DNA from: an uncultured Spirochaetales bacterium
GTDB taxonomy: Bacteria > Spirochaetota > Spirochaetia > Sphaerochaetales > Sphaerochaetaceae
Assembly (NCBI GenBank): GCA_949285145.1
Contig: CASDXQ010000017.1
Location: forward strand, 1 to 64,000
DNA: 64,000 bases
Direction: 5' to 3'
A model generated the notes under the pieces. It did no database searches, was not told where the DNA came from, and saw only the letters and a program-made list of their open reading frames with translations. The position numbers and the translations under genes were made by a program. This document shows positions 1-64,000 of this stretch, piece after piece. Each line of letters begins with the position of its first letter. The stretch's first letter is position 1.

Positions 1-554
1 GCAAGAAAACCGCCGAGGAATGTATAGACAACCACAAATACGGCACCTAGTATCATTGTCACATGGTAGTCTACGGAAAAAAGTGATGAGAAAAGCTTGC
101 CGCATGTCACAAAGCAGCTTGATGCATAGACACAGAAGAAGACAAGAATGAAAAGCGATGAAATTGTCATTATAACTTTCTTCTTCTCGTGGAAACGGTT
201 GCTGAAAAAGTCAGGAAGCGTTATCGCATTTCCCGCAATTTCCGAATAGTTTCTCAGCCTCCTTGCCACAATAAGCCAGTTTATATACGTTCCCAGCGCA
301 AGACCGGCTGCAGTCCAGAAGGCATCGGCAAGTCCGCTCCAGTACGCAAGCCCCGGCAGTCCCATCAGCAGCCATCCGCTCATGTCCGACGCTTCCGCGC
401 TGAAAGCCGCCACCCATGGACCGAGCGACCTGCCGCCGAGATAGTAGTTCTCGGAATTCTCATTTGCCCGTCTGGCAAAATAAACACCAATCCCGATCAC
501 AATTCCTATATAAAGCAACATTGAAACCAATGTCTGTATCTGACTTGTATCCAT
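1..554 (-). CDS. putP: Sodium/proline symporter PutP, 5' part (gene runs off the window)
   Basis: This is the first 184 codons of a sodium:solute symporter (SSS family), an inner-membrane carrier that imports proline with Na+. Translating the minus strand from the ATG at 554 gives an unbroken hydrophobic frame to the window edge. It contains the PutP hallmarks YYLGGRSLGPWVAAFSAEAS and ASDMSGWLLMGLPG, in TM2 and around the Na+/substrate site. An AGGAG ribosome binding site lies about 8 bases upstream of the ATG. The C-terminal two thirds are outside the window. Proline is the best guess from the motifs; related pantothenate or solute symporters are the alternatives. Confidence 0.85.
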   Translation of the reverse strand, partial: MDTSQIQTLVSMLLYIGIVIGIGVYFARRANENSENYYLGGRSLGPWVAAFSAEASDMSGWLLMGLPGLAYWSGLADAFWTAAGLALGTYINWLIVARRLRNYSEIAGNAITLPDFFSNRFHEKKKVIMTISSLFILVFFCVYASSCFVTCGKLFSSLFSVDYHVTMILGAVFVVVYTFLGGFL

Positions 555-634
555 AAAAATCAGCTCCTGTAAAAAACATTCAGATACTTATACATCATTT
601 GCATGATTGAGAACAGATGCTCTTACGGTACGGC

Positions 635-672
635 AAAAAACAGAGGCTGATCCGTCTGGGGAAAAGCCTCTG
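635..672 (-). terminator. Rho-independent terminator of the phosphatase lipoprotein gene
   Basis: Read on the minus strand, a 7-bp stem (CAGAGGC/GCCTCTG) with an 18-base loop is followed by six T. It sits 24 bases past the stop codon of the 696-1808 gene. Confidence 0.75.
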
Positions 673-695
673 CGTGTCTCATGACTGTCTCAGAT

Positions 696-1808
696 CTATT
701 CCGTAATGAGAGCTTCAAGTGCTGCAAGCTGGTCGCTGCTAAGTCCTGCCTGACTTGTCAGATAGACTTCAGCAACGCTCCTGAGGGCACTTTCAGGGAA
801 CGGCCGTCCGTTTATTGACGTGAAGAAGTCCGTGATTATTGAGCTTATCGCATCATACTGCTCACTTCCCTTCTCGACACCGTAATAGTTTTCATAGCTT
901 GTCATGTAATCTCCAATGATCTCATCCATTGAGGCACCGGCAAGTGCCTCGAGAAGCGCACATACAAGTCCTGCCCTGTCCTTGCCTTCATTGCAGTGAA
1001 TGAGGAAGGGACCTTCAGGATTCTCAATCATGAATATAAGTCCCTCTCCAAGTTTTGATGCAAAATCCGCGCTTCTGAAATCAACACCCATATTGAGAAG
1101 TATCACACGTCCCTCTTCATACAGTTCGGCGTAATACGAAGCGGGATGCATGGTGGAAAGCAGGGATTCCTCGCTGTCCGCCAGATTGACAACCGTCCTT
1201 ATACCGGCATCTTCAGCCAGCATGTCGGCATAAAGCGCGCGGGCGTCATCAAGGCCGGGGTTGCATGAGCGGTAGATGAAATTCTTCTTCAGCCTTCCGC
1301 CTTCAAGCGCCCTGAAGTTTGCAAAAATCTCATCACTGGAGTAATCGTTTCTCTCTTCACTTTTCACAAGATGCCTTATCTCGTATTCACTGAGATAACC
1401 GCCTTTCTCCGCCATGCTGATTTGAATGACACTTCCGACAGCAACGGAATAAGAGGATGCAAAGTCGGCATAGGAAAGCGCCACCTCCACGTATTCCCCA
1501 TCGGTCTTGACAAGAGGACTGCCGTTGTCGACATCAGAGTAGCTTGTAACCACAGGGGCCGTGATCTCATACCCGTTCACGCTTACCCTCACAATGTCTC
1601 CGTTATCAAATGCCTCCAGGAAATCGGCACATTTCACATCAATGTAGGTGTTTCCGTATTTCGAGATCTCGAGAACCGTACCGGTAAGGATACCTGCTGA
1701 ACTTGTTTCTGCCGCACTTTCCTCAATGACACTCTGTGTACTTGTACAGGCTGTGAATGAAAGAAGGAGAACAAGAACCCAGACCAGGAAAAACTTAGCT
1801 TTCTTCAT
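696..1808 (-). CDS. Exported lipoprotein tyrosine/dual-specificity phosphatase
   Basis: Predicted lipoprotein of 370 residues with a protein-tyrosine-phosphatase-like domain in its C-terminal half. The signature CX5R loop reads HCNEGKDRAG, the form typical of the Y_phosphatase3 family, which has a Lys-Asp before the Arg. A conserved YRSCNPG-like segment and a VVNLADSEES segment lie upstream, as in that family. The N-terminus is a lipoprotein signal ending LLLSFTAC, so the enzyme should act in the periplasm or at the surface. The Met used here follows GGAGG by 7 bases; an in-frame Met six codons earlier lacks a site. Residues about 40-150 form an extra beta-rich region of unknown role. The substrate (phosphoprotein, inositol phosphate or phosphosugar) cannot be told from sequence. 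Confidence 0.8.
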   Translation of the reverse strand: MKKAKFFLVWVLVLLLSFTACTSTQSVIEESAAETSSAGILTGTVLEISKYGNTYIDVKCADFLEAFDNGDIVRVSVNGYEITAPVVTSYSDVDNGSPLVKTDGEYVEVALSYADFASSYSVAVGSVIQISMAEKGGYLSEYEIRHLVKSEERNDYSSDEIFANFRALEGGRLKKNFIYRSCNPGLDDARALYADMLAEDAGIRTVVNLADSEESLLSTMHPASYYAELYEEGRVILLNMGVDFRSADFASKLGEGLIFMIENPEGPFLIHCNEGKDRAGLVCALLEALAGASMDEIIGDYMTSYENYYGVEKGSEQYDAISSIITDFFTSINGRPFPESALRSVAEVYLTSQAGLSSDQLAALEALITE

Positions 1809-1864
1809 AAATCTACCTCCAGACAAAGTTTATCATGAAAAAGCGGAAGCTGCATAAAATTCAT

Positions 1865-2458
1865 TCACAGAAAAGAAAATGTGAATGCCATGTTCCTCTC
1901 GTATTCCTTCCTTTCCTCTCTCATGCTGTTGATCGGAATTCCCTGGAATTCCACAGCAAGGAATGAGAACGGATGAATGAGATATCCTCCCGAATACAGT
2001 ACCACCGCCGGACTGTCCGATACTGCAAAAAGCATCAGTCCCCCGGCAGAAAGCTGCAGGGAGGAACCGTCATTGAGCAGATATGCATTATTCAGACCGC
2101 GTGAAAAAGAAAGCTCATCACAGTGTATGACGCTGCCAACCAGTTTCCAATCAGAAAGATCAAAGACAGTACCTCCCGTCTTGATTATCTCTTTTCCGCA
2201 ATGCTCACTGTCATTGACGACCATCTCATCGCTTTCCAGTCTTATGAAATGATTGCCTACTGTACTGCTGCCGTCAAAATTGAAATAAACAAAAACAAAC
2301 CTAGTAAGGTATATTAATTGCTTTATATTTAAATTGGAAATATTATCAGAGCATCTCAATCCGGCAAATACACACATGTCTGATCTCAATCCCGAAAAGC
2401 TGTGAACGGACACTGTGCATATTTTGATCATTTTTTCACAGGCTGTCGCCGAAATCAT
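1865..2458 (-). pseudogene. Possible 3' remnant of an outer-membrane beta-barrel gene
   Basis: The minus frame is open for 197 codons, but its first 60 or so codons run through AT-rich sequence and into the end of the upstream lyase gene, with no signal peptide and no ribosome binding site. From about 2300 down to 1865 the translation looks like real protein. It has alternating hydrophobic strands with Gly turns (GSSLQLSAGGLMLF, LYSGGYLIHPFSFLAVEF) and ends RNMAFTFSFL, a typical last strand of an outer-membrane barrel. A 3' fragment of a decayed barrel gene fits best. A short intact gene with an unusual start is the alternative. No other gene is visible between 1809 and 2435. Confidence 0.35.
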
Positions 2459-3881
2459 CCCTGAAAGCCTTCACAAGTTTCTCAGGCCATGAAGATACAG
2501 GTTCCAGACGGCCGAAGAAGAAACGGAGTGAAGACGGCTCCTCGACAAAACGCAGTCCGCCGATGAGATCCCGGTGATCATACAGCCACTTGATTCTGTC
2601 GACGGCATACTTCACCTGAGAGAGTGTGAACACACGGCGCGGGAGTGCCAGGCGGAGGAGCTCAACGGAAGCAAGATGCTCACTTCCGTCTTCTTCCCTC
2701 TGTTCTGATATCGTGCCTCTTTCCATGCCGCGCAGTCCCCCGGCAATGAATACGGCCGCAGCCAGAGATCCTGCCGGATACTCAGTCTGAGATACCTGGG
2801 GTATGAACCGGCTTGCATCAAGATGACAACCGAGCCCGCCGGCCGGAGTTACAACGGGAACTCCAAGTTTCACAAGCTCATCAGTCATGTATTTTATGAA
2901 AAGCGGCCCCTGACTGATAACATCCATATCCATAGTCTCTTCAAGACCTACAGTCATTGCTTCCATTTCCCTGACACTCATACCGCCGTATGTTAGAAAA
3001 CCTTCAAACATTGGAACAAGTTCCCTCATCTTCAGATAAAGGCTTTCATCATGCACCGCAATACCGCCGCCGCGTGCAAAGCCGAGCTTTCTTGCAGAGA
3101 AATATATAATGTCCATCTTATCCGCAATCATGCGTGTGATCTGTCTGATGGAGAGATCCTTTGCCTTTTCCTCACGCGTCTTTATGAAGTAAAGATTATC
3201 CTGGAGTAGACTCGCATCCATTACGACAAGCTTTCCGTATTTATGAGTCAGATCGGCAACTGCCATTATATTCTCCAGAGACAGAGGCTGACCGCCGATA
3301 AGATTGGTCCCGGCTTCGATCCTGACAAAAGGAATGCTGCTGCCTTTGCACCGGAAGAGCTCATCAAGCTTCTCAAGATCAAAATTCCCCTTGAAGGGAT
3401 GATCACTGGTTATCTTCACACCTTCATCAATCACAAGCTCCTCGACACTTCCTCCAAGACGTGTGATGTGGGCTTTGGTAGTCGTGAAATGGTAATTCAT
3501 CGGAATGATGGATCCTTTTGAGACGAATGTCATTGCCAGAATGTTCTCGGCGGCGCGTCCCTGATGGGATGGAAGGAAATACTTTGTACCGAATATTTCC
3601 TCAAGCTTTTCAGAAAGACGGGTGAATGTAGCACTGCCGGCATAGCTGTCGTCTGCCACCATCATCGCAGCAAGCTGTCTGTCGCTCATTGCATTGACAC
3701 CGCTGTCAGTGAGCATGTCAAGAAAAATGTCCTTGTTCTTCAGCAGAAATGTATTGTATCCTGCCTCGGCCATAGCTTCAGCTCTTCTTTCAACCGGAAC
3801 AAGATCAAGTTTCTGCACGATCCTGACTTTGTGAAGTTCAAGAGGGAAATTATCTCCTGTGTAAAATCTTATTTCAGCCAT
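2436..3881 (-). CDS. Tryptophanase / tyrosine phenol-lyase family PLP enzyme
   Basis: PLP-dependent beta-eliminating lyase of 481 residues, close to the 456-471 typical of TnaA and Tpl, which split tryptophan or tyrosine into indole or phenol, pyruvate and ammonia. Family motifs are FLLKNKDIFLDMLTDSG, DDSYAGS, SHQGRAAEN, VMDASL and the PLP-lysine region YFSARKLGFARGGG. The Lys that should bind PLP is present, but its neighbour, Lys in TnaA and Tpl, is Arg here. Substrate choice therefore cannot be assigned. The ATG at 3881 follows AAGGAG by 8 bases; the longer frame upstream has no site. It is divergent from an amino-acid ABC transporter, which suggests linked import and catabolism. Confidence 0.85.
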   Translation of the reverse strand: MAEIRFYTGDNFPLELHKVRIVQKLDLVPVERRAEAMAEAGYNTFLLKNKDIFLDMLTDSGVNAMSDRQLAAMMVADDSYAGSATFTRLSEKLEEIFGTKYFLPSHQGRAAENILAMTFVSKGSIIPMNYHFTTTKAHITRLGGSVEELVIDEGVKITSDHPFKGNFDLEKLDELFRCKGSSIPFVRIEAGTNLIGGQPLSLENIMAVADLTHKYGKLVVMDASLLQDNLYFIKTREEKAKDLSIRQITRMIADKMDIIYFSARKLGFARGGGIAVHDESLYLKMRELVPMFEGFLTYGGMSVREMEAMTVGLEETMDMDVISQGPLFIKYMTDELVKLGVPVVTPAGGLGCHLDASRFIPQVSQTEYPAGSLAAAVFIAGGLRGMERGTISEQREEDGSEHLASVELLRLALPRRVFTLSQVKYAVDRIKWLYDHRDLIGGLRFVEEPSSLRFFFGRLEPVSSWPEKLVKAFRDDFGDSL

Positions 3882-4024
3882 CTGCGTCTCCTTATGCTTT
3901 ATTCTCAGACATAAGAAGATATGCGTCAAACAAATATGCATAATTTTGTATAATAATTCATAAAATTTACTTTCTTAACTTAAATTTGTTATTATAATAA
4001 CATTAAAGACTTTAAAATAACATA

Positions 4025-4053
4025 TTGACATTATCTGGCACAATTCATATCAT
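4025..4053 (+). promoter_or_regulatory. Sigma-70 promoter of the amino-acid ABC operon
   Basis: TTGACA at 4025-4030 and TATCAT at 4048-4053 are separated by exactly 17 bases. They lie about 40 bases upstream of the start of the binding-protein gene, in the AT-rich gap between divergent genes. Confidence 0.65.
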
Positions 4054-4094
4054 CACATCAGATTTGGAAAAATAACACAAACGGGAGATATATC

Positions 4095-4955
4095 ATGAAA
4101 CTCAGAAAAATATTTGCTGTTCTTTTAATTATGCTTATAGCAGCTGCAGGTTCCGCTTTCGCCGGCGGCAGCAGTGAGGATTCAAAAGCTGCATCAGACA
4201 GCGGACGCCCTGTTCTCCGTGTCGCAATGGAATGCGGCTATGCACCGTACAACTGGACACAGACAACTGATGCAAACGGTGCGGTTCCGATAGCAGATTC
4301 AAACGACTATGCATACGGCTATGACGTGATGATGGCAAAATATATTGCCGAGCAGCTCGGCTATGACCTTGAAATTGTAAAGCTCGACTGGGATTCTCTC
4401 GTACCGGCAGTGCAGTCAGGTGTTGTCGACTGTGTCATCGCAGGCCAGTCAATCACATCAGAGCGTCTTCAGATGGTTGACTTCACAGAGCCTTATTATT
4501 ATGCATCAATCATCTGCCTCGTGAATGAAGGAAGCGAATATGAGAATGCACAGGGCGTCAGTGATCTTGCAGGCGCAGTGTGCACAAGCCAGATGAACAC
4601 AATCTGGTATGATGTGTGCCTTCCGCAGATTCCCGATGCCGAAATTCTCCCGGCACAGGACAGTGCTCCGGCAATGCTTGTCGCACTCAACAGCGGAAGA
4701 GTTGATCTCGTATGTACAGACATGCCTACAGGACAGGCAGCTCTTGTTGCATACCCGAATATGAGGCTTCTTGATTTCTCAGGCAGCGATGACGACTTCG
4801 TTGTCAGCGAAGAAGAGATCAACATCGGCATTTCCCTTGCAAAGGGCAACAGCGAACTCAAGGATGCAATCAACGGTGTTCTTGCAACTCTCACAGTCGA
4901 TGATTTCACAAGAATGATGAACGAAGCAATTTCAGTCCAGCCTCTTGCACAGTGA
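4095..4955 (+). CDS. Amino-acid ABC transporter substrate-binding protein
   Basis: Periplasmic binding protein of 286 residues in the polar amino-acid family (SBP_bac_3). The signal peptide ends near AGSAFAGGSS and has no lipobox Cys, so the product should be soluble. The mature part has the family pattern of an N-terminal lobe (LRVAMECGYAPYNW, YAYGYDVMMAKYIAEQLG), a hinge (SGVVDCVIAGQSIT) and FTEPYYYASI. The genes for its permease and ATPase follow after 11 bases and a 1-base overlap. A GGGAGAT ribosome binding site is placed before the ATG. Ligand specificity (aromatic, polar or basic amino acid) is not readable; the divergent lyase hints at an aromatic amino acid but that is inference. Confidence 0.9.
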   Translation: MKLRKIFAVLLIMLIAAAGSAFAGGSSEDSKAASDSGRPVLRVAMECGYAPYNWTQTTDANGAVPIADSNDYAYGYDVMMAKYIAEQLGYDLEIVKLDWDSLVPAVQSGVVDCVIAGQSITSERLQMVDFTEPYYYASIICLVNEGSEYENAQGVSDLAGAVCTSQMNTIWYDVCLPQIPDAEILPAQDSAPAMLVALNSGRVDLVCTDMPTGQAALVAYPNMRLLDFSGSDDDFVVSEEEINIGISLAKGNSELKDAINGVLATLTVDDFTRMMNEAISVQPLAQ

Positions 4956-4966
4956 GATAAAAAGAA

Positions 4967-5767
4967 ATGACCATTGCTGAAATGAATTTTTTCCAGAGGA
5001 TGGTATACATCCTTCAGCGTTACGGCCTCTCCCTTCTGGAAGGGGCCGCAACTACGATGGTGATAGCCATCGTATGCACATTCCTCGGCTGTGTGATCGG
5101 TTTTGCCGTCGGTCTTGTTCAGACCACGGAGGCACATAAGAACGCAGGTGTTTTCAAACGCGGACTGCTGAAAACCGTAAAGCTCATACTTACGGCATAT
5201 GTCGAGGTTTTCAGAGGAACACCGATGATGCTGCAGGCAGCTTTCATCTATTACGGGATGAGTCAGGTTTTCGGCATAAACCTCGGCATGTGGAGTGCAG
5301 CTTTCATCATTGTATCCGTCAATACCGGTGCATATATGGCAGAGACTGTCAGAGGCGGAATACTTTCTGTTGAAGCCGGACAGAGCGAGGGCGCAAGGGC
5401 AATCGGCATGTCACATTTCCAGACAATGCTGCTGGTCGTTCTTCCGCAGGCTCTGAGAAACATCATGCCTCAGATCGGCAACAACCTGATCATCAACATC
5501 AAGGATACATGCGTGCTTTCCATCATCGGAACAGTTGAGCTGTTCTTCACGTTCAGAAGCATCTCAGGTGCGCTTTACACTTATTTCGAAGCCGCATCCG
5601 TCACGATGATAATCTACTTCATCCTGACATTCACCTGTTCACGCATACTCCGCTATATCGAGACAAAGATGGACGGGCCGTCCAGTTTCGATCTTGCCAC
5701 CAGCGATACTCTTGCCTTCACAAGCGGAATGACAAGATACAATAAGAAGACAGGAGGCACATACTGA
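4967..5767 (+). CDS. Amino-acid ABC transporter permease
   Basis: Inner-membrane permease of 266 residues, HisM/GlnP type. It has several membrane segments and the cytoplasmic EAA loop ([16 protein letters not shown]...[16 protein letters not shown]) that docks on the ATPase. The N-terminal segment around [17 protein letters not shown] is the usual start of this family. Only 11 bases separate it from the binding-protein gene, and its TGA overlaps the ATG of the ATPase gene (TGATG). The ribosome binding site is weak, so translation may be coupled to the upstream gene. Confidence 0.92.
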
Positions 5768-6513
5768 TGGATGAAATTCTGAAAGTGGAACATCTTGTAA
5801 AGACATTCGGAACGAACGAAGTTCTCAAAGATATAGACTTCTCTGTTTACAAAGGTGATGTGATCAGCATAATCGGCTCTTCCGGTTCCGGTAAATCCAC
5901 ACTGCTCAGATGCATCAACATGCTGGAAGACGCAACCGGGGGAAAGATCCTGTACCATGGCAACAACATTCTTGACGGCGGTATTGATGAAGATCAGTAC
6001 CGTACAAAAGTCGGCATGGTTTTCCAGAGTTTCAATCTCTTCAATAACTACACGGTACTGGGCAACTGCATGCTCGGTCAGACGCATGTGCTTAAAAGAA
6101 GCAGGGAAGAGTCAAGAAAGCGTGCGATGGAATACCTTGAGAAAGTCGGGATGGAACAGTACATAAACGCTAAACCTCGTCAGCTTTCAGGCGGACAGAA
6201 ACAGAGAGTGGCCATTGCAAGAGCTCTTGCGATGGATCCGGAGGTTCTTCTTTTTGATGAACCGACAAGCGCGCTTGATCCCGAAATGGTCGGCGAGGTT
6301 CTCGATGTCATGAAGAATCTGGCTGAAAGCGGAATGACTATGCTTGTCGTCACGCATGAGATGGCTTTTGCCCGCGACATCTCAAAACGTGTGGTGTTCA
6401 TGGCTGACGGAAGAATTGAGGAAGAAGGCTCTCCCGATCAGATATTCAATCATCCGAACAAAGAAAGAACGAGAGAATTCCTTTCAAGATTCACAAAAAC
6501 CCTGAAAGACTGA
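5767..6513 (+). CDS. Amino-acid ABC transporter ATP-binding protein
   Basis: ATPase of 248 residues in the GlnQ/HisP class. Walker A is GSSGSGKS, the signature is LSGGQKQR, and Walker B is [14 protein letters not shown] followed by the switch His in VVTHEM. It energises the importer encoded by the two preceding genes and ends the operon just before a strong terminator. All catalytic motifs are intact. Confidence 0.95.
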
Positions 6514-6537
6514 AAACTTCTGTTCTTCTCTATGCTT

Positions 6538-6565
6538 CATCCCCGCTCATACGGGGATGTTTTTT
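6538..6565 (+). terminator. Rho-independent terminator of the amino-acid ABC operon
   Basis: A perfect 8-bp stem (CATCCCCG/CGGGGATG) with a 6-base loop is followed by six T. It starts 25 bases after the ATPase stop codon. Confidence 0.9.
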
Positions 6566-6593
6566 CATCCTTGGGGAACATTCTGGAGTTTTC

Positions 6594-7253
6594 TCACCAG
6601 ACGACAGGCTCTTCACCATTTGCTTTCAGAAATTCATTGCACAGCCTGAAATGATTATTGCCGAAAAATCCGCGGTAGGCGCTCAGCGGGCTGGGATGAG
6701 CCGACTCAAGTATCAGATGCACATTGTTGTGTATCAACTGTTTCTTGCTTCTGGCATAACTTCCCCACAGCATGAACACCTTCGGCCTGCTGTCCTGGGC
6801 TAACAGACTGATGGCTCCGTCGGTAAGAGTCTGCCAGCCGAGGGAGGAATGTGAAGCGGCTCTGTGTGCAATTACGGTAAGCGAACTGTTGAGAAGAAGC
6901 ACCCCCTGTCTGGCCCAGCGCGTGAGATCGCTCGACCACGGCCCCTGCTCTACTCCTTCCCTCATTATTTCCTCATGGATGTTCTTAAGCGAAGGAGGCT
7001 CCTCCACATTTTCCCTGACAGAGAAAGAAAGGCCCATGGCCTGTCCTTCCTCATGATAGGGATCCTGACCGACAATGACCACTTTTGTCTGGGAAAATCC
7101 TGTAAGGCGGAAAGCATTGAAAATCTCATTCATGGGAGGATAAACAACTTTTGACGCATACTCTCTTTTCAGCTCGGCCTTAAGGGTCAGGTAATAAGGT
7201 TTTACCTGTTCTCTGTCAAAAAACGGCTGCCAGTCATTTGCCACATTTATCAT
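6594..7253 (-). CDS. ung: Uracil-DNA glycosylase
   Basis: Family 1 uracil-DNA glycosylase of 219 residues, which removes uracil from DNA at the start of base-excision repair. The water-activating loop reads VVIVGQDPYHEEGQAMGLSF with the catalytic Asp at residue 64, and the second motif is AHPSPLSAYRGFFG. Length matches the family. The ATG overlaps the stop of the upstream glycosidase gene (ATGA), with GGAGG about 7 bases before it, so it is the last gene of the lnt-GH20-ung unit. Confidence 0.96.
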   Translation of the reverse strand: MINVANDWQPFFDREQVKPYYLTLKAELKREYASKVVYPPMNEIFNAFRLTGFSQTKVVIVGQDPYHEEGQAMGLSFSVRENVEEPPSLKNIHEEIMREGVEQGPWSSDLTRWARQGVLLLNSSLTVIAHRAASHSSLGWQTLTDGAISLLAQDSRPKVFMLWGSYARSKKQLIHNNVHLILESAHPSPLSAYRGFFGNNHFRLCNEFLKANGEEPVVW

Positions 7254-8656
7254 AATGCACCTCCGTCTGTGTAATATGGGCGATCAGAGGTGATGCCGAG
7301 AGACAGCAGGACTCTTTCCATTGAAGAAAGCCTTGAGCGGAATGAATCAAAGTCCTTCTCGCCTGACAAAAGCCAGAAGTTCTCGCTTAAGGCGGCAAGA
7401 CGCGGGAAAAGCATATAGTTCACGTCCTCCGCCCTGTCCAGTTTTTCCGTCCAGAGATTTCCCTGTCCGCCGGCTATTTTCACCTCCCCCTCATACATCT
7501 TCATATTATAGGAAGAAAAAAGAGTATTGACTCCTATGTTTCCCATTTCATCAGCTTCATCAGCCTGCTTGTAATCAAGATAGGCTCCATCATCATGGCG
7601 GCAGACTATTATCCTGTTGCCGTTCTCAAGTATGGTTCTCACCCTTTCCTCATCACAGCGCCAGAGAAGAAATGTTATGTCCTTATCCACTGGAAGAGAG
7701 GGAAGAAAACGGGCGGCATCATCCCACAGAATCACACTCATTCCATCAGGCATGCAGTCTTTCACAAGACGTCTGGTGAAAAGCCATTGGGCTTTTTCAA
7801 TGTCCAGAGAGGAAGCAGAGACTGCATCACGGCATCTGCTGCAGTCTCTCCATGCCGTCACGGGACATTCATCTCCGCCGCATACAATTCTTGAAGAAGG
7901 AAAAAGAGTGTGAACATCATTAAGGATTTTTCTTATGACTTCATATGTTTCATCATTTCCCATGCACAGCACTTCATCAAAAACACCATATGTGCTTCTT
8001 GCCTCATAGGGCCCGCCGCTGCAGCCGATCTGAGGACAGGAAGAAAGCAGGGCCGACACATGTCCGGGCATCTCAATTTCGGGAATGACTTCAATGCCGA
8101 GCTTTGCTGCCCTTTCAGCGACAATGTTCACATCACTGATGCTGTAGAACCGCTCGCTGCATATTGAGGGAAATGAAGGCAGGGAAAGCCGCCATCCCTG
8201 ATCATCCGTAAGATGCCAGTGGAATACATTCAGATGGTACACCGCCATGGCATCAAGAAGGGTAAGAATATAATCAACGGGAAAATAATGGCGCGCACAA
8301 TCAAAGAGCAGCCCTCTGTGCCGATACGAGGGACCATCCTTGACATTACCTGCGAATAGATACCCCTGCGAAATGGCTGAAAGCTGTCTCAATGTTCCCA
8401 TTGCATTGAGAAGCCCGCTTTCATCTGAATAAGAGACAATAAGCCTTTGCCGGGTTATATCAAGCTCGTAGAAACCTTTTTCAAGCCCTTCTTTTCTTGC
8501 TGTGTGAACACTCAGGCTTCCATCCCTGAAGATATCTGCGTAATAACCAAGGCACTCTTCATCACCTGAAAGACGGAATGAAGAAAAAGGAAAAGCTTCA
8601 CCCGAACAGTGATATTCCCTGATGCGGGGTATGATGGAAAGCACAGGATCATTCAT
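7250..8656 (-). CDS. Beta-N-acetylhexosaminidase, glycoside hydrolase family 20
   Basis: Enzyme of 468 residues in GH20, which removes terminal GlcNAc or GalNAc by substrate-assisted catalysis. Visible family motifs are FHWHLTDDQGWRL, IPEIEMPGHV and the catalytic Asp-Glu pair in VCGGDECP. An N-terminal GH20b-like region precedes the barrel. I see no signal peptide, so the enzyme is probably cytoplasmic and may act on peptidoglycan or glycan fragments. The ATG at 8656 lies inside the end of lnt and follows GGAGG by 8 bases; the longer open frame upstream is not needed. Its stop overlaps the ung start. Confidence 0.88.
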   Translation of the reverse strand: MNDPVLSIIPRIREYHCSGEAFPFSSFRLSGDEECLGYYADIFRDGSLSVHTARKEGLEKGFYELDITRQRLIVSYSDESGLLNAMGTLRQLSAISQGYLFAGNVKDGPSYRHRGLLFDCARHYFPVDYILTLLDAMAVYHLNVFHWHLTDDQGWRLSLPSFPSICSERFYSISDVNIVAERAAKLGIEVIPEIEMPGHVSALLSSCPQIGCSGGPYEARSTYGVFDEVLCMGNDETYEVIRKILNDVHTLFPSSRIVCGGDECPVTAWRDCSRCRDAVSASSLDIEKAQWLFTRRLVKDCMPDGMSVILWDDAARFLPSLPVDKDITFLLWRCDEERVRTILENGNRIIVCRHDDGAYLDYKQADEADEMGNIGVNTLFSSYNMKMYEGEVKIAGGQGNLWTEKLDRAEDVNYMLFPRLAALSENFWLLSGEKDFDSFRSRLSSMERVLLSLGITSDRPYYTDGGAL

Positions 8657-10247
8657 CTCTCTTGATCCTCCAGAACAGAAGTCTTGCTGCAAGAATGACA
8701 AGAGAAGATATGAGTGTCAGACAGGCAAAAAGATCGGGAAATCTTGTATAGAATGTAAGACCTGCATTCTCATATACAGGCACTTCATAGATATGCCAGT
8801 CCTGAGTGAAAGGCTCAAGCGGCTCCACCACCTGCCCGTCAGGCGTTATGAGACAGGTAATGCCGCTGTTTGTGCTTCTCAGGAGAGGACGCCTGTTCTC
8901 TATTGCTCGGAAAAGTGCCAGCTGCATGTGCTGCACCTCTGCGGGAACTGCGCCGGACCATACATCATTTGTCATATTCAGCAGGAAATCGGCACCGTTT
9001 CTGACGAAGTCGGCAGAAAGATAGCCGAAAGTATCCTCAAAGCAGATCGGAGTCGAGAAATGGATTCCGTCATACTCGAAAACGGTTGCCTCTTCTCCTT
9101 CTTCCCACCAGTTGTAGTCATTTGCAAGCAGCAGCTCATACAGCCATGGGAATTCTTCTTCATAAGGGAAATGCTCTGTGAACGGCACAAGATGCTGCTT
9201 TCTGTATGTTTCCTTCACTTCTCCGTCTGAAAAGAGTATGACGGTATTGTATTTCTTCCAGTTCCACGTACCGTCAGGAAGATAAGGAGGCAGCGATTCA
9301 TCTGCAATGACCCCTTCGGGATTTCCCGTCACAAGCGGAACGGGAAGAGAAAGGCCGAAGTTCACAAACTCCTCACAGAGCCTGCTTCTTGCATTGCTGG
9401 CAGGATATGCCATATTCCATGTTACAGAGGGAACAAAAGCTGTTTCAGACCATGCGATGATGTCAGGGTCCTCCTCAAGGGCTTCAAGCGACATGTTTTT
9501 CAGATTCTCGAAATTTCTCCTGTAGGTCGCATCTCCCCCTTCCCATGTGTCCGCGCTGTGCTGGATGGAAGCTATTCTCACCACTCTGTCAGGCTCAAGG
9601 CTGTCATAATGCCAGAAGGCGAACATGCCGTAAATGAGAATGGCAAGGTAAATGGAGACAACAACCAGAATATCTGTGTAGTAAATACCTGCCTTTCGTT
9701 CTGTAATAATCTTTGCCGCAAGGCTCTGGCTCACCGTCATGATAAGGCATATACCCCATATTCCCGTTATATCGGCAATCTGGATGAATGTAGTGAAGCT
9801 TGTCACTGCAGATGAGAGGTTTCCGTACGGATAGCCCAGGAAGCCCTGCTGGGTGAGAAAAAGATATGAGACATAGAAGAGTGCCTGCACTATGTAGCTG
9901 TATTTTCCGAAAAGCGATGTGGCAAGCTTGAGGAATATGAAGAGAGGAATGTACTGGATGCTCTTGAGTACCGGCGCGATGAGTATTGCCAGAGGATGGA
10001 AGGTGCTGAGCCAGTAGTTGTAGAAAATGAAGAAAAAGAAACCGTAGACGATTCCCAGAAAAGGCAGATGCGACCAGCGCGCCCTGTTCACAAGGCAGAA
10101 TACGGGAATGAGTGAGAAGAACGAGATGATTCCCCACCCGCTGTCGCTCAGCGGTCCCGGAAAAGCCAGGGATGCTATGAAAGCACAAAGTATGAGGAAT
10201 AATGATTCAAGCAGGAAAATGCCGAAAGACTTAAGAAATCTTCTCAA
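8649..10247 (-). CDS. lnt: Apolipoprotein N-acyltransferase
   Basis: Integral membrane enzyme of 532 residues that adds the third acyl chain to the N-terminal Cys of lipoproteins in the inner membrane. It has an N-terminal block of membrane segments, a periplasmic nitrilase-like domain from about residue 220, and a final membrane segment. The Glu-Lys-Cys catalytic set is visible: Glu in IIAWSETAF, Lys in TYRKQHLVPFTEHFP and Cys in TPICFEDTFG. The start is TTG at 10247, placed 6 bases after GGGAGG; no ATG is near. It heads a three-gene unit whose members overlap. It fits the many lipoproteins in this window. Confidence 0.94.
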   Translation of the reverse strand: MRRFLKSFGIFLLESLFLILCAFIASLAFPGPLSDSGWGIISFFSLIPVFCLVNRARWSHLPFLGIVYGFFFFIFYNYWLSTFHPLAILIAPVLKSIQYIPLFIFLKLATSLFGKYSYIVQALFYVSYLFLTQQGFLGYPYGNLSSAVTSFTTFIQIADITGIWGICLIMTVSQSLAAKIITERKAGIYYTDILVVVSIYLAILIYGMFAFWHYDSLEPDRVVRIASIQHSADTWEGGDATYRRNFENLKNMSLEALEEDPDIIAWSETAFVPSVTWNMAYPASNARSRLCEEFVNFGLSLPVPLVTGNPEGVIADESLPPYLPDGTWNWKKYNTVILFSDGEVKETYRKQHLVPFTEHFPYEEEFPWLYELLLANDYNWWEEGEEATVFEYDGIHFSTPICFEDTFGYLSADFVRNGADFLLNMTNDVWSGAVPAEVQHMQLALFRAIENRRPLLRSTNSGITCLITPDGQVVEPLEPFTQDWHIYEVPVYENAGLTFYTRFPDLFACLTLISSLVILAARLLFWRIKRDE

Positions 10248-10312
10248 ATGATACCTCCCGTTTTAAAGGAAATAATATATAATTATGAAACCATTGAAAA
10301 CCGGAGAGTGAA

Positions 10313-11218
10313 ATGCAATACAGTTTTCTTGTGCTGCTTCAGAGTCTCAGCAATGATTTTCTCACAAATGCGGCAAACTTCCTCTCACTGCTGGGAGAGG
10401 AATCATTCCTGATAGTCATCCTTCTGCTCATCTATTACATCTGTGACAAGAAGGCAGGCTTCTCCATATTCTCAAGCCTTCTCGGAGCAGAGATTCTCAC
10501 AAATGCCGTAAAGGCCGTTGTCAGGGCACCGCGTCCGTTCACCGTTCATCCGCATCTGCTTGCAGACAGGCTTGAAACGGCAACAGGCTACTCTTTCCCT
10601 TCCGGACATACTACAGGAGCCGCGGCTTTCTACGTTGCGGCGGCAAGGGAAAGCGGAAAGAAAACACTGCTTGTCCTTTCACTGATCCTTGCCTCCCTGA
10701 TCGGACTCAGCCGCAATTATCTCATGGTTCACTGGCCTGTGGATGTTGCTGCAGGCATGATGATAGGCCTTGTTTTCGCACTCGGCATAAGCCTGATATT
10801 TGACAGGATATATGAAGACAGGGACCTGCGAATCCGCTTCTGCACCATTTACAGTGTTTCCGGCGGCGTCCTTGCCCTGATCCTCACCGTCCTGCTTTCG
10901 TTAAATGCTGCGGATGAGACGGCGTTCTCCGATCTCATGAAAATACTCTCGCTTTCATGCGGAGCCTACGCCGGGTGTCTCCTTGAAACAGAAAAGGTGA
11001 ACTTCAAAGTATGCCGCAGTGCGGGAAAAGGAGTTGCCAATATGGCTTTCTCCCTTATCATCATACTGGCAATAATGGGACTCAAGGCAGTAATTCCGCC
11101 GCAGTATTATTATCCGGGTTCATTCGTCCGCTATTCACTTCTGGGCTTCTGGGCCACAGGACTTTATCCTCTCATTGCAGTGAAGCTAAAGCTGCTTGGG
11201 GTAGCTGAGACCCTTTAA
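10313..11218 (+). CDS. PAP2 superfamily membrane phosphatase
   Basis: Membrane phosphatase of 301 residues related to phosphatidic-acid and undecaprenyl-pyrophosphate phosphatases. The three active-site motifs are all present: KAVVRAPRPF, SFPSGHTTG and SRNYLMVHWPVD. About six to eight hydrophobic segments surround them. A GGAG site precedes the ATG. Divergent from lnt, with a 65-base shared promoter gap. The C-terminal 33 bases overlap the convergent exonuclease gene. The substrate could be a lipid phosphate or undecaprenyl pyrophosphate. Confidence 0.88.
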   Translation: MQYSFLVLLQSLSNDFLTNAANFLSLLGEESFLIVILLLIYYICDKKAGFSIFSSLLGAEILTNAVKAVVRAPRPFTVHPHLLADRLETATGYSFPSGHTTGAAAFYVAAARESGKKTLLVLSLILASLIGLSRNYLMVHWPVDVAAGMMIGLVFALGISLIFDRIYEDRDLRIRFCTIYSVSGGVLALILTVLLSLNAADETAFSDLMKILSLSCGAYAGCLLETEKVNFKVCRSAGKGVANMAFSLIIILAIMGLKAVIPPQYYYPGSFVRYSLLGFWATGLYPLIAVKLKLLGVAETL

Positions 11219-11758
11219 TTTCAGATAGTGGTCAAGGGTGTTCTTGTCATAAAGACGTCCTGAAAGCAGACGGGAGAAAAGAATGCCGCACACATATGCG
11301 TCACTTGATGCCAGATGGGCATCGTACTCCATATGAAGATAATCCGAAACAAGCACACCGAGACGGTGCGATCTGAAGTGCGGCAGGAAACGTCTGGCAA
11401 GCGCCAGAGTGCAGTAATAATCAAGATGAGGCAGCTTTATGCCGTAGTATTCAGCTGTCTTTCTCAGCACATTCATGTCAAACTGTGCATTGTGCGCCAC
11501 AAGCGGATCACTGCCGATAAAAGACATGATCTCATCATAGCGCTCATCAAATGTCTTTTCCCAGCGGCAGTCCGACGGCACTATTCCATGCACGTTGATG
11601 TTCCCCTGACTGAAATACATCACGGGCGGTCTTATAAGCGTATAGTATGAGTCCCTCTGGCGGCCTTCCTCATCAAAGCGGGAAAGTCCGACAGAACAGG
11701 CACTGTTGAAATCACTGTTCGCAGTCTCGAAATCTATTGCAACATAGTTCATGCACAC
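11186..11758 (-). CDS. DEDDh 3'-5' exonuclease (DNA polymerase III epsilon-like)
   Basis: Exonuclease of about 190 residues, RNase T / epsilon family. The four acidic residues and the His are recognisable: AIDFETANS (Asp and Glu), AHNAQFDMNVL (Asp), and HLASSDAY (His and Asp, DEDDh spacing). It is a stand-alone domain without polymerase or helicase parts, so it may serve in repair or RNA trimming rather than be the replicative proofreader. Two Met codons two residues apart can start it; neither has a clear ribosome binding site. The 3' end overlaps the PAP2 gene tail to tail. Confidence 0.85.
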   Translation of the reverse strand: MCMNYVAIDFETANSDFNSACSVGLSRFDEEGRQRDSYYTLIRPPVMYFSQGNINVHGIVPSDCRWEKTFDERYDEIMSFIGSDPLVAHNAQFDMNVLRKTAEYYGIKLPHLDYYCTLALARRFLPHFRSHRLGVLVSDYLHMEYDAHLASSDAYVCGILFSRLLSGRLYDKNTLDHYLKLKGLSYPKQL

Positions 11759-11786
11759 AAATCTAATCCATTATGTGATGAAATGG

Positions 11787-12965
11787 CTAGACATGCTTTT
11801 TCCATTTTCCTGTACCGCAAAGTGCCTGAAAAACCTTGCCGCTCACCCTGATATGGTATTCTTCATCGCATGATGGAATGAAACAGCACTCTCCTTCCTT
11901 CAACATTATATGATCAGATGAGGTTCCCACCCTCGCCTGTCCTTCCGTACAGATTGCGATTGACGGCAGACTCTCCCTTATATCATAGGAACCGCTCGGC
12001 AGCACGGCCAGTGCCCATCCGCTTCCCTGCGCGATCTGACGCAGGAACTGGTCAGGAACAAGAGGAATCTTGCCGGTGAATGAAAAATCATAGTCAATGA
12101 GATTCAATGCATCCATGACATCCTTATGCTTGCTGCTCATTCCGATCCTGACTTCATTGTCTGAAGAATCCTCAATTTCTATCCCTGTTGCATGGATATA
12201 GGAATGAAGCATTCCGCTTTTTATGTAAACAGTCTCCCCTATCCTCATTGAAATCACGTTCATAAGATAAGGTACGACAACCGACGGGTCATTGCCGAAA
12301 AGGTCATGAATCCTGACACTTATACCTCTTTCCGTGTAATATACGCCGCCCTTTGTAAGCTCTTCCCCACTCTCATCAAGACCTCTGAGATATTCGTCTA
12401 TCAGGAGATCAAGTTCACTCTGAGGCAGAGTGAACAAAGTCTTGAAAATTCCCCTTATGGTTCTGCTGGAGGAAAAATATTTTGTGAAAGATTCAGGACA
12501 AAGCCTTTTCAGATGAAAGGCAGCAGATTCCGCATCCCTGAAACCGACAAGCAGAGTTGACGGGGTCAGAGCACAGAAAAGCTCGCTTTTGCAATTCTCA
12601 TCCTTGTAATTCAGCTCGCTTGTCAGTCCTTTCCTTCTTTTCAGCTCCTCTTCCCTCCATCCGCGCTGAGCCTGGACTTTGTCCGGGTGCACATGCAGAC
12701 TCAGAGGATTATTGACAGCAAGCACTTTGAGCATGAGAGGGAAAGGCTCACCTCTGCTCAATCCGGCAAGCAGTTCCGGAGACTTGTCAAGATAATCCTT
12801 GAGAAGGCTTCCGTCTTCAAGCTCAGCCTGTCCGTCAGGATGAACGCCGAACCAGGCTTCAGCCTGAGGCTGTCCGTCAGCTTTGTAATGAAAAAGAGAG
12901 GGAAGAACATCACGGGATCCCCACCAGTAGTTTTTGATGCATCCTTTTATCTTGACTATCTGCAT
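11787..12965 (-). CDS. manA: Mannose-6-phosphate isomerase, class I
   Basis: Type I phosphomannose isomerase of 392 residues, a zinc enzyme interconverting mannose-6-P and fructose-6-P. Family landmarks are KNYWWGS near the N-terminus, AEAWFGVHP, PLSLHVHPDK, the Glu in CKSELFCALTP, and KSGMLHSYIHATGIEI with its metal-binding His. The first metal ligand position, Gln in the usual QVHP, is His here (HVHP). AGGAGGT stands 4-5 bases before the ATG, one of the strongest sites in the window. It is a single gene; sugar entry by the mgl system or mannose use are likely contexts. Confidence 0.92.
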   Translation of the reverse strand: MQIVKIKGCIKNYWWGSRDVLPSLFHYKADGQPQAEAWFGVHPDGQAELEDGSLLKDYLDKSPELLAGLSRGEPFPLMLKVLAVNNPLSLHVHPDKVQAQRGWREEELKRRKGLTSELNYKDENCKSELFCALTPSTLLVGFRDAESAAFHLKRLCPESFTKYFSSSRTIRGIFKTLFTLPQSELDLLIDEYLRGLDESGEELTKGGVYYTERGISVRIHDLFGNDPSVVVPYLMNVISMRIGETVYIKSGMLHSYIHATGIEIEDSSDNEVRIGMSSKHKDVMDALNLIDYDFSFTGKIPLVPDQFLRQIAQGSGWALAVLPSGSYDIRESLPSIAICTEGQARVGTSSDHIMLKEGECCFIPSCDEEYHIRVSGKVFQALCGTGKWKKHV

Positions 12966-13023
12966 GTCACCTCCTCAGATCGGCACAGTCAAATTGTAGC
13001 ACAGGAAAAAGGATGGCTGTGAA

Positions 13024-14280
13024 TTAATTCTCAACTCCCAGTGTGAAGGCAATAGAAAGCATGTCGAGAGGTTTGTCTCCGAGCTCATCACCATATTCAT
13101 GCACTGCATAAAGCAGATCGATTGTGAAGATCTGGAAATCGAATGTGAACCCGAATGACAGGTAGCCGCTGTTAAGCCCCATGCGGAAATCGAAGGTGTT
13201 CATCAATCTGACTTCCAGCCCCATCCTGCTTCTGATTATGATGTTATCAACAGAAAGAGGAGCTGAAAAAAGTCCGGCAAGATCAACAAGATCACAGGCT
13301 GCCGTCAGATTTATCCACTCCCATAATCCCTCATCCGGAGTTGAGAGAGAGAAACCTGCATCAAGAGAAACAGGCGTGTCAAATGAATAGCTGACTCCTC
13401 TTTCGGCACTGCCTGGACTCACAGAGCCGAGGTATCCGCCGGTCAGCATATAATAAAGCTGGTTTATGCCGCTGTATGTCTGCATTCTGTAGCGTCCATT
13501 CACATTTCTCGCCGCAAAAGCGAATGTGAGGATATCGCGGTAAGAATAGGCAAAGCCGAAATCTACGGGGATTGCAAAACCGAATGCAACAGGAATCTGG
13601 TTAAGCACAAGTCCCATACTGTCTTCGTCATTGTAAATGCCGAGCAGGCTCCCGGCACTAAGTCCTCCGGTACTGGAAGGCTCATACATATTGTCAAGAG
13701 AGAATCCCCGGAAAACAAGGTGGGCACCGATACCAAAACTGAACGTATGGTTCTGTGCAACGGTGAAGGGCATGGCAAGGGCAAGACTTGCCGCTAGATT
13801 CGCTTCCATGACAAGAGTGCTTGACTCACCTCCGGAACCCATACTGTGAATATCCACTCCCATATCAAGGCTCAGTCCGGTTATGCCGGATATAAATCCC
13901 GTACCGGCATGTGCGGAAATGACATCTCCGTATCCTGATCCTATCGAGTTTATGAGCTGGTTTACGGCTCTGGTCATATCTTCGGGACTGTCATTCTGGG
14001 TCAGGAATATATCAAGTGCTCCGCCAGGCTGGACAAGTTTGTTGAAATTATAAAGCGTGAGGTTCAGTGACGGAAGAGACACATACTGATTCCTTGCCGA
14101 GACAAGTGCAGGATTGGAATACATTACTTCATCATAACGTGCGGAAGCAACAGAAGTTCCGCCCATGGACTCATTCCTGACGGCAAGAGGACTGTATGCC
14201 GATACAGCCCCCCTCTGAAACGCATGCAGAGAACAGCTGATGAAAATGAAAAGAATGGCCATCATGCCGATCTGTCTCAC
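13024..14280 (-). CDS. Outer-membrane beta-barrel protein, FadL/PorV-like N-terminus
   Basis: Protein of 418 residues with a signal peptide ending near CSLHAF. The mature N-terminus (LAVRNESMGGTSVASARYDE followed by VMYSNPALVSA) matches the Gly-rich plug and the NPA motif of FadL/PorV-like and spirochaete UPF0164-type barrels. The rest alternates Gly-rich and aromatic strands and ends MLSIAFTLGVEN. Its ATG overlaps the stop of the lipoprotein gene before it, so the two are made together and may form a pair. A transport role for hydrophobic compounds is possible but unproven. Confidence 0.72.
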   Translation of the reverse strand: MRQIGMMAILFIFISCSLHAFQRGAVSAYSPLAVRNESMGGTSVASARYDEVMYSNPALVSARNQYVSLPSLNLTLYNFNKLVQPGGALDIFLTQNDSPEDMTRAVNQLINSIGSGYGDVISAHAGTGFISGITGLSLDMGVDIHSMGSGGESSTLVMEANLAASLALAMPFTVAQNHTFSFGIGAHLVFRGFSLDNMYEPSSTGGLSAGSLLGIYNDEDSMGLVLNQIPVAFGFAIPVDFGFAYSYRDILTFAFAARNVNGRYRMQTYSGINQLYYMLTGGYLGSVSPGSAERGVSYSFDTPVSLDAGFSLSTPDEGLWEWINLTAACDLVDLAGLFSAPLSVDNIIIRSRMGLEVRLMNTFDFRMGLNSGYLSFGFTFDFQIFTIDLLYAVHEYGDELGDKPLDMLSIAFTLGVEN

Positions 14281-15041
14281 CGCATATCCTCCAGGACATT
14301 GAGCAAAAGGCTGTTAAGTGCATTCCACAGCCATTGTGATCCGGTGGCAGAGCAGGCACTTTTCGCCTTTCCAAGAGCATCCGCCATGATGTCCACGAAA
14401 TCTGTTTCCATGCCGGTGAATGCACTCTCAAAAGCCGAGAAAACATCACGGCATGTGATGATTGAATGATCAAAATACGAAAGAGCATTTTCAACTACAT
14501 ACATTATTATTCTCAGATCAAGGACATCACGGGAGGTGAGAGTGCCATCATCATCCGGAATAAAAGACTCCAGCAGATCTGCAAGATGTGAATATTCTTC
14601 TTTTTCCCTGACCATCTGGATGAAAGATTCCAGATATCCGGCAGTATTTTCAGCATATTCTCCCAGCGGTTCTTCTGCTTCACTGGCAAGCGCTCTGGCA
14701 AGATCTTTTTTCTTTATGGAGTTCTCGCTTGCATTTATCAGACTGTTCATTGTCTTCTCTTCAAGCGGGGCAAGCACCGTTGCGCATGAGAAGCCCAGAT
14801 CCAGAATGTAGATACCGTCAAATGAATACATGCCATCTTGCTCTTCAAGCACTTCCGTATTCCCTGCATCCGGATAAACTTCATTTATAAGCTCTGCAGA
14901 ATCCACACTGACAACACCTGTCTCCACAGCAATGTTTTCTTTGAGTCTGGATGTAAGATCATACAAGGCCTCGAAGCTTGCCAGAGAACATGAGACTGAC
15001 AGCAGCATTGTCATAATGATGATCAGAGCAGAACGGAACAT
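14277..15041 (-). CDS. Putative lipoprotein of unknown function
   Basis: Protein of 254 residues with a lipoprotein signal ending LLSVSC at residue 18 or so. The mature part is largely acidic and helical (long runs rich in Glu, Leu and Ser), with no motif I recognise. The gene is the first of a two-gene unit; its stop overlaps the start of the barrel gene by ATGA. The ribosome binding site is poor. It may be a periplasm-facing partner of the barrel. Confidence 0.65.
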   Translation of the reverse strand: MFRSALIIIMTMLLSVSCSLASFEALYDLTSRLKENIAVETGVVSVDSAELINEVYPDAGNTEVLEEQDGMYSFDGIYILDLGFSCATVLAPLEEKTMNSLINASENSIKKKDLARALASEAEEPLGEYAENTAGYLESFIQMVREKEEYSHLADLLESFIPDDDGTLTSRDVLDLRIIMYVVENALSYFDHSIITCRDVFSAFESAFTGMETDFVDIMADALGKAKSACSATGSQWLWNALNSLLLNVLEDMR

Positions 15042-15061
15042 ATATGCAATATTACATTGAA

Positions 15062-15082
15062 GCCGCTGGATAAAACAGCGGC
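15062..15082 (-). terminator. Hairpin after the NifX-like gene
   Basis: A perfect 7-bp stem (GCCGCTG/CAGCGGC) with a 7-base loop lies 14 bases past the stop of the gene at 15096. There is no T-run, so it may only stabilise the mRNA end. Confidence 0.35.
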
Positions 15083-15095
15083 CATGATGGAATAA

Positions 15096-15497
15096 TCAGC
15101 AGTGACAGCCGCAGGAATGACCTTCATGTGAATGATGATCGCACTCATGCCCCTCTTCATGGTCATGATGGGAGCAGTTCGCATCCTCACTGTATGCGAG
15201 TGTGCCGGCAAGCAGGGCATCAACCGCAGCATCCGCATTTCCGCTGACACCGGCATACAGCCTTATTCCATAACTCTCAAGAGCATTCTTTGCACCTATT
15301 CCGATACCGCCGCAGATAAGAGCATCTATTCCATTGTGCGAAAGAAGACCTGCAAGCGCACCGTGTCCCTGTCCGTCTGACGATACAACCTGTGAAGAGA
15401 CGACCTTTCCGTCCTCAGCTGTATAGACTTTGAATTCCTCCGTATGTCCGAAATGCTGGAATACGGATCCCTTATCATAAGTAACTGCAATTTTCAT
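15096..15497 (-). CDS. NifX/NifB-type FeMo-cofactor-fold protein with a His/Cys-rich tail
   Basis: Small cytoplasmic protein of 133 residues. Residues 1-105 carry the dinitrogenase iron-molybdenum cofactor fold (PF02579-like): MKIAVTYDKGSVFQHFGHTE at the N-terminus, then DALICGGIGIGAKNAL and GIRLYAGVSG. The last 25 residues are almost only His, Glu, Asp, Cys and Gly, ending GHSCGCHC, which suggests metal storage or delivery. No nitrogenase genes are near, and stand-alone members of this family are common in anaerobes. The ATG at 15497 follows GGAGG by 6 bases. Confidence 0.85.
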   Translation of the reverse strand: MKIAVTYDKGSVFQHFGHTEEFKVYTAEDGKVVSSQVVSSDGQGHGALAGLLSHNGIDALICGGIGIGAKNALESYGIRLYAGVSGNADAAVDALLAGTLAYSEDANCSHHDHEEGHECDHHSHEGHSCGCHC

Positions 15498-15623
15498 AAA
15501 AAGCCTCCGGCTTCTAATGTGCAAAAAAATAATGGAAAAGTAAAGCTTTCAGAAGACTGCACCATCTTATTTTCCTTTGTGATATGTCCCGCAAGTATTA
15601 TCATTAGTTTACAGGAGAGTGAT

Positions 15624-16181
15624 ATGGCAGACTTCACGGCACGTGCTATAAGGGAGACTTTTCTCCAGATACTGAATGAGAAACCGCTTGCTTCGATAAC
15701 TGTGAAGGAAATCGTCACAAGATGCGGCATCAACAGGAATACCTTTTATTACCATTTTCATGACATACCTTCCCTGCTTGAGGACATCGTGGAAAGAGAT
15801 GCCGGGAAAATAATGTCAGAGGACAGAAAACACTGTTCTCTTGAGGACTGCCTTGAAGATGCCATAAATTTCACACTTGAACACCGCAATGCGGTGAAGA
15901 ACATCTACTCATCCGTCAGCAGAAGCATTTTCGAGCAATCTCTGTGGAGAGTCTGCGGACATGTGGTTTCATCATACGTCGACATCGCAGATGAAAAAGG
16001 CAGACTGCATGATGACAAACGCAATATGATAATCCAGTACCTCAAGGCCGTACTTTTCGGCCTTTCATCACTCTGGCTCGAAAGCGGTCTTGATGAAAAC
16101 ATCCTGACACAGCTTCACTCAATCGCGGCGCTCAAGGAAGGGGATCTTGAAGAACTTGTGGAAAAAGCATCCCGGACATGA
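15624..16181 (+). CDS. TetR/AcrR family transcriptional regulator
   Basis: Regulator of 185 residues. The N-terminal helix-turn-helix is clear: TFLQILNEKPLASITVKEI, then TRCGINRNTFYYHFHD. The C-terminal ligand domain resembles the DhaS-type TetR group. The ATG at 15624 follows AGGAG by about 7 bases; upstream in-frame codons lack a site. The oleate hydratase gene follows on the same strand after about 107 bases, so it probably controls that gene in response to fatty acids (inference). Confidence 0.85.
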   Translation: MADFTARAIRETFLQILNEKPLASITVKEIVTRCGINRNTFYYHFHDIPSLLEDIVERDAGKIMSEDRKHCSLEDCLEDAINFTLEHRNAVKNIYSSVSRSIFEQSLWRVCGHVVSSYVDIADEKGRLHDDKRNMIIQYLKAVLFGLSSLWLESGLDENILTQLHSIAALKEGDLEELVEKASRT

Positions 16182-16288
16182 ACGGCACTGTGCCCGGAAT
16201 TCAGGCAAAGCCAGTGTTCTGCCCATATATGCAGACTGCATTCCCCGTTAATTTTGGCTTCATACAAACCAGAATTACGGAGGAAAAA

Positions 16289-18064
16289 ATGTATTATTCA
16301 AGCGGAAACTATGAAGCATTCGCACACCCATTGAAACCGGAAGGAGTCGAGAGGAAAAGTGCCCATATCGTGGGCACGGGGCTGGCGGCGCTTACGGCGG
16401 CCTGCTATCTTGTCAGGGATGCGCAGATGGAGGGCAGCAGAATCCATATCTATGAAAAGGATGCAATACCCGGCGGTGCCTGCGACGGGTACGAATATCC
16501 GGCTCTCGGCTATGTCATGCGCGGGGGAAGGGAAATGGACAACCATTTTGAGGTAATGTGGGATCTTTTCCGTTCAATCCCGTCCATAGAGAAGGAAGGC
16601 ATCAGTGTACTCGATGAGTACTACTGGTTAAACAAAAGGGATCCCAACTACTCGCTCTGCCGTGCAACAGTCAACAGAGGTGAAGATGCCCATACCGACG
16701 GAAAATTTGCAATCAGCGACAAAGGTGCGATGCAGATAATGAAGCTCTTCTTCACCCCCGATGAGGAACTTTACGACAAAAAGATCACTGAATATTTCGA
16801 TGAAGAGGTTCTTTCATCAAATTTCTGGCTGTACTGGAGAACCATGTTCGCCTTTGAGAACTGGCACAGCGCACTTGAGATGAAACTCTACATAAAGCGG
16901 TTCATACATCATGTGGGAGGCCTTCCGGACTTCAGTGCACTGCGTTTCACACGCTATAACCAGTACGAGTCCATGATACTTCCAATGATCAGCTATCTTG
17001 AAAGTCACGGAGTTCAGTTCCATTACAATACAAAGGTCGTGAATGTTGTTTTCGACATCTCAGAAGATAAGAAGAAAGCCTCAAGAATAGACATCCTTGC
17101 AGACGGTGAGACTCACTTCGTGAATCTCAGCGAAGACGATCTTGTTTTCCTGACTCCGGGCGGCTGTGTGGAGAATTCGACATACGGAAGCCAGAACACA
17201 AAAGCGGAATACTCCCCCGGCCTTAAAGTAGGCGGAGGCTGGGATATGTGGAAGAAGATAGCAGCCCAGGATCCCTCTTTCGGCAATCCTGAAAAATTCT
17301 GCTCGAAGCCAGAGGCGACCACATGGATGAGCGCGACTGTCACCACTCTTGACGACAGGATCATTCCCTATATCAAAAACATATGCAGAAGAGATCCGTT
17401 CTCCGGAAATGTCGTCACAGGCGGCATCGTCACAGTGAAGGACTCAGCCTGGCTGCTGAGCTGGACGATCAACAGACAGCCTCAGTTCAGAAACCAGAAA
17501 GAAGGACAATGCGTTATCTGGCTTTACGGATTGTTCTTTGACAGGGCTGGAGACTACATACACAAACCGATGAAGGAGTGTACAGGAAAGGAAATATGTG
17601 AAGAATGGCTGTACCATCTGGGTGTTCCTGAGAATCTTATCGGAACACTTGCCGGGGAAAGTGCGAACACAGTACCTGTGATGATGCCATATATCACGGC
17701 ATTTTTCATGCCGCGCAGGAAAGGCGACAGACCTGATGTGGTTCCTCAGGGATCAGTCAATTTCGCCTTCATAGGTCAGTTTGCAGAAACAGAAAGAGAC
17801 ACGATATTCACAACCGAATACTCAATGCGTACCGGCATGGAAGCTGTCTACACTCTTCTTGACATCGACAGGGGCGTACCTGAGGTCTGGGGCAGCACAT
17901 ATGACATACGGGATCTGCTGAATGCTGCTGTCCAGATAAGGGACGGACACCCTGTCACTGACATGAATCTGCCAATGAAAGAGAAAATGGCGCTTCATAT
18001 GGTTCTTGAGAAGATCAGGGGAACAGATATCGAAAAACTGCTTAAACAATACAATGTAATCTGA
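16289..18064 (+). CDS. ohyA: Oleate hydratase (myosin-cross-reactive antigen family)
   Basis: FAD-dependent fatty-acid double-bond hydratase of 591 residues, the usual length. It hydrates oleate and related unsaturated acids to 10-hydroxy acids, a detoxification step in gut bacteria. The dinucleotide motif reads HIVGTGLAALTAACYLVRDA, followed by YEKDAIPGGACDG and YVMRGGREMDNHFE. Further conserved parts are NFAFIGQFAETERDTIFTTE and YTLLDIDRGVPEVWGSTYD. The start at 16289 has AGGA directly upstream and gives the family's usual N-terminus. It follows a TetR gene and is closed by its own terminator. Confidence 0.95.
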   Translation: MYYSSGNYEAFAHPLKPEGVERKSAHIVGTGLAALTAACYLVRDAQMEGSRIHIYEKDAIPGGACDGYEYPALGYVMRGGREMDNHFEVMWDLFRSIPSIEKEGISVLDEYYWLNKRDPNYSLCRATVNRGEDAHTDGKFAISDKGAMQIMKLFFTPDEELYDKKITEYFDEEVLSSNFWLYWRTMFAFENWHSALEMKLYIKRFIHHVGGLPDFSALRFTRYNQYESMILPMISYLESHGVQFHYNTKVVNVVFDISEDKKKASRIDILADGETHFVNLSEDDLVFLTPGGCVENSTYGSQNTKAEYSPGLKVGGGWDMWKKIAAQDPSFGNPEKFCSKPEATTWMSATVTTLDDRIIPYIKNICRRDPFSGNVVTGGIVTVKDSAWLLSWTINRQPQFRNQKEGQCVIWLYGLFFDRAGDYIHKPMKECTGKEICEEWLYHLGVPENLIGTLAGESANTVPVMMPYITAFFMPRRKGDRPDVVPQGSVNFAFIGQFAETERDTIFTTEYSMRTGMEAVYTLLDIDRGVPEVWGSTYDIRDLLNAAVQIRDGHPVTDMNLPMKEKMALHMVLEKIRGTDIEKLLKQYNVI

Positions 18065-18077
18065 AAGACTCCCTCCT

Positions 18078-18113
18078 CTCCGTCCTGGTTTCATATCAGG
18101 GCGGAGTCTTTTC
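18078..18113 (+). terminator. Rho-independent terminator of the oleate hydratase gene
   Basis: Stem of ten pairs with one G-T wobble (CTCCGTCCTG/CAGGGCGGAG), a 9-base loop, then TCTTTT. It begins 13 bases after the stop. Confidence 0.8.
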
Positions 18114-18159
18114 CCTTCTGTCCTTACATGTATGTGAACCAGTAATCACAATAGGATTG

Positions 18160-18197
18160 AAAAAAAATGGAATTGCCTGTCAAAAAGAGGCAATCCC
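18160..18197 (-). terminator. Rho-independent terminator after tRNA-Gly
   Basis: On the minus strand a 10-bp stem with one wobble (GGGATTGCCT/AGGCAATTCC) is followed by ATTTTTTTT. It lies 24 bases past the tRNA 3' end and would end the tRNA transcript. Confidence 0.85.
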
Positions 18198-18221
18198 GTT
18201 TTCATGCATTTCAGTTCCGTA

Positions 18222-18292
18222 AGCGGCCGACGGGAATCGAACCCGCATCAGAGGCTTGGGAAGCCCCTGTACTACCACTGTACTACGACCGC
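18222..18292 (-). tRNA. tRNA-Gly, anticodon CCC
   Basis: A 71-base cloverleaf can be drawn by hand. The acceptor stem GCGGTCG pairs with CGGCCGC (one G-U) and the discriminator is T, as usual for Gly. The anticodon stem GGGGC/GCCTC encloses TTCCCAA, giving anticodon CCC. The T arm is GCGGG-TTCGATT-CCCGT. CCA is not encoded. It lies 16 bases downstream of the hypothetical gene at 18309 on the same strand, so the two may share a transcript, and a strong terminator follows. Confidence 0.93.
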
Positions 18293-18308
18293 GAAGATAT
18301 TCATCAGT

Positions 18309-19046
18309 TTATGCAAGATCTTCTGCCTTTATTCTGTCATAAACTATGTCATAACGGCGCTGGATCAGGCTGTTGGGGCCATAAGGATCAACAGCCCTTA
18401 ACCTTCCCCCGAGGACGAGCGCATTGTCATCACTGCTTCCGATTTCATCATCAAAGAAACAGCACCACTCAAAAGCCCGGTTGTCCTCTTCACTTTCCAC
18501 AGCCTCGGGGTTGCCAAGCAGAGTGAGGGAAATTATCGCCTTTCTCTCTTCCTCTCCTTCCCTTGACACCTCGATATAGCAGACAGCTTTCTCTCCGTCA
18601 TAAAGGTATGTGCCGTTCCTGTCCATTTTCACGGAGCCGAAGCGGTAATCATCAAAACCGTCAGCTGTAAGAACTTCCCTGGCAAGGGACATCCAGTATG
18701 ACCTGTACTGTGCAGACAGCCTGCCGGTATTCTCAAGTCTCTCCGACTCCTCTTTTCTGCTCATCCATCCCATATTCCGTGCGACAATAGACGCAAGCTC
18801 ACTGTCATGGCTTGAGGCAAGATATGAAAAAAGCGCGGAGGAAGCACTTCTGAGTGAAAGACTTGAGAAATCGGGAACGGACGCGTATGATGAGAAGACA
18901 TCCTGCAGTGCCTCATTCTCCTCATCTGTCAGTGTGCAGGTTCCGCAATCTGCGTCATCAAGACGCATTATCTCGTCAAGAACGGCTGAAAGAGGAAATT
19001 CCTTTCCTTCAATTTCATAAAGATTTTCTTTTCTGGTAATTGTCAT
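18309..19046 (-). CDS. Hypothetical acidic protein
   Basis: Protein of 245 residues that I do not recognise. There is no signal peptide or membrane segment. It is acidic, with a helical first half and a strand-rich second half (RNGTYLYDGEKAVCYIEV, ERKAIISLTLLG). The ATG at 19046 is used because the longer frame starts inside the terminator hairpin of the preceding pheT gene. The ribosome binding site is weak. The gene is followed closely by tRNA-Gly. Confidence 0.6.
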   Translation of the reverse strand: MTITRKENLYEIEGKEFPLSAVLDEIMRLDDADCGTCTLTDEENEALQDVFSSYASVPDFSSLSLRSASSALFSYLASSHDSELASIVARNMGWMSRKEESERLENTGRLSAQYRSYWMSLAREVLTADGFDDYRFGSVKMDRNGTYLYDGEKAVCYIEVSREGEEERKAIISLTLLGNPEAVESEEDNRAFEWCCFFDDEIGSSDDNALVLGGRLRAVDPYGPNSLIQRRYDIVYDRIKAEDLA

Positions 19047-19052
19047 ACACTC

Positions 19053-19081
19053 AAAACAAACGGGCACGCAGATGGTGCCCG
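19053..19081 (-). terminator. Rho-independent terminator of pheST
   Basis: Perfect 7-bp stem (CGGGCAC/GTGCCCG) with a 7-base loop followed by TTTGTTTT on the minus strand, 15 bases after the pheT stop. Confidence 0.8.
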
Positions 19082-19096
19082 TATAGCTCCTATTGA

Positions 19097-20788
19097 TCAG
19101 TGCATCAGATCAAGATCGAACTCTGCCATGACTGCAGGCATTGAACAGCCCCAGCTCTCAAGCACCTGAGGATGGACTTCACCGTATCGTCCGATCTCGA
19201 TGCCCTCATGCATGACTTTTGCAGCACGTCCGGGGATGAATCGCTCGTCACCTTCTACAGCCTCAAGGGTATATTCAATGTGCAGGAAATACATCAGCGT
19301 CTGAACATAGCTTGATGCTTCATTGAAGCTTATCTGGTTGTCAGCGGCAAGAAAACCGAGATTGTTTCTCGTTGTCGTGCCGCTGTTGTCCTTATCATCT
19401 TTGAAACACACCTTCCCGATCTCGAAAATTCTGTGTGGATAGACAGCATGTCCAGAGACGGACTCGCTTTCCAGCAGGGAAGGAAGAATTGAAGGACGCA
19501 CTACTTCATAATTCTCACTCATCGGATTTGCAATGAAGACAACATTCTCGTCACTGATGTGCATATTATCGATGTATTCCTTTCTTGAGCCGAGATAATT
19601 GTACATCATTTCCTGAAAACCGAGACCCACCATAAGATGTTTCACCTTTCTGCTGTATTCTTCTGCAGGAGAAAGATAGCCTTTTGTGAATTCATTCGGC
19701 AGTACCGGCTCGAACTTTGAAAGTCCGTGGCCGATCATTATATCCTCCACGATATCAACAGAGTGCAGGAAGTCGTTTCTGTATTCCGGACAGCGCACTG
19801 TGATCACACCGTCCCTGACAGAAGCTTCAACTCCCATTCTTTTCAGAGCTTCAACGCACTCCTCCCCTGTAAGGGCAAGACCGAGTTCCTTCTCGACAAA
19901 AGAGACATCACACTTTGTCTCTTCCTGGAAATAATAAGGCACGGTGATCTCGCTCCCGTACTTTGTTTCCCTTGCGAGCTTTACCTTCACAGGAAGTATT
20001 CTGAAACCCATGTCAGCCATATCGCATGCGAGGATATTCGCGGCAAGAAGGATATCATCAATGATCGGGCCTGAAATATCGACAAAAAGATCTTTGTCAC
20101 CGACCTTGACAGCACCGAGGTAAGCCGAGTTGATGATCGGTGAGAAACTGAGTGTATCACCTTTGTTGTCATAAAGATAGGGATAGCGCGGCTTATCCTT
20201 GATTATGTATGCATATTCCTTTCCTTTGGGATGCTTCTCAAGAATCTCGCGCAGCGTGAGCTTTTCCTCCATTCCCAGAGGAATGAAAGAAGTCCTGTCA
20301 GGATCAGCTCCGATATAATGCACAGGGTACTCTATCAGATCCGAGCGGAAAATACCGATTGCGATTGTCTTTCTCTTGCGTCCGAAGTTCTGACAGAGTT
20401 TCTCCTGACTCTGAATGAGATTGATGAGAAGCTCTTCAGTGACTTCACAGCCTTCTGCGGCAAAGCTTATGGAGAAATCGCGGATACCCAGACAGGATTC
20501 ATAATCGATATGAACCCTGTTTCCGCTGTCCATTGTCTTTGTGCGGCTGGAGAAGAAATCATAACGTGGGATATCTCCTGTGCGATATGTCTTGAGAGCG
20601 CGTGCGACTCCTGCTGCGGACCAGAGATCCGGACGGTTTGTATCGTTGAGCTCAATTTTTATGCTTCCCTCTTCCCTTCCGTCAAGTTCAGCCTTGGCAA
20701 CAGGGAAAATCTCATTCATTTCATCATCTGTATATGTCTTTCCTGCAAGGGAGAAGAACATTTTCTCAGGTACTTCAATCTTGGGCAT
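19097..20788 (-). CDS. pheT: Phenylalanyl-tRNA synthetase beta subunit, archaeal/eukaryotic type
   Basis: Beta subunit of 563 residues, the short form lacking the N-terminal EMAP-type tRNA-binding part of ordinary bacterial PheT (about 800 residues). The N-terminus MPKIEVPEKMFFSLAGKTYT and segments such as ELNDTNRPDLWSAAGVARAL match the archaeal/eukaryotic B3/B4-B5 arrangement that spirochaetes carry. Its ATG overlaps the pheS stop by one base (TGATG). It charges tRNA-Phe together with PheS in an alpha2beta2 enzyme. Confidence 0.93.
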   Translation of the reverse strand: MPKIEVPEKMFFSLAGKTYTDDEMNEIFPVAKAELDGREEGSIKIELNDTNRPDLWSAAGVARALKTYRTGDIPRYDFFSSRTKTMDSGNRVHIDYESCLGIRDFSISFAAEGCEVTEELLINLIQSQEKLCQNFGRKRKTIAIGIFRSDLIEYPVHYIGADPDRTSFIPLGMEEKLTLREILEKHPKGKEYAYIIKDKPRYPYLYDNKGDTLSFSPIINSAYLGAVKVGDKDLFVDISGPIIDDILLAANILACDMADMGFRILPVKVKLARETKYGSEITVPYYFQEETKCDVSFVEKELGLALTGEECVEALKRMGVEASVRDGVITVRCPEYRNDFLHSVDIVEDIMIGHGLSKFEPVLPNEFTKGYLSPAEEYSRKVKHLMVGLGFQEMMYNYLGSRKEYIDNMHISDENVVFIANPMSENYEVVRPSILPSLLESESVSGHAVYPHRIFEIGKVCFKDDKDNSGTTTRNNLGFLAADNQISFNEASSYVQTLMYFLHIEYTLEAVEGDERFIPGRAAKVMHEGIEIGRYGEVHPQVLESWGCSMPAVMAEFDLDLMH

Positions 20789-22326
20789 CAGTTACCCCTC
20801 CTCATTCTCACACTCTCGATATCAGGAGTGAAGAGTTCTCTAAGGTCATTAAGACCAAGATGCATGAGAGCCATGCGGTCAATGCCGAGACCCCATGCAA
20901 GAACAGGAACATCAAGTCCCAGCGCCTTTGTCACCTCGGGGCGGAATATACCGCTGCCGCCCAGCTCGAACCAGCCGAGAACAGGATGCTTGATATGAAC
21001 CTCGATACTGGGTTCCGTGAACGGGAAATATCCGGGAACATACTTGACTTCAGTTGCGCCTGCGACTTCTTCGGCAAACATCTTGAGAAGTCCGAGAAGG
21101 TTTCTCAGATTGACATCCTTGCCGACGACAATGCCTTCTGTCTGGTAGAAATCAGCACCATGTGTCGCATCTACCTGATCATAGCGGAAGCAGCGTGCGA
21201 CACCGAAATATTTTCCGGGAACTTTTGCATGCGGCAGCTGTGTTGCGGAAAGCACGGTTCCCTGACTTCTCATAACCTGACGGCGTGTGAACTCATGATC
21301 AAAAGCATAGCCCCAGCCACGAGAACCCGTATCACCGCCGTTCTCATGAGTCGCGGCAACACGGCTGAGCCAAGGTTCCTCAATTTCCCTGCAGTGTCTG
21401 GGTTCCTTTACATAGTAAACATCATGAATATCTCTTGCAGAATGGAACTGAGGCATGAAGAGAGCATCCCCATTCCAGAATTCATTGACTACCAGAGGCC
21501 CGTCGAATTCCTCAAAGCCGAGAGAGACAAGCTTGTCCTTGACCCACTGAAGATAGTCTGCATAGGCATTTGTCCTTCCCGGAATCAGACGGCTTACCGG
21601 GGCATTGAGCCCATAAGGGCGGAACGTTCCCTTCTTCCATGAACCGCTCTGAATCATCTGAGGAGTCAGAAGCCCGAATTCCTCTCCTGTTATATTGGCC
21701 TTGAGAAGCTCGTTTTTTGTCTCGTTTCCAAGCTCAGTGAGTGTGTATACCACATCTTCTTTCTCAATCATCCTGAAAGTGGAGGAAGCCGCGCCTCTCT
21801 TCTTCGCCAGCTTGGCAATGGCTTTCTTCTCTGCATCTGAAAGCTCATCCTCCCTGAGCGGTGCCTTCTCCGCCCTGCCGATCAGAGCTCTCTGTACAAG
21901 AACCTCTCCATCCAGGGTATCGGAGATGAGACATGCTTTCTTCTCTTCATTCATCGCTGCGGTCTTTGAAGCGGAAAGGCTGCCGAAAGCCGAACCGACA
22001 TCACTCTGTTCAAGGGAAAGAGCAGAAGCGATGACTGGAAGAGATGCCGGACCGTTTTCTTTCAGATAGGAGAAAATCCTTTCGACAGGAAGCCCTGTCT
22101 CTGCCTGTCTGAGGCCGGTCTCTGTCAATTCATAAATCGTGTACTTTGTACGGCTTTTCTCGCAGATGCAGCCTTTAGCGTTCAGCCAGCTGAAAGCCTG
22201 ATTGCACTGCCCGATCTTGTAGCCCAGTTCATTCACAAGACGGTCAGTCGTTATGTCTTCTTCGGGACTGACATGTCTGAGAAGTCTGACTTCCAGCGGA
22301 TGAAGATTCTTGACTTCAATATCCAT
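20788..22326 (-). CDS. pheS: Phenylalanyl-tRNA synthetase alpha subunit, archaeal/eukaryotic type
   Basis: Alpha subunit of 512 residues, much longer than the 330-340 of usual bacterial PheS. Residues 1 to about 200 are winged-helix repeats (NLHPLEVRLLRHVSPEEDIT; YSLKENGPASLPV-like units), as in archaeal and eukaryotic enzymes. The class II catalytic core follows: motif 2 around GKYFGVARCFRYDQVDATH and motif 3 as LAWGLGIDRMALMHLG. The ATG lies after GAAGGGGG. Upstream are an apparent promoter and short tandem repeats. Confidence 0.93.
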   Translation of the reverse strand: MDIEVKNLHPLEVRLLRHVSPEEDITTDRLVNELGYKIGQCNQAFSWLNAKGCICEKSRTKYTIYELTETGLRQAETGLPVERIFSYLKENGPASLPVIASALSLEQSDVGSAFGSLSASKTAAMNEEKKACLISDTLDGEVLVQRALIGRAEKAPLREDELSDAEKKAIAKLAKKRGAASSTFRMIEKEDVVYTLTELGNETKNELLKANITGEEFGLLTPQMIQSGSWKKGTFRPYGLNAPVSRLIPGRTNAYADYLQWVKDKLVSLGFEEFDGPLVVNEFWNGDALFMPQFHSARDIHDVYYVKEPRHCREIEEPWLSRVAATHENGGDTGSRGWGYAFDHEFTRRQVMRSQGTVLSATQLPHAKVPGKYFGVARCFRYDQVDATHGADFYQTEGIVVGKDVNLRNLLGLLKMFAEEVAGATEVKYVPGYFPFTEPSIEVHIKHPVLGWFELGGSGIFRPEVTKALGLDVPVLAWGLGIDRMALMHLGLNDLRELFTPDIESVRMRRGN

Positions 22327-22351
22327 AATAAGGGAACCCCCTTCAAAAATA

Positions 22352-22398
22352 GTTAGTTGATCGAAGGTTAGTTTATCGATTTAGAACAATTAGAACAA
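22352..22398. repeat. Two short tandem duplications upstream of pheS
   Basis: On the plus strand gttagttgatcg (22352-22363) and gttagtttatcg (22367-22378) match at 11 of 12 bases with a 15-base period. Next to them ttagaacaa occurs twice in perfect tandem (22381-22398). The block overlaps the predicted pheS promoter. Confidence 0.8.
22370..22398 (-). promoter_or_regulatory. Candidate promoter of pheST
   Basis: On the minus strand TTGTTC (22398-22393) and TAAACT (22375-22370) are 17 bases apart, about 45 bases before the pheS start. The boxes are moderate matches to sigma-70. Confidence 0.4.
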
Positions 22399-22406
22399 GG
22401 GCTTGA

Positions 22407-24341
22407 TCAGAAAGAATCCAGTGCCTGAACCACTGTTTCTGTAGTCGGAATCACCGCTTTTTCAAGAGTTCTGCTGAATGGTATCGGATAATCCAGTGAC
22501 GATATTATCAGCACTTCCTTCTTCAGCGCCGCAAACATTTCACTGTCTCCCGTGATCATTGCGGAAACGGAAGCGCCGACAGAACCGGCAAGAGGCGTGT
22601 CCTGCACGATGATGACACGTCCGGTTTTCAGGACGCTTTCCTTTATTGTCTGAATATCGACAGGCTTGATCGTGGCAAGATCAATATGATCAACGCTTCT
22701 TGTGCACAGGCTGAGAGCCTTGCGGCATGTAATCGTTGAATGTGAATAGGAAATAAGCGTGATCTCGTCCCCCTCACTCAGAAGCTGGGCTTTCCCGATA
22801 GGAAATGAAGAACGGGCATCGCCGCACTCTCCGATGGTGTCATACAGAGCTTTGTGCTCAAAGAAAAGAACTGGATTCGGATCCCTGACGGCTTCCTTGA
22901 GCAGGGCCTTTGCCGTGAAAGGATCAGAAGGACAGACAATTTTGAGGCCGGGGACATTGAGGAACATTGCTTCAAGCGACTGTGTATGCTGGCTTCCGTG
23001 TCCGGTGCCTGAGCCCATCGGAGTTCTGAGCACAAGAGGACAATTGAACTGTCCGGCACTCATATAGCGCAGCTTGGCCGCATGGTTTATCAGCGCATCG
23101 CTTGCAAGAGTCGAGAAATCTCCGTACATGATTTCCACTACAGGATGCTCGCCCAGCGCTGCCGCACCAGCAGCAAGTCCGGTGAAGGCCTCTTCACTTA
23201 CAGGTGTCTCAAGCACGCTTTCACTGTGTTTCCCGCTCAAACCGGCGGTAACGCCGAAACATCCTCCGTACAAACCTATGTCCTCTCCGATAAGAACGGC
23301 CTTCTCATCCTCGGTAAGTATTTCATCCAGAGCTTCCCTCAGGGCAAGACGGTAAGTAGTGCTGTGCAGACCGCTTTTCCTCACCGTTCCATCCATATGC
23401 GGTGCAAGCACGTAACTTCTCAGCTCGTCAAGGGTAAGAACCTGATCACGGCTCTCATATGCTTTCTCATATGCTTTGCCGACCTCTTCCTTCACCTGCG
23501 CCCTTATGCTGCGGCAGGTGTCTTTTGAGAGCCCGAGCTTCCGTTCATAGTGAATAAGCGGATCCTTTGCCTTCCATTCGCTTTCCTCTTCACTGGTTCT
23601 GTAGACACATTTGTCGGATTTGCTGTGTCCGCACATGCGGTAAGTATCGACTTCGATGAAAGCAGGTTCATTGCGGCTTATCATCCACGCTCTTGCCTTC
23701 CTGACCACATCATACACTTCATCAAAATCGTTGCCGTCAGCCTTGAAAGCCTTCATGGAATATCCGGCAGCGCGTGATGCGATGTCGTTTGTGGAAATCA
23801 TCCTTTCACTTGATGCCGACATTCCGTAATGATTGTTTTCACAATAGAACATGAGGGGAAGAGACCAGACAGAAGCCAGATTCATGCATTCATGCAGGAC
23901 TCCCCTGCTTGTCGCGCCGTCTCCGAAGATGGCAACCGCAATATTGCGGCTGTTCTGTCTGCTCAGCGCAAAAGCAAGTCCGGCGGCAAGGGCAATGCCG
24001 GAACCGACAACGGCGGATGATCCGAAGTTGAAAGTGGATCTGTCGCTCATATGCATTGATCCTCCGATACCCCGGCACAGTCCGTGCCGTGAACCGAAAA
24101 GCTCGCTGAACATTGCGGATAAATCCGATCCGCGTGCGACATTGAACCCATGACAGCGGTGGGTGGGGACTATCCAGTCTTCTTTTTCAAGTGCGAGGCA
24201 CAGTCCAGTATGACTCGCTTCCTGCCCTATATTAAGATGAGTGGTACCATACAGCACCCCATCTGTGAAGAGCTCCCTTACCTTTTCCTCAAAGAAACGG
24301 GAACGCAGCATCAGCCTGTATATCTCAATATCACTATCCAA
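22407..24341 (-). CDS. Fused E1 alpha/beta thiamine-pyrophosphate dehydrogenase component
   Basis: Single polypeptide of 644 residues carrying both halves of a 2-oxoacid/acetoin-type dehydrogenase E1. The alpha half (to about residue 320) has GIGGSMHMSD and the TPP motif GDGATSRGVLHECMNLAS ending ENNHYG. The beta half starts near TTYRLALREALDEI and has IGEDIGLYGGCFG, ETPVSEEAFTGLAAGAA and GSQHTQSLEAMF. The E1 decarboxylates a keto acid and passes the acyl group to a lipoyl E2. No E2, E3 or lipoate gene is nearby, so the partner is elsewhere or absent. TTG at 24341 is chosen because GGGAGGT lies 6 bases upstream; the ATG 20 codons earlier has no site and would overlap the next gene. Confidence 0.87.
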   Translation of the reverse strand: MDSDIEIYRLMLRSRFFEEKVRELFTDGVLYGTTHLNIGQEASHTGLCLALEKEDWIVPTHRCHGFNVARGSDLSAMFSELFGSRHGLCRGIGGSMHMSDRSTFNFGSSAVVGSGIALAAGLAFALSRQNSRNIAVAIFGDGATSRGVLHECMNLASVWSLPLMFYCENNHYGMSASSERMISTNDIASRAAGYSMKAFKADGNDFDEVYDVVRKARAWMISRNEPAFIEVDTYRMCGHSKSDKCVYRTSEEESEWKAKDPLIHYERKLGLSKDTCRSIRAQVKEEVGKAYEKAYESRDQVLTLDELRSYVLAPHMDGTVRKSGLHSTTYRLALREALDEILTEDEKAVLIGEDIGLYGGCFGVTAGLSGKHSESVLETPVSEEAFTGLAAGAAALGEHPVVEIMYGDFSTLASDALINHAAKLRYMSAGQFNCPLVLRTPMGSGTGHGSQHTQSLEAMFLNVPGLKIVCPSDPFTAKALLKEAVRDPNPVLFFEHKALYDTIGECGDARSSFPIGKAQLLSEGDEITLISYSHSTITCRKALSLCTRSVDHIDLATIKPVDIQTIKESVLKTGRVIIVQDTPLAGSVGASVSAMITGDSEMFAALKKEVLIISSLDYPIPFSRTLEKAVIPTTETVVQALDSF

Positions 24342-24387
24342 TCGGCTACCTCCCAGATGTGCAGTCTTGGAGACGAAACTATCGTTT

Positions 24388-24885
24388 TCAGATATAAACA
24401 TGTTCTATGATACCGGAAAAAGACCAGTGAACATCTTTATCAGCATAATACGCATCTGTTATGGCCTTGTCCATAATCAGCCTCTCGTCCATTTCCCTCA
24501 TATATATTTTTCTGCATGCAAAAGTCAGAACCGACTCATCATAAACAACATAATCCTCAATCCTGCTGTCCTTCAGGGACAGAGAACGTAGCTTATCCTC
24601 ATCATGCCCGCTGTGGGAACCGCAGTAATGCAGGATGTCTCTCCTGCTTTCAGGAAAGAACGAGAGAGTGAACTTGTCACCTGATTTCAGAAAATCAAAG
24701 GTGTGGCGCGAAGGACGCACATATACAGTGACAACAGGTTTGTTCCACAAAATTCCCATAAGTCCCCAGCCTGCGGTCATCAGAGCTGTCGAACTGCCTT
24801 TTGCCGCTGAAATAAGGAACCCGTCATCCCTGATCATGGAAAAGGGATTGAACTCAAGCTGGCTTATCAGAACTTCAGATTTCAT
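24388..24885 (-). CDS. Flavin reductase-like FMN-binding protein
   Basis: Protein of 165 residues resembling the flavin reductase domain family. The typical stretch is KGSSTALMTAGWGLMGILWN (test of selective activity), then VTVYVRPSRHTFDF and FTLSFFP, which form the FMN-binding split barrel. The ATG at 24885 follows GAGGAGG by 8 bases; the longer open frame upstream has no site. It lies just upstream of the fused E1 gene on the same strand with 46 bases between, so co-transcription is possible. The electron partner is unknown. Confidence 0.8.
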   Translation of the reverse strand: MKSEVLISQLEFNPFSMIRDDGFLISAAKGSSTALMTAGWGLMGILWNKPVVTVYVRPSRHTFDFLKSGDKFTLSFFPESRRDILHYCGSHSGHDEDKLRSLSLKDSRIEDYVVYDESVLTFACRKIYMREMDERLIMDKAITDAYYADKDVHWSFSGIIEHVYI

Positions 24886-25047
24886 GACACATTCCTCCTC
24901 TTGTCCGGGTATTTCCCGCATCCTTTTATGACATAAACATATTCTATCACAGCCGCAAGGAGGAAAAAAGAAAAATTTCCAGCCCTTCCCCAAAACCATT
25001 TATTCACATACAATGATTCACGTCATCACATCAAGGAGAATTTTTCA

Positions 25048-25611
25048 ATGACGAAATCTTTAACTATTCCGCCTCTCACGGACGACCTGGTTCAGGTTCT
25101 CATCGATGCAGCGACAATTGAAAGACGCGTAGATGAGATCGCAGCTGAAATCAACAGGGATTATGAGAATGTCAGCGATCCTCTCATACTTGTCGGAATA
25201 CTGAAAGGTTCTTTCATTTTCCTTTCGGATCTCAGCAGAAAACTCAGGATTCCCCATGTAATAGACTTCATTGCCATATCTTCATACGGCAACCAGGGTA
25301 CAGAACAGGGAAATGTCAGGATGCTCATGGACACAAGGGAGAACATGAGCGGACGGGATGTTCTGATTGTTGAGGATATCATTGACAGCGGCAACACACT
25401 TGACTATCTTCAGCGCAATTTCGCCACACGCGGAGCGAAAAGCGTGAGAATCGCCTCCTTCCTTGATAAGAAAGACTGTCACAGAACCGATATCAAACTG
25501 GATTACATGGGTTTTGACATCCCTGACGTATGGGTTGTCGGATACGGTCTTGATTATAAAGAAAAGTACAGAACCCTTCCTTATATCGCGGAAATGCACC
25601 CGGTAAAGTGA
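25048..25611 (+). CDS. hpt: Hypoxanthine phosphoribosyltransferase
   Basis: Type I PRTase of 187 residues that turns hypoxanthine or guanine plus PRPP into IMP or GMP. The PRPP loop reads VLIVEDIIDSGNTLDYL, and ILVGILKGSFIFLSDLSR is the usual N-terminal strand-loop. The C-terminal part with VVGYGLDYKEKYRTLPYI is characteristic of Hpt. An AAGGAGAA site precedes the ATG. First gene of a four-gene purine unit. Confidence 0.93.
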   Translation: MTKSLTIPPLTDDLVQVLIDAATIERRVDEIAAEINRDYENVSDPLILVGILKGSFIFLSDLSRKLRIPHVIDFIAISSYGNQGTEQGNVRMLMDTRENMSGRDVLIVEDIIDSGNTLDYLQRNFATRGAKSVRIASFLDKKDCHRTDIKLDYMGFDIPDVWVVGYGLDYKEKYRTLPYIAEMHPVK

Positions 25612-25631
25612 ATTTTTAGGAGAGAGAATCA

Positions 25632-26177
25632 ATGAGTGACAAGTTTTACGTCAGCTACAACACAGTCCACAAGCTGGTCAAGGGACTTGCAGAGAAAATC
25701 CTCGCAAGCGGTTTTGACCCGGATGTGATAGTTGCTATCGGATCAGGCGGCTTCATCCCGGCGAGAATCATCAAGACTTTCATCAACAGACCGATTTATG
25801 CTGTCGGAATTTCCTATTACGGTGTGGACAAGAAACACAAGGATCATCCGACAAAAATACAGTGGATCGATGAAGTCGCGGATCAGCTCAGGGGAAAGAA
25901 AGTGCTTCTGATTGACGAGGTTGACGATACACGCGCAACCCTTGCCTACTGCGTCGGAGAGCTTCTCAGTTACCAGCCCGAAGAGATCGCTGTTCTTGTT
26001 CTTCACAACAAGCTGAAGAAAAAGGATGTGGAATTTCCTCCTGAAATCAAACGCTATTACCCTGCTCTCGAAATCGGAGATCAGTGGATCAAATATCCGT
26101 GGGATGCAGAAGATATCGAAGAGCATACAAGACTTGAAGCTGAAATGCTCAGGGAAAAGGAGAAAGAAAGTCTATGA
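25632..26177 (+). CDS. Purine/xanthine-type phosphoribosyltransferase
   Basis: Second PRTase of 181 residues directly after hpt (20-base gap). Its PRPP loop is VLLIDEVDDTRATLAYC, the variant found in Gpt/Xpt-like and yeast Hpt1-like enzymes. Other parts are VIVAIGSGGFIPARIIKTFI and a C-terminal YYPALEIGDQWIKYPWDAED. The likely substrate is guanine or xanthine, complementing Hpt, but this is inference. Its stop overlaps the purA start (ATGA). AGGAGAG lies upstream of the ATG. Confidence 0.85.
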   Translation: MSDKFYVSYNTVHKLVKGLAEKILASGFDPDVIVAIGSGGFIPARIIKTFINRPIYAVGISYYGVDKKHKDHPTKIQWIDEVADQLRGKKVLLIDEVDDTRATLAYCVGELLSYQPEEIAVLVLHNKLKKKDVEFPPEIKRYYPALEIGDQWIKYPWDAEDIEEHTRLEAEMLREKEKESL

Positions 26178-27445
26178 GTGTCAATGCAGTTGTAGGTGTT
26201 CAGTGGGGAGATGAAGGAAAGGGACGTATCGTCGACTATCTTGCCCGTGATGCGGAAATGGTAATACGCTTTCAGGGAGGCGACAATGCCGGACATACAG
26301 TCATAAATGATCTTGGCAAATTCGCCCTTCACATCATTCCATCCGGTGTCTTCAACCCTGAGACAATGAATATCGTATCTGCCGGAACCGTCGTCAATTT
26401 CACGACAATGGGTGATGAAATCGACAATATCGAGAAAATCAGCGGAAGATGCATTGACAATGTTTTCATTGACAGAAGAGCACATCTGATCATGCCATAC
26501 CACTGTCTGCTTGACGGTGCGGAAGAAAGCAAAAGAAGCGAAGGACAGAAGATCGGCACAACCAAAAGAGGCATAGGACCCTGCTACAGCGACAAGGCAT
26601 CCCGCATGGGGCTGAGAGCCGGAGACCTGCTTGATGAAGAATGGCTGAAAAGCAGAATCGAACTTCTGCTTGCGAAGAAGAACAGAGATCTGGAATACTA
26701 CGGACTCAAGACATTCACAGTTGATGAGCTCATGGCTCTGTGCAGAAGCTGGAAGGATCGTTTCGGTTCATATATCATCGACTCGGTTCCTGTAGTCAGG
26801 GAAGCTGTCGAATCCGGCAAGAAAATCCTGCTTGAGGGTCAGCTTGGTATAATGAGAGATAATGACTGGGGTATTTATCCGTATACAACCAGCAGCAACC
26901 CGACCGTTGCAGGCGCATGCAACGGAGCAGGCATCCCGCCGAAAGAAATAGATAAGGTCGTTGGAGTCATCAAGGCTTATTCAACTTCCGTCGGCGGCGG
27001 TCCGTACATGACAGAGCTTTTCGACGAGACCGGAGAGAAACTCCGCTCCATCGGAGGAGAGTTCGGAGCCACCACCGGAAGACCCAGACGCTGCGGCTGG
27101 CTCGATCTCGTTGCTGCCGACTATGCATGCTATATGAACGGAGTCACAGATCTTGCCCTTACAAAGCTTGATGTCCTTGACAGTTTCGAGACAATAAAGG
27201 TATGTACCGGTTACATGATAGAAGGAGAATACTACTCTTACCTGCCCGACACGCTTTATCAGGAAAAGGCGAAACCGGTTTACGAGAGCTTCAAGGGATG
27301 GATGAGCGATACAAGCAAATGCAGGACATGGGAAGAGCTTCCGGAGAATGCAAGAAACTACATTCTGGAAATCGAGAAAAGACTTAATACGCATATCACC
27401 TATATCTCAGTGGGTCCGGAAAGAGACCAGCTGATTGTCAGATAG
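26174..27445 (+). CDS. purA: Adenylosuccinate synthetase
   Basis: Enzyme of 423 residues joining IMP and aspartate with GTP to form adenylosuccinate. The N-terminal GTP loop reads VVGVQWGDEGKGRIVDYLA, followed by GGDNAGHTV. IGTTKRGIGPCYSDKASR and TTGRPRRCGWLDLVAA are further family signatures. Its ATG overlaps the preceding PRTase stop, so salvage IMP flows directly to AMP synthesis in this operon. Confidence 0.97.
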   Translation: MSVNAVVGVQWGDEGKGRIVDYLARDAEMVIRFQGGDNAGHTVINDLGKFALHIIPSGVFNPETMNIVSAGTVVNFTTMGDEIDNIEKISGRCIDNVFIDRRAHLIMPYHCLLDGAEESKRSEGQKIGTTKRGIGPCYSDKASRMGLRAGDLLDEEWLKSRIELLLAKKNRDLEYYGLKTFTVDELMALCRSWKDRFGSYIIDSVPVVREAVESGKKILLEGQLGIMRDNDWGIYPYTTSSNPTVAGACNGAGIPPKEIDKVVGVIKAYSTSVGGGPYMTELFDETGEKLRSIGGEFGATTGRPRRCGWLDLVAADYACYMNGVTDLALTKLDVLDSFETIKVCTGYMIEGEYYSYLPDTLYQEKAKPVYESFKGWMSDTSKCRTWEELPENARNYILEIEKRLNTHITYISVGPERDQLIVR

Positions 27446-27450
27446 GAAGA

Positions 27451-27474
27451 ACATGCCGGGGCTGCCCGGCATGT
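27451..27474 (+). promoter_or_regulatory. Strong hairpin between purA and purB
   Basis: A perfect 10-bp stem (ACATGCCGGG/CCCGGCATGT) with a 4-base loop starts 5 bases after the purA stop. Only TTG follows, so it is a poor terminator; it may act as a partial terminator or an mRNA end-stabiliser that lowers purB expression. Confidence 0.6.
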
Positions 27475-27490
27475 TTGTCAGAGAAAGCTT

Positions 27491-28897
27491 ATGACAGAAT
27501 TCAACCATAATACGTTTATATCACCCTTCACATGGCGCTACGGTTCTCCGGAAATGAGAGAGATTTTCTCAGAACGCCACAAAAGAATTCTCATGCGTAC
27601 CGTGTGGATAGCTCTTGCAAAGGCAGAGGCCGTATGCGGTCTTGTGACGGAAAGCCAGATCGAGGAACTCGAAACACATAAATACGATATAGACATTGAA
27701 CGGGCCAGTCAGATTGAAGCCGAGATAAAACATGATGTGATGGCGGAAATAAAGACTTATGCCGGGCAGTGTCCCCATGCAGGAGCGATCATACATCTGG
27801 GGGCAACGAGCATGGACATCCTTGACAACATGGATGCAATGAGGCTGAAAGAGGCTCTGAATCTCATAATCCGCGAGAGCCGCAAGCTGCTTTCTTCATT
27901 CATCGACAAGGCTGAGGAATACAAAAATCTTGCATGCATGGCATTCACCCATCTCCAGCCGGCGGAGATCACCACGGCAGGATACCGTATCAGTCAGAGC
28001 ATACAGGATTTATGCGACGACATAATCCGTCTTGAAGAGGTATGCAGCTCAATCAGGGGAAAAGGAATGAAAGGAGCTGTTGGTACAGGGGCAAGCTACA
28101 AAGAGCTTGTTCAGGGCAGAGGAATGACAGCTGCAGAACTTGAAGAAACTGTGATGAGAGAACTCGGTCTCGAGGCATTCGACGCAGCAACCCAGATCTA
28201 TACCAGAAAACAGGATCTCAAAGTCATTGAGGCTCTTTCTTCCCTGTGCGCGACAATGTACAAATTCGCGGCTGATTTCAGAATCATGCAGTCTCCTCCC
28301 ATAGGTGAATGGTCAGAACCGTTTGGAAAGAAACAGGTAGGATCCTCCGCAATGCCTTTCAAGCGCAATCCAATAAACTGCGAGAAAATTGATTCGCTTG
28401 CGCGTTTTGTATCTTCTTTCTACATGACGGCATGGCAGAACAGCGTCACAACCTTTCTTGAAAGAACTCTGGATGACAGTGCAAACAGACGGATCATGAT
28501 TCCTGAAGCGTTTATTGCTACAGAAGAATGCATCATTACACTTGAGAAAGTCGTACGTGGAATGAACATTCATGAATGTGCGGTAAAAAAACTCATGGAT
28601 TCCTATGGCGTGTTCTCGGCAACGGAAAGGCTCCTGATGGAACTTGGGAAAAGAGGAGCCGACAGGCAGGAAATGCATGAAGTCATCAGAATGGAAAGCC
28701 TCAAGGCATGGGCTGAAGTGCAGGAAGGAAGAGAAAATAATCTCAGAGAGAATCTTGAGAAGGATGAGAGAATACTTGCATTCCTGTCAAAAAGGGAAAT
28801 TGACAGCCTGCTTGATGCTGATTCGTATACGGGTGATGCCTGCATGAGGACTGAGATGGTGCTTGCAAAAGCTAGGCAAATACTAGGCCGGCCTTGA
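27491..28897 (+). CDS. purB: Adenylosuccinate lyase
   Basis: Fumarase-superfamily lyase of 468 residues that splits adenylosuccinate to AMP and fumarate, and SAICAR in de novo synthesis. The superfamily signature is GSSAMPFKRNPINCEKI; HLGATSMDILDN and FTHLQPAEITT carry other active-site residues. It follows purA after 45 bases that hold a hairpin. Its 3' end overlaps the convergent VTT-protein gene by 26 bases. Confidence 0.95.
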   Translation: MTEFNHNTFISPFTWRYGSPEMREIFSERHKRILMRTVWIALAKAEAVCGLVTESQIEELETHKYDIDIERASQIEAEIKHDVMAEIKTYAGQCPHAGAIIHLGATSMDILDNMDAMRLKEALNLIIRESRKLLSSFIDKAEEYKNLACMAFTHLQPAEITTAGYRISQSIQDLCDDIIRLEEVCSSIRGKGMKGAVGTGASYKELVQGRGMTAAELEETVMRELGLEAFDAATQIYTRKQDLKVIEALSSLCATMYKFAADFRIMQSPPIGEWSEPFGKKQVGSSAMPFKRNPINCEKIDSLARFVSSFYMTAWQNSVTTFLERTLDDSANRRIMIPEAFIATEECIITLEKVVRGMNIHECAVKKLMDSYGVFSATERLLMELGKRGADRQEMHEVIRMESLKAWAEVQEGRENNLRENLEKDERILAFLSKREIDSLLDADSYTGDACMRTEMVLAKARQILGRP

Positions 28898-29462
28898 ACA
28901 GGAAAAAATAGATACCTGTCCTGACAATTCTGAAAAGACAGCAGGGAAGCACTTTCCTGCTGCTCAGTTTTACAGCTCCGGCAGCAACGCACACTGTGGA
29001 AAATGGAATCGGAGTCAATGTGGAAAGTATGACAAAGACAATCCCGTATTTGCTGATGTACTTTCCCCACTTGTCCTTTGCTTTATCTGCAAGACGGTCT
29101 ATGACCGGGACTTTTATGAGCAATCTCCCGATAAGATAGCTTGTCATTCCGCCGAATGCCGATGCAAGACCTATAGTCGGTATCACTTCATACCATGGCA
29201 TTCCTGCAACTATCGGAAATACGAAATCCGGAGATAATGGCAGGATGAGGGTATCAACAACATAAACATACAGGAAAATGCCGGGGAGCCCGAAATGTTC
29301 ATCAACATAATCAACAAGAACAGAGTAATTATCTGTCCCGACATATTTCACGAAAAAGAAGAAAACAGCAAAAATGAGTACGATCGGAATAAGCCCAATT
29401 GTGAGGACTCTGACCCAGTTTATATCCGCTCCTGTATCATGTTTCCCTTTATTTTCGGTCAT
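28872..29462 (-). CDS. VTT/DedA-like (SNARE-associated, YqaA type) membrane protein
   Basis: Integral membrane protein of 196 residues with about five hydrophobic segments. The central region with PLSPDFVFPIVAGMP, then SAFGGMTSYLIGRL and the re-entrant STLTPIPFSTVCVAAGA, is typical of the VTT domain, which is linked to lipid scrambling and envelope homeostasis. The ATG overlaps the stop of the AlaX gene. Its tail overlaps purB tail to tail. Confidence 0.8.
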   Translation of the reverse strand: MTENKGKHDTGADINWVRVLTIGLIPIVLIFAVFFFFVKYVGTDNYSVLVDYVDEHFGLPGIFLYVYVVDTLILPLSPDFVFPIVAGMPWYEVIPTIGLASAFGGMTSYLIGRLLIKVPVIDRLADKAKDKWGKYISKYGIVFVILSTLTPIPFSTVCVAAGAVKLSSRKVLPCCLFRIVRTGIYFFLFKAGLVFA

Positions 29463-30601
29463 TTCTCTTCATTCTCCCGGATAATGCTCTCAGCTGCTCT
29501 GACAAGCTCATCTTTTGAGCATGCGGCACTTCCCTGATACATCTGCCCTTTCCCGCCGCCTTTCATACGAAGAAGAGGGAAAAGCTCATTCCTGAACTTC
29601 ATGAAAAGCTGTGCAGAGCCGCAGAGCAGCCAGTTCACACCACCTTCTTTCTCATACACTGCAAAAAAAACACGGCCTTCAGCACAGAGTTTATGATACG
29701 CGGAAAGCTCAACCGGAGAAACAAACACATTCTCCCCCTTTGCAAGTATGAGAGAAGCGATCATCTCGTCACGGAGGCGTACTTCAGCCTTGAGGTTTCT
29801 GTTTTCCTGAATCAGATGCTCCAGAGCAGGAATGATATTTCTGCCGCGGCTCGAAAGAAGTGCTCCGGCTTCATTCACAACTTCCCGCTCTTCCCTCTGA
29901 TGCGATACTGCAGAATCGGAATAATACCAGATTGTTCTCACATGTGAGCGGATGATTTCCGAACCGGCATAGGAAATGCGGCCTATCTCCCCTGTCCGCC
30001 GCACATGAATCCCCCCGCAGGCTATGAGATCAACATTCTCGATCTGAACAAGCCTCACATCGCCGCTTACCTTTATACTGCGGCGCAGTCCGAGGCTTTC
30101 CGCTTCACTGTGGCTCACTTCAAGCGAGGAAACCTCTCTGTTGTTTATTATTTCATCATTCACAGCAGATTCTATCTGATACAGCGTCTCAAGAGGGATA
30201 TCGGAGCGGTCAGTCTCAACCGTAATGACCTCATTCCCCATATGGACGGCAACAGTATTTATGCCGAACTTCGTGTACATCGTACCTGAAATCATGTGCT
30301 GTGCAGTATGCGCTTTCATGAAGTGCCAGCGGTGATTCCAGTCTAGAACAGCTTCAGCCTCATACCCTTCACGGAAAGAACCTGTGAACCCGGTGATATG
30401 GACAATCTCCCCGTCCATCATCCTTGTATCCAGAACTTTCACTCCGTTGATCAGTCCCCTGTCACCTTCCTGTCCGCCTCCTTCAGGATAGAAAATGGTA
30501 CGGTCAAGAACAATGCCGTCCGGCCTGACTTTCACGACATGAGCGTTCAGAGTCTGCGCATAGGGTTCAGAATAATAAACCTGTTCCGTGATATGATTCA
30601 T
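29459..30601 (-). CDS. AlaX-type alanyl-tRNA editing protein with DHHA1 domain
   Basis: Protein of 380 residues related to the editing half of alanyl-tRNA synthetase; it clears Ser or Gly wrongly attached to tRNA-Ala. The N-terminal part has FYPEGGGQEGDRG and the metal-binding HTAQH, with the second metal site in IACGGIHVRRTGEIG. After a coiled linker (around residues 235-280) the C-terminal part looks like a DHHA1 domain, ending GGKGQMYQGSAA. Length fits the long AlaX form. It is the first gene of a two-gene unit with the VTT protein, an apparently unrelated neighbour. Confidence 0.87.
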   Translation of the reverse strand: MNHITEQVYYSEPYAQTLNAHVVKVRPDGIVLDRTIFYPEGGGQEGDRGLINGVKVLDTRMMDGEIVHITGFTGSFREGYEAEAVLDWNHRWHFMKAHTAQHMISGTMYTKFGINTVAVHMGNEVITVETDRSDIPLETLYQIESAVNDEIINNREVSSLEVSHSEAESLGLRRSIKVSGDVRLVQIENVDLIACGGIHVRRTGEIGRISYAGSEIIRSHVRTIWYYSDSAVSHQREEREVVNEAGALLSSRGRNIIPALEHLIQENRNLKAEVRLRDEMIASLILAKGENVFVSPVELSAYHKLCAEGRVFFAVYEKEGGVNWLLCGSAQLFMKFRNELFPLLRMKGGGKGQMYQGSAACSKDELVRAAESIIRENEEK

Positions 30602-30677
30602 AACACACGAAAATTACCAACATTATTCCTGTTGGACAAGAGGCGGAAAACAATTATTCATTTAATGACAAAAGTGT

Positions 30678-31313
30678 TCAGTTACTTTTCTCTTCTCCTG
30701 CCATTCTTGCAACCGGAAGCTTGAGGTTATGATCAATCGCATATGAGCGGATAATAATGGTTGAGGCTGCTGCAATGATGAAACACAGGTTCTCATTCAT
30801 CGCGGGGATTTCCTCAAGCAGAATATATATCAGAGCACCTATTATCGATGCAGTGGCATAGAAATCGGAATTGAGGACAGAAGGAATTTCTTTTGAGAAC
30901 ACATCACGCAGCACACCGCCTCCGACCGCACCTATCACACCGGATAAAACCTGACCGACAATGCCCAGATCCAGCAGCATTGCCTTCTCAACTCCGATTG
31001 CGGTGAAAACACCCAGACCGATCGCATCACAGAAAAGAATGACCCTCCAGCGGCCGACAAATTTCGGAGCCGTGAAAAAGATGACAATTCCCGTCAGTGC
31101 CGAGGCAGCGACATATGCGCTGTCGACAAAAGCAGCTACAGGCGTTATGCCAAGCAGGGCATCCCTTATCATGCCGCCGGCACATCCGACAGTTATTGCG
31201 AAAACAATGACACCCAGAAAATCAAGACGCAACCGGACCCCTTTGACGGCTCCGGTTATCGCAAATATCACTGTTCCGAACAGATCCAGAATGTAGATTA
31301 TCTCATCTTGCAT
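30678..31313 (-). CDS. TRIC/YicG family cation channel (UPF0126)
   Basis: Membrane protein of 211 residues with two copies of a three-helix unit. Each copy has the conserved Gly-rich kinked motif: TVGCAGGMIRDALLG in the first and GAVGGGVLRDVFSKEIP in the second. This pattern defines the prokaryotic trimeric intracellular cation channel family. The physiological ion is unknown. The ribosome binding site is weak. Confidence 0.87.
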   Translation of the reverse strand: MQDEIIYILDLFGTVIFAITGAVKGVRLRLDFLGVIVFAITVGCAGGMIRDALLGITPVAAFVDSAYVAASALTGIVIFFTAPKFVGRWRVILFCDAIGLGVFTAIGVEKAMLLDLGIVGQVLSGVIGAVGGGVLRDVFSKEIPSVLNSDFYATASIIGALIYILLEEIPAMNENLCFIIAAASTIIIRSYAIDHNLKLPVARMAGEEKSN

Positions 31314-31346
31314 GGCAAGGTTATTTTATATATCAAATTTTTCCTG

Positions 31347-31375
31347 TTGTTAATAGCTGGAAAATGAATTATTTT
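31347..31375 (+). promoter_or_regulatory. Candidate promoter of the coiled-coil protein gene
   Basis: TTGTTA (31347-31352) and TATTTT (31370-31375) are 17 bases apart, 20 bases before the start codon at 31395. Confidence 0.35.
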
Positions 31376-31394
31376 CTCTCTTGGAGGAAAACAT

Positions 31395-31982
31395 ATGTCA
31401 AGAATAAAATCCGCATGGGAAATAGCCCTTGAAAAAACAGAGAACATAGAAGTCGACAGAAACAAGCTGAAAAAAGATGAAAACATAAAAAAGGCAAGAA
31501 GTCTTGCCGGAAGTTTCCTGAATGACGATGAGCATATGTCATATGCAGAGCTGGAAAGGCAGTTCTCTGCTTTTGAAGATCCTGAAGCGGCAAAGGAAGG
31601 AATCAAAATCAGTCTTCTGCAGAATCTGAGTCTGAACACAGATGAAGACGTAACACATCGCTATGACAGGCTTTCATCTCTTGCAAGTCTCATCAGCAGC
31701 GGGAATGAAGCTGTAAATGACCTGATGAGCCAGATCATTTCATTTCTGAAACAGTATCCTGAACACAGGAAGCAGCTGCTTGAACAGCTTAAACAGCATT
31801 TCACGCCGGTGCTTGAACAGAAAGCCGCCCAGCTGAGAGAAAAATACGGGCAGGATGTGCCGGTATCTCCCGAAAATGATCCGGAATTTCTGAAAATCGC
31901 CCAGCAAAACCTGGAACAGCTTGCAAAACAATACGAAGATACACTGAAAGATGCAAAAGAAAAGCTGAACACTCTGATCTGA
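31395..31982 (+). CDS. Conserved coiled-coil protein of unknown function
   Basis: Cytoplasmic protein of 195 residues, almost wholly helical and highly charged, with heptad-like stretches in the second half (LKQYPEHRKQLLEQLKQHF; LEQLAKQYEDTLKDAKEKL). The N-terminus MSRIKSAWEIALEKTENIE reminds me of an uncharacterised protein seen widely in spirochaetes, but I cannot confirm this. GGAGG lies about 7 bases before the ATG. It stands alone between convergent genes. Confidence 0.7.
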   Translation: MSRIKSAWEIALEKTENIEVDRNKLKKDENIKKARSLAGSFLNDDEHMSYAELERQFSAFEDPEAAKEGIKISLLQNLSLNTDEDVTHRYDRLSSLASLISSGNEAVNDLMSQIISFLKQYPEHRKQLLEQLKQHFTPVLEQKAAQLREKYGQDVPVSPENDPEFLKIAQQNLEQLAKQYEDTLKDAKEKLNTLI

Positions 31983-32057
31983 CCTGCATTCAGAATGGAT
32001 CAGAAAAGATGAACGTCATAAAGGTACGCATGACTGATTTTGCCATGCAAAACCGAC

Positions 32058-32120
32058 TGGCAGATCAGTGAGCATGTTATGTTCATCTGCAGCATGGCAG
32101 ATGCCAGCACTGATCTGCCA
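32058..32120. repeat. Nested palindrome between convergent genes
   Basis: TGGCAGATCAGTG (32058-32070) and its perfect complement CACTGATCTGCCA (32108-32120) enclose a second perfect stem, CATCTGC/GCAGATG (32084-32103). Just upstream lies TTTTGC-CAT-GCAAAA. There is no clear T-run on either side, so it is not a standard terminator. Confidence 0.85.
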
Positions 32121-32149
32121 TATAAGGAAAACGGCATGATGAAATCAGA

Positions 32150-32914
32150 TTATCCGGCAGGTTCGATTATTTCTTCCAGAACATCCACAAGAGCCTGATA
32201 ATCGCCGTCAATCGCAGCTATGCTGGCTTCCAGCATGCGGTCAGGGTCTGCTTTGTTCCAATGCAGGACATATCCTGCATTCCATACAAGCTGGTTAAAG
32301 AAAAACCGTATGGCTCTTCCATTACCATCCCTGAACGGATGAAGAGCTTCCGCCTCCCCCATGTAAAAAGCCAGATCATTTACAAAATCATCAATGTCAT
32401 CAGCTTTTTTCAGATATTCATCTTTTGAAAGTTTGGAGAAAATATCATCCGCATATTTTTCTATATACTCAGGACGGCAGAAATCCTTTCTCTTGCTTGC
32501 CTCGCTCCGTCTCAGATGCCCTGCGGAAGGATAGAGATCTCCGAAAAGAATACTGTGGATTTCCTTCAGCCGGGTGAATGTGAATGCCCCTTTCAGCGGA
32601 TGTGCGAAAAGCCCTGCACTCCGGACATTGACAAAGAAATGCTCTGCTTTCCTCAGAACTGTCTTGTCTCTGATATTGAAATAATTCACAAGGCATTTTG
32701 TGCCGGGATAGTTTTCAAGCTCATCATAACCGCTCTCATAGTTTCCTCCCAGCCCGTTATCCCGGATGAAAGAAGCTGCTGCTTCGTCCGCAGTGACTTC
32801 ATCATCAAGAACATTCCGTATTGTTTCCTCATCTTTTACGCTGAGCTGCGCACCTTCCAGCTCCATCGTAAACCTTATATAGTCGACACACTCCTGTGCC
32901 CGGCCATCTTTCAT
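32150..32914 (-). CDS. Fic family protein with an N-terminal VbhA-like antitoxin segment
   Basis: Protein of 254 residues. The C-terminal Fic domain has the complete catalytic motif HPFRDGNGRAIR, which in active members transfers AMP (or another nucleotide part) to target proteins. The first 60 residues resemble the VbhA antitoxin. They contain TMELEG, which fits the inhibitory (S/T)xxxE(G/N) helix, followed by a helix pair (DEETIRNVLDDEVTADEAAA). Toxin and inhibitor thus seem fused in one chain. No separate antitoxin gene is adjacent. The ATG at 32914 stands 11 bases after AAGGAG; a GTG three codons earlier is too close to that site. Confidence 0.85.
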   Translation of the reverse strand: MKDGRAQECVDYIRFTMELEGAQLSVKDEETIRNVLDDEVTADEAAASFIRDNGLGGNYESGYDELENYPGTKCLVNYFNIRDKTVLRKAEHFFVNVRSAGLFAHPLKGAFTFTRLKEIHSILFGDLYPSAGHLRRSEASKRKDFCRPEYIEKYADDIFSKLSKDEYLKKADDIDDFVNDLAFYMGEAEALHPFRDGNGRAIRFFFNQLVWNAGYVLHWNKADPDRMLEASIAAIDGDYQALVDVLEEIIEPAG

Positions 32915-32975
32915 CAGCTGCACTTCTCCTTTTCAAGATAGCCCAATAGTAACGGCAAACAGTACACTTGTTCAA

Positions 32976-33001
32976 GAAAAAAAGGGAGGCGAACCTCCCT
33001 T
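32976..33001 (-). terminator. Rho-independent terminator of the acidic-linker barrel gene
   Basis: Perfect 8-bp stem (AAGGGAGG/CCTCCCTT) with a 4-base loop. On the minus strand it is followed by a run of T, 21 bases past the stop. Confidence 0.88.
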
Positions 33002-33021
33002 CATATACTTCCGCACATTTG

Positions 33022-34059
33022 TCAGAATGAGAAACCGAGCACCAGACGCGGAACAACAGTATGGATCATGGAATCCACGATGTCCTGGCTACCGTAATCC
33101 ATATCAAGGACATACTGACCTTCAAGTCCTGCATAGAACCAGTCAGCGATGTTGTATCTGAGGCCAAGCAGTGCGGTAGGCACGATATTGAAATTGAAAT
33201 TGCCTGCACTAAACAGGGCTCTGGCTGCATTGTGACCGTAATCCACGACAAATTCACCGCCAAGAGCAAGATAGATCTGTGCGGAACCGAGCTTGACATT
33301 TCCACCGACCATCAGATCTGCATAAAGAGACTTGCGGTACTGTGAAAGTTTGAACATGTTGTCAAATATCTCGCTCGCTGCAAATACAGGATCTGCAACC
33401 GCACCGAGGTTCACCCTCACATCCAGGCCAGCTGCATCTGATGCAAGTATATCCTCAAAACCAAGCTGCATGCTTGCTCTTGCATCAAGATCGAAATCAT
33501 TGTTTATACCGATTCCGATACCACCGCCGAAACCGAGAGTGAATTTCATGCCGTCCTGTTTGTCCTCAACTGCTGCAGCTGGAGCGACAGGTGCAACCTG
33601 AACGGGTTCATCAGCAGGTGTCTCTGCAACAGGCTCTTCTTCAGGCACTGCAACATCTTCCGCTGCGGTCTCTTCCGTCTCTGCAGGAACAACAGCCACT
33701 TCCTCCTCTACGGCAGAAGCCTCTTCAGTTTCCTGAGCTTCAACAGACTCAACAGCTTCAGGAACAGCAGGCTCAGAAGCAGCGCTTGCGCTTGCTGACC
33801 AGTTGATACCATCATAGGACTGCTGGAGATAGAGAGTATGGCTCAGGCTTCCATCCAGTCCGGACTGCGAATAACTCAGCACATTTGAAGGAACAACTGT
33901 CCATCCGTCGTCAGACTCAGAACCCACCTGATATCTGAAATACTGAACATCCGGATCGTTCATTTCCCACTGCCAGTCTACTGTAACCTGAACAGCAAAC
34001 ACAGGAAGAGCCAATGCGATCAGAAGAGCTGCGATCATCAGAATTCTTTTATTCTTCAT
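33022..34059 (-). CDS. Outer-membrane protein: Fn3-like domain, acidic linker, beta-barrel
   Basis: Protein of 345 residues with a signal peptide ending near ALPVFA. Residues about 25-95 form a small strand-rich domain (TVDWQWEMNDPDVQYFRYQV, SYDGINWS). Residues about 95-170 are a Glu/Ala/Val/Pro-rich repetitive linker. From about 172 on, Gly-rich amphipathic strands end in LVLGFSF, a standard last barrel strand. The domain order suggests a barrel with a periplasmic or surface arm on an acidic stalk. No ribosome binding site precedes its ATG; translation seems to depend on the overlapping 8-codon leader ORF. Function unknown. Confidence 0.75.
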   Translation of the reverse strand: MKNKRILMIAALLIALALPVFAVQVTVDWQWEMNDPDVQYFRYQVGSESDDGWTVVPSNVLSYSQSGLDGSLSHTLYLQQSYDGINWSASASAASEPAVPEAVESVEAQETEEASAVEEEVAVVPAETEETAAEDVAVPEEEPVAETPADEPVQVAPVAPAAAVEDKQDGMKFTLGFGGGIGIGINNDFDLDARASMQLGFEDILASDAAGLDVRVNLGAVADPVFAASEIFDNMFKLSQYRKSLYADLMVGGNVKLGSAQIYLALGGEFVVDYGHNAARALFSAGNFNFNIVPTALLGLRYNIADWFYAGLEGQYVLDMDYGSQDIVDSMIHTVVPRLVLGFSF

Positions 34060-34082
34060 AACAATTTTTGCCGCAAATTCAT
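34056..34082 (-). CDS. 8-codon leader ORF overlapping the outer-membrane protein start
   Basis: ATG at 34082 opens a frame encoding MNLRQKLL and stops with a TGA that overlaps the next gene's ATG (ATGA). AAGGAG lies 8 bases before it, whereas the barrel gene has no site of its own. This arrangement predicts translational coupling. Confidence 0.5.
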   Translation of the reverse strand: MNLRQKLL

Positions 34083-34466
34083 TACGGCCTCTCCTTTCCC
34101 TAAGTTTATGGATGCCTCACGGGCCTCCTCTCACCGCCACGCAGAGAATGTTCTTCACATAAGCGGCAACCAGATTCCGTCCTGCGAACCTTAATGAAAT
34201 TATAGAGAACAAATCTGACTAGAACAAGTGAAAAATATACAAAATATTGAAATCATTGTCCGTAAAGCGGAAAATTACGACTGCAGCAGTGAAATTTCCC
34301 AGCATTCATTTATCCGCCCACCTCCACTCTGAAGCAGTCTGCAAAGACTTCCATGAACGCTGCCTTCAAGCGGAATTTCCGACACTTACCGGTCAAAATT
34401 CAGCTTAAGATGTACTAATTATTATCCCTATTTTCCAATTTCTGTTATTATGATAACATTCCGCAC
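34060..34466. other. Long intergenic region with divergent promoters and a long leader
   Basis: 407 bases separate the barrel gene and the LOG gene. On the minus side a promoter-like pair at 34199-34227 would give a leader of about 130 bases with GC-rich, fold-prone sequence. On the plus side the last 60 bases before 34467 are AT-rich and probably hold the LOG promoter. I see no known riboswitch consensus and no other ORF. Confidence 0.5.
34199..34227 (-). promoter_or_regulatory. Promoter of the leader ORF / barrel gene
   Basis: TTGTTC (34227-34222) and a perfect TATAAT (34204-34199) are 17 bases apart on the minus strand, about 115 bases before the leader ORF. Confidence 0.6.
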
Positions 34467-35057
34467 ATGGCAAAAATAAAATCACTGGCAGTTTTCTGCG
34501 CATCATCAAAACCTTCAAACAGCATCTATTGCGAAGCAGCATCGGCACTCGGGAAAAGACTTGCTGAAGAACACATAACACTAGTATACGGAGGCGGAGC
34601 CAGAGGACTCATGGCAGAAGCAGCAGAAGCCTGCTTCAATGCCGGAGGCCGTGTGATAGGAGTTCTTCCGCAGGTATTCAACAAACCGGAAGTACGGCTG
34701 AAGGAAATACAGAGTGAATTGCATGTTGTGCAGACAATGCACGAGAGAAAGGAAAAAATGTATTCGCTTTCCGATGCTTTCGCAGTTCTGCCCGGCGGCA
34801 TCGGAACCCTGGAAGAATTTTTCGAGATATTCACATGGAAGCAGATCGGATTTCACAGAAAGAACATAGCCCTTTTCAATATAAACGGGTTTTATACGCC
34901 GCTTGTCAGTTTTCTGGAGAAAATCGTTGCGGACGGACTGATGGACAGGATGGTTCTTGATTCTCTCATTATTGCGGAAACAGTTGATGATCTCATTGAA
35001 AGGCTTGGCAGGGAAGAAACGGTGCTTCCCGATAAGATATGGGACAGCAGAAACTGA
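34467..35057 (+). CDS. LOG family protein (TIGR00730; nucleotide 5'-monophosphate nucleosidase type)
   Basis: Protein of 196 residues with the LOG fold. The signature PGGIGTLEEFFE is complete, with LVYGGGARGLMAEAAE upstream and the catalytic Arg in MHERKEKMY. LOG enzymes release a base from cytokinin- or purine-type nucleoside monophosphates. The physiological substrate in bacteria of this kind is not settled. The next gene, yitT-like, starts 2 bases after its stop, so the two form an operon. Confidence 0.9.
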   Translation: MAKIKSLAVFCASSKPSNSIYCEAASALGKRLAEEHITLVYGGGARGLMAEAAEACFNAGGRVIGVLPQVFNKPEVRLKEIQSELHVVQTMHERKEKMYSLSDAFAVLPGGIGTLEEFFEIFTWKQIGFHRKNIALFNINGFYTPLVSFLEKIVADGLMDRMVLDSLIIAETVDDLIERLGREETVLPDKIWDSRN

Positions 35058-35059
35058 TT

Positions 35060-35974
35060 ATGAACAAGAAGCAGAAACGTACAATCATAGATTATGCATA
35101 TATCACGGCAGGAAGCGCGGTCACTGCGTTGAGCATTGCCCTGTTCACAAACCCGGCACAGATCGCACCGGGAGGTGTAAGCGGCATCGGAACCCTGCTT
35201 TATCATACACTTGGCATAGACGTCGGTCTTTCCATTTTCATCCTCTCCCTTCCCATATTCATCCTCGGGATAAAGCTGTTCGGGAAAATGTACGGAGTGA
35301 AGAGTCTGGTGGGAACGCTCCTTCTCTCCTTTTTCACCTCCATGTGGTGTCAGATCTTCGGCTACAACGGCATACTCGACTACTCAAAGGACATGTCACT
35401 ATGGCTAAGCTGTCTTTACGGCGGAGTGCTTGCCGGATTCGGCATCGGTCTTGTAATGAAATCAGGATCCAACACTGGGGGAACCGACATCCTGGCACTC
35501 ATAATATCCCGCTACGCACACATCTCACCCGGTACAAGCCTCATGATAGTTGATGCGCTCATCATCATTGCATCTGCATTCATTTTCAATATTGAAAGCG
35601 CACTTTATGCAATTGTGGTTGTCTTCATAACTTCAGTTGTCATCGACAAAGTTGTCCTGTCCATGGGCACAGGCTATGCAAAGACTGTCTACATAATCAG
35701 CTCCAGAACAGAGGAAATCGGGAAATTCATCATCAATGAAATGGATAGAAGCGGTACCGTGATTTCCGCCAGAGGCCTTTATACAGATGAAGACAGACCG
35801 ATGCTGATGACAGTCGTCCCAAACCAGAGCATATCAAAACTGACACGTACTATCCATGAACTTGACGACAAGGCTTTTCTCATAATACAGGACACCCACC
35901 ATGTTCTGGGAGAAGGATTCACCCCGATAGAGAAAATCGTGGCAGAAGGTCATAATGATGTGACGCAATCATGA
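35060..35974 (+). CDS. YitT family membrane protein (DUF161 + DUF2179)
   Basis: Protein of 304 residues. The first 190 residues hold about five membrane segments with the family pattern ALFTNPAQIAPGGVSGIGTL and MKSGSNTGGTDILALI. The last 80 residues form the soluble DUF2179 domain (ARGLYTDEDRPMLMTVVPNQ). The start is the ATG 2 bases after the LOG stop; a frame seven codons longer would overlap it. The transported solute is unknown. Confidence 0.88.
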   Translation: MNKKQKRTIIDYAYITAGSAVTALSIALFTNPAQIAPGGVSGIGTLLYHTLGIDVGLSIFILSLPIFILGIKLFGKMYGVKSLVGTLLLSFFTSMWCQIFGYNGILDYSKDMSLWLSCLYGGVLAGFGIGLVMKSGSNTGGTDILALIISRYAHISPGTSLMIVDALIIIASAFIFNIESALYAIVVVFITSVVIDKVVLSMGTGYAKTVYIISSRTEEIGKFIINEMDRSGTVISARGLYTDEDRPMLMTVVPNQSISKLTRTIHELDDKAFLIIQDTHHVLGEGFTPIEKIVAEGHNDVTQS

Positions 35975-36073
35975 CAAACTGTCTGTTTCTCACAGACTTT
36001 TGCACAAAACACCGAAACTTCACAAAAAAAAGTTTGCGTTCTCTCTTTTTCCATGGTGAAATATAGGATGTAA

Positions 36074-37327
<1,254 letters not shown>

Positions 37328-37362
37328 TGAGATCTTTCTCACATAATTAATCAGTGATAATG

Positions 37363-37399
37363 AGCATGTGGAAGGTCCTTCCTTTCACATGCTTGTTTT
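37363..37399 (+). terminator. Intercistronic hairpin terminator/attenuator between mglB and mglA
   Basis: AGCATGTG (37363-37370) pairs perfectly with CACATGCT (37386-37393), with a GAAGG/CCTTC inner stem, and TTGTTTT follows. It lies 35 bases after the mglB stop and 44 bases before mglA, so partial termination would yield more binding protein than ATPase and permease. Confidence 0.75.
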
Positions 37400-37442
37400 A
37401 ATACAGCAGACATCAGGTGAAGGCCTGGAAAGAAAAAAGCTT

Positions 37443-38936
37443 ATGGAAAATACAATTCTGGAAATAAAAAACCTTTCCAAGTCTTTTGCGAAAAACAAGG
37501 TTCTGGACGGAATCAATCTGACTCTTGAAAAAGGATCGGTACTCGGGCTCATGGGGGAAAACGGTGCCGGCAAATCCACAATGATGAAGTGTCTGTTCGG
37601 AATATATGCAAAAGATGAGGGGCAGTTTATTTTCGACGGCCGCCAGATAAATTTCAAAAGCCCGAAAGAAGCTCTGGAGAACGGCGTCGCAATGGTTCAT
37701 CAGGAATTGAACCAGTGTCTTGACAGATCTGTCACTGACAATTTATTCCTCGGCCGCTACCCTACACACGGCGGCATTGTTGACGAAAACAAAATGCTTG
37801 GCGAGGCTAACAAGCTGTTCGCATCGTTGAATATGAATGTGAACCCAGGCACCATCATGAGAACAATGTCAGTCTCCCAGCGGCAGATGGTCGAAATAGC
37901 AAAGGCAGTCAGCTACAACGCAAAGATCATCGTACTTGACGAACCGACATCGTCTCTAACCGAAAGAGAGGTTAAAAAGCTTTTCTCAATCGTAAATGAT
38001 CTTAAGTCGAAGGGTGTTTCATTCATGTACATCTCCCATAAAATGGATGAGGTCTTCGAGATTTGTGACGCAGTTTCCGTACTCAGGGACGGAAAGCTTA
38101 TCATGACAAAAAAGACGAAGGAAACGAATATGAACGAACTTATTGCCGCTATGGTAGGTCGTTCGCTTGATAACCGTTTCCCTCCTGTTGATAACGTGCC
38201 AGGCAGAGACTATCTGGAAGTAAGTCACCTTACTACGAAATTCGATCCGAAGCTTGAAGATATTTCCTTCACTGTACGCAAAGGCGAAATTTTCGGTCTG
38301 TACGGACTTGTCGGCGCAGGACGAAGCGAACTGCTTGAATCCATGTTCGGTATCCGCACCATCGCTTCCGGACGTCTAATACTTGACGGCAGGCCTCTCA
38401 GATTCAAATCCTCAAAGGACGCAATGGATTATGATTTCGCACTTGTAACCGAAGAGCGGAAACTCAACGGAATGTTCGGCAAGGACACCATAAAATTCAA
38501 CACGGTAATAACGAACCTTCCCAGTTACAAGCAGCGTGGTGTTCTGAACATGAAGCTGATGACAGATGCGGCAAACCGTCAGATCAGGATGATGAGGACA
38601 AAATGTGTTTCCAGCGAAGAACTGATCACTTCCCTCTCCGGCGGCAATCAGCAGAAAGTCATTATCGGCAAGTGGATGGAAAGAGAGCCGAATGTGTTTC
38701 TTCTTGACGAACCTACAAGAGGAATCGATGTAGGAGCGAAATACGAAATCTACCAGCTGATAATAGAAATGGCGAAAAACGGGAAGACAATCATAGTAGT
38801 CAGTTCGGAAATGCCGGAAATACTCGGCATCACGAACAGAATCGCAGTCATGTCGAATCACAGACTGGCAGGTATTGTCGAAACAAAGAACACGAACCAG
38901 GAAGAACTTCTTCGTCTTTCTGCTATGTATCTATAA
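37443..38936 (+). CDS. mglA: Galactose/methyl galactoside ABC importer ATPase MglA
   Basis: Double ABC ATPase of 498 residues, the usual length. Domain 1 has Walker A GENGAGKS, signature SVSQRQMVEIAKA and Walker B IIVLDEPTSSL. Domain 2 has a degenerate P-loop (GLVGAGRS), LSGGNQQKVIIGKW and FLLDEPTRGIDVGAK, as in MglA and RbsA. The ATG at 37443 gives the family N-terminus (NTILEIKNLSKSF); the frame 25 codons longer would run into the upstream hairpin and is rejected. Confidence 0.95.
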   Translation: MENTILEIKNLSKSFAKNKVLDGINLTLEKGSVLGLMGENGAGKSTMMKCLFGIYAKDEGQFIFDGRQINFKSPKEALENGVAMVHQELNQCLDRSVTDNLFLGRYPTHGGIVDENKMLGEANKLFASLNMNVNPGTIMRTMSVSQRQMVEIAKAVSYNAKIIVLDEPTSSLTEREVKKLFSIVNDLKSKGVSFMYISHKMDEVFEICDAVSVLRDGKLIMTKKTKETNMNELIAAMVGRSLDNRFPPVDNVPGRDYLEVSHLTTKFDPKLEDISFTVRKGEIFGLYGLVGAGRSELLESMFGIRTIASGRLILDGRPLRFKSSKDAMDYDFALVTEERKLNGMFGKDTIKFNTVITNLPSYKQRGVLNMKLMTDAANRQIRMMRTKCVSSEELITSLSGGNQQKVIIGKWMEREPNVFLLDEPTRGIDVGAKYEIYQLIIEMAKNGKTIIVVSSEMPEILGITNRIAVMSNHRLAGIVETKNTNQEELLRLSAMYL

Positions 38937-38951
38937 TAAAGGGAGTAAAGA

Positions 38952-40625
38952 ATGGCTATTAATATGACAAATATTCCGGCATCTCTGGAAGAGGATGTAA
39001 AAGTCCAGAGCTATATTTCCAGACTGGCCGACCTGCGCAGCACGGGAGTCACCAGAATCACCGATCTGAAGCAGCAGATTCATTCTGCCAGGAAAAGCAG
39101 GATGATGGCTCAGGAAACAAAGATCAAGCTCATTGAAGACTGCAGGAAACAGATCGCAGTTGCCAAACAGGATGCGGCTGAACACAAAAGCGAGATCGAA
39201 GCACTCACAAAAGAAGCAGTAAGCTATGTGAATCAGATCAGTGCCGAGATTGAAAGAAAAGTAAACGAGACAGAGAATGCGAACATCGCAAAATACAAAA
39301 ATGAATATAAGCAAAAAGCCGCGGCCATAAAAGCGGAAAGCGGAAAGAAAATCGCAGCACTGTCCCTCAGCGATCCCAAAGAGAGAAAACTCGAGATTGA
39401 ACAGATCAGATATGAAGAAAAATCTTCACTTTTTGATGCGAAGAGCCACTGCACCACATTGTGTGACAGAGCAAAAGCCGCAAAAAACCAGGCTTATGTT
39501 GATCATGTCCAGACAAACAGGACACTGAGAAACGGAAAAACAAACTTCAAGGAAGACTGGATACTGAAATGGAAGGATTACATCAACCGTTTCAAGGTTT
39601 CGACATTCCTTCTCAACAACGGACTATACCTTGCAGTGCTCATCTTTTTCATCGTATGTGTCATCGTCGCTCCGCTTCAGGGAAGAGGCGCCCTGCTGTC
39701 ACTTCCGAACATACTGACCATTCTTGAACAGTGTTCGACAAGAATGTTCTACGCACTCGGCGTTGCAGGACTTATTCTCCTTGCCGGAACTGATCTTTCT
39801 GTAGGACGTATGGTCGCACTCGGCTCCGTAACTACAGGGCTTCTGCTTCATCGCGGCATGAATATCGTTCAGGTATTCGGCCTGGGGCCCTGGGATTTCA
39901 GCGCAATTCCGATGGGCGCAAGAGTTGTGATTGCCCTTGTCCTGTCAATTGCATTCTGTGTTGCCTTCAGCAGCTTTGCAGGTGTCTTCACAGCAAAACT
40001 CAAAATCCATCCGTTCATATCAACGCTGTCCACGCAGCTGATCATTTACGGTCTGCTGTTCTTCGGAACAAGCGGCACTCCTGTAGGCTCGATCGATTCC
40101 GGGATCAAGGATCTTCTGGGAGGCCGCTGGACACTGGGTGTCCTTAACGGCCAGATCATAACATTCCCGAAACTGATCATTCCTGCGGCTGTTGCATGTG
40201 TGGTCGCATGGTTCATATGGAACAAGACGATTTTCGGCAAGAACATGTATGCGGTAGGCGGCAACAGCGAAGCGGCGGCAGTATCGGGAATTTCAGTTTT
40301 CAAGGTGACAATGGGCGTATTCATCATGGCAGGCATCTTCTACGGCTGCGGAGCCTTCCTTGAAGCTTTCCGTGCAAACGCATCTGCCGGTACAGGACAG
40401 GGATATGAGACAGATGCGATCGCAGCCTGTGTTGTCGGCGGCATTTCATTCAATGGCGGTATCGGCAAAATCGGCGGCGCAATAATCGGCGTCATCATAT
40501 TCACCGGCCTCACCTACTGTCTCACCTTCCTTGGTATCGATACAAACCTGCAGTTCGTATTCAAAGGTGCAATCATCATTGCCGCTGTCGCACTTGACAG
40601 TATCAAATACCTGAAAAAGAAATGA
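38952..40625 (+). CDS. mglC: MglC permease with an N-terminal coiled-coil extension
   Basis: Permease of 557 residues. Residues from about 215 on match MglC (membrane segments, AGTDLSVGRMVALGSVTTGL, VGGNSEAAAVSGISV, GGIGKIGGAIIGV). E. coli MglC has 336 residues in total, so the first 215 or so are extra. They are charged and helical (QQIHSARKSRMMAQETKIKL; EIERKVNETENANIAKYKNE) and look like a cytoplasmic coiled coil. A GGGAG site is 8 bases before the ATG. The coiled coil could contact MglA or another partner; its role is unknown. Confidence 0.93.
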   Translation: MAINMTNIPASLEEDVKVQSYISRLADLRSTGVTRITDLKQQIHSARKSRMMAQETKIKLIEDCRKQIAVAKQDAAEHKSEIEALTKEAVSYVNQISAEIERKVNETENANIAKYKNEYKQKAAAIKAESGKKIAALSLSDPKERKLEIEQIRYEEKSSLFDAKSHCTTLCDRAKAAKNQAYVDHVQTNRTLRNGKTNFKEDWILKWKDYINRFKVSTFLLNNGLYLAVLIFFIVCVIVAPLQGRGALLSLPNILTILEQCSTRMFYALGVAGLILLAGTDLSVGRMVALGSVTTGLLLHRGMNIVQVFGLGPWDFSAIPMGARVVIALVLSIAFCVAFSSFAGVFTAKLKIHPFISTLSTQLIIYGLLFFGTSGTPVGSIDSGIKDLLGGRWTLGVLNGQIITFPKLIIPAAVACVVAWFIWNKTIFGKNMYAVGGNSEAAAVSGISVFKVTMGVFIMAGIFYGCGAFLEAFRANASAGTGQGYETDAIAACVVGGISFNGGIGKIGGAIIGVIIFTGLTYCLTFLGIDTNLQFVFKGAIIIAAVALDSIKYLKKK

Positions 40626-40650
40626 TGCAGCCATAAGCTTCAGCATTCTG

Positions 40651-40680
40651 GAGACTGCCGTCCGGCAGTCTCTTTGATTT
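40651..40680 (+). terminator. Rho-independent terminator of mglBAC
   Basis: GAGACTGCCG pairs perfectly with CGGCAGTCTC (10 bp, very tight loop), followed by TTTGATTTT. It is 25 bases past the mglC stop and separates it from the convergent gene. Confidence 0.75.
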
Positions 40681-40682
40681 TA

Positions 40683-41306
40683 TCAGATCAGCTTTATGAA
40701 AACACCCCAGCCATCATAGCCTTCATATGTCGGGTAGAGAGGTGTCTGGTAAAAGAAACCTATTTCCATATTCCAGCGTCCGATCCAGTTCCATCCGATT
40801 GAAGCTTCCGGACGCAGCATAAGACCATTATTGACAAGATTGTATGTATTATCGCTTGAGACATGCATGAGCCACTGCTGATACCAGCCTGTGTTTATAC
40901 CCAGATTGACATTGAAACGGCCGAGTTCATAAGTCCGTACCTTGAATGACAGTCCTATCTCGCTCAGTTCCTCTGCAATATAAAGATTGCCTGTATCTGA
41001 CCCGAGTGGCCTGAAGAAATGGTTGTAACGCAGATAGGCGGCAATTGTCACAGTATCCACGCCGATACCGAAATCCCACACAGCTCCAACTGTCGGGAAT
41101 CCGTACAGCATGGTCGTCTCCATATAAAGATGAGAAGAAAAATGAATATCAAGATCCTCTGTCGGAATCAGGCCGAATGTATAATCATGTGTTTCTGGAT
41201 CATAACTGCGGTTATGATCTGTAATTTCAGCTGTATCTGAACAGAATAGCGGAAGTGAAACAGAAAGAACGGCAAGAATGGAAATCATAATCCTCATTTT
41301 CCTCAT
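40683..41306 (-). CDS. Putative outer-membrane beta-barrel protein
   Basis: Protein of 207 residues with a signal peptide ending near SLPLFCS. The mature part alternates aromatic/hydrophobic strands and turns (VTIAAYLRYNHFFRPLG, FNVNLGINTGWYQQWLM, WNMEIGFFYQTPLY) and ends GWGVFIKLI. I know no family name for it. It is the last gene of the fibronectin-III lipoprotein operon, 12 bases after the small lipoprotein gene, so it may anchor or export those products. Confidence 0.6.
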   Translation of the reverse strand: MRKMRIMISILAVLSVSLPLFCSDTAEITDHNRSYDPETHDYTFGLIPTEDLDIHFSSHLYMETTMLYGFPTVGAVWDFGIGVDTVTIAAYLRYNHFFRPLGSDTGNLYIAEELSEIGLSFKVRTYELGRFNVNLGINTGWYQQWLMHVSSDNTYNLVNNGLMLRPEASIGWNWIGRWNMEIGFFYQTPLYPTYEGYDGWGVFIKLI

Positions 41307-41318
41307 GGCATCACCTCC

Positions 41319-41765
41319 TCAGTACTCATAAACGTAGACATAGTCACTGCCGTCATGCCGTAATGTAAGTGTCAGCGCGCCATCAATTGTGCTTGCGTGA
41401 TAAAGAAATCCGTATTTCACGCTCTCCCCGCCTTCATAATTCAATGTAAGATAGCCGTTGCACTCAGTGATGGCAAATTCATTATAGGAATATGTGAAAG
41501 TACCTTTCCTTTCACTTTCCCCTGCGGTGTTCCTAGTGAAGGTGCTCTCAATATTGTCAAACTCAAGAAGATCGGTATACCTTCTTGCCTCCTCATCCTC
41601 ATCGCTTTCATAATACGCATAGCAGCCGCTGAATATGTTTGGGATGTTTTTATCGAATGCAGGCATCAGGGCAGATATGGCATTGATGTAGTCGCAGCCC
41701 GCAAGAGAGAAAAGCGACAAAATGACAATAAAAGATGAAATCAGCAATCTTATCCTGTTTATCAT
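41319..41765 (-). CDS. Small lipoprotein in the Fn3 operon
   Basis: Protein of 148 residues with a clear lipobox (FSLAGC). After a short acidic, Asp/Glu-rich stretch (ESDEDEEARRY), the C-terminal 80 residues are strand-rich (RKGTFTYSYNEFAITECNGY, LTLTLRHDGSDYVYVYEY). This pattern recalls a small calycin- or jelly-roll-like ligand domain, but I cannot name it. Its start overlaps the stop of the preceding Fn3 lipoprotein gene (ATGA). Confidence 0.65.
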   Translation of the reverse strand: MINRIRLLISSFIVILSLFSLAGCDYINAISALMPAFDKNIPNIFSGCYAYYESDEDEEARRYTDLLEFDNIESTFTRNTAGESERKGTFTYSYNEFAITECNGYLTLNYEGGESVKYGFLYHASTIDGALTLTLRHDGSDYVYVYEY

Positions 41766-43948
41766 ACCCCGACCTTCCCGCTGTTCACATGCCCGTCACT
41801 GTAATTGTACGTGACCGTATATCTTCCGGTGAACCTCTTTGAATTCACGCTTATATCCTCCAGACCGAAATGACCGGGATACATGCCGCTGACATCAAAA
41901 CCTCCGGATGAGGAAGAAGCAGATCCTGTTCCGCTTGCATTCACATCCATCGTATAAGCACCGTTGATCCAGAAATTTGCATTTTCTCCGAAATCACTGT
42001 ATGTAAAAGATATCAGACCGCCCAAATCATTCCGCTTTGCATTATAGGTGACCACACCTCCGCGGTAATGGTCAGATGCAGAAGCACTTCCGAGAGCTTC
42101 CAGCTGAGTTGTTAGAGACGAGGAATTTCCTTTCTCGATCATTTTCGCTATTTCAGTGTTCTTCCACCAGCTGCGGTATTCTGATGCCACATAATCCTGG
42201 ATTTCCCATGGCTTTAGTGATATTGACTCGAACATGACTTTATATGCTTCAAGAGTGATGGAACCATATGCATTTGCAAAATGAGGCTCCCCGTGTGTGC
42301 GCCCGAGTTCATCACGGCTGGCAATCCAGTATTCATATCTGACCAGGGGAGAAGTCGTTTCATCCGTATAGGAGGTGCCTTTGACATTGAAGTTTACGAC
42401 ATTGCCGCTCTCATCTTTTCTGTATAAAACATATGCATCCATACCGTCATCAGCTGCGATCCACGAAATGTGAACAGGATAAACACCATAGCTGTTGGGA
42501 ACATCCCCATCAAGCGGAGAGTCATTGCAGGTCGCACTGACATGGGCAATTGCAGATGGCATTTTCGCAATGCGGTTTGTCGAGACTTCTGATGAGGACA
42601 GGCCGGAACAGCCGACCTTAATTGTTATTCTCTCCAGTTCCTTAAGCTCAGATATCTCATCCACGTGCCTGTCAAATTCATAATATGTCTGTATGAGATC
42701 AACTTCACTGTCACGGAAATCTCTCTCATAAATCACACTGCCGTCCTTGGCATACGCACTGACATGATAGATGAATTCATTCTCTCTTTCCTCATCATTG
42801 CTGCCAGCCGGAAGATTATATGAGAAAACATAGCCGAATCTGCTTGCATCATTAACAGGCACAAGCTGCATATTGGAGACAGGAGACAGAAGATAACCGG
42901 TAACCTCTGTCGCAGGAGAAGGCCCTTTGTCATTCTTCGCAATTATTAAATATGTGTATTCCACATTGTTTATTACGAGAGTGTCGGTGAAAGAATATCT
43001 TCCATCACTGTAAGAAAGCGCGTCCTTTCCCTGTGCCTCTGTATCAAGGACAACTTCCTCGCTGCCGCCCGGATAATACTTTTTTATGACATAATCAGCA
43101 TCAGCATCCTGCGCCTCGAAGATCATTGTCACGGAGGAAAGGGAATCTCCTTTTGTGATTGAAGTGCATACAGGCTGCAACGGAGCACCTTGCACACGTG
43201 TATAGCCAGTACGGGGAAGACTTATCTCCGCCCTGCTGCCAATTTCGCTTACGCTCTGCACTGCAAAGGAAAGTTCTGCACCTGCCTGCGTATCCTGATC
43301 AATTGTATAAGTATAGGCATTTGTACTGCCGTTTCCGGCCGCAACTGTCGCAATAACCTCGCTTTCAACACCGGCAATCGTTGAATACCGTGACATGTAT
43401 ACACGGTACATATCAACATAAGGCATCTCTTCCCATGTTATATCAATGGAAGTCTCGCTTGTTCCACGGGATGCATTCACATTCTGAGGAGATGAGAGAA
43501 TTGTTCCGCTTGCAGAAGAAGAGACACAGCTGGCTGCTCCTTCAAAGGTATGTGCTGTGATTCTGTAGCTGTAAAACCTGCCGCTCTGGAGAGAGTCACA
43601 GTCACTGTATGAAGTATCAAAGACAGCATGCTGAAGAGGAATCCAGTTCTCTCCACCCGTAAGCTTTTCATGCTCATGTTCACATTTCTCAATCGTATAG
43701 TAATCGGCCCCGGTCACCGGAGACCAGGTCACATTGATCTTGTCACTGTAAAATGATTTTGTGGCATTGACAGAACGGGGAACATCAAGAACAACCGGCT
43801 CATTTCCGTCTGAAGTGTCATCATTATCTACATCTTCCCCTGTATCCGGAACCGTTATTTCCCCGTTATTCATGAGGATGGAGGCATTGCATGAGAATAA
43901 GAGCAGAAGAACGGTGAGAAAAACAGAACAAATCATAAATCTCCTCAT
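41762..43948 (-). CDS. Fibronectin type III repeat lipoprotein (728 residues)
   Basis: Surface-type lipoprotein with lipobox LLLFSC. After an acidic, Asp-rich spacer (DTGEDVDNDDTSDG) come at least four Fn3-like modules with the usual W...Y core: RSVNATKSFYSDKINVTWSP, SSPQNVNASRGTSETSIDIT, and later units near AIAHVSATCNDSP. The last 150 residues are a different domain (YRSWWKNTEIAKMI, RGGVVTYNAKRNDLGGLISF, FTGRYTVTYNYSDGHVN) resembling the C-terminus of the 1154-residue neighbour. It starts 3 bases after that gene's stop. Adhesion or glycan binding is plausible but not shown. Confidence 0.78.
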   Translation of the reverse strand: MRRFMICSVFLTVLLLLFSCNASILMNNGEITVPDTGEDVDNDDTSDGNEPVVLDVPRSVNATKSFYSDKINVTWSPVTGADYYTIEKCEHEHEKLTGGENWIPLQHAVFDTSYSDCDSLQSGRFYSYRITAHTFEGAASCVSSSASGTILSSPQNVNASRGTSETSIDITWEEMPYVDMYRVYMSRYSTIAGVESEVIATVAAGNGSTNAYTYTIDQDTQAGAELSFAVQSVSEIGSRAEISLPRTGYTRVQGAPLQPVCTSITKGDSLSSVTMIFEAQDADADYVIKKYYPGGSEEVVLDTEAQGKDALSYSDGRYSFTDTLVINNVEYTYLIIAKNDKGPSPATEVTGYLLSPVSNMQLVPVNDASRFGYVFSYNLPAGSNDEERENEFIYHVSAYAKDGSVIYERDFRDSEVDLIQTYYEFDRHVDEISELKELERITIKVGCSGLSSSEVSTNRIAKMPSAIAHVSATCNDSPLDGDVPNSYGVYPVHISWIAADDGMDAYVLYRKDESGNVVNFNVKGTSYTDETTSPLVRYEYWIASRDELGRTHGEPHFANAYGSITLEAYKVMFESISLKPWEIQDYVASEYRSWWKNTEIAKMIEKGNSSSLTTQLEALGSASASDHYRGGVVTYNAKRNDLGGLISFTYSDFGENANFWINGAYTMDVNASGTGSASSSSGGFDVSGMYPGHFGLEDISVNSKRFTGRYTVTYNYSDGHVNSGKVGV

Positions 43949-43951
43949 ATC

Positions 43952-46900
43952 TCATTCCTCCTGAAGCAGTACCGGTACTGATGTGATGTCATTGATGGCA
44001 GAACCGTTTCTCGAGATGGATATCTGGCTTATGCCTGAACCTGTCACAGGATGTTCGGAAAATGAGATTCTGAATGACGGATAGTTATATGGAAGAACAA
44101 CTGTCAGATCCCCGGATATTCTCCGCAGAGGATCATCAGACGTCAAATGCGCCAGATTATCATCAACATAACAAGTCAGACTTCCGTCAATTCTCAAATC
44201 ATTTGCCTGTGCATCTGCAAAAGTGATATTTCCATATTCCTTGGGAGATGTCCATTTGAAATCAGAACATGTATAGGATGTGATATTCCCGCCTTCATAA
44301 TATTCACGGGAATTAGGCCACCAGTCTCCTTCGTAATAGTTATTGATTGAAGAAACTATATCATGAAGATTATTGAATATCACATTGACATAATCCGTAT
44401 TTGTAAGGCTGCTTTCATTATACAGTTTTGCAAGAGCCACGGGTTCAGTACTGTTCTTGTCACTGTATGCCGCATTCTCATTCACCGCAGAGACAAATAC
44501 ATCCCATGTGAGTTTCCTCACAGGCAGCACTTTCCTGACATACAGCCATACCATTCCGGAAGAATCAACAGTCAGTGTACCGTCTTCACAAACGGATACT
44601 GAGGAAGGTGCATCCGCTATCTGGGAATCTGTCACGGAATAAACATTGCCTTCCACTTCAACTTTGTACTCTGTTGCTCCTTTCACCTGAGAAAAATAGA
44701 TCTGGAAAAGATTGTTTCCGTAGTCAGATGCTCCTACACGATCAGGCTTCATAAGAGGATAACCATGATTTTCATCATTTACGAAATAAGCCTGAACAGG
44801 CCCCTGCACTCCATCCTTGACCGATGCAACTGAAAAATCATACTCCTCATTCGTTGTCAGATACGAATAACGCGTTCCTCCTGTATATTCGACAAAGCTC
44901 CATGCGGAATTGCTGCCATGCGGCCTTCTGTAGACTACATAGGAATAACCATCGCCGACACCCTCCCATGTGATTTCAATGATATCCCTGTAGTCGGCCT
45001 TGGTTGCTTTTATTTTCACGGGCGGAGTGATCCAGCTTCCTTCTGCAAATACATATTCACTGATTTCGGCATTGCCCGGAACGACAGTGAATTTATATTT
45101 CATGGAAAGAGGATATTCCTCTTTGATGATGATGTCTTCAGGCAGATCATCAGCTTTCAGCACAAATGATGTGACACCGGCAGGAGTCTGTGTTCTGTAA
45201 AGTTCCCTGCCGTCCTCGTTGAATACGAGTATTCTGTACATGCTGACATTTTCAGCCTCATTCCACCTGATGCGGATGTAGTTTGCTCCGTTTTCCACTT
45301 CAAGCGGCAGACATCCCAGCACACAGCCTTTCACGACAGGACTCGGGAGTGAATATTTTCTCCCGGTTCCGGCCGGATCATATTCATCACAGCTCTGAAT
45401 ATAGAATTCATATACATATCCTGCCCTGATTTTCCCGTCCTGGACAAGGACAGATGCTGAATCCGCTGAGGGGAGAGAGGTTTCCAGCAGCAGGGCATAT
45501 TCATCGCCGCTTCCTTCTTCTCTGTACATAATCCGGTAGCCCGCGGCATTTTCAACAGGCTCCCATGATAAATCCACAGATGAGCTGCTCGTATTCATTG
45601 ACGCAGTGAAATTCTCCGGAGAAGACAGTCTTCTGCCGTTGGATGAAAGAGTATGCGTCTGTCCGTTATGGATATCACCTTCTTTTTTGTATGATGCAGT
45701 CAGCTGATATACATATTCCACGCCCGGAACAGAATTTTTGTCTTCATAAGAATTCTCAAGTGCATCCTGGCCGCTGAATGTTTCCATGATGACAGCATCA
45801 ACTGATGTTGTCTCGCGTCTGGAAAGAGTAAGCTCGACATTTCCGATATCAAGATTTCCCTCACTCATGGAAGCCAGATCATTCAGCGTCCATTCAAGCA
45901 GGATTTTGTCAGCATACGGAGGATTGTCATCACCAATGCCGCTTGCGGAAAACGACTTTATATATTCAATTTTCTCCAGTGTGCCTTCCACAGTATGAAA
46001 GAAAGGCATACCATTTTCATCGCTTGCACTCATTCCTGACAATGACAGCGGGATATCTTCATGGATATATTCTATCGTGTAATAGTAAGTCAGATCAAAC
46101 GGATGTCCGTCAGCTTCAAGCTCAATTGTATCCGTATATGTCGCACTATCAGCAACTAAAACAGAATACTCATCTTCCATTCCGCTGATGTGCCTTGTTA
46201 TCCGGAATTCAAGTCCGTCCACATCCATGATATCTTCATGGAAGACGCCCCAGCTGAGTTCAATCTGTGCTTTATACGGTCCGCCGTATTCCGGAATATT
46301 CACGTTCATGACTTTTGCCTTGAATGACGATGGCTTTGTATCAAGCTTATGACAGTTTTCAACAGTCGCTGCATCTTCATCACTCTGCATGATCATGGAT
46401 CCGTCACTGTTGAGAACATATACGGACAGAACCTTGTAGTCATAATCCGTATCAGACTCAGCATCAGCATCAGTGAATTCACATCTGTCAAGCAAAAGGA
46501 CATTGCCGCTTCCGTCATCATCCATAACAGGCAGCCATTCACTGCTGTCTGACACCTTCTTCTCAACTGAGTAGCGTACAACGGCATCAACCCCTCCTGA
46601 AGGAGAGACCTCACTCCAGGAGAGCTTTATATGATCCCTGAGATTGTTCTCTGCTGAAAGATCTGTTACAGGCGGGGGATTATAATCAACATCCGCACGG
46701 GCATCAAAACCAGTAAGGGCAGTGAGTGCTCCATCCGCATACAGGGCAGCAGTGAAGGAATAAGTCTTACCTGATTCAAGGCTGATGGATACAGGAGTGT
46801 CTATCTCGTTTGCAGGATCCACTTCTGTTTTACCGTCATGATATGGCTCATCAAAATACTTCACCTCAATGGAAGCTACTTCCCCGTCATTCAGAATTGA

Positions 46901-47416
46901 AGTGACTTTCGAAGAAGTGTCGAACACTGAGAGAACATTGTTCTGCTTTATGTATGTCACAGTGAGGTAATCAGCAATCACGCCTTCAAACTGTCTGCTG
47001 TACTCAGAATCAATGGTGCTGATTATGTTTCTGCCGCCATCCCGTTCAACATACGAGGCCTTGATCCGGAATATGTATCTTTTATCCCTTCTTGAATTGA
47101 TGTCATTTCCTTCCGGCACACTGATGTCAGCGGAATTGGTGTTGACTATCAGCTCATGAGCCGGTCTGCTTTCCAGATAATCGCTTACCCTCTGGTATTC
47201 AACCGTGTAATATGTGGCATTCTCAACAGGATCCCATGTTATTGATATCGTATCTGAAAGATGGTTGTTCATAACCCGTATATTCTCAGGCGTGTCTATT
47301 TTCGTGAATTTCGGAACAAGATCCTCAACAACTTTATCCTGTGGAGACAATGTACATGAGAATAAAACGGAAAAGAGAGTGGCGACAAGAAATAAATTCT
47401 TTACTAATCTGAACAT
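43952..47416 (-). CDS. Fibronectin type III repeat lipoprotein (1154 residues)
   Basis: Largest protein in the window. The lipobox is VLFSC near residue 21. The body is a string of six or more Fn3-like modules, for example PENIRVMNNHLSDTISITWD, VTDLSAENNLRDHIKLSWSE, ENFTASMNTSSSSVDLSWEP and KIKATKADYRDIIEITWEGV. The last 150 residues form a non-Fn3 domain (YYEGDWWPNSREYYEGGNIT, SGDLTVVLPYNYPSFRISFS) shared with the 728-residue neighbour. First gene of a four-gene unit; an AGAGGTG site precedes the ATG. A role at the cell surface is likely; the ligand is unknown. Confidence 0.8.
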   Translation of the reverse strand: MFRLVKNLFLVATLFSVLFSCTLSPQDKVVEDLVPKFTKIDTPENIRVMNNHLSDTISITWDPVENATYYTVEYQRVSDYLESRPAHELIVNTNSADISVPEGNDINSRRDKRYIFRIKASYVERDGGRNIISTIDSEYSRQFEGVIADYLTVTYIKQNNVLSVFDTSSKVTSILNDGEVASIEVKYFDEPYHDGKTEVDPANEIDTPVSISLESGKTYSFTAALYADGALTALTGFDARADVDYNPPPVTDLSAENNLRDHIKLSWSEVSPSGGVDAVVRYSVEKKVSDSSEWLPVMDDDGSGNVLLLDRCEFTDADAESDTDYDYKVLSVYVLNSDGSMIMQSDEDAATVENCHKLDTKPSSFKAKVMNVNIPEYGGPYKAQIELSWGVFHEDIMDVDGLEFRITRHISGMEDEYSVLVADSATYTDTIELEADGHPFDLTYYYTIEYIHEDIPLSLSGMSASDENGMPFFHTVEGTLEKIEYIKSFSASGIGDDNPPYADKILLEWTLNDLASMSEGNLDIGNVELTLSRRETTSVDAVIMETFSGQDALENSYEDKNSVPGVEYVYQLTASYKKEGDIHNGQTHTLSSNGRRLSSPENFTASMNTSSSSVDLSWEPVENAAGYRIMYREEGSGDEYALLLETSLPSADSASVLVQDGKIRAGYVYEFYIQSCDEYDPAGTGRKYSLPSPVVKGCVLGCLPLEVENGANYIRIRWNEAENVSMYRILVFNEDGRELYRTQTPAGVTSFVLKADDLPEDIIIKEEYPLSMKYKFTVVPGNAEISEYVFAEGSWITPPVKIKATKADYRDIIEITWEGVGDGYSYVVYRRPHGSNSAWSFVEYTGGTRYSYLTTNEEYDFSVASVKDGVQGPVQAYFVNDENHGYPLMKPDRVGASDYGNNLFQIYFSQVKGATEYKVEVEGNVYSVTDSQIADAPSSVSVCEDGTLTVDSSGMVWLYVRKVLPVRKLTWDVFVSAVNENAAYSDKNSTEPVALAKLYNESSLTNTDYVNVIFNNLHDIVSSINNYYEGDWWPNSREYYEGGNITSYTCSDFKWTSPKEYGNITFADAQANDLRIDGSLTCYVDDNLAHLTSDDPLRRISGDLTVVLPYNYPSFRISFSEHPVTGSGISQISISRNGSAINDITSVPVLLQEE

Positions 47417-47617
47417 CTACACCTCTTACCAAAGGCAGGTAATGAGCGAAGAGTATCATCTTTCCCAAGTTGTGTACAGACGTTTCCGAACATTCTGACA
47501 TGTTTTTGTCTGTTATCTCTCCGGCAGGCCTGAATTACAGAACATGTTTCACTACAAATGCCTTTCATGTTCTCCCCTTTCCTCTTGTCCATTAATTCCT
47601 TATACTTCAAAAAAGCT

Positions 47618-48586
47618 ATGATAAAAACAGAAATTGATAATCAGGAACTTCTGAAACATCTTGAAAACGTCAAGGAAGACTCAAAGGACATTTTCCTCCT
47701 CAGCGGAGGTGAAGCCAGGCTCACCGTGGTCAACGCAACTCATCTCGTGAACCAGATGAGAGCCAACCATAAACTCGGGCTTCTTGAGACTTATGTACTG
47801 GGTCAGGCCTATATAGCAGGACTTCTGCTTTCTTCAACTGTCAAAGGAAACGACAGAGTGCAGCTCATGATAGAATGCGGCGGTCCGATAAAGGGAATAA
47901 GCGTTGAAGCATGGGCAGTCGGTGCCGTAAGAGGGTATCTGCTGGAGAATCCTATAAAACTTGCAAAGCCTCTCGAAAGTCTCGACACATCACCGCTTTT
48001 CGGTCCCGGATTCATGACTGTCAGCAGAATTCTTGAAGGCAGCAAGGAACCTGTAAGCGGCACAGTAATGCTGCAGTACGGCAATATCGCAAAAGATCTC
48101 GCCGTTTATTTTGATGAAAGTGAACAGACTCCTACTCTGTTCTATATTTCCATTCATTTCGACAGGAATGGAAATGTGACCGGAGCCGGAGGACTCTTCA
48201 TCCAGGCCATGCCCAGCTGCACAGCCGCACTTCTTGACAGTCTCGGGGAAAAATCAAAACATTTCACGAACCTTGGTGAAGCTCTCAGCACAGCTGTCAG
48301 CGGCAGGAACTATGTGGAAAACGAATTCAGGGATTATGCTCCGCAGCATCTTGCAGACAGTTTTGTCGCATTCTCATGCCCTTGCTCAAGAAAAGGTTTT
48401 GAAAATTATCTGGCAAATCTGCCGCAGAAAGAAAAAGATGAGATTCTCTCAGGCACCTTCCCTCTGAATCTCGAATGCTTTAACTGCGGAACAGTATATT
48501 CATTTACGAAAAGCGAAGCGGAAACGCTTTTCATGAAGGAGAAGACAAATGATATTCTTTGCACAGACAGCGGCAAACCAGAGTGA
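47618..48586 (+). CDS. hslO: Redox-regulated chaperone Hsp33
   Basis: Protein of 322 residues, cytoplasmic holdase activated by oxidation. The N-terminal part has AYIAGLLLSSTVKGNDRVQL and IECGGPIKGISVEA. The zinc-binding Cys set is complete: SCPCSRKGF and, 27 residues on, LECFNCGTVYSF (CXC...CXXC). The ATG at 47618 gives the family N-terminus; the ribosome binding site is weak and the 20 codons before it are not conserved-looking. It overlaps the rlmKL start by 38 bases. Confidence 0.93.
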   Translation: MIKTEIDNQELLKHLENVKEDSKDIFLLSGGEARLTVVNATHLVNQMRANHKLGLLETYVLGQAYIAGLLLSSTVKGNDRVQLMIECGGPIKGISVEAWAVGAVRGYLLENPIKLAKPLESLDTSPLFGPGFMTVSRILEGSKEPVSGTVMLQYGNIAKDLAVYFDESEQTPTLFYISIHFDRNGNVTGAGGLFIQAMPSCTAALLDSLGEKSKHFTNLGEALSTAVSGRNYVENEFRDYAPQHLADSFVAFSCPCSRKGFENYLANLPQKEKDEILSGTFPLNLECFNCGTVYSFTKSEAETLFMKEKTNDILCTDSGKPE

Positions 48587-50768
48587 TCTGGTTGTAAAAG
48601 AAGCTCTCAGAGCCGGGGCAGAAAATGTCAAGGCAACGGCTGCGGGTGTCCAGTTCTCAGGCTCGCTGGAGACCGGTTACAGATTTACAATGACCACCCG
48701 TATTGCCAGCAGAGTGCTTCAGGCTCTTTATTTCGATGACGACATCAGCAGTGCGGACAAGCTGTATGAATCGTGCAGGGATGTTCCGTGGGAAGAATAC
48801 CTGAAGCCGGGCATGACTTTTCAGGTAACCCAGACAGTGCAGGCATGCAACTGGCTTAAAAACAGCCATTTCGCAGCATTGAAGCTCAAGGATGCCATTG
48901 TGGACAGAATCAAGGAGAAAACAGGCGGTTCTCGTCCTGATGTGGACAAACAGAACAGCGACTGTACCTTCCATCTCCACATCAAAGGCAGAAATGCAGT
49001 CATCTACGCGGATTTTTCCGGCGAAGGTCTGTACAGAAGAGGATACCGCTCAGGAGATAACGAAGCAGTGCTTAAAGAGCATCTGGCTTCTGCCGTGCTT
49101 TACAGAAGCGACTGGTATAAAACCGTTCTTGACGGCAGCCCCGCTGTTCTGCTTGATCCTTTCTGCGGGCTGGGTACAATCCCCGTTGAGGCTGCCCAGA
49201 TAGCTGCCGATATCGCACCAGGACTCACACGCAAGGAACCCTATGCTTTCGAGAAACTCTTTAATTTCGATGAAGATATTTACAGCAAAGTCCTCGATGA
49301 ACTGGGCGACAAGGCGGAAGCCGCCCGTTCCCGCCGCATCAGGATATACGCTTCTGACATAAGCAGGAAATGCATTGAGAGCGCCAGGGCGGCAGCTCTG
49401 AAAGCCGGTGTCTATGATTATATAACATTCGCCGTGAAAGACTTCACAAAGACAGAGGAAGAAGATGTTCCACCGGGCCCCGGGTTCATTGTCACGGATC
49501 CGCCGTACGGTGTGAGAATGAAAGAAAACGACTGTCAGAGACTTTACAGCCGTACAGGGGAAATATTCCAGAACAAATTCAAAGGATGGAAAGTCTCCCT
49601 GCTGTGTGCAGACAGCAATCTGCTCAGCAATATCGACATGAAGCCGGAGAGAACCAACAGCCTTTACAACGGAGGACTGCTTTGCCAGCTCGCCCACTAC
49701 TGCGTATATACGGATGAGGAAAAGCAGGCACTTATCGAAAAAGCGATAAGGAAAAAAGAAGAACGGCTTTCCACCCCGCTTTCCCCCGGTGCCCAGATGG
49801 CCTATAACAGACTGGTGAAAAACATCGAGGCCCTGAAAAAGCCGATGGAGGAGCAAGGTGTCACATGTTACCGCATCTATGATGCGGACATGCCTGAATA
49901 CTCGGCTGCGATAGACATGTATGACGGACGCTTCATCAATCTGGCAGAGTATGCACCTCCTTCAACAGTTGACAAGGTTGCTGCAGAAAAGAGACTTGAA
50001 GAGCTGGTGCTGGCAACAGAACGCGCGACAGGAATCGATCTTGAGAACATTTTCGTCAAGCAGAGAAAGGAACAGAAAGGAAGCGATCAGTACAACAAGC
50101 TGGACAACAAAGGCAGATTCTATGTCGCCCATGAAAACGGCGTGGAGTTTCTTGTCAATTTCGCAGATTATCTTGACACCGGTATTTTTCTGGATCACAG
50201 ACCCGTAAGAAGCCTGATTCAGCAGAATGCCCGCGGGAAACGCTTTCTGAATCTCTTCTGCTATACGGCAACCGCATCGCTGAATGCAGTTAAAGGCGGG
50301 GCTGTAAGTACAACCAATATCGATACATCCTCAACATATCTTGACTGGGCAATGGAAAACTTCAAGCTGAACGGATACCCTACCAGCATTGAGAATTTCT
50401 TTTACAAGAGTGATGCGATTGAGTATCTGTGGGACACATTCGACCGCTATGATCTCATCTTCTGCGATCCTCCGACTTTCTCAAACAGCAAAGGACGCCG
50501 TCCTTTTGATGTACAGAAAGATCATGCAAGGCTTATCGATGCTGCAATGATGCATCTGGAGAAAGACGGTCTCATGATCTTCAGCAACAACTTCAGACGT
50601 TTCAAGATGGATGAGTATATTCTTGACAGGTATTCTGTTGAAGATATAAGCGAAAGGACGATCGGAGACGACTTTGCCAGGGATCCGAGAATTCACAAAT
50701 GTTATCTCATAAAGCATAAAGTGGTCATCCATCCCGGCAAAAGGAAAGTCATAAAAGTAAAGAAATGA
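48549..50768 (+). CDS. rlmKL: Bifunctional 23S rRNA guanine methyltransferase RlmKL
   Basis: Protein of 739 residues joining two SAM-dependent methyltransferases. The first half (RlmL, m2G2445) has an N-terminal THUMP region, LLDPFCGLGTIPVEAAQIA and the catalytic TDPPYGVRM. The second half (RlmK, m7G2069) has FLNLFCYTATASLNAVKGGA and the motif FCDPPTFSNSKGR. Length and order match E. coli RlmKL (702 residues). The ATG has GGAG 8 bases upstream, within the hslO tail. Its stop overlaps the next start (ATGA). Confidence 0.94.
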   Translation: MIFFAQTAANQSDLVVKEALRAGAENVKATAAGVQFSGSLETGYRFTMTTRIASRVLQALYFDDDISSADKLYESCRDVPWEEYLKPGMTFQVTQTVQACNWLKNSHFAALKLKDAIVDRIKEKTGGSRPDVDKQNSDCTFHLHIKGRNAVIYADFSGEGLYRRGYRSGDNEAVLKEHLASAVLYRSDWYKTVLDGSPAVLLDPFCGLGTIPVEAAQIAADIAPGLTRKEPYAFEKLFNFDEDIYSKVLDELGDKAEAARSRRIRIYASDISRKCIESARAAALKAGVYDYITFAVKDFTKTEEEDVPPGPGFIVTDPPYGVRMKENDCQRLYSRTGEIFQNKFKGWKVSLLCADSNLLSNIDMKPERTNSLYNGGLLCQLAHYCVYTDEEKQALIEKAIRKKEERLSTPLSPGAQMAYNRLVKNIEALKKPMEEQGVTCYRIYDADMPEYSAAIDMYDGRFINLAEYAPPSTVDKVAAEKRLEELVLATERATGIDLENIFVKQRKEQKGSDQYNKLDNKGRFYVAHENGVEFLVNFADYLDTGIFLDHRPVRSLIQQNARGKRFLNLFCYTATASLNAVKGGAVSTTNIDTSSTYLDWAMENFKLNGYPTSIENFFYKSDAIEYLWDTFDRYDLIFCDPPTFSNSKGRRPFDVQKDHARLIDAAMMHLEKDGLMIFSNNFRRFKMDEYILDRYSVEDISERTIGDDFARDPRIHKCYLIKHKVVIHPGKRKVIKVKK

Positions 50769-51961
50769 AACAAAAACGGATTCTGCTGCTGATACTTGCA
50801 ATAATGCTGCCTGCAGGCCTCAGCCTACATGCGGCTTCATCCTTTTCAGTTCTGGCAGGAATGGGATACCTGTCAGATTTTGCAGGCGGCAGCAGAACAT
50901 TGTTTCCCTCTTCAGCGCGCATACAGCAGGGTGTGAATGATCTAGACTGGTTCGATGATGTCGACACATCGATGTTCATGGACATAAACTTCGGACTTAC
51001 AGAAAGAAGAGTAGTACAGGATCCTGCCAGCGGCGCATATCTTAACGGCAGTGAAATGACCAGGAGCATGTATTATTATTCAAGCTTCTATTCTGCTGTA
51101 AGCTACATATTCCGCAACAGCCTGTTCGAGAATCACAGGACAGACAAGATGTTTCTGACTCTTGATGCCGGTATAAACATCCGCTTTGAACAGGCTTTCG
51201 ACTCTTTCAGCAATATAAGAAACGGCAGATCTTTTCTGGATGAATATCTTGGCGGCGAAAGCTACTGGAACGCTAAATCCAGAAATTTCAAAGCTCTTCC
51301 CGATATAAACGGAAGTGCGTATCTTATGGCAAATTCCATAAGTTTCACTGCGTCTTTTGACAATATGTATCAGGAAAAGAACAAGATATACAGGGAAGGC
51401 GTGAGCGGTAATGCATCTCTCACGCTTGCTCCGTGGTTTCTTGCAAACAGAATGCCGGATTTCTTTGACACTGAGGTTGATTATTATAAGCTGTCAGCCG
51501 ATATGACATATGCCAAGGTGATCTATAACAAGGAAAACTGGAAACGGTGGAACAAACTGTCACTTGTCATTGAGGACAGACTTTACAGCCAGCTCATTCT
51601 GGGTAATGCGGTACCGAAACTTGCAGATACAATCTCATTTCCGGGACTTGGGTACACAAGCCTGCCGTTTGTAATCCAGAACCAGTTCAAATTCTATGTA
51701 TACGGTCCGAATTTCATTTCCGACAACACAATCCCGTATGGATATGTTTTCATAGATCTCGGCCTTGCATCCGGAAGACCGAATAACAGCATGCCAGATG
51801 TGGCATGGGAAAATTTCATGTATATGGAAATCGGGCTGAATCTTCATTTCGAATTATTCGGAGCGCTCCATGTTTTCGGTGAGATCAGCTACACACTGAG
51901 CAACATAGTGAACTATGGAAATTTCTTTGACTGGAATATCGGTGCTTATTTCTCGATTTAG
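50765..51961 (+). CDS. Putative outer-membrane protein of unknown function
   Basis: Protein of 398 residues with a signal peptide ending near LSLHAA. The sequence is rich in aromatic, amphipathic strands (MYYYSSFYSAVSYIFRN, LFGALHVFGEISYTLSNIVN) and ends FFDWNIGAYFSI, as expected for a barrel. I do not recognise a family. It overlaps the rlmKL stop and lies just before the truncated tRNA-Pro. Confidence 0.62.
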   Translation: MKQKRILLLILAIMLPAGLSLHAASSFSVLAGMGYLSDFAGGSRTLFPSSARIQQGVNDLDWFDDVDTSMFMDINFGLTERRVVQDPASGAYLNGSEMTRSMYYYSSFYSAVSYIFRNSLFENHRTDKMFLTLDAGINIRFEQAFDSFSNIRNGRSFLDEYLGGESYWNAKSRNFKALPDINGSAYLMANSISFTASFDNMYQEKNKIYREGVSGNASLTLAPWFLANRMPDFFDTEVDYYKLSADMTYAKVIYNKENWKRWNKLSLVIEDRLYSQLILGNAVPKLADTISFPGLGYTSLPFVIQNQFKFYVYGPNFISDNTIPYGYVFIDLGLASGRPNNSMPDVAWENFMYMEIGLNLHFELFGALHVFGEISYTLSNIVNYGNFFDWNIGAYFSI

Positions 51962-52007
51962 ATGTTGACATAAACGGCAAAGATAAAGAGAATAGATAAG
52001 TCACAAA

Positions 52008-52062
52008 CGGGTAGTAGCGCAGGGGCTAGCGCACTTGGTTCGGGACCAAGGGGTCGGAGGTT
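52008..52062 (+). pseudogene. Truncated tRNA-Pro (anticodon CGG), broken in the T loop
   Basis: Bases 52008-52062 follow tRNA-Pro closely: acceptor 5' half CGGGTAG, D arm GCGC-AGGGGCTA-GCGC, anticodon arm CTTGG-TTCGGGA-CCAAG (anticodon CGG), variable GGGTC and T stem 5' half GGAGG plus TT. The next bases, AATATGACAATG, do not continue the T loop, and no complement of the T stem or acceptor stem follows. The 3' third is thus missing. TTGACA at 51965-51970 could be its -35 box. A terminator follows at 52075. It could be a dead gene or a tRNA-derived small RNA. Confidence 0.75.
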
Positions 52063-52074
52063 AATATGACAATG

Positions 52075-52103
52075 AAAGCATCTCATACTGAGGTGCTTTT
52101 TTT
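52075..52103 (+). terminator. Rho-independent terminator after the truncated tRNA-Pro
   Basis: An 11-bp stem with one G-T wobble (AAAGCATCTCA/TGAGGTGCTTT) and a 3-base loop; the T-run continues to 52103. It overlaps the last codon region of the convergent HAD gene. Confidence 0.85.
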
Positions 52104-52881
52104 AAATCACTCTGAAATGCCTGAGTGCATTTATAATGCCGTCTTGATCAATATGGCTGGTAACATAGGAAGCACAGGCTTTCACTTCATCACCGGCATT
52201 GCCCATCGCAACTGAATTTCTGAAAGCCTTCAGCATGGAAATATCATTGCCGCCGTCTCCGAACACAATGCAGCTGTCACCATCGTAACCGAAAGCATCA
52301 AGAACAGCCTTCACTCCCCTGTCCTTGCCCGCAGACGGACTTATGGCATCAAGAGCCCAGTCATTCCAGCGGCTGAGAACACACCCTTCAAGATTCCCGG
52401 CAATCAAATGTTCTTCACTGCGCTCTGCAAAGAAAATCAGCTGGAATATATCCTCATCCGAAATATCTCCCCGGGGAGGAAGCAGCGGAGTACCGAGCTG
52501 TTTCTGTGTCTCGTATACTTTTTCATTATAGAAATTCGCATACATTCTGTCTTTTTCCACAACAACAAACGGTATTATGTGCCTGTTGAAAAGCTCTTTC
52601 ACATTTTTCCTTGCACTTCCGGTAATCGGAAATGAAATGATGGTATTCAGATTCCTGTCAAGATTCACCGCGCCGTTCAGCGTCACGAAACCGTCAAACA
52701 CAGACCAGTCAACAGGCAGCCTCTTCATATCAGCATACTGCCGGCCTGTCGCTATGAAGAGCTTCATACCCTTCTCTTTCAATTCTCCAAGCGTTTTCCA
52801 CAATGACGGAGGAACGCAGTTCTGTGAATGAGAGAACAATGTGTGGTCAATGTCGAAAAAAAGAGCTTTTATTTCTGGCAT
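52102..52881 (-). CDS. Cof-type HAD phosphatase
   Basis: HAD hydrolase of 259 residues, Cof/YidA subfamily. Motif I is FFDIDHTLF (DxDxT nucleophile pattern D-I-D-H-T), motif II FIATGR, motif III Lys in AGKDRGVKAVL, and motif IV VFGDGGNDISML. Such enzymes dephosphorylate sugar phosphates, PLP or flavin mononucleotide. Substrate cannot be inferred. The Met at 52881 starts the domain cleanly; no ribosome binding site is visible. Confidence 0.88.
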   Translation of the reverse strand: MPEIKALFFDIDHTLFSHSQNCVPPSLWKTLGELKEKGMKLFIATGRQYADMKRLPVDWSVFDGFVTLNGAVNLDRNLNTIISFPITGSARKNVKELFNRHIIPFVVVEKDRMYANFYNEKVYETQKQLGTPLLPPRGDISDEDIFQLIFFAERSEEHLIAGNLEGCVLSRWNDWALDAISPSAGKDRGVKAVLDAFGYDGDSCIVFGDGGNDISMLKAFRNSVAMGNAGDEVKACASYVTSHIDQDGIINALRHFRVI

Positions 52882-52907
52882 GAACAGATTGTACAAAAGA
52901 AAAATGC

Positions 52908-52938
52908 AAAAATAAAGCAGTCCTCCGAAAAGAACTGC
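52908..52938 (-). terminator. Terminator of the small barrel protein gene
   Basis: On the minus strand GCAGTTC pairs with GGACTGC (one wobble), followed by TTTATTTTT. It is 28 bases beyond the stop of the 52967-53476 gene. Confidence 0.7.
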
Positions 52939-52966
52939 CTGTGATCAGATGAAAGCAATATCCGGA

Positions 52967-53476
52967 TCAGAAGTTCCAGATTGCTCCGAGGTAACCTGCG
53001 AAAGCAAAACCCACATCAACCCTGTTTGCAGAAATGATTCTCAGACCAGGTGCAAGGCGCAGATACATTGTTATGGGAACATCGCTGATCTGGCTGAAAT
53101 TATATTCGATACCGACAGGAACAATTGCAGAGAGGCTTGCGCTGACACCGTCATTGAACGCAATTGCAGTATTCGCACCTACACCGACAGTGAGAGGGAA
53201 CTCAAGTCCGCGTCCTCCGTCGATTGTATAGAAATTCCAGGAAGCTGCGACATCACCGGCAAGAACAAAATTTCCGCTGAAGACGTTGAGAACATCAAAT
53301 CCGATATTGGAAAGGATATCGAAGTCTCCGAAACCGAAACGAAGTCCTACACCTGTATTTGTACCGAGGTTAAGACCTACACCGAATGAATTGTCCTCAC
53401 TTACACCGCCTAATGCGAATACAGGAGTGACAAGCATTGCAAAGATAAGAACCATAAGAGCGATCTTTTTCTTCAT
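52967..53476 (-). CDS. Small outer-membrane beta-barrel protein
   Basis: Protein of 169 residues with signal peptide MKKKIALMVLIFAMLVTPVF-A. The mature part is a string of Gly-rich amphipathic strands (FGVGLNLGTNTGVGLRFGFG; FPLTVGVGANTAIAFNDGVS) ending YLGAIWNF. It looks like an 8-strand barrel similar in style to small spirochaete outer-membrane proteins. The ATG at 53476 follows AAGGAG by 9 bases; the longer upstream frame is rejected. Function unknown. Confidence 0.78.
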   Translation of the reverse strand: MKKKIALMVLIFAMLVTPVFALGGVSEDNSFGVGLNLGTNTGVGLRFGFGDFDILSNIGFDVLNVFSGNFVLAGDVAASWNFYTIDGGRGLEFPLTVGVGANTAIAFNDGVSASLSAIVPVGIEYNFSQISDVPITMYLRLAPGLRIISANRVDVGFAFAGYLGAIWNF

Positions 53477-53763
53477 CTTACTAATCTCCTTGATTAAATA
53501 TATTTTTTTCCAAATATACTGATAAAACTCGGTAAAGGTACACTTTTTTTCAGACTTTGTCAAAACAGCATCATTTCCCATATATGAAGGCATACTACGC
53601 AAGGATCATCCGGCTTGCACATGGCATGAAACCATGATAGGGTACATTCATCGGGAAACTGACGTCCTCATGCGGTGTTTCCATAGCTTCTGAACATCGC
53701 CTGGAGATGTGAATACCGCCATGATACTGCCTGAATGCAGAATTTTCAGACAAGGAGCGCAAT

Positions 53764-54798
53764 ATGCCCAGTCTTTATGCAAAAAGCGAAGAAGAATTAG
53801 AAAAAGAGCTGAAGCTCGAAAAATCATTTCAGGCAAGGCAGATTATCTCATGGCTGATGAAAGGTGTCACAAGCTGGGATGATATGAGCAATCTTCCTCT
53901 TTCATTGAGAAACAGGATGAAGGAAGAGAACGTGCAGATCATCTCGTCAAGAATTGCAGGAAGACAGGATGACAGGAGTGCTGTCAAACTTCTGATAGAA
54001 CTTGAAGACAATTCACTTATCGAATGCGTGATGCTCTCTGACGGAGATGGAAGAAAAACAGCATGCATATCATCGCAGGTGGGCTGTGCTATGGGATGCT
54101 CTTTCTGCAAGACAGGAACAATGGGCCTTGTCAGAAATCTCAAAGATTACGAGATAGTGGAACAGATGGTTCATCTGCATACCATTGATCCTCATATCGG
54201 ACATATTGTATTCATGGGCATGGGGGAACCGCTGCATAATTTCTCTTCACTCATGAATGCAGTGACCTGTTTTCACAGTCCGTCAGCTTTCAATATTTCA
54301 TACAGAAAAATGACAATATCTACCTGCGGGCTGGTTCCCGGGATCAGAAAACTTGCAGAGCTTGATCTCGGCGTAAGACTTGCCGTTTCCCTCGTAAGTG
54401 CACATGATGAGACACGCAGCCTCATAATGAAGATAAACAGACGCTATCCGCTTGCTGAGCTTAAAAAAGCACTCATCGCATTCCAGCATACCTGTGACAA
54501 AAGAATAACGCTCGAGTACTGTCTTCTGAAAGGAGTAAACACAACAAAAGAAAGCGCAAAAGCGCTTTTCAGCTTCACTCAGGGACTTTCTGTGAATGTG
54601 AATCTCATTCCATGGAACAAAATTGAAGGTCTTAAATGGGAAACTCCTTCACATGAAGAGATAAAATCATTCACACGCGTTCTTGATGCCTATCATATAA
54701 ACTACACTCTCCGCCTTCCGAAAGGCAGAGGAATAAGCGGAGCCTGCGGACAGCTTGCAACAAGCACAAGAAAAAAAGAATGCCAGACTAACTCCTGA
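53764..54798 (+). CDS. rlmN: 23S rRNA (A2503-C2) / tRNA (A37) methyltransferase RlmN
   Basis: Radical SAM enzyme of 344 residues. The [4Fe-4S] motif is CAMGCSFC, within SSQVGCAMGCSFCKTGTMG. FMGMGEPLHNF and the C-terminal GACGQLA with the methyl-carrying Cys region are present. It modifies A2503 of 23S rRNA and A37 of some tRNAs. AAGGAG stands before the ATG. The 287 bases upstream (53477-53763) contain no other gene that I can support. Confidence 0.93.
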   Translation: MPSLYAKSEEELEKELKLEKSFQARQIISWLMKGVTSWDDMSNLPLSLRNRMKEENVQIISSRIAGRQDDRSAVKLLIELEDNSLIECVMLSDGDGRKTACISSQVGCAMGCSFCKTGTMGLVRNLKDYEIVEQMVHLHTIDPHIGHIVFMGMGEPLHNFSSLMNAVTCFHSPSAFNISYRKMTISTCGLVPGIRKLAELDLGVRLAVSLVSAHDETRSLIMKINRRYPLAELKKALIAFQHTCDKRITLEYCLLKGVNTTKESAKALFSFTQGLSVNVNLIPWNKIEGLKWETPSHEEIKSFTRVLDAYHINYTLRLPKGRGISGACGQLATSTRKKECQTNS

Positions 54799-55921
54799 CA
54801 AGAAGAACAGCTGTTTCCTCGTGACTTGAAGATGGATAGAAATCAAAAACCTGTACTCTGGCGATTCTGTAGGATGGAATAAATGAGCGCAGGTCAGAGG
54901 CAAGCGTGACACTGTTGCATGACACGTAAATTATCCTGGCAGAATTCCAGGATGCGATGAGAGCTGCAGTATCCCTGCCCAGCCCGGTCCGGGGAGGATC
55001 CACAATTACAGTATCAACATCCTTATTGATTCTCCTTGCCCATTTTGACACATCATCAGTGAAGAAAGAGGCAGATGGCGCATTCTTGCGTGCAAGTGAA
55101 AGGCAGTACCTGTTCTTTTCCACTGCGGTGACAGATTTTCCCTCATTCTCAAACAATGCAGAGAATGTGCCGACTCCGCTGTAAAGATCCATGATGCAGT
55201 CACCTTCAGTGTTCTCCCTGACGAAATCGAAAAGAGAGGGCAGAAGACGTGGATTTGACTGGAAAAACACATTAGCTGAAAGATGGAAAGAATACTTTCC
55301 GACACTCCTGATTCCCTCGTCTTTTTCAATCAGAACCCTGTCATCAGCATCAAAAAGAGAAAGTTCAACGAATCCTGTTCCGGGATTCACTCCTTTGCTG
55401 AAAAGGTAACTCTGTGCTTTTGAAAATATGAAGCCGGGATCTGCGAGAATTTGATTAAGACGTGATGAAAGCAGAGGACAGTTCTCCACTTCAACGAGGG
55501 AATTGGATTTCTTTGAAAGAAACCCGATTTTTCTGTCCCTGAGCGAAACATGAATGCGGCAGCGTGCCCTGTAACCTTCCTTTTCTGCCCAGACAGGAGG
55601 AAGCATGACGGAGGAAATATCTTCACCTGTATTTTTCCTGACGGCATTTATGACAATATCTTTTTTCAGATTGGCCGATGTCTCTTCATCCACATAATCA
55701 AAATCACAGCCGCCGCAGATTCCCGAATAAGGACATGACGGGCTGATTCTTAACGGACTGTCTGAAAGTCTCTCTGTCTCCAGAGCCTCAATATGGTTTT
55801 TCCTTTCCTTTGCACAAATGACAGAAACTTCCTCTCCTGGCAGAAGAGAATGAACATATACATTTTTTCCTTCCTGACGGCACACTCCCAGGGCACCTGA
55901 TACCAGATACTCACATCTCAT
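54788..55921 (-). CDS. TrmA/RlmD-type RNA 5-methyluridine methyltransferase
   Basis: Protein of 377 residues. The N-terminal TRAM-like part leads to an iron-sulfur Cys cluster (CPYSGICGGCDF with a further Cys near VENCPLL). The SAM domain has CIMDLYSGVGTFSALF and DTVIVDPPRTGLG, and the nucleophile Cys is in IIYVSCNSVTLA. The target uridine (tRNA U54, or 23S U747 or U1939) is not certain. The ATG at 55921 is 8 bases after GAGGAA and overlaps the end of the peptidase gene. The tail overlaps rlmN convergently. Confidence 0.88.
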   Translation of the reverse strand: MRCEYLVSGALGVCRQEGKNVYVHSLLPGEEVSVICAKERKNHIEALETERLSDSPLRISPSCPYSGICGGCDFDYVDEETSANLKKDIVINAVRKNTGEDISSVMLPPVWAEKEGYRARCRIHVSLRDRKIGFLSKKSNSLVEVENCPLLSSRLNQILADPGFIFSKAQSYLFSKGVNPGTGFVELSLFDADDRVLIEKDEGIRSVGKYSFHLSANVFFQSNPRLLPSLFDFVRENTEGDCIMDLYSGVGTFSALFENEGKSVTAVEKNRYCLSLARKNAPSASFFTDDVSKWARRINKDVDTVIVDPPRTGLGRDTAALIASWNSARIIYVSCNSVTLASDLRSFIPSYRIARVQVFDFYPSSSHEETAVLLVRS

Positions 55922-57638
55922 GTTCAAATTCCTCAAGCTTCTCCACGTATTTTTCAATAAGATTTATTCCGTCCATCCAGAATGATATGTCCCTGATGTC
56001 ACAACCTATGCTGAGAGCCGCATCATCAGCACTGCACATTCCGGTCATCGAAAGCAGTTTTCTGTACTTTGAGGCAAATTCCGGATCATGAGTACTGAGA
56101 CTGAAAAGGGATAAAGCGAACAGCTGTCCGAATGCATAAGGATAGTTGTAATAACTGAAATCTGCACAATAATAATGACTTTTGACGGCCCACATAAGCT
56201 CATGCTTGCTTCCTACCGCATCCCCATAGCTGCGATCCTGCGCATCTTTCATCAGGAAGGACAGCTCATCAGCGCTGACCTCCCCATCTTTCCTCTTCTC
56301 AAAAAGGCTTTTCTCAAAATAGTATCTTGAGAGGATGTCGACACAGACCTGCGCCGCATCGGAAACAAATGATTCAATGATGCATGCTGCTTCATCTTTT
56401 CCTTCACACTCCTCCAGCAGTTCGCGGAATACTATCTGCTCTGCAAATATGCTGGCAGTCTCCGCCAGTGTCATAGGATAAGAAGCAAGTAGCGGTGGCT
56501 TTGAAAGCACAAGCGAATCATGATAGGCATGTCCCAGTTCATGCGCAAGAGTGGATACTGATGAATAATCAAACGAGAAGTTCATGAAGACGCGGCTTTC
56601 TTTTACAAGCGGAAATGCTGTATCATATGCCCCTCCGCTCTTTCCTGAATGAGCAGGTGCGTCTATCCAGTTATGATCGAAAGCCATTCTGGCGAATTCT
56701 CCCATCTCGGGAGAAAAAGATGAATAGCATCTGATCACTATTTCCCGGGCATCGGCAAATGAATATTCTTTATGTTTTCCTCCATGATTCACCGGAGCAA
56801 AAAGGTCATACCATTCAAGTTTCTCCAGAGACAGAAGCCCTGCTTTGGCTTTGAAATACCGCCTGAAAACCGGAAGTCCCTTTTCAAGGGCGGCAATGAG
56901 AGAGTCAAAAGCATTTCTGGAAAGCCGTGAAATGAAAAGACTGTGGTCAAGAGGATCATTCCATCCCTGTCTTTTTTCTATCGTGAGACAGGTTCCCTTT
57001 ATTCCGTTCAGGGCGGCGGCAAGTGCAGTCCTGTTTTCATTGAGAATCCGCTTTTCCCTTTCATAGGATGATTTTCGCACGTTGCGGTCCGGACTGTACG
57101 CATCACTGCGAAGCTGTGTCAGTGTACGCCCTTCATCGTTCATGGAACTTGTGAGGGCATCAAAGAGGCGTGAAAACGCAGAGGAGCCGCTTCTTGCAAG
57201 ATCACAGGCCAGACTCTCTTCCTGTATGCTCATTTTATGTGCCGCATCTTCCGCCATGTGCGAAAGCACATACCTGTAATCACTGAGGCAGGGATCATCC
57301 TGCCAGCTTTTCCTTTCTTTCAGATATGACAGGAAAATATTCCTGCATTCACTCATCACAGAAGAATACGCTTCCACCTCACCGACTGCCCTGATGTATT
57401 CAGACTTTGATGTATCTGTGGTGTATAAAGCACTTGTATAGGCTTGAAGTGTTTCATAAACAGCCAGGAGTCTGTTATACGGTTCCAGTATTTCAGAAAG
57501 AGAGAGATCTCTCTCAATCAGAGTTTCCACCTGCCGGCATAAGTAAGGAACTGAATCCAGCGCTGTTCTGAAATCATCCCCGTCAATGGAAGAGAAGATT
57601 GTACTGAGATTCCAGTTCGGAAGTGTTCTGTCAATCAT
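55911..57638 (-). CDS. pepF: M3 family oligoendopeptidase F-like metallopeptidase
   Basis: Peptidase of 575 residues. The zinc motif HELGH is at about residues 364-368 within VSTLAHELGHAYHDSLV, and the third ligand region is ETASIFAEQIVFRELLEE. Members hydrolyse short peptides in the cytoplasm. No signal peptide is present. It lies 40 bases after the ABC ATPase gene on the same strand, and its end overlaps the RNA methyltransferase gene, so all may share one transcript. Confidence 0.9.
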   Translation of the reverse strand: MIDRTLPNWNLSTIFSSIDGDDFRTALDSVPYLCRQVETLIERDLSLSEILEPYNRLLAVYETLQAYTSALYTTDTSKSEYIRAVGEVEAYSSVMSECRNIFLSYLKERKSWQDDPCLSDYRYVLSHMAEDAAHKMSIQEESLACDLARSGSSAFSRLFDALTSSMNDEGRTLTQLRSDAYSPDRNVRKSSYEREKRILNENRTALAAALNGIKGTCLTIEKRQGWNDPLDHSLFISRLSRNAFDSLIAALEKGLPVFRRYFKAKAGLLSLEKLEWYDLFAPVNHGGKHKEYSFADAREIVIRCYSSFSPEMGEFARMAFDHNWIDAPAHSGKSGGAYDTAFPLVKESRVFMNFSFDYSSVSTLAHELGHAYHDSLVLSKPPLLASYPMTLAETASIFAEQIVFRELLEECEGKDEAACIIESFVSDAAQVCVDILSRYYFEKSLFEKRKDGEVSADELSFLMKDAQDRSYGDAVGSKHELMWAVKSHYYCADFSYYNYPYAFGQLFALSLFSLSTHDPEFASKYRKLLSMTGMCSADDAALSIGCDIRDISFWMDGINLIEKYVEKLEEFEHEM

Positions 57639-57678
57639 AAACTGAGTTTAACAGAAAGAAAGGCAGAAGGAGAATATC

Positions 57679-58242
57679 TCACAGCATTATGCAAGCGTCA
57701 AATGGCAGACTGACAGCATCTTCGCCTTCATGCGTCACAAGAATTATGGTTCTGCCTTTCTGATGCTTCAGTATGAACCGGCATACAGACTCGGCACAGT
57801 GGCTGTCAAGTCCGGTGAACGGTTCATCCAAAAGTATGATGTCACTTTCTGCTAGCATTGCCCTTATAAGGCTCACCCGTCTTTTCATGCCGCCAGAATA
57901 CTCTCTTATTTTCCTGTACGGCTCATCCAGCCCGAGATCCCTGAAAGCATCAAGAATTTCATTTTCATCACAGCCGGGAGATACCGCATAATAAACATTA
58001 TTATATGCGCTCATTGTGCTGCTGAGCCTGTCTTCCTGAAACACGAAGGAAAATTTCAGAAACGAAAAGCCGTTCACGCATCCGCTTTCATTGCTTTCCA
58101 GACCTGCGATAAGACGGAGAAGAGTGGTCTTGCCTCTGCCGGATGGCCCGCTAAGCGCGTAGATCTTCCCTTTTTCAAGTTCAAGCGGGAAGTTCTCAAA
58201 AACAGCCTTGTCTCCGAAATGTTTTGTGTATACAGCCTTCAT
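57679..58242 (-). CDS. ABC transporter ATPase, SsuB/TauB-like
   Basis: Short ATPase of 187 residues. Walker A is GPSGRGKT, the signature YSGGMKRRVSLIRAM, Walker B IILLDEPFTGLD, and the switch His is in LVTHEG. It is shorter than the usual 240-260 residues; the regulatory C-terminal part is missing. Its ATG overlaps the stop of the permease gene. Partner of the binding protein and permease just upstream. Confidence 0.9.
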   Translation of the reverse strand: MKAVYTKHFGDKAVFENFPLELEKGKIYALSGPSGRGKTTLLRLIAGLESNESGCVNGFSFLKFSFVFQEDRLSSTMSAYNNVYYAVSPGCDENEILDAFRDLGLDEPYRKIREYSGGMKRRVSLIRAMLAESDIILLDEPFTGLDSHCAESVCRFILKHQKGRTIILVTHEGEDAVSLPFDACIML

Positions 58243-58970
58243 ACAGCCTCCAGATGACGGCCTGTCATTCTGATCAGCAAGTTCATGATGAACTCAAAAC
58301 CGACAGAAAGCAGAACAATGAGAAGAGTATAGGCAAACACATCGGCAGTTGCGAAGAATATCTTCGCTTCATAAAGAAGATCACCCATGCTTCCTGACGG
58401 GATGCCGATAACCTCTGCAGCAACTCCGCTTTTCCAGGCAAGCCCGAGAGCAAGCGACGAAGATGACAGGAAGTACGGGTATACCTGCGGAAGATAGACA
58501 AGGCGGAATTTTCTGTACCTTGAAAGCCGGAAGACCCTGCTCATCTCGAGCATTCCCCTGTCAGTCGAGTCAATCGCACTCAGCAGATTTGTATAAAGCA
58601 CAGGGAAGACCATCATGAATGAAATTATGACTGAAAGATTTCTTGACGGCACCCAGATGAGCACGACAATCACAATTGATGCGACGGGCACCACCTTGAA
58701 AGCCTGGACAAGCGGTTCCAGTGCGATACGCACCCATTTCCTGCAGGATGCAAGTGAAGACAGGATCACGGCAAGGAACAGCGAAAGAAGAAAACCGCAA
58801 CCGATTCTCAGCGTGGAGAAAACTGCGGCATGCCAGACTTCCGCCTCACCCAGAAGTTCGAAAAAACGTACGAAAACAGCAATCGGAGATACAAGAAGTA
58901 TCCTCTGTCCTATGGCGGCAGCAGCAATGTGCCAGATGGCAAGCCAGAACAATATTGCCGTTGCTTTCAA
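58239..58970 (-). CDS. ABC transporter permease, SsuC/TauC-like
   Basis: Inner-membrane permease with about six membrane segments and an EAA-like loop (MLEMSRVFRLSRYRKFRLVYLPQVY). The open frame extends 33 codons further upstream inside the binding-protein gene, but that part is not hydrophobic and has no ribosome binding site. TTG at 58970, 4 bases after the binding-protein stop, gives 243 residues beginning at the first membrane segment, which fits the family. The start is therefore tentative. The transported substrate is unknown. Confidence 0.85.
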   Translation of the reverse strand: MKATAILFWLAIWHIAAAAIGQRILLVSPIAVFVRFFELLGEAEVWHAAVFSTLRIGCGFLLSLFLAVILSSLASCRKWVRIALEPLVQAFKVVPVASIVIVVLIWVPSRNLSVIISFMMVFPVLYTNLLSAIDSTDRGMLEMSRVFRLSRYRKFRLVYLPQVYPYFLSSSSLALGLAWKSGVAAEVIGIPSGSMGDLLYEAKIFFATADVFAYTLLIVLLSVGFEFIMNLLIRMTGRHLEAV

Positions 58971-58974
58971 TGTT

Positions 58975-59955
58975 TTAGAACTGATAGTAGAAATCCTCAC
59001 CCGGCACACGGCCGCCGACAGATGCCGGATTTGCCTCATAAAGCACTTCAAGATAAAGTGAAAGGTCATTCTTCATTTCATCTCCGGTGACACACACGAT
59101 ATTGCATTCAGGAAGTGCCTTGAGAGCCACTTTTTCCGGAACAATATCATACTTCCCGACAAGAGCCGCAGCTTCCACCAGATTTGAAGATGTGAAATCT
59201 GTTGACTCCTTGTAATCGGCCAGGAAGGTATCCACGGCATCCTTATGTTCATCAATGAATGGCTTGCGGGCAACAATCACGCCTGTGATCAGGTTTGAGT
59301 CCGGACTTACCTCATCCCACGCATCATTAAGATCAATGGCAACTCTTATTCCGGGATTCTGCATTGCTGCGGTCGTAACAAACGGCTGCGGAAGCAGCGC
59401 GGCTGAATTTTCGTCATTCACCAGTGCCGCGACACATTCGCTGTGCTCGCTTTTCCATTCCACAGAGACCTTGCCGGAAAGCCCGGCTTCACTGAGAATA
59501 TAGTTGAGAGAGAACTCCGGAGTCGAGCCTTTTCCGCTGGCATAAATCGTCTTCCCCTCAAGATCCGCAAGAGAATGGATGCTGCTGCCGTTTTCAACAA
59601 TATAGAGAACACCGAGAGTGTTCACTGCAAGCACTTCAAGTGCACCGTCCGTGTTATTGTAGATCACTCCCGCAAGGTTTGCAGGAAGCGCCGCGATATC
59701 AACTTCACCTCTGACGAGCAGCGGAGTGATCTCTGTGGGGCTGCCGACTATGGTGAAATCATAGTCATTGCCGTTAACGCTCCCGCTTTCAGATCTGTCC
59801 ATAAGGCGGACAAGTCCCATTGCAGTGGGTCCTTTGAGAGCTGCAATCCTGACAGCAGTAGTCTCTCCGGCAGTGGTGACTTCATCCACACTCTGTGCAA
59901 AGAGCGGTAATGAGATACATAAAACCAGTAAAGCCAAACCGATACGCTTAAGCAT
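58975..59955 (-). CDS. NMT1/THI5-like ABC substrate-binding protein
   Basis: Binding protein of 326 residues with a signal peptide ending near LPLFAQ. The motif pattern AALKGPTAMGLVRLM, then GEVDIAALPANLAGVIYN, and LADLEGKTIYASGKGSTPEF matches the SsuA/ThiY class, which binds sulfonates, nitrate, bicarbonate, riboflavin or pyrimidine precursors. The ligand cannot be told. ATG at 59955 follows AGGAGGT by 5 bases and overlaps the regulator gene's stop. Second gene of the Crp-headed operon. Confidence 0.87.
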   Translation of the reverse strand: MLKRIGLALLVLCISLPLFAQSVDEVTTAGETTAVRIAALKGPTAMGLVRLMDRSESGSVNGNDYDFTIVGSPTEITPLLVRGEVDIAALPANLAGVIYNNTDGALEVLAVNTLGVLYIVENGSSIHSLADLEGKTIYASGKGSTPEFSLNYILSEAGLSGKVSVEWKSEHSECVAALVNDENSAALLPQPFVTTAAMQNPGIRVAIDLNDAWDEVSPDSNLITGVIVARKPFIDEHKDAVDTFLADYKESTDFTSSNLVEAAALVGKYDIVPEKVALKALPECNIVCVTGDEMKNDLSLYLEVLYEANPASVGGRVPGEDFYYQF

Positions 59956-60547
59956 CAAGCACCTCCTGAAGTCTGGATCTGTCCAGAACTTTTATTTCCT
60001 GATTATTCCATTCGACAGCAGCACAGTCACTGAGAAATTTCAGTTCCCTGAAAAGCGCGGATTTGCCAAGACAGAGATACGAAGCCATTTCCTCTCTTGA
60101 CGAAAACTCAGGCATCTCCTCTCCCAGAAGAAAGCTTGCCACTCTCTTCCGGTTGGATTTGATGGAAAGAAGGCTGACTCTTGAGAGAAGAAATGACAGC
60201 TTTCTGTTAACTGTCGCACAGTATGCATGATAAAGACTGACATGTTCATCCATAAGAGCTCTGACAGATGTTTTGGGCAGAAGGGTCAGGCAGCAGTCGC
60301 TTTTTGCCGTAAGTTTTGTCCTGAGATCCTCTTCACAGAAAAGATTCGAAATACCGAAGGCATCGCCTTCATGAAGAATATTGATAAGGCCGCCGGTACT
60401 GCTCCTGACTTCCAGGATGCCGCTGTCAATTATGACAATCATCCTTCCGTCAGAATACACATCATCAGCCCTCCTTCCCTTTTTCAGAAAGAGAGATCCC
60501 TTCTCCTTTATCGGATACGTCATCAGCTGCTCTAAGAATTCCTGCAT
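59948..60547 (-). CDS. Crp/Fnr family transcriptional regulator
   Basis: Regulator of 199 residues. The N-terminal cyclic-nucleotide-binding-like beta-roll (GRMIVIIDSGILEVRSSTGG, INILHEGDAFGISNLF) is followed by a helical linker and a C-terminal helix-turn-helix (SSREEMASYLCLGKSALFRE). There is no Cys cluster typical of Fnr. It opens the operon with the NMT1-type transporter and probably controls it. The effector is unknown. Confidence 0.85.
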   Translation of the reverse strand: MQEFLEQLMTYPIKEKGSLFLKKGRRADDVYSDGRMIVIIDSGILEVRSSTGGLINILHEGDAFGISNLFCEEDLRTKLTAKSDCCLTLLPKTSVRALMDEHVSLYHAYCATVNRKLSFLLSRVSLLSIKSNRKRVASFLLGEEMPEFSSREEMASYLCLGKSALFRELKFLSDCAAVEWNNQEIKVLDRSRLQEVLDA

Positions 60548-60613
60548 GGCAGAAATGAGCATAGCACAAACAAAAACCGCATTTCAAGCGTTTATTTCAG
60601 TCCCATATGAGAC

Positions 60614-61966
60614 CTACATCTGAATGCCGTATTCAGCTATCTTGGTTATGAGGGTTCTGCGGCTTATTCCCAGCTCTTCTGCCGCATGCGTGCGGTTGCC
60701 TTCCCAGCGCTGAAGTGAACGGATGATCGCGCTTTTCTCTATATCCTTCAATGTGACGGCATTTTCATTCTGATCGTCATGACAGATTCTTCTTTCTTCC
60801 CCGGGACGGGAAACAGAGAAGCGCAGATCAAGATCCTCAACCCTTATTATGTTCCCTTCCGCAAATATCATCGTACGTTCAAGAATATTCTCAAGCTCTC
60901 TGACATTACCATAAAAACTGTGCTTTTTCAGCATCTCGAGAGCTTCGGGTGTGAATCCTGTGATTCTGGTTCCCATGGTTCTGTTGTAGCGGGAGATGAT
61001 ATTTGCCGCCAGCAGAGGAATATCCTCGCTCCGCTCCCTGAGAGGAGGCAGTTCTATCCTGACAACATTAAGACGGTAGAAAAGATCCTCACGGAATGTG
61101 CCTTCCCTCACCATTTTCTCAAGATTCTTGTTGGTCGCTGCTATGATCCGGGCATTTATGGGCATTGGCGTCGTTCCGCCCAGACGGGTTATCTTGCGCT
61201 CCTGAAGCACCCTCAGTATCTTGACCTGAAGAGAGAGAGGCATATCGCCGATCTCGTCAAGGAAAAGAGTTCCTCCGCTTGCGAGTTCAAACATACCGTT
61301 TTTTCTTCCGCTGGCACCTGTGAATGCGCCTTTCTCATAACCGAAAAGCTCAGATTCAAGCAGATTCTCAGGCACACCACCGATATTTATGGCCACAAAC
61401 GGCCCGGAAGAGACTGATGAGAAAGAATGAATTTCCCGGGCAACGACTTCTTTTCCGGTTCCGCTTTCTCCTGTAATCAGTACAGTTGCATTGGACGGCG
61501 CTATTTTCCTTATAAGCTCCTTGATGTGTGTTATCTGCGAGCTTTCTCCGATAAAAGAACTTTTTTCCTCCTCGCTTGCTTTTGCATTCTCAACTATGTT
61601 CCGCAGATTTGAAGACTCTACAAGGCTTTTTATCTTGATGCACAGCTCTTCAGGATCAAATGGTTTGACAATGTAGTCCTGAGCTCCTTCCTTGAGAGCT
61701 GTGACAGCATCTGCGATTTCCCCATGCGCGCTTATCATTATGACAGGCATGCGGAAGCCTTCACTTCTGATCCATCGGATCAGTCCAAGTCCGTCCATTC
61801 CGGGCATCCTGAGATCCACAAGAACCGCATCATAAGGATTCTCCCCAAGCATGCGCTGAGCCGAGAAGCCGTTTTCAGCACCATCAGAATCAATATTCTC
61901 AATGGCAAAGAACTTCTGCATCGTAACACGTATGTTAATCTCATCATCGACAATAAGAACTTTCAA
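60614..61966 (-). CDS. Sigma-54-dependent response regulator (NtrC family)
   Basis: Regulator of 450 residues with three domains. The receiver (1-115) has acidic DDE and phosphoacceptor Asp51 in VLVDLRMPGMDG. The AAA+ domain has Walker A GESGTGKE, the sigma-54 contact loop GAFTGA and LFLDEIGDMP. The C-terminal Fis-type helix-turn-helix is near AEELGISRRTLITKIAEYG. It is paired with the sensor kinase whose stop overlaps its start. Targets are not known. Confidence 0.95.
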   Translation of the reverse strand: MKVLIVDDEINIRVTMQKFFAIENIDSDGAENGFSAQRMLGENPYDAVLVDLRMPGMDGLGLIRWIRSEGFRMPVIMISAHGEIADAVTALKEGAQDYIVKPFDPEELCIKIKSLVESSNLRNIVENAKASEEEKSSFIGESSQITHIKELIRKIAPSNATVLITGESGTGKEVVAREIHSFSSVSSGPFVAINIGGVPENLLESELFGYEKGAFTGASGRKNGMFELASGGTLFLDEIGDMPLSLQVKILRVLQERKITRLGGTTPMPINARIIAATNKNLEKMVREGTFREDLFYRLNVVRIELPPLRERSEDIPLLAANIISRYNRTMGTRITGFTPEALEMLKKHSFYGNVRELENILERTMIFAEGNIIRVEDLDLRFSVSRPGEERRICHDDQNENAVTLKDIEKSAIIRSLQRWEGNRTHAAEELGISRRTLITKIAEYGIQM

Positions 61967-63324
61967 TTTCTCTCTCTCCTGCCTTTAGTCCTTCCGGTTC
62001 CGCTTACAACAAGTTCCTGCACAAAGGAATAGCGGGCGACAATCAGTTCCACTACAGTACCGCCGCCGCTGCGGTTGTATATTCTTATATCTCCTCCGCG
62101 TGCACGCAGGAACTGTCTTGAGATGGAAAGCCCGATACCGGATCCATGAATCTTTGTCGTATAGAACGGATCAAACAGCTTTTCCGCATCTCCCTGTATT
62201 CCATCTCCCCTGTCTCTTACATAAATATGATACATTCCCCTGCGGCCGAGGACAACTTCCACTTCAACCTGAGGATCCCTTCCTGAACAGCTTTCAACAG
62301 CATTTTTCAGAATATTCTCCACAACAGAACGCAGTCTGTCAGGATCAAAAAGGATGTAAGCCTGTTTCTCGCTTGTATCAAGCACTTTTACAGGATAGGC
62401 AAACAGCGGGATGAGATTGTTTATCATGGCAGCAACATCGATCTGCTCAGGCTGTCCTTCTGGATTGCGAAGAAAATCAGATACCCTGTTTGTCAGATTG
62501 ATGAGCCTCTGGCATTCTCCTTCTATAAGCCTGACTTCATCCAGATATTCGCTGTCCCTCAGCTGCCGCTTCAGCAGCGCGATCTGTATTGTTATGGCGC
62601 TGAGGGGATTCTTTATCTCATGCGTCAGAGTTCTCGCAGCCTGTCCGAGGTTGACAAGATTGCTCTGCTTCACCATCTGGTTCTTATAATCACGGTTCTG
62701 CTTCATCAGTTTCATGACAAACAGATAAAGCAGCATTATTCCGATAATTACGAAAAAGGAAATGAAATATATTGCTTTCTGGCGGTCTATGTAATTAGAA
62801 CCGTCAAATGACATATACATGATGAGGGAGTCATCTGAAAATGCAGGGCCGCCGCTGAGGAAACTGATTGTGTTAAGAGCCAGAGGCTGACGCAGGAAGC
62901 GGATATACTCAAGAACATCAGTCTCCGTGTTATAGGAAACAAGCGTATTGCTGCCATCTTCAGTGGAACGGCTGGCTATGGATGAGACCGGCAGCATGTT
63001 ATACACGCTGCCCCAGCTCTGAATAAGGCGTCCTGATGCATCATATATGCCGACACCGACAACATCCTGACTGAAAGACAGGGAATAGCCTGAATAAGAA
63101 TTCTGCTGAAGCTCAAATACGACATCGTTGAAACTCCGTTCAACCATGTTCTCCAGCTGCAACCGCTCTGTCCTCACAATGACAGAGGCGATAAGTATCA
63201 CCAGGGATGCGAGGATCAGGAAGGCAAGGCTTATCGTGACATTCACCATGTAACTTTCCCTTTTTTCCTGGGAAAGCCAGCCTGTAAAACGTTTTTTCCT
63301 TTCCTTGCCTCCGCTCCTGTTCAC
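61963..63324 (-). CDS. Sensor histidine kinase
   Basis: Kinase of 453 residues. Two membrane segments (about residues 28-48 and 190-210) flank a periplasmic sensor of about 140 residues. The H box is TLTHEIKNPLSAITI, and the ATP-binding domain has ENILKNAVESCSGRD (N box), VRDRGDGIQGD (G1) and HGSGIGLSI (G2). The stop overlaps the regulator start (ATGA), so the two form one unit. The gene at 63332 ends 8 bases before this one on the same strand, so the system may be linked with a MacB-like transporter. Confidence 0.94.
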   Translation of the reverse strand: MNRSGGKERKKRFTGWLSQEKRESYMVNVTISLAFLILASLVILIASVIVRTERLQLENMVERSFNDVVFELQQNSYSGYSLSFSQDVVGVGIYDASGRLIQSWGSVYNMLPVSSIASRSTEDGSNTLVSYNTETDVLEYIRFLRQPLALNTISFLSGGPAFSDDSLIMYMSFDGSNYIDRQKAIYFISFFVIIGIMLLYLFVMKLMKQNRDYKNQMVKQSNLVNLGQAARTLTHEIKNPLSAITIQIALLKRQLRDSEYLDEVRLIEGECQRLINLTNRVSDFLRNPEGQPEQIDVAAMINNLIPLFAYPVKVLDTSEKQAYILFDPDRLRSVVENILKNAVESCSGRDPQVEVEVVLGRRGMYHIYVRDRGDGIQGDAEKLFDPFYTTKIHGSGIGLSISRQFLRARGGDIRIYNRSGGGTVVELIVARYSFVQELVVSGTGRTKGRRERN

Positions 63325-63331
63325 TTTACCA

Positions 63332-64000
63332 CTACTCGTAACTCAAAGATTCAATAGGATCCAGCCTGGATGCCTTTGCTGCCGGATACCATCCGAAGAA
63401 CACTCCGACAAACATGCTGAAACCGAGCGAGATCACAATCGCCGCATAGCTGAAATATAATTTCCATCCGACCAGATTGACAACAGCAAAACTGATCAGA
63501 GATCCAATAAGTATTCCTATTATACCTCCGATTACGGTAAGCGTCAGCGCTTCTATGAGGAACTGCCACATAATCACATGCGGAGATGCTCCGAGAGCTT
63601 TTCTTATGCCTATCTCGCGTGTTCTTTCCGCAACGGAAACCAGCATGATGTTCATGATGCCGATTCCTCCGACCAGAAGTGATATCGCTGCTATTGCAGC
63701 AAGGAAACTGGAAAGAGTGCTTGTCACTTCTCCAGCCATCTCGACAATCGAGGCTGCAGAGAAAACCGTGAAATAATCACTGCCTATCAGTTCTGTAAGA
63801 TAATCCTCAATATTCTCGCCGACAGTGATGGCATCATAACCTTCGGCCACCTTACAGGTATAGCTTGACATGGTTCTCACACTTCTGAAACGCTGGTCGT
63901 ATGTATTGAGAGGCATGAAAATAGTACTGTCAAAGCTGTTGCCGAGAGTCGCCTCCTTCTCGTCAAGAACACCAACGACAAGATAGCGTTTGGAAGACTG
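63332..64000 (-). CDS. MacB/FtsX-type ABC permease, 3' part (5' end outside the window)
   Basis: The last 222 codons of a permease; the frame stays open to the window edge, so the true start lies beyond 64000. A periplasmic MacB core region (SSYTCKVAEGYDAITVGENI) is followed by an FtsX domain: SFLAAIAAISLLVGGIGIMN, TREIGIRKALGASPHVI and a last pair of membrane segments, with WYPAAKASRLDPIESLSYE at the end. Such permeases work in mechanotransmission or lipoprotein/antibiotic export. It is 7 bases before the kinase gene on the same strand. Confidence 0.9.
   Translation of the reverse strand, partial: QSSKRYLVVGVLDEKEATLGNSFDSTIFMPLNTYDQRFRSVRTMSSYTCKVAEGYDAITVGENIEDYLTELIGSDYFTVFSAASIVEMAGEVTSTLSSFLAAIAAISLLVGGIGIMNIMLVSVAERTREIGIRKALGASPHVIMWQFLIEALTLTVIGGIIGILIGSLISFAVVNLVGWKLYFSYAAIVISLGFSMFVGVFFGWYPAAKASRLDPIESLSYE

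Follow-up and report, generated by a model that had tools for sequence, protein, structure and literature searches.

A tRNA-Pro(CGG) gene probably inactivated by a short internal deletion in an uncultured spirochaete

Why does a proline tRNA gene end two bases into its T loop, and what is the part that remains? The question arises in a stretch of 64,000 nucleotides (the window) from an uncultured Spirochaetales bacterium, in which a tRNA-Pro(CGG) gene is recognizable by sequence inspection from its 5′ end through nucleotide 55, at bases 52008–52062 of the plus strand. The first-pass annotation offered three explanations, namely a lost redundant tRNA, a scar of a mobile element, and a tRNA-derived small RNA, of which the first has held up and the other two have not. 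We consider it probable (roughly 70%) that a single-copy chromosomal tRNA-Pro(CGG) gene of this rumen-type uncultured spirochaete was inactivated by a short internal deletion, which is probably tolerated because tRNA-Pro(UGG) can read the same codon. The features of the locus and its surroundings are as follows.

48549–50768: RlmKL fusion, 23S rRNA methyltransferase
50765–51961, plus strand: upstream neighbour, 398 aa, no NCBIfam match; syntenic in both sister species with 83% amino acid identity
51965–51993, plus strand: putative promoter of the tRNA gene, TTGACA, 17-nt spacer, GAGAAT (10/12 in a consensus scan); identical in both sister species
52008–52062, plus strand: 5′ 55 nt of tRNA-Pro(CGG), to T54-T55; 100% identical to the intact orthologues in sister species G001 and G012
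52062–52063, plus strand: probable deletion junction; the CAAATCCTCTCTGCCCGA of relatives is absent between these bases (compared with G001, G012 and 51 further intact copies)
52074–52103, plus strand: predicted intrinsic terminator (RNA folding), 12-pair stem, 3-nt loop and T run
52102–52896, minus strand: downstream neighbour, Cof-type HAD-IIB hydrolase (TIGR00099, above cut-off); syntenic in both sister species with 75–77% amino acid identity
53764–54798: RlmN, 23S rRNA methyltransferase
54788–55957: RlmD/RumA, 23S rRNA methyltransferase

The remnant retains the 5′ acceptor strand CGGGTAG, the D arm, the anticodon arm with CGG and the variable loop, and it ends with the 5′ strand of the T stem, GGAGG, followed by T54-T55, so that homology stops after the TT of the T loop. 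Its anticodon arm, CTTGG TTCGGGA CCAAG, has a stem of 5 pairs and a loop of 7 nt that carries CGG, and it is identical to that of orthologues called tRNA-Pro(cgg). ARAGORN did not call the remnant as a tRNA, the only tRNA that it called in the window being a tRNA-Gly, and an Rfam search of 50.5–53.5 kb at E up to 1 gave no tRNA, with weak sub-threshold matches elsewhere only. The known genes for comparison are proK of Salmonella and E. coli and the orthologues in Sphaerochaeta-like Spirochaetales, all of which are bacterial tRNA-Pro(CGG) genes. The 55 bases are identical to those of intact orthologues, and promoter and position are conserved in the sister species, whereas the remnant lacks the 3′ T-stem strand, the 3′ acceptor strand and the discriminator base, and because of these losses no tRNA can form from it. 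The cloverleaf is thus incomplete and the predicted fold contains no acceptor stem. We considered whether the 5′ acceptor strand might pair instead with the sequence that now lies downstream and rejected this, as no such pairing occurs in this fold.

The relatives used for comparison are metagenome-assembled genomes labelled uncultured Spirochaetales or Spirochaetaceae, with one genome per species, and the wider set includes Sphaerochaeta and Candidatus Ornithospirochaeta. The two nearest sister species (G001 and G012) carry a complete tRNA-Pro(CGG) gene in the same place between the same flanking genes. From the −35 box to T55, 98 of 98 bases are identical to both, the match ends exactly at 52062, and the gene then continues as CAAATCCTCTCTGCCCGA in both; the orthologue in G001 was called tRNA-Pro(cgg) by ARAGORN. 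This bears out the earlier description of a tRNA-Pro(CGG) that matches over its first 55 bases and has lost its 3′ third, as well as that of a TTGACA box upstream. Judged from sequence and position, the remnant is orthologous to the tRNA genes of the sister species and not a chance match. That G001 and G012 keep the orthologue intact at this locus is what a tRNA pseudogene of the deletion type should show. The first-pass annotation had counted intact genes in relatives against its proposal; they are present in the sister species, and what they show is that the gene was once whole.

Searching a contig database with the Cof protein returned no relatives, and a query of 49 bases of the tRNA then returned 52 copies of its 5′ part, 51 of which have the whole 3′ part while one is cut by a contig end. 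The truncated form was therefore found in no other genome among these 52 copies. Within the genus, no member was shown to have lost tRNA-Pro(CGG), the genome without a match (G010) being 86% complete. An apparent absence in two other species, G003 and G006, was rejected because both carry a divergent tRNA-Pro(CGG). In these two the divergent gene (L138 at G003:C80:30396-30434 and L124 at G006:C25:1318-1356) stands where the usual one is expected and differs clearly from it, possibly through replacement by a foreign copy.

The source genome is a 2.06-Mb draft in 61 contigs, estimated to be 96% complete, with 45 tRNA matches. Intact tRNA-Pro(UGG) and tRNA-Pro(GGG) are among its genes, and a search across the draft found no second or intact tRNA-Pro(CGG). 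The same search had been proposed for the missing 3′ half, which was not found either: two matches with 3 mismatches were obtained in this genome against one for a reversed control pattern, and none is credible. A split or trans-joined tRNA was rejected on the same result. Also absent from the 45 matches are tRNA-Ile(GAT) and tRNA-Ala(TGC). These two genes often lie within rRNA operons, and such operons are commonly missed by draft assemblies.

The surroundings are collinear with those of the sister species on both sides, a single alignment spanning the site in G012 and two abutting alignments covering it in G001. Both flanking genes are the same in all three species, so that the site shows neither insertion nor rearrangement of DNA. 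The distance from the break to the Cof gene is 42 nt here, against 133 nt from the same base in G001. The named neighbouring genes are of housekeeping types. Three 23S rRNA methyltransferase genes are clustered near the site (window positions 48549–57638), and all are syntenic in the sister species.

A short deletion would have taken out the 3′ acceptor strand together with the 3′ half of the T arm. Most likely ∼20 nt were lost at a 2-nt TT repeat, through either slippage or joining, in GGAGGTT[CAAATCCTCTCTGCCCGATT]AATATG. Several relatives have CCCGATTAA directly after the tRNA, which fits a 20-nt deletion ending before AATATG, and because this sequence often occurs there, the junction of GGTT with AATATG can be explained by a deletion between the two TT copies. 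The length of 20 nt is approximate, as conservation does not extend into the spacer beyond the tRNA and there is no close relative to align.

The timing of the loss can be bounded from the neighbouring sequence. At fourfold sites of seven neighbouring genes 57–59% differ from the sister species, which corresponds to ∼1.1 substitutions per site, and the absence of any change in the 98 retained bases sets, by our own calculation, an upper 95% bound of ∼0.03 per site on neutral change since the loss. This is roughly 5% of the branch if the branch is assigned one half of the 1.1. A gene long without selection would have changed within 98 bases, and thus either the loss happened very recently or it is confined to the assembly or to a fraction of the population. 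The second reading, in which the true gene is complete and ∼20 nt were dropped by an assembly or consensus artefact, or are missing from a minority strain represented in this metagenome-derived genome, appears unlikely but carries appreciable weight. The retained bases look as if they belonged to a functional gene amid flanks that have diverged strongly, the genome is a draft of many contigs, and CCG is not clearly depleted relative to the sister species at shared proline sites (33 versus 38 and 32 versus 44). However, the local assembly looks good, judging from adjoining genes that are intact and in the same order as in the sister species, assembly errors do not typically take the form of a clean 20-nt loss, and the same pattern is expected from a real deletion that is very recent.

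The promoter and the terminator allow another reading, that the unit makes a tRNA-derived small RNA selected in its truncated form. A strong terminator 12 bases beyond the homology had been noted earlier, and RNA folding agrees, giving a stem at 52074–52100 followed by T's to 52103, which a simple terminator scan had missed. The sequence from promoter to terminator folds more stably than shuffled sequences (z −3.2), but this stability derives from the anticodon arm of the tRNA and from the terminator. In the sister species and in other members of the family the complete tRNA gene has a promoter and in many cases also a terminator, so that both elements predate the truncation; the terminator-like hairpins found at the corresponding position in the sister species differ from the one here. 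The layout is ordinary for a tRNA gene and, being inherited from a functional one, is no evidence for a small RNA; with the truncated form seen in no other genome, we regard this reading as highly improbable. Its variant, a stable 5′ fragment of tRNA-Pro with a new regulatory role, would account for the lack of change in the retained bases and is if anything more doubtful. If the TTGACA-17-GAGAAT sequence acts as a promoter, as its motif suggests, then with the terminator also retained transcription may still yield a short RNA that cannot be processed and would be degraded. The T loop and the 3′ ends of tRNA genes are common integration targets, but it is scarcely credible that a mobile element integrated there and left this scar through imprecise excision, given that the genes around the site have the order and spacing seen in both sister species and enclose no insert, that the named ones among them are of housekeeping types, that no 3′ tRNA fragment was found in the genome, and that such elements usually restore the tRNA end. 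In our judgement the locus is either a tRNA pseudogene of the ordinary kind, made by a small deletion, or an artefact, and it points to no new system. It shares with other such pseudogenes a single-copy and partly redundant gene, a short deletion and untouched flanks, and it differs only in that the retained part is still unchanged.

If the deletion is real, the CCG codon would be read by tRNA-Pro(UGG) through U-G wobble. Plain U-G wobble suffices for a UGG tRNA to read CCG, and proK, the equivalent gene of Salmonella, is dispensable. Loss of tRNA-Pro(CGG) is plausible in view of this and of the intact tRNA-Pro(UGG). In this genome no clear cmo5U enzyme was found, the PF08003 matches being partial and modest, and CmoB was rejected as support for broad decoding by tRNA-Pro(UGG) because its matches are partial and of the general methyltransferase kind. 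CCG is a common codon (236 of the 663 proline codons in the long ORFs of the window) and all other C34 isoacceptors that were looked for are kept, which makes the loss of tRNA-Pro(CGG) alone somewhat costly and unusual; when the literature was searched for comparable losses of isoacceptors, nothing directly matching came up. A real deletion would be a fresh natural instance of a C34 isoacceptor disappearing while its codon continues to be used frequently, caught before decay of the remnant or a shift in codon usage, and would provide a small, clean case of shrinkage of a tRNA set.
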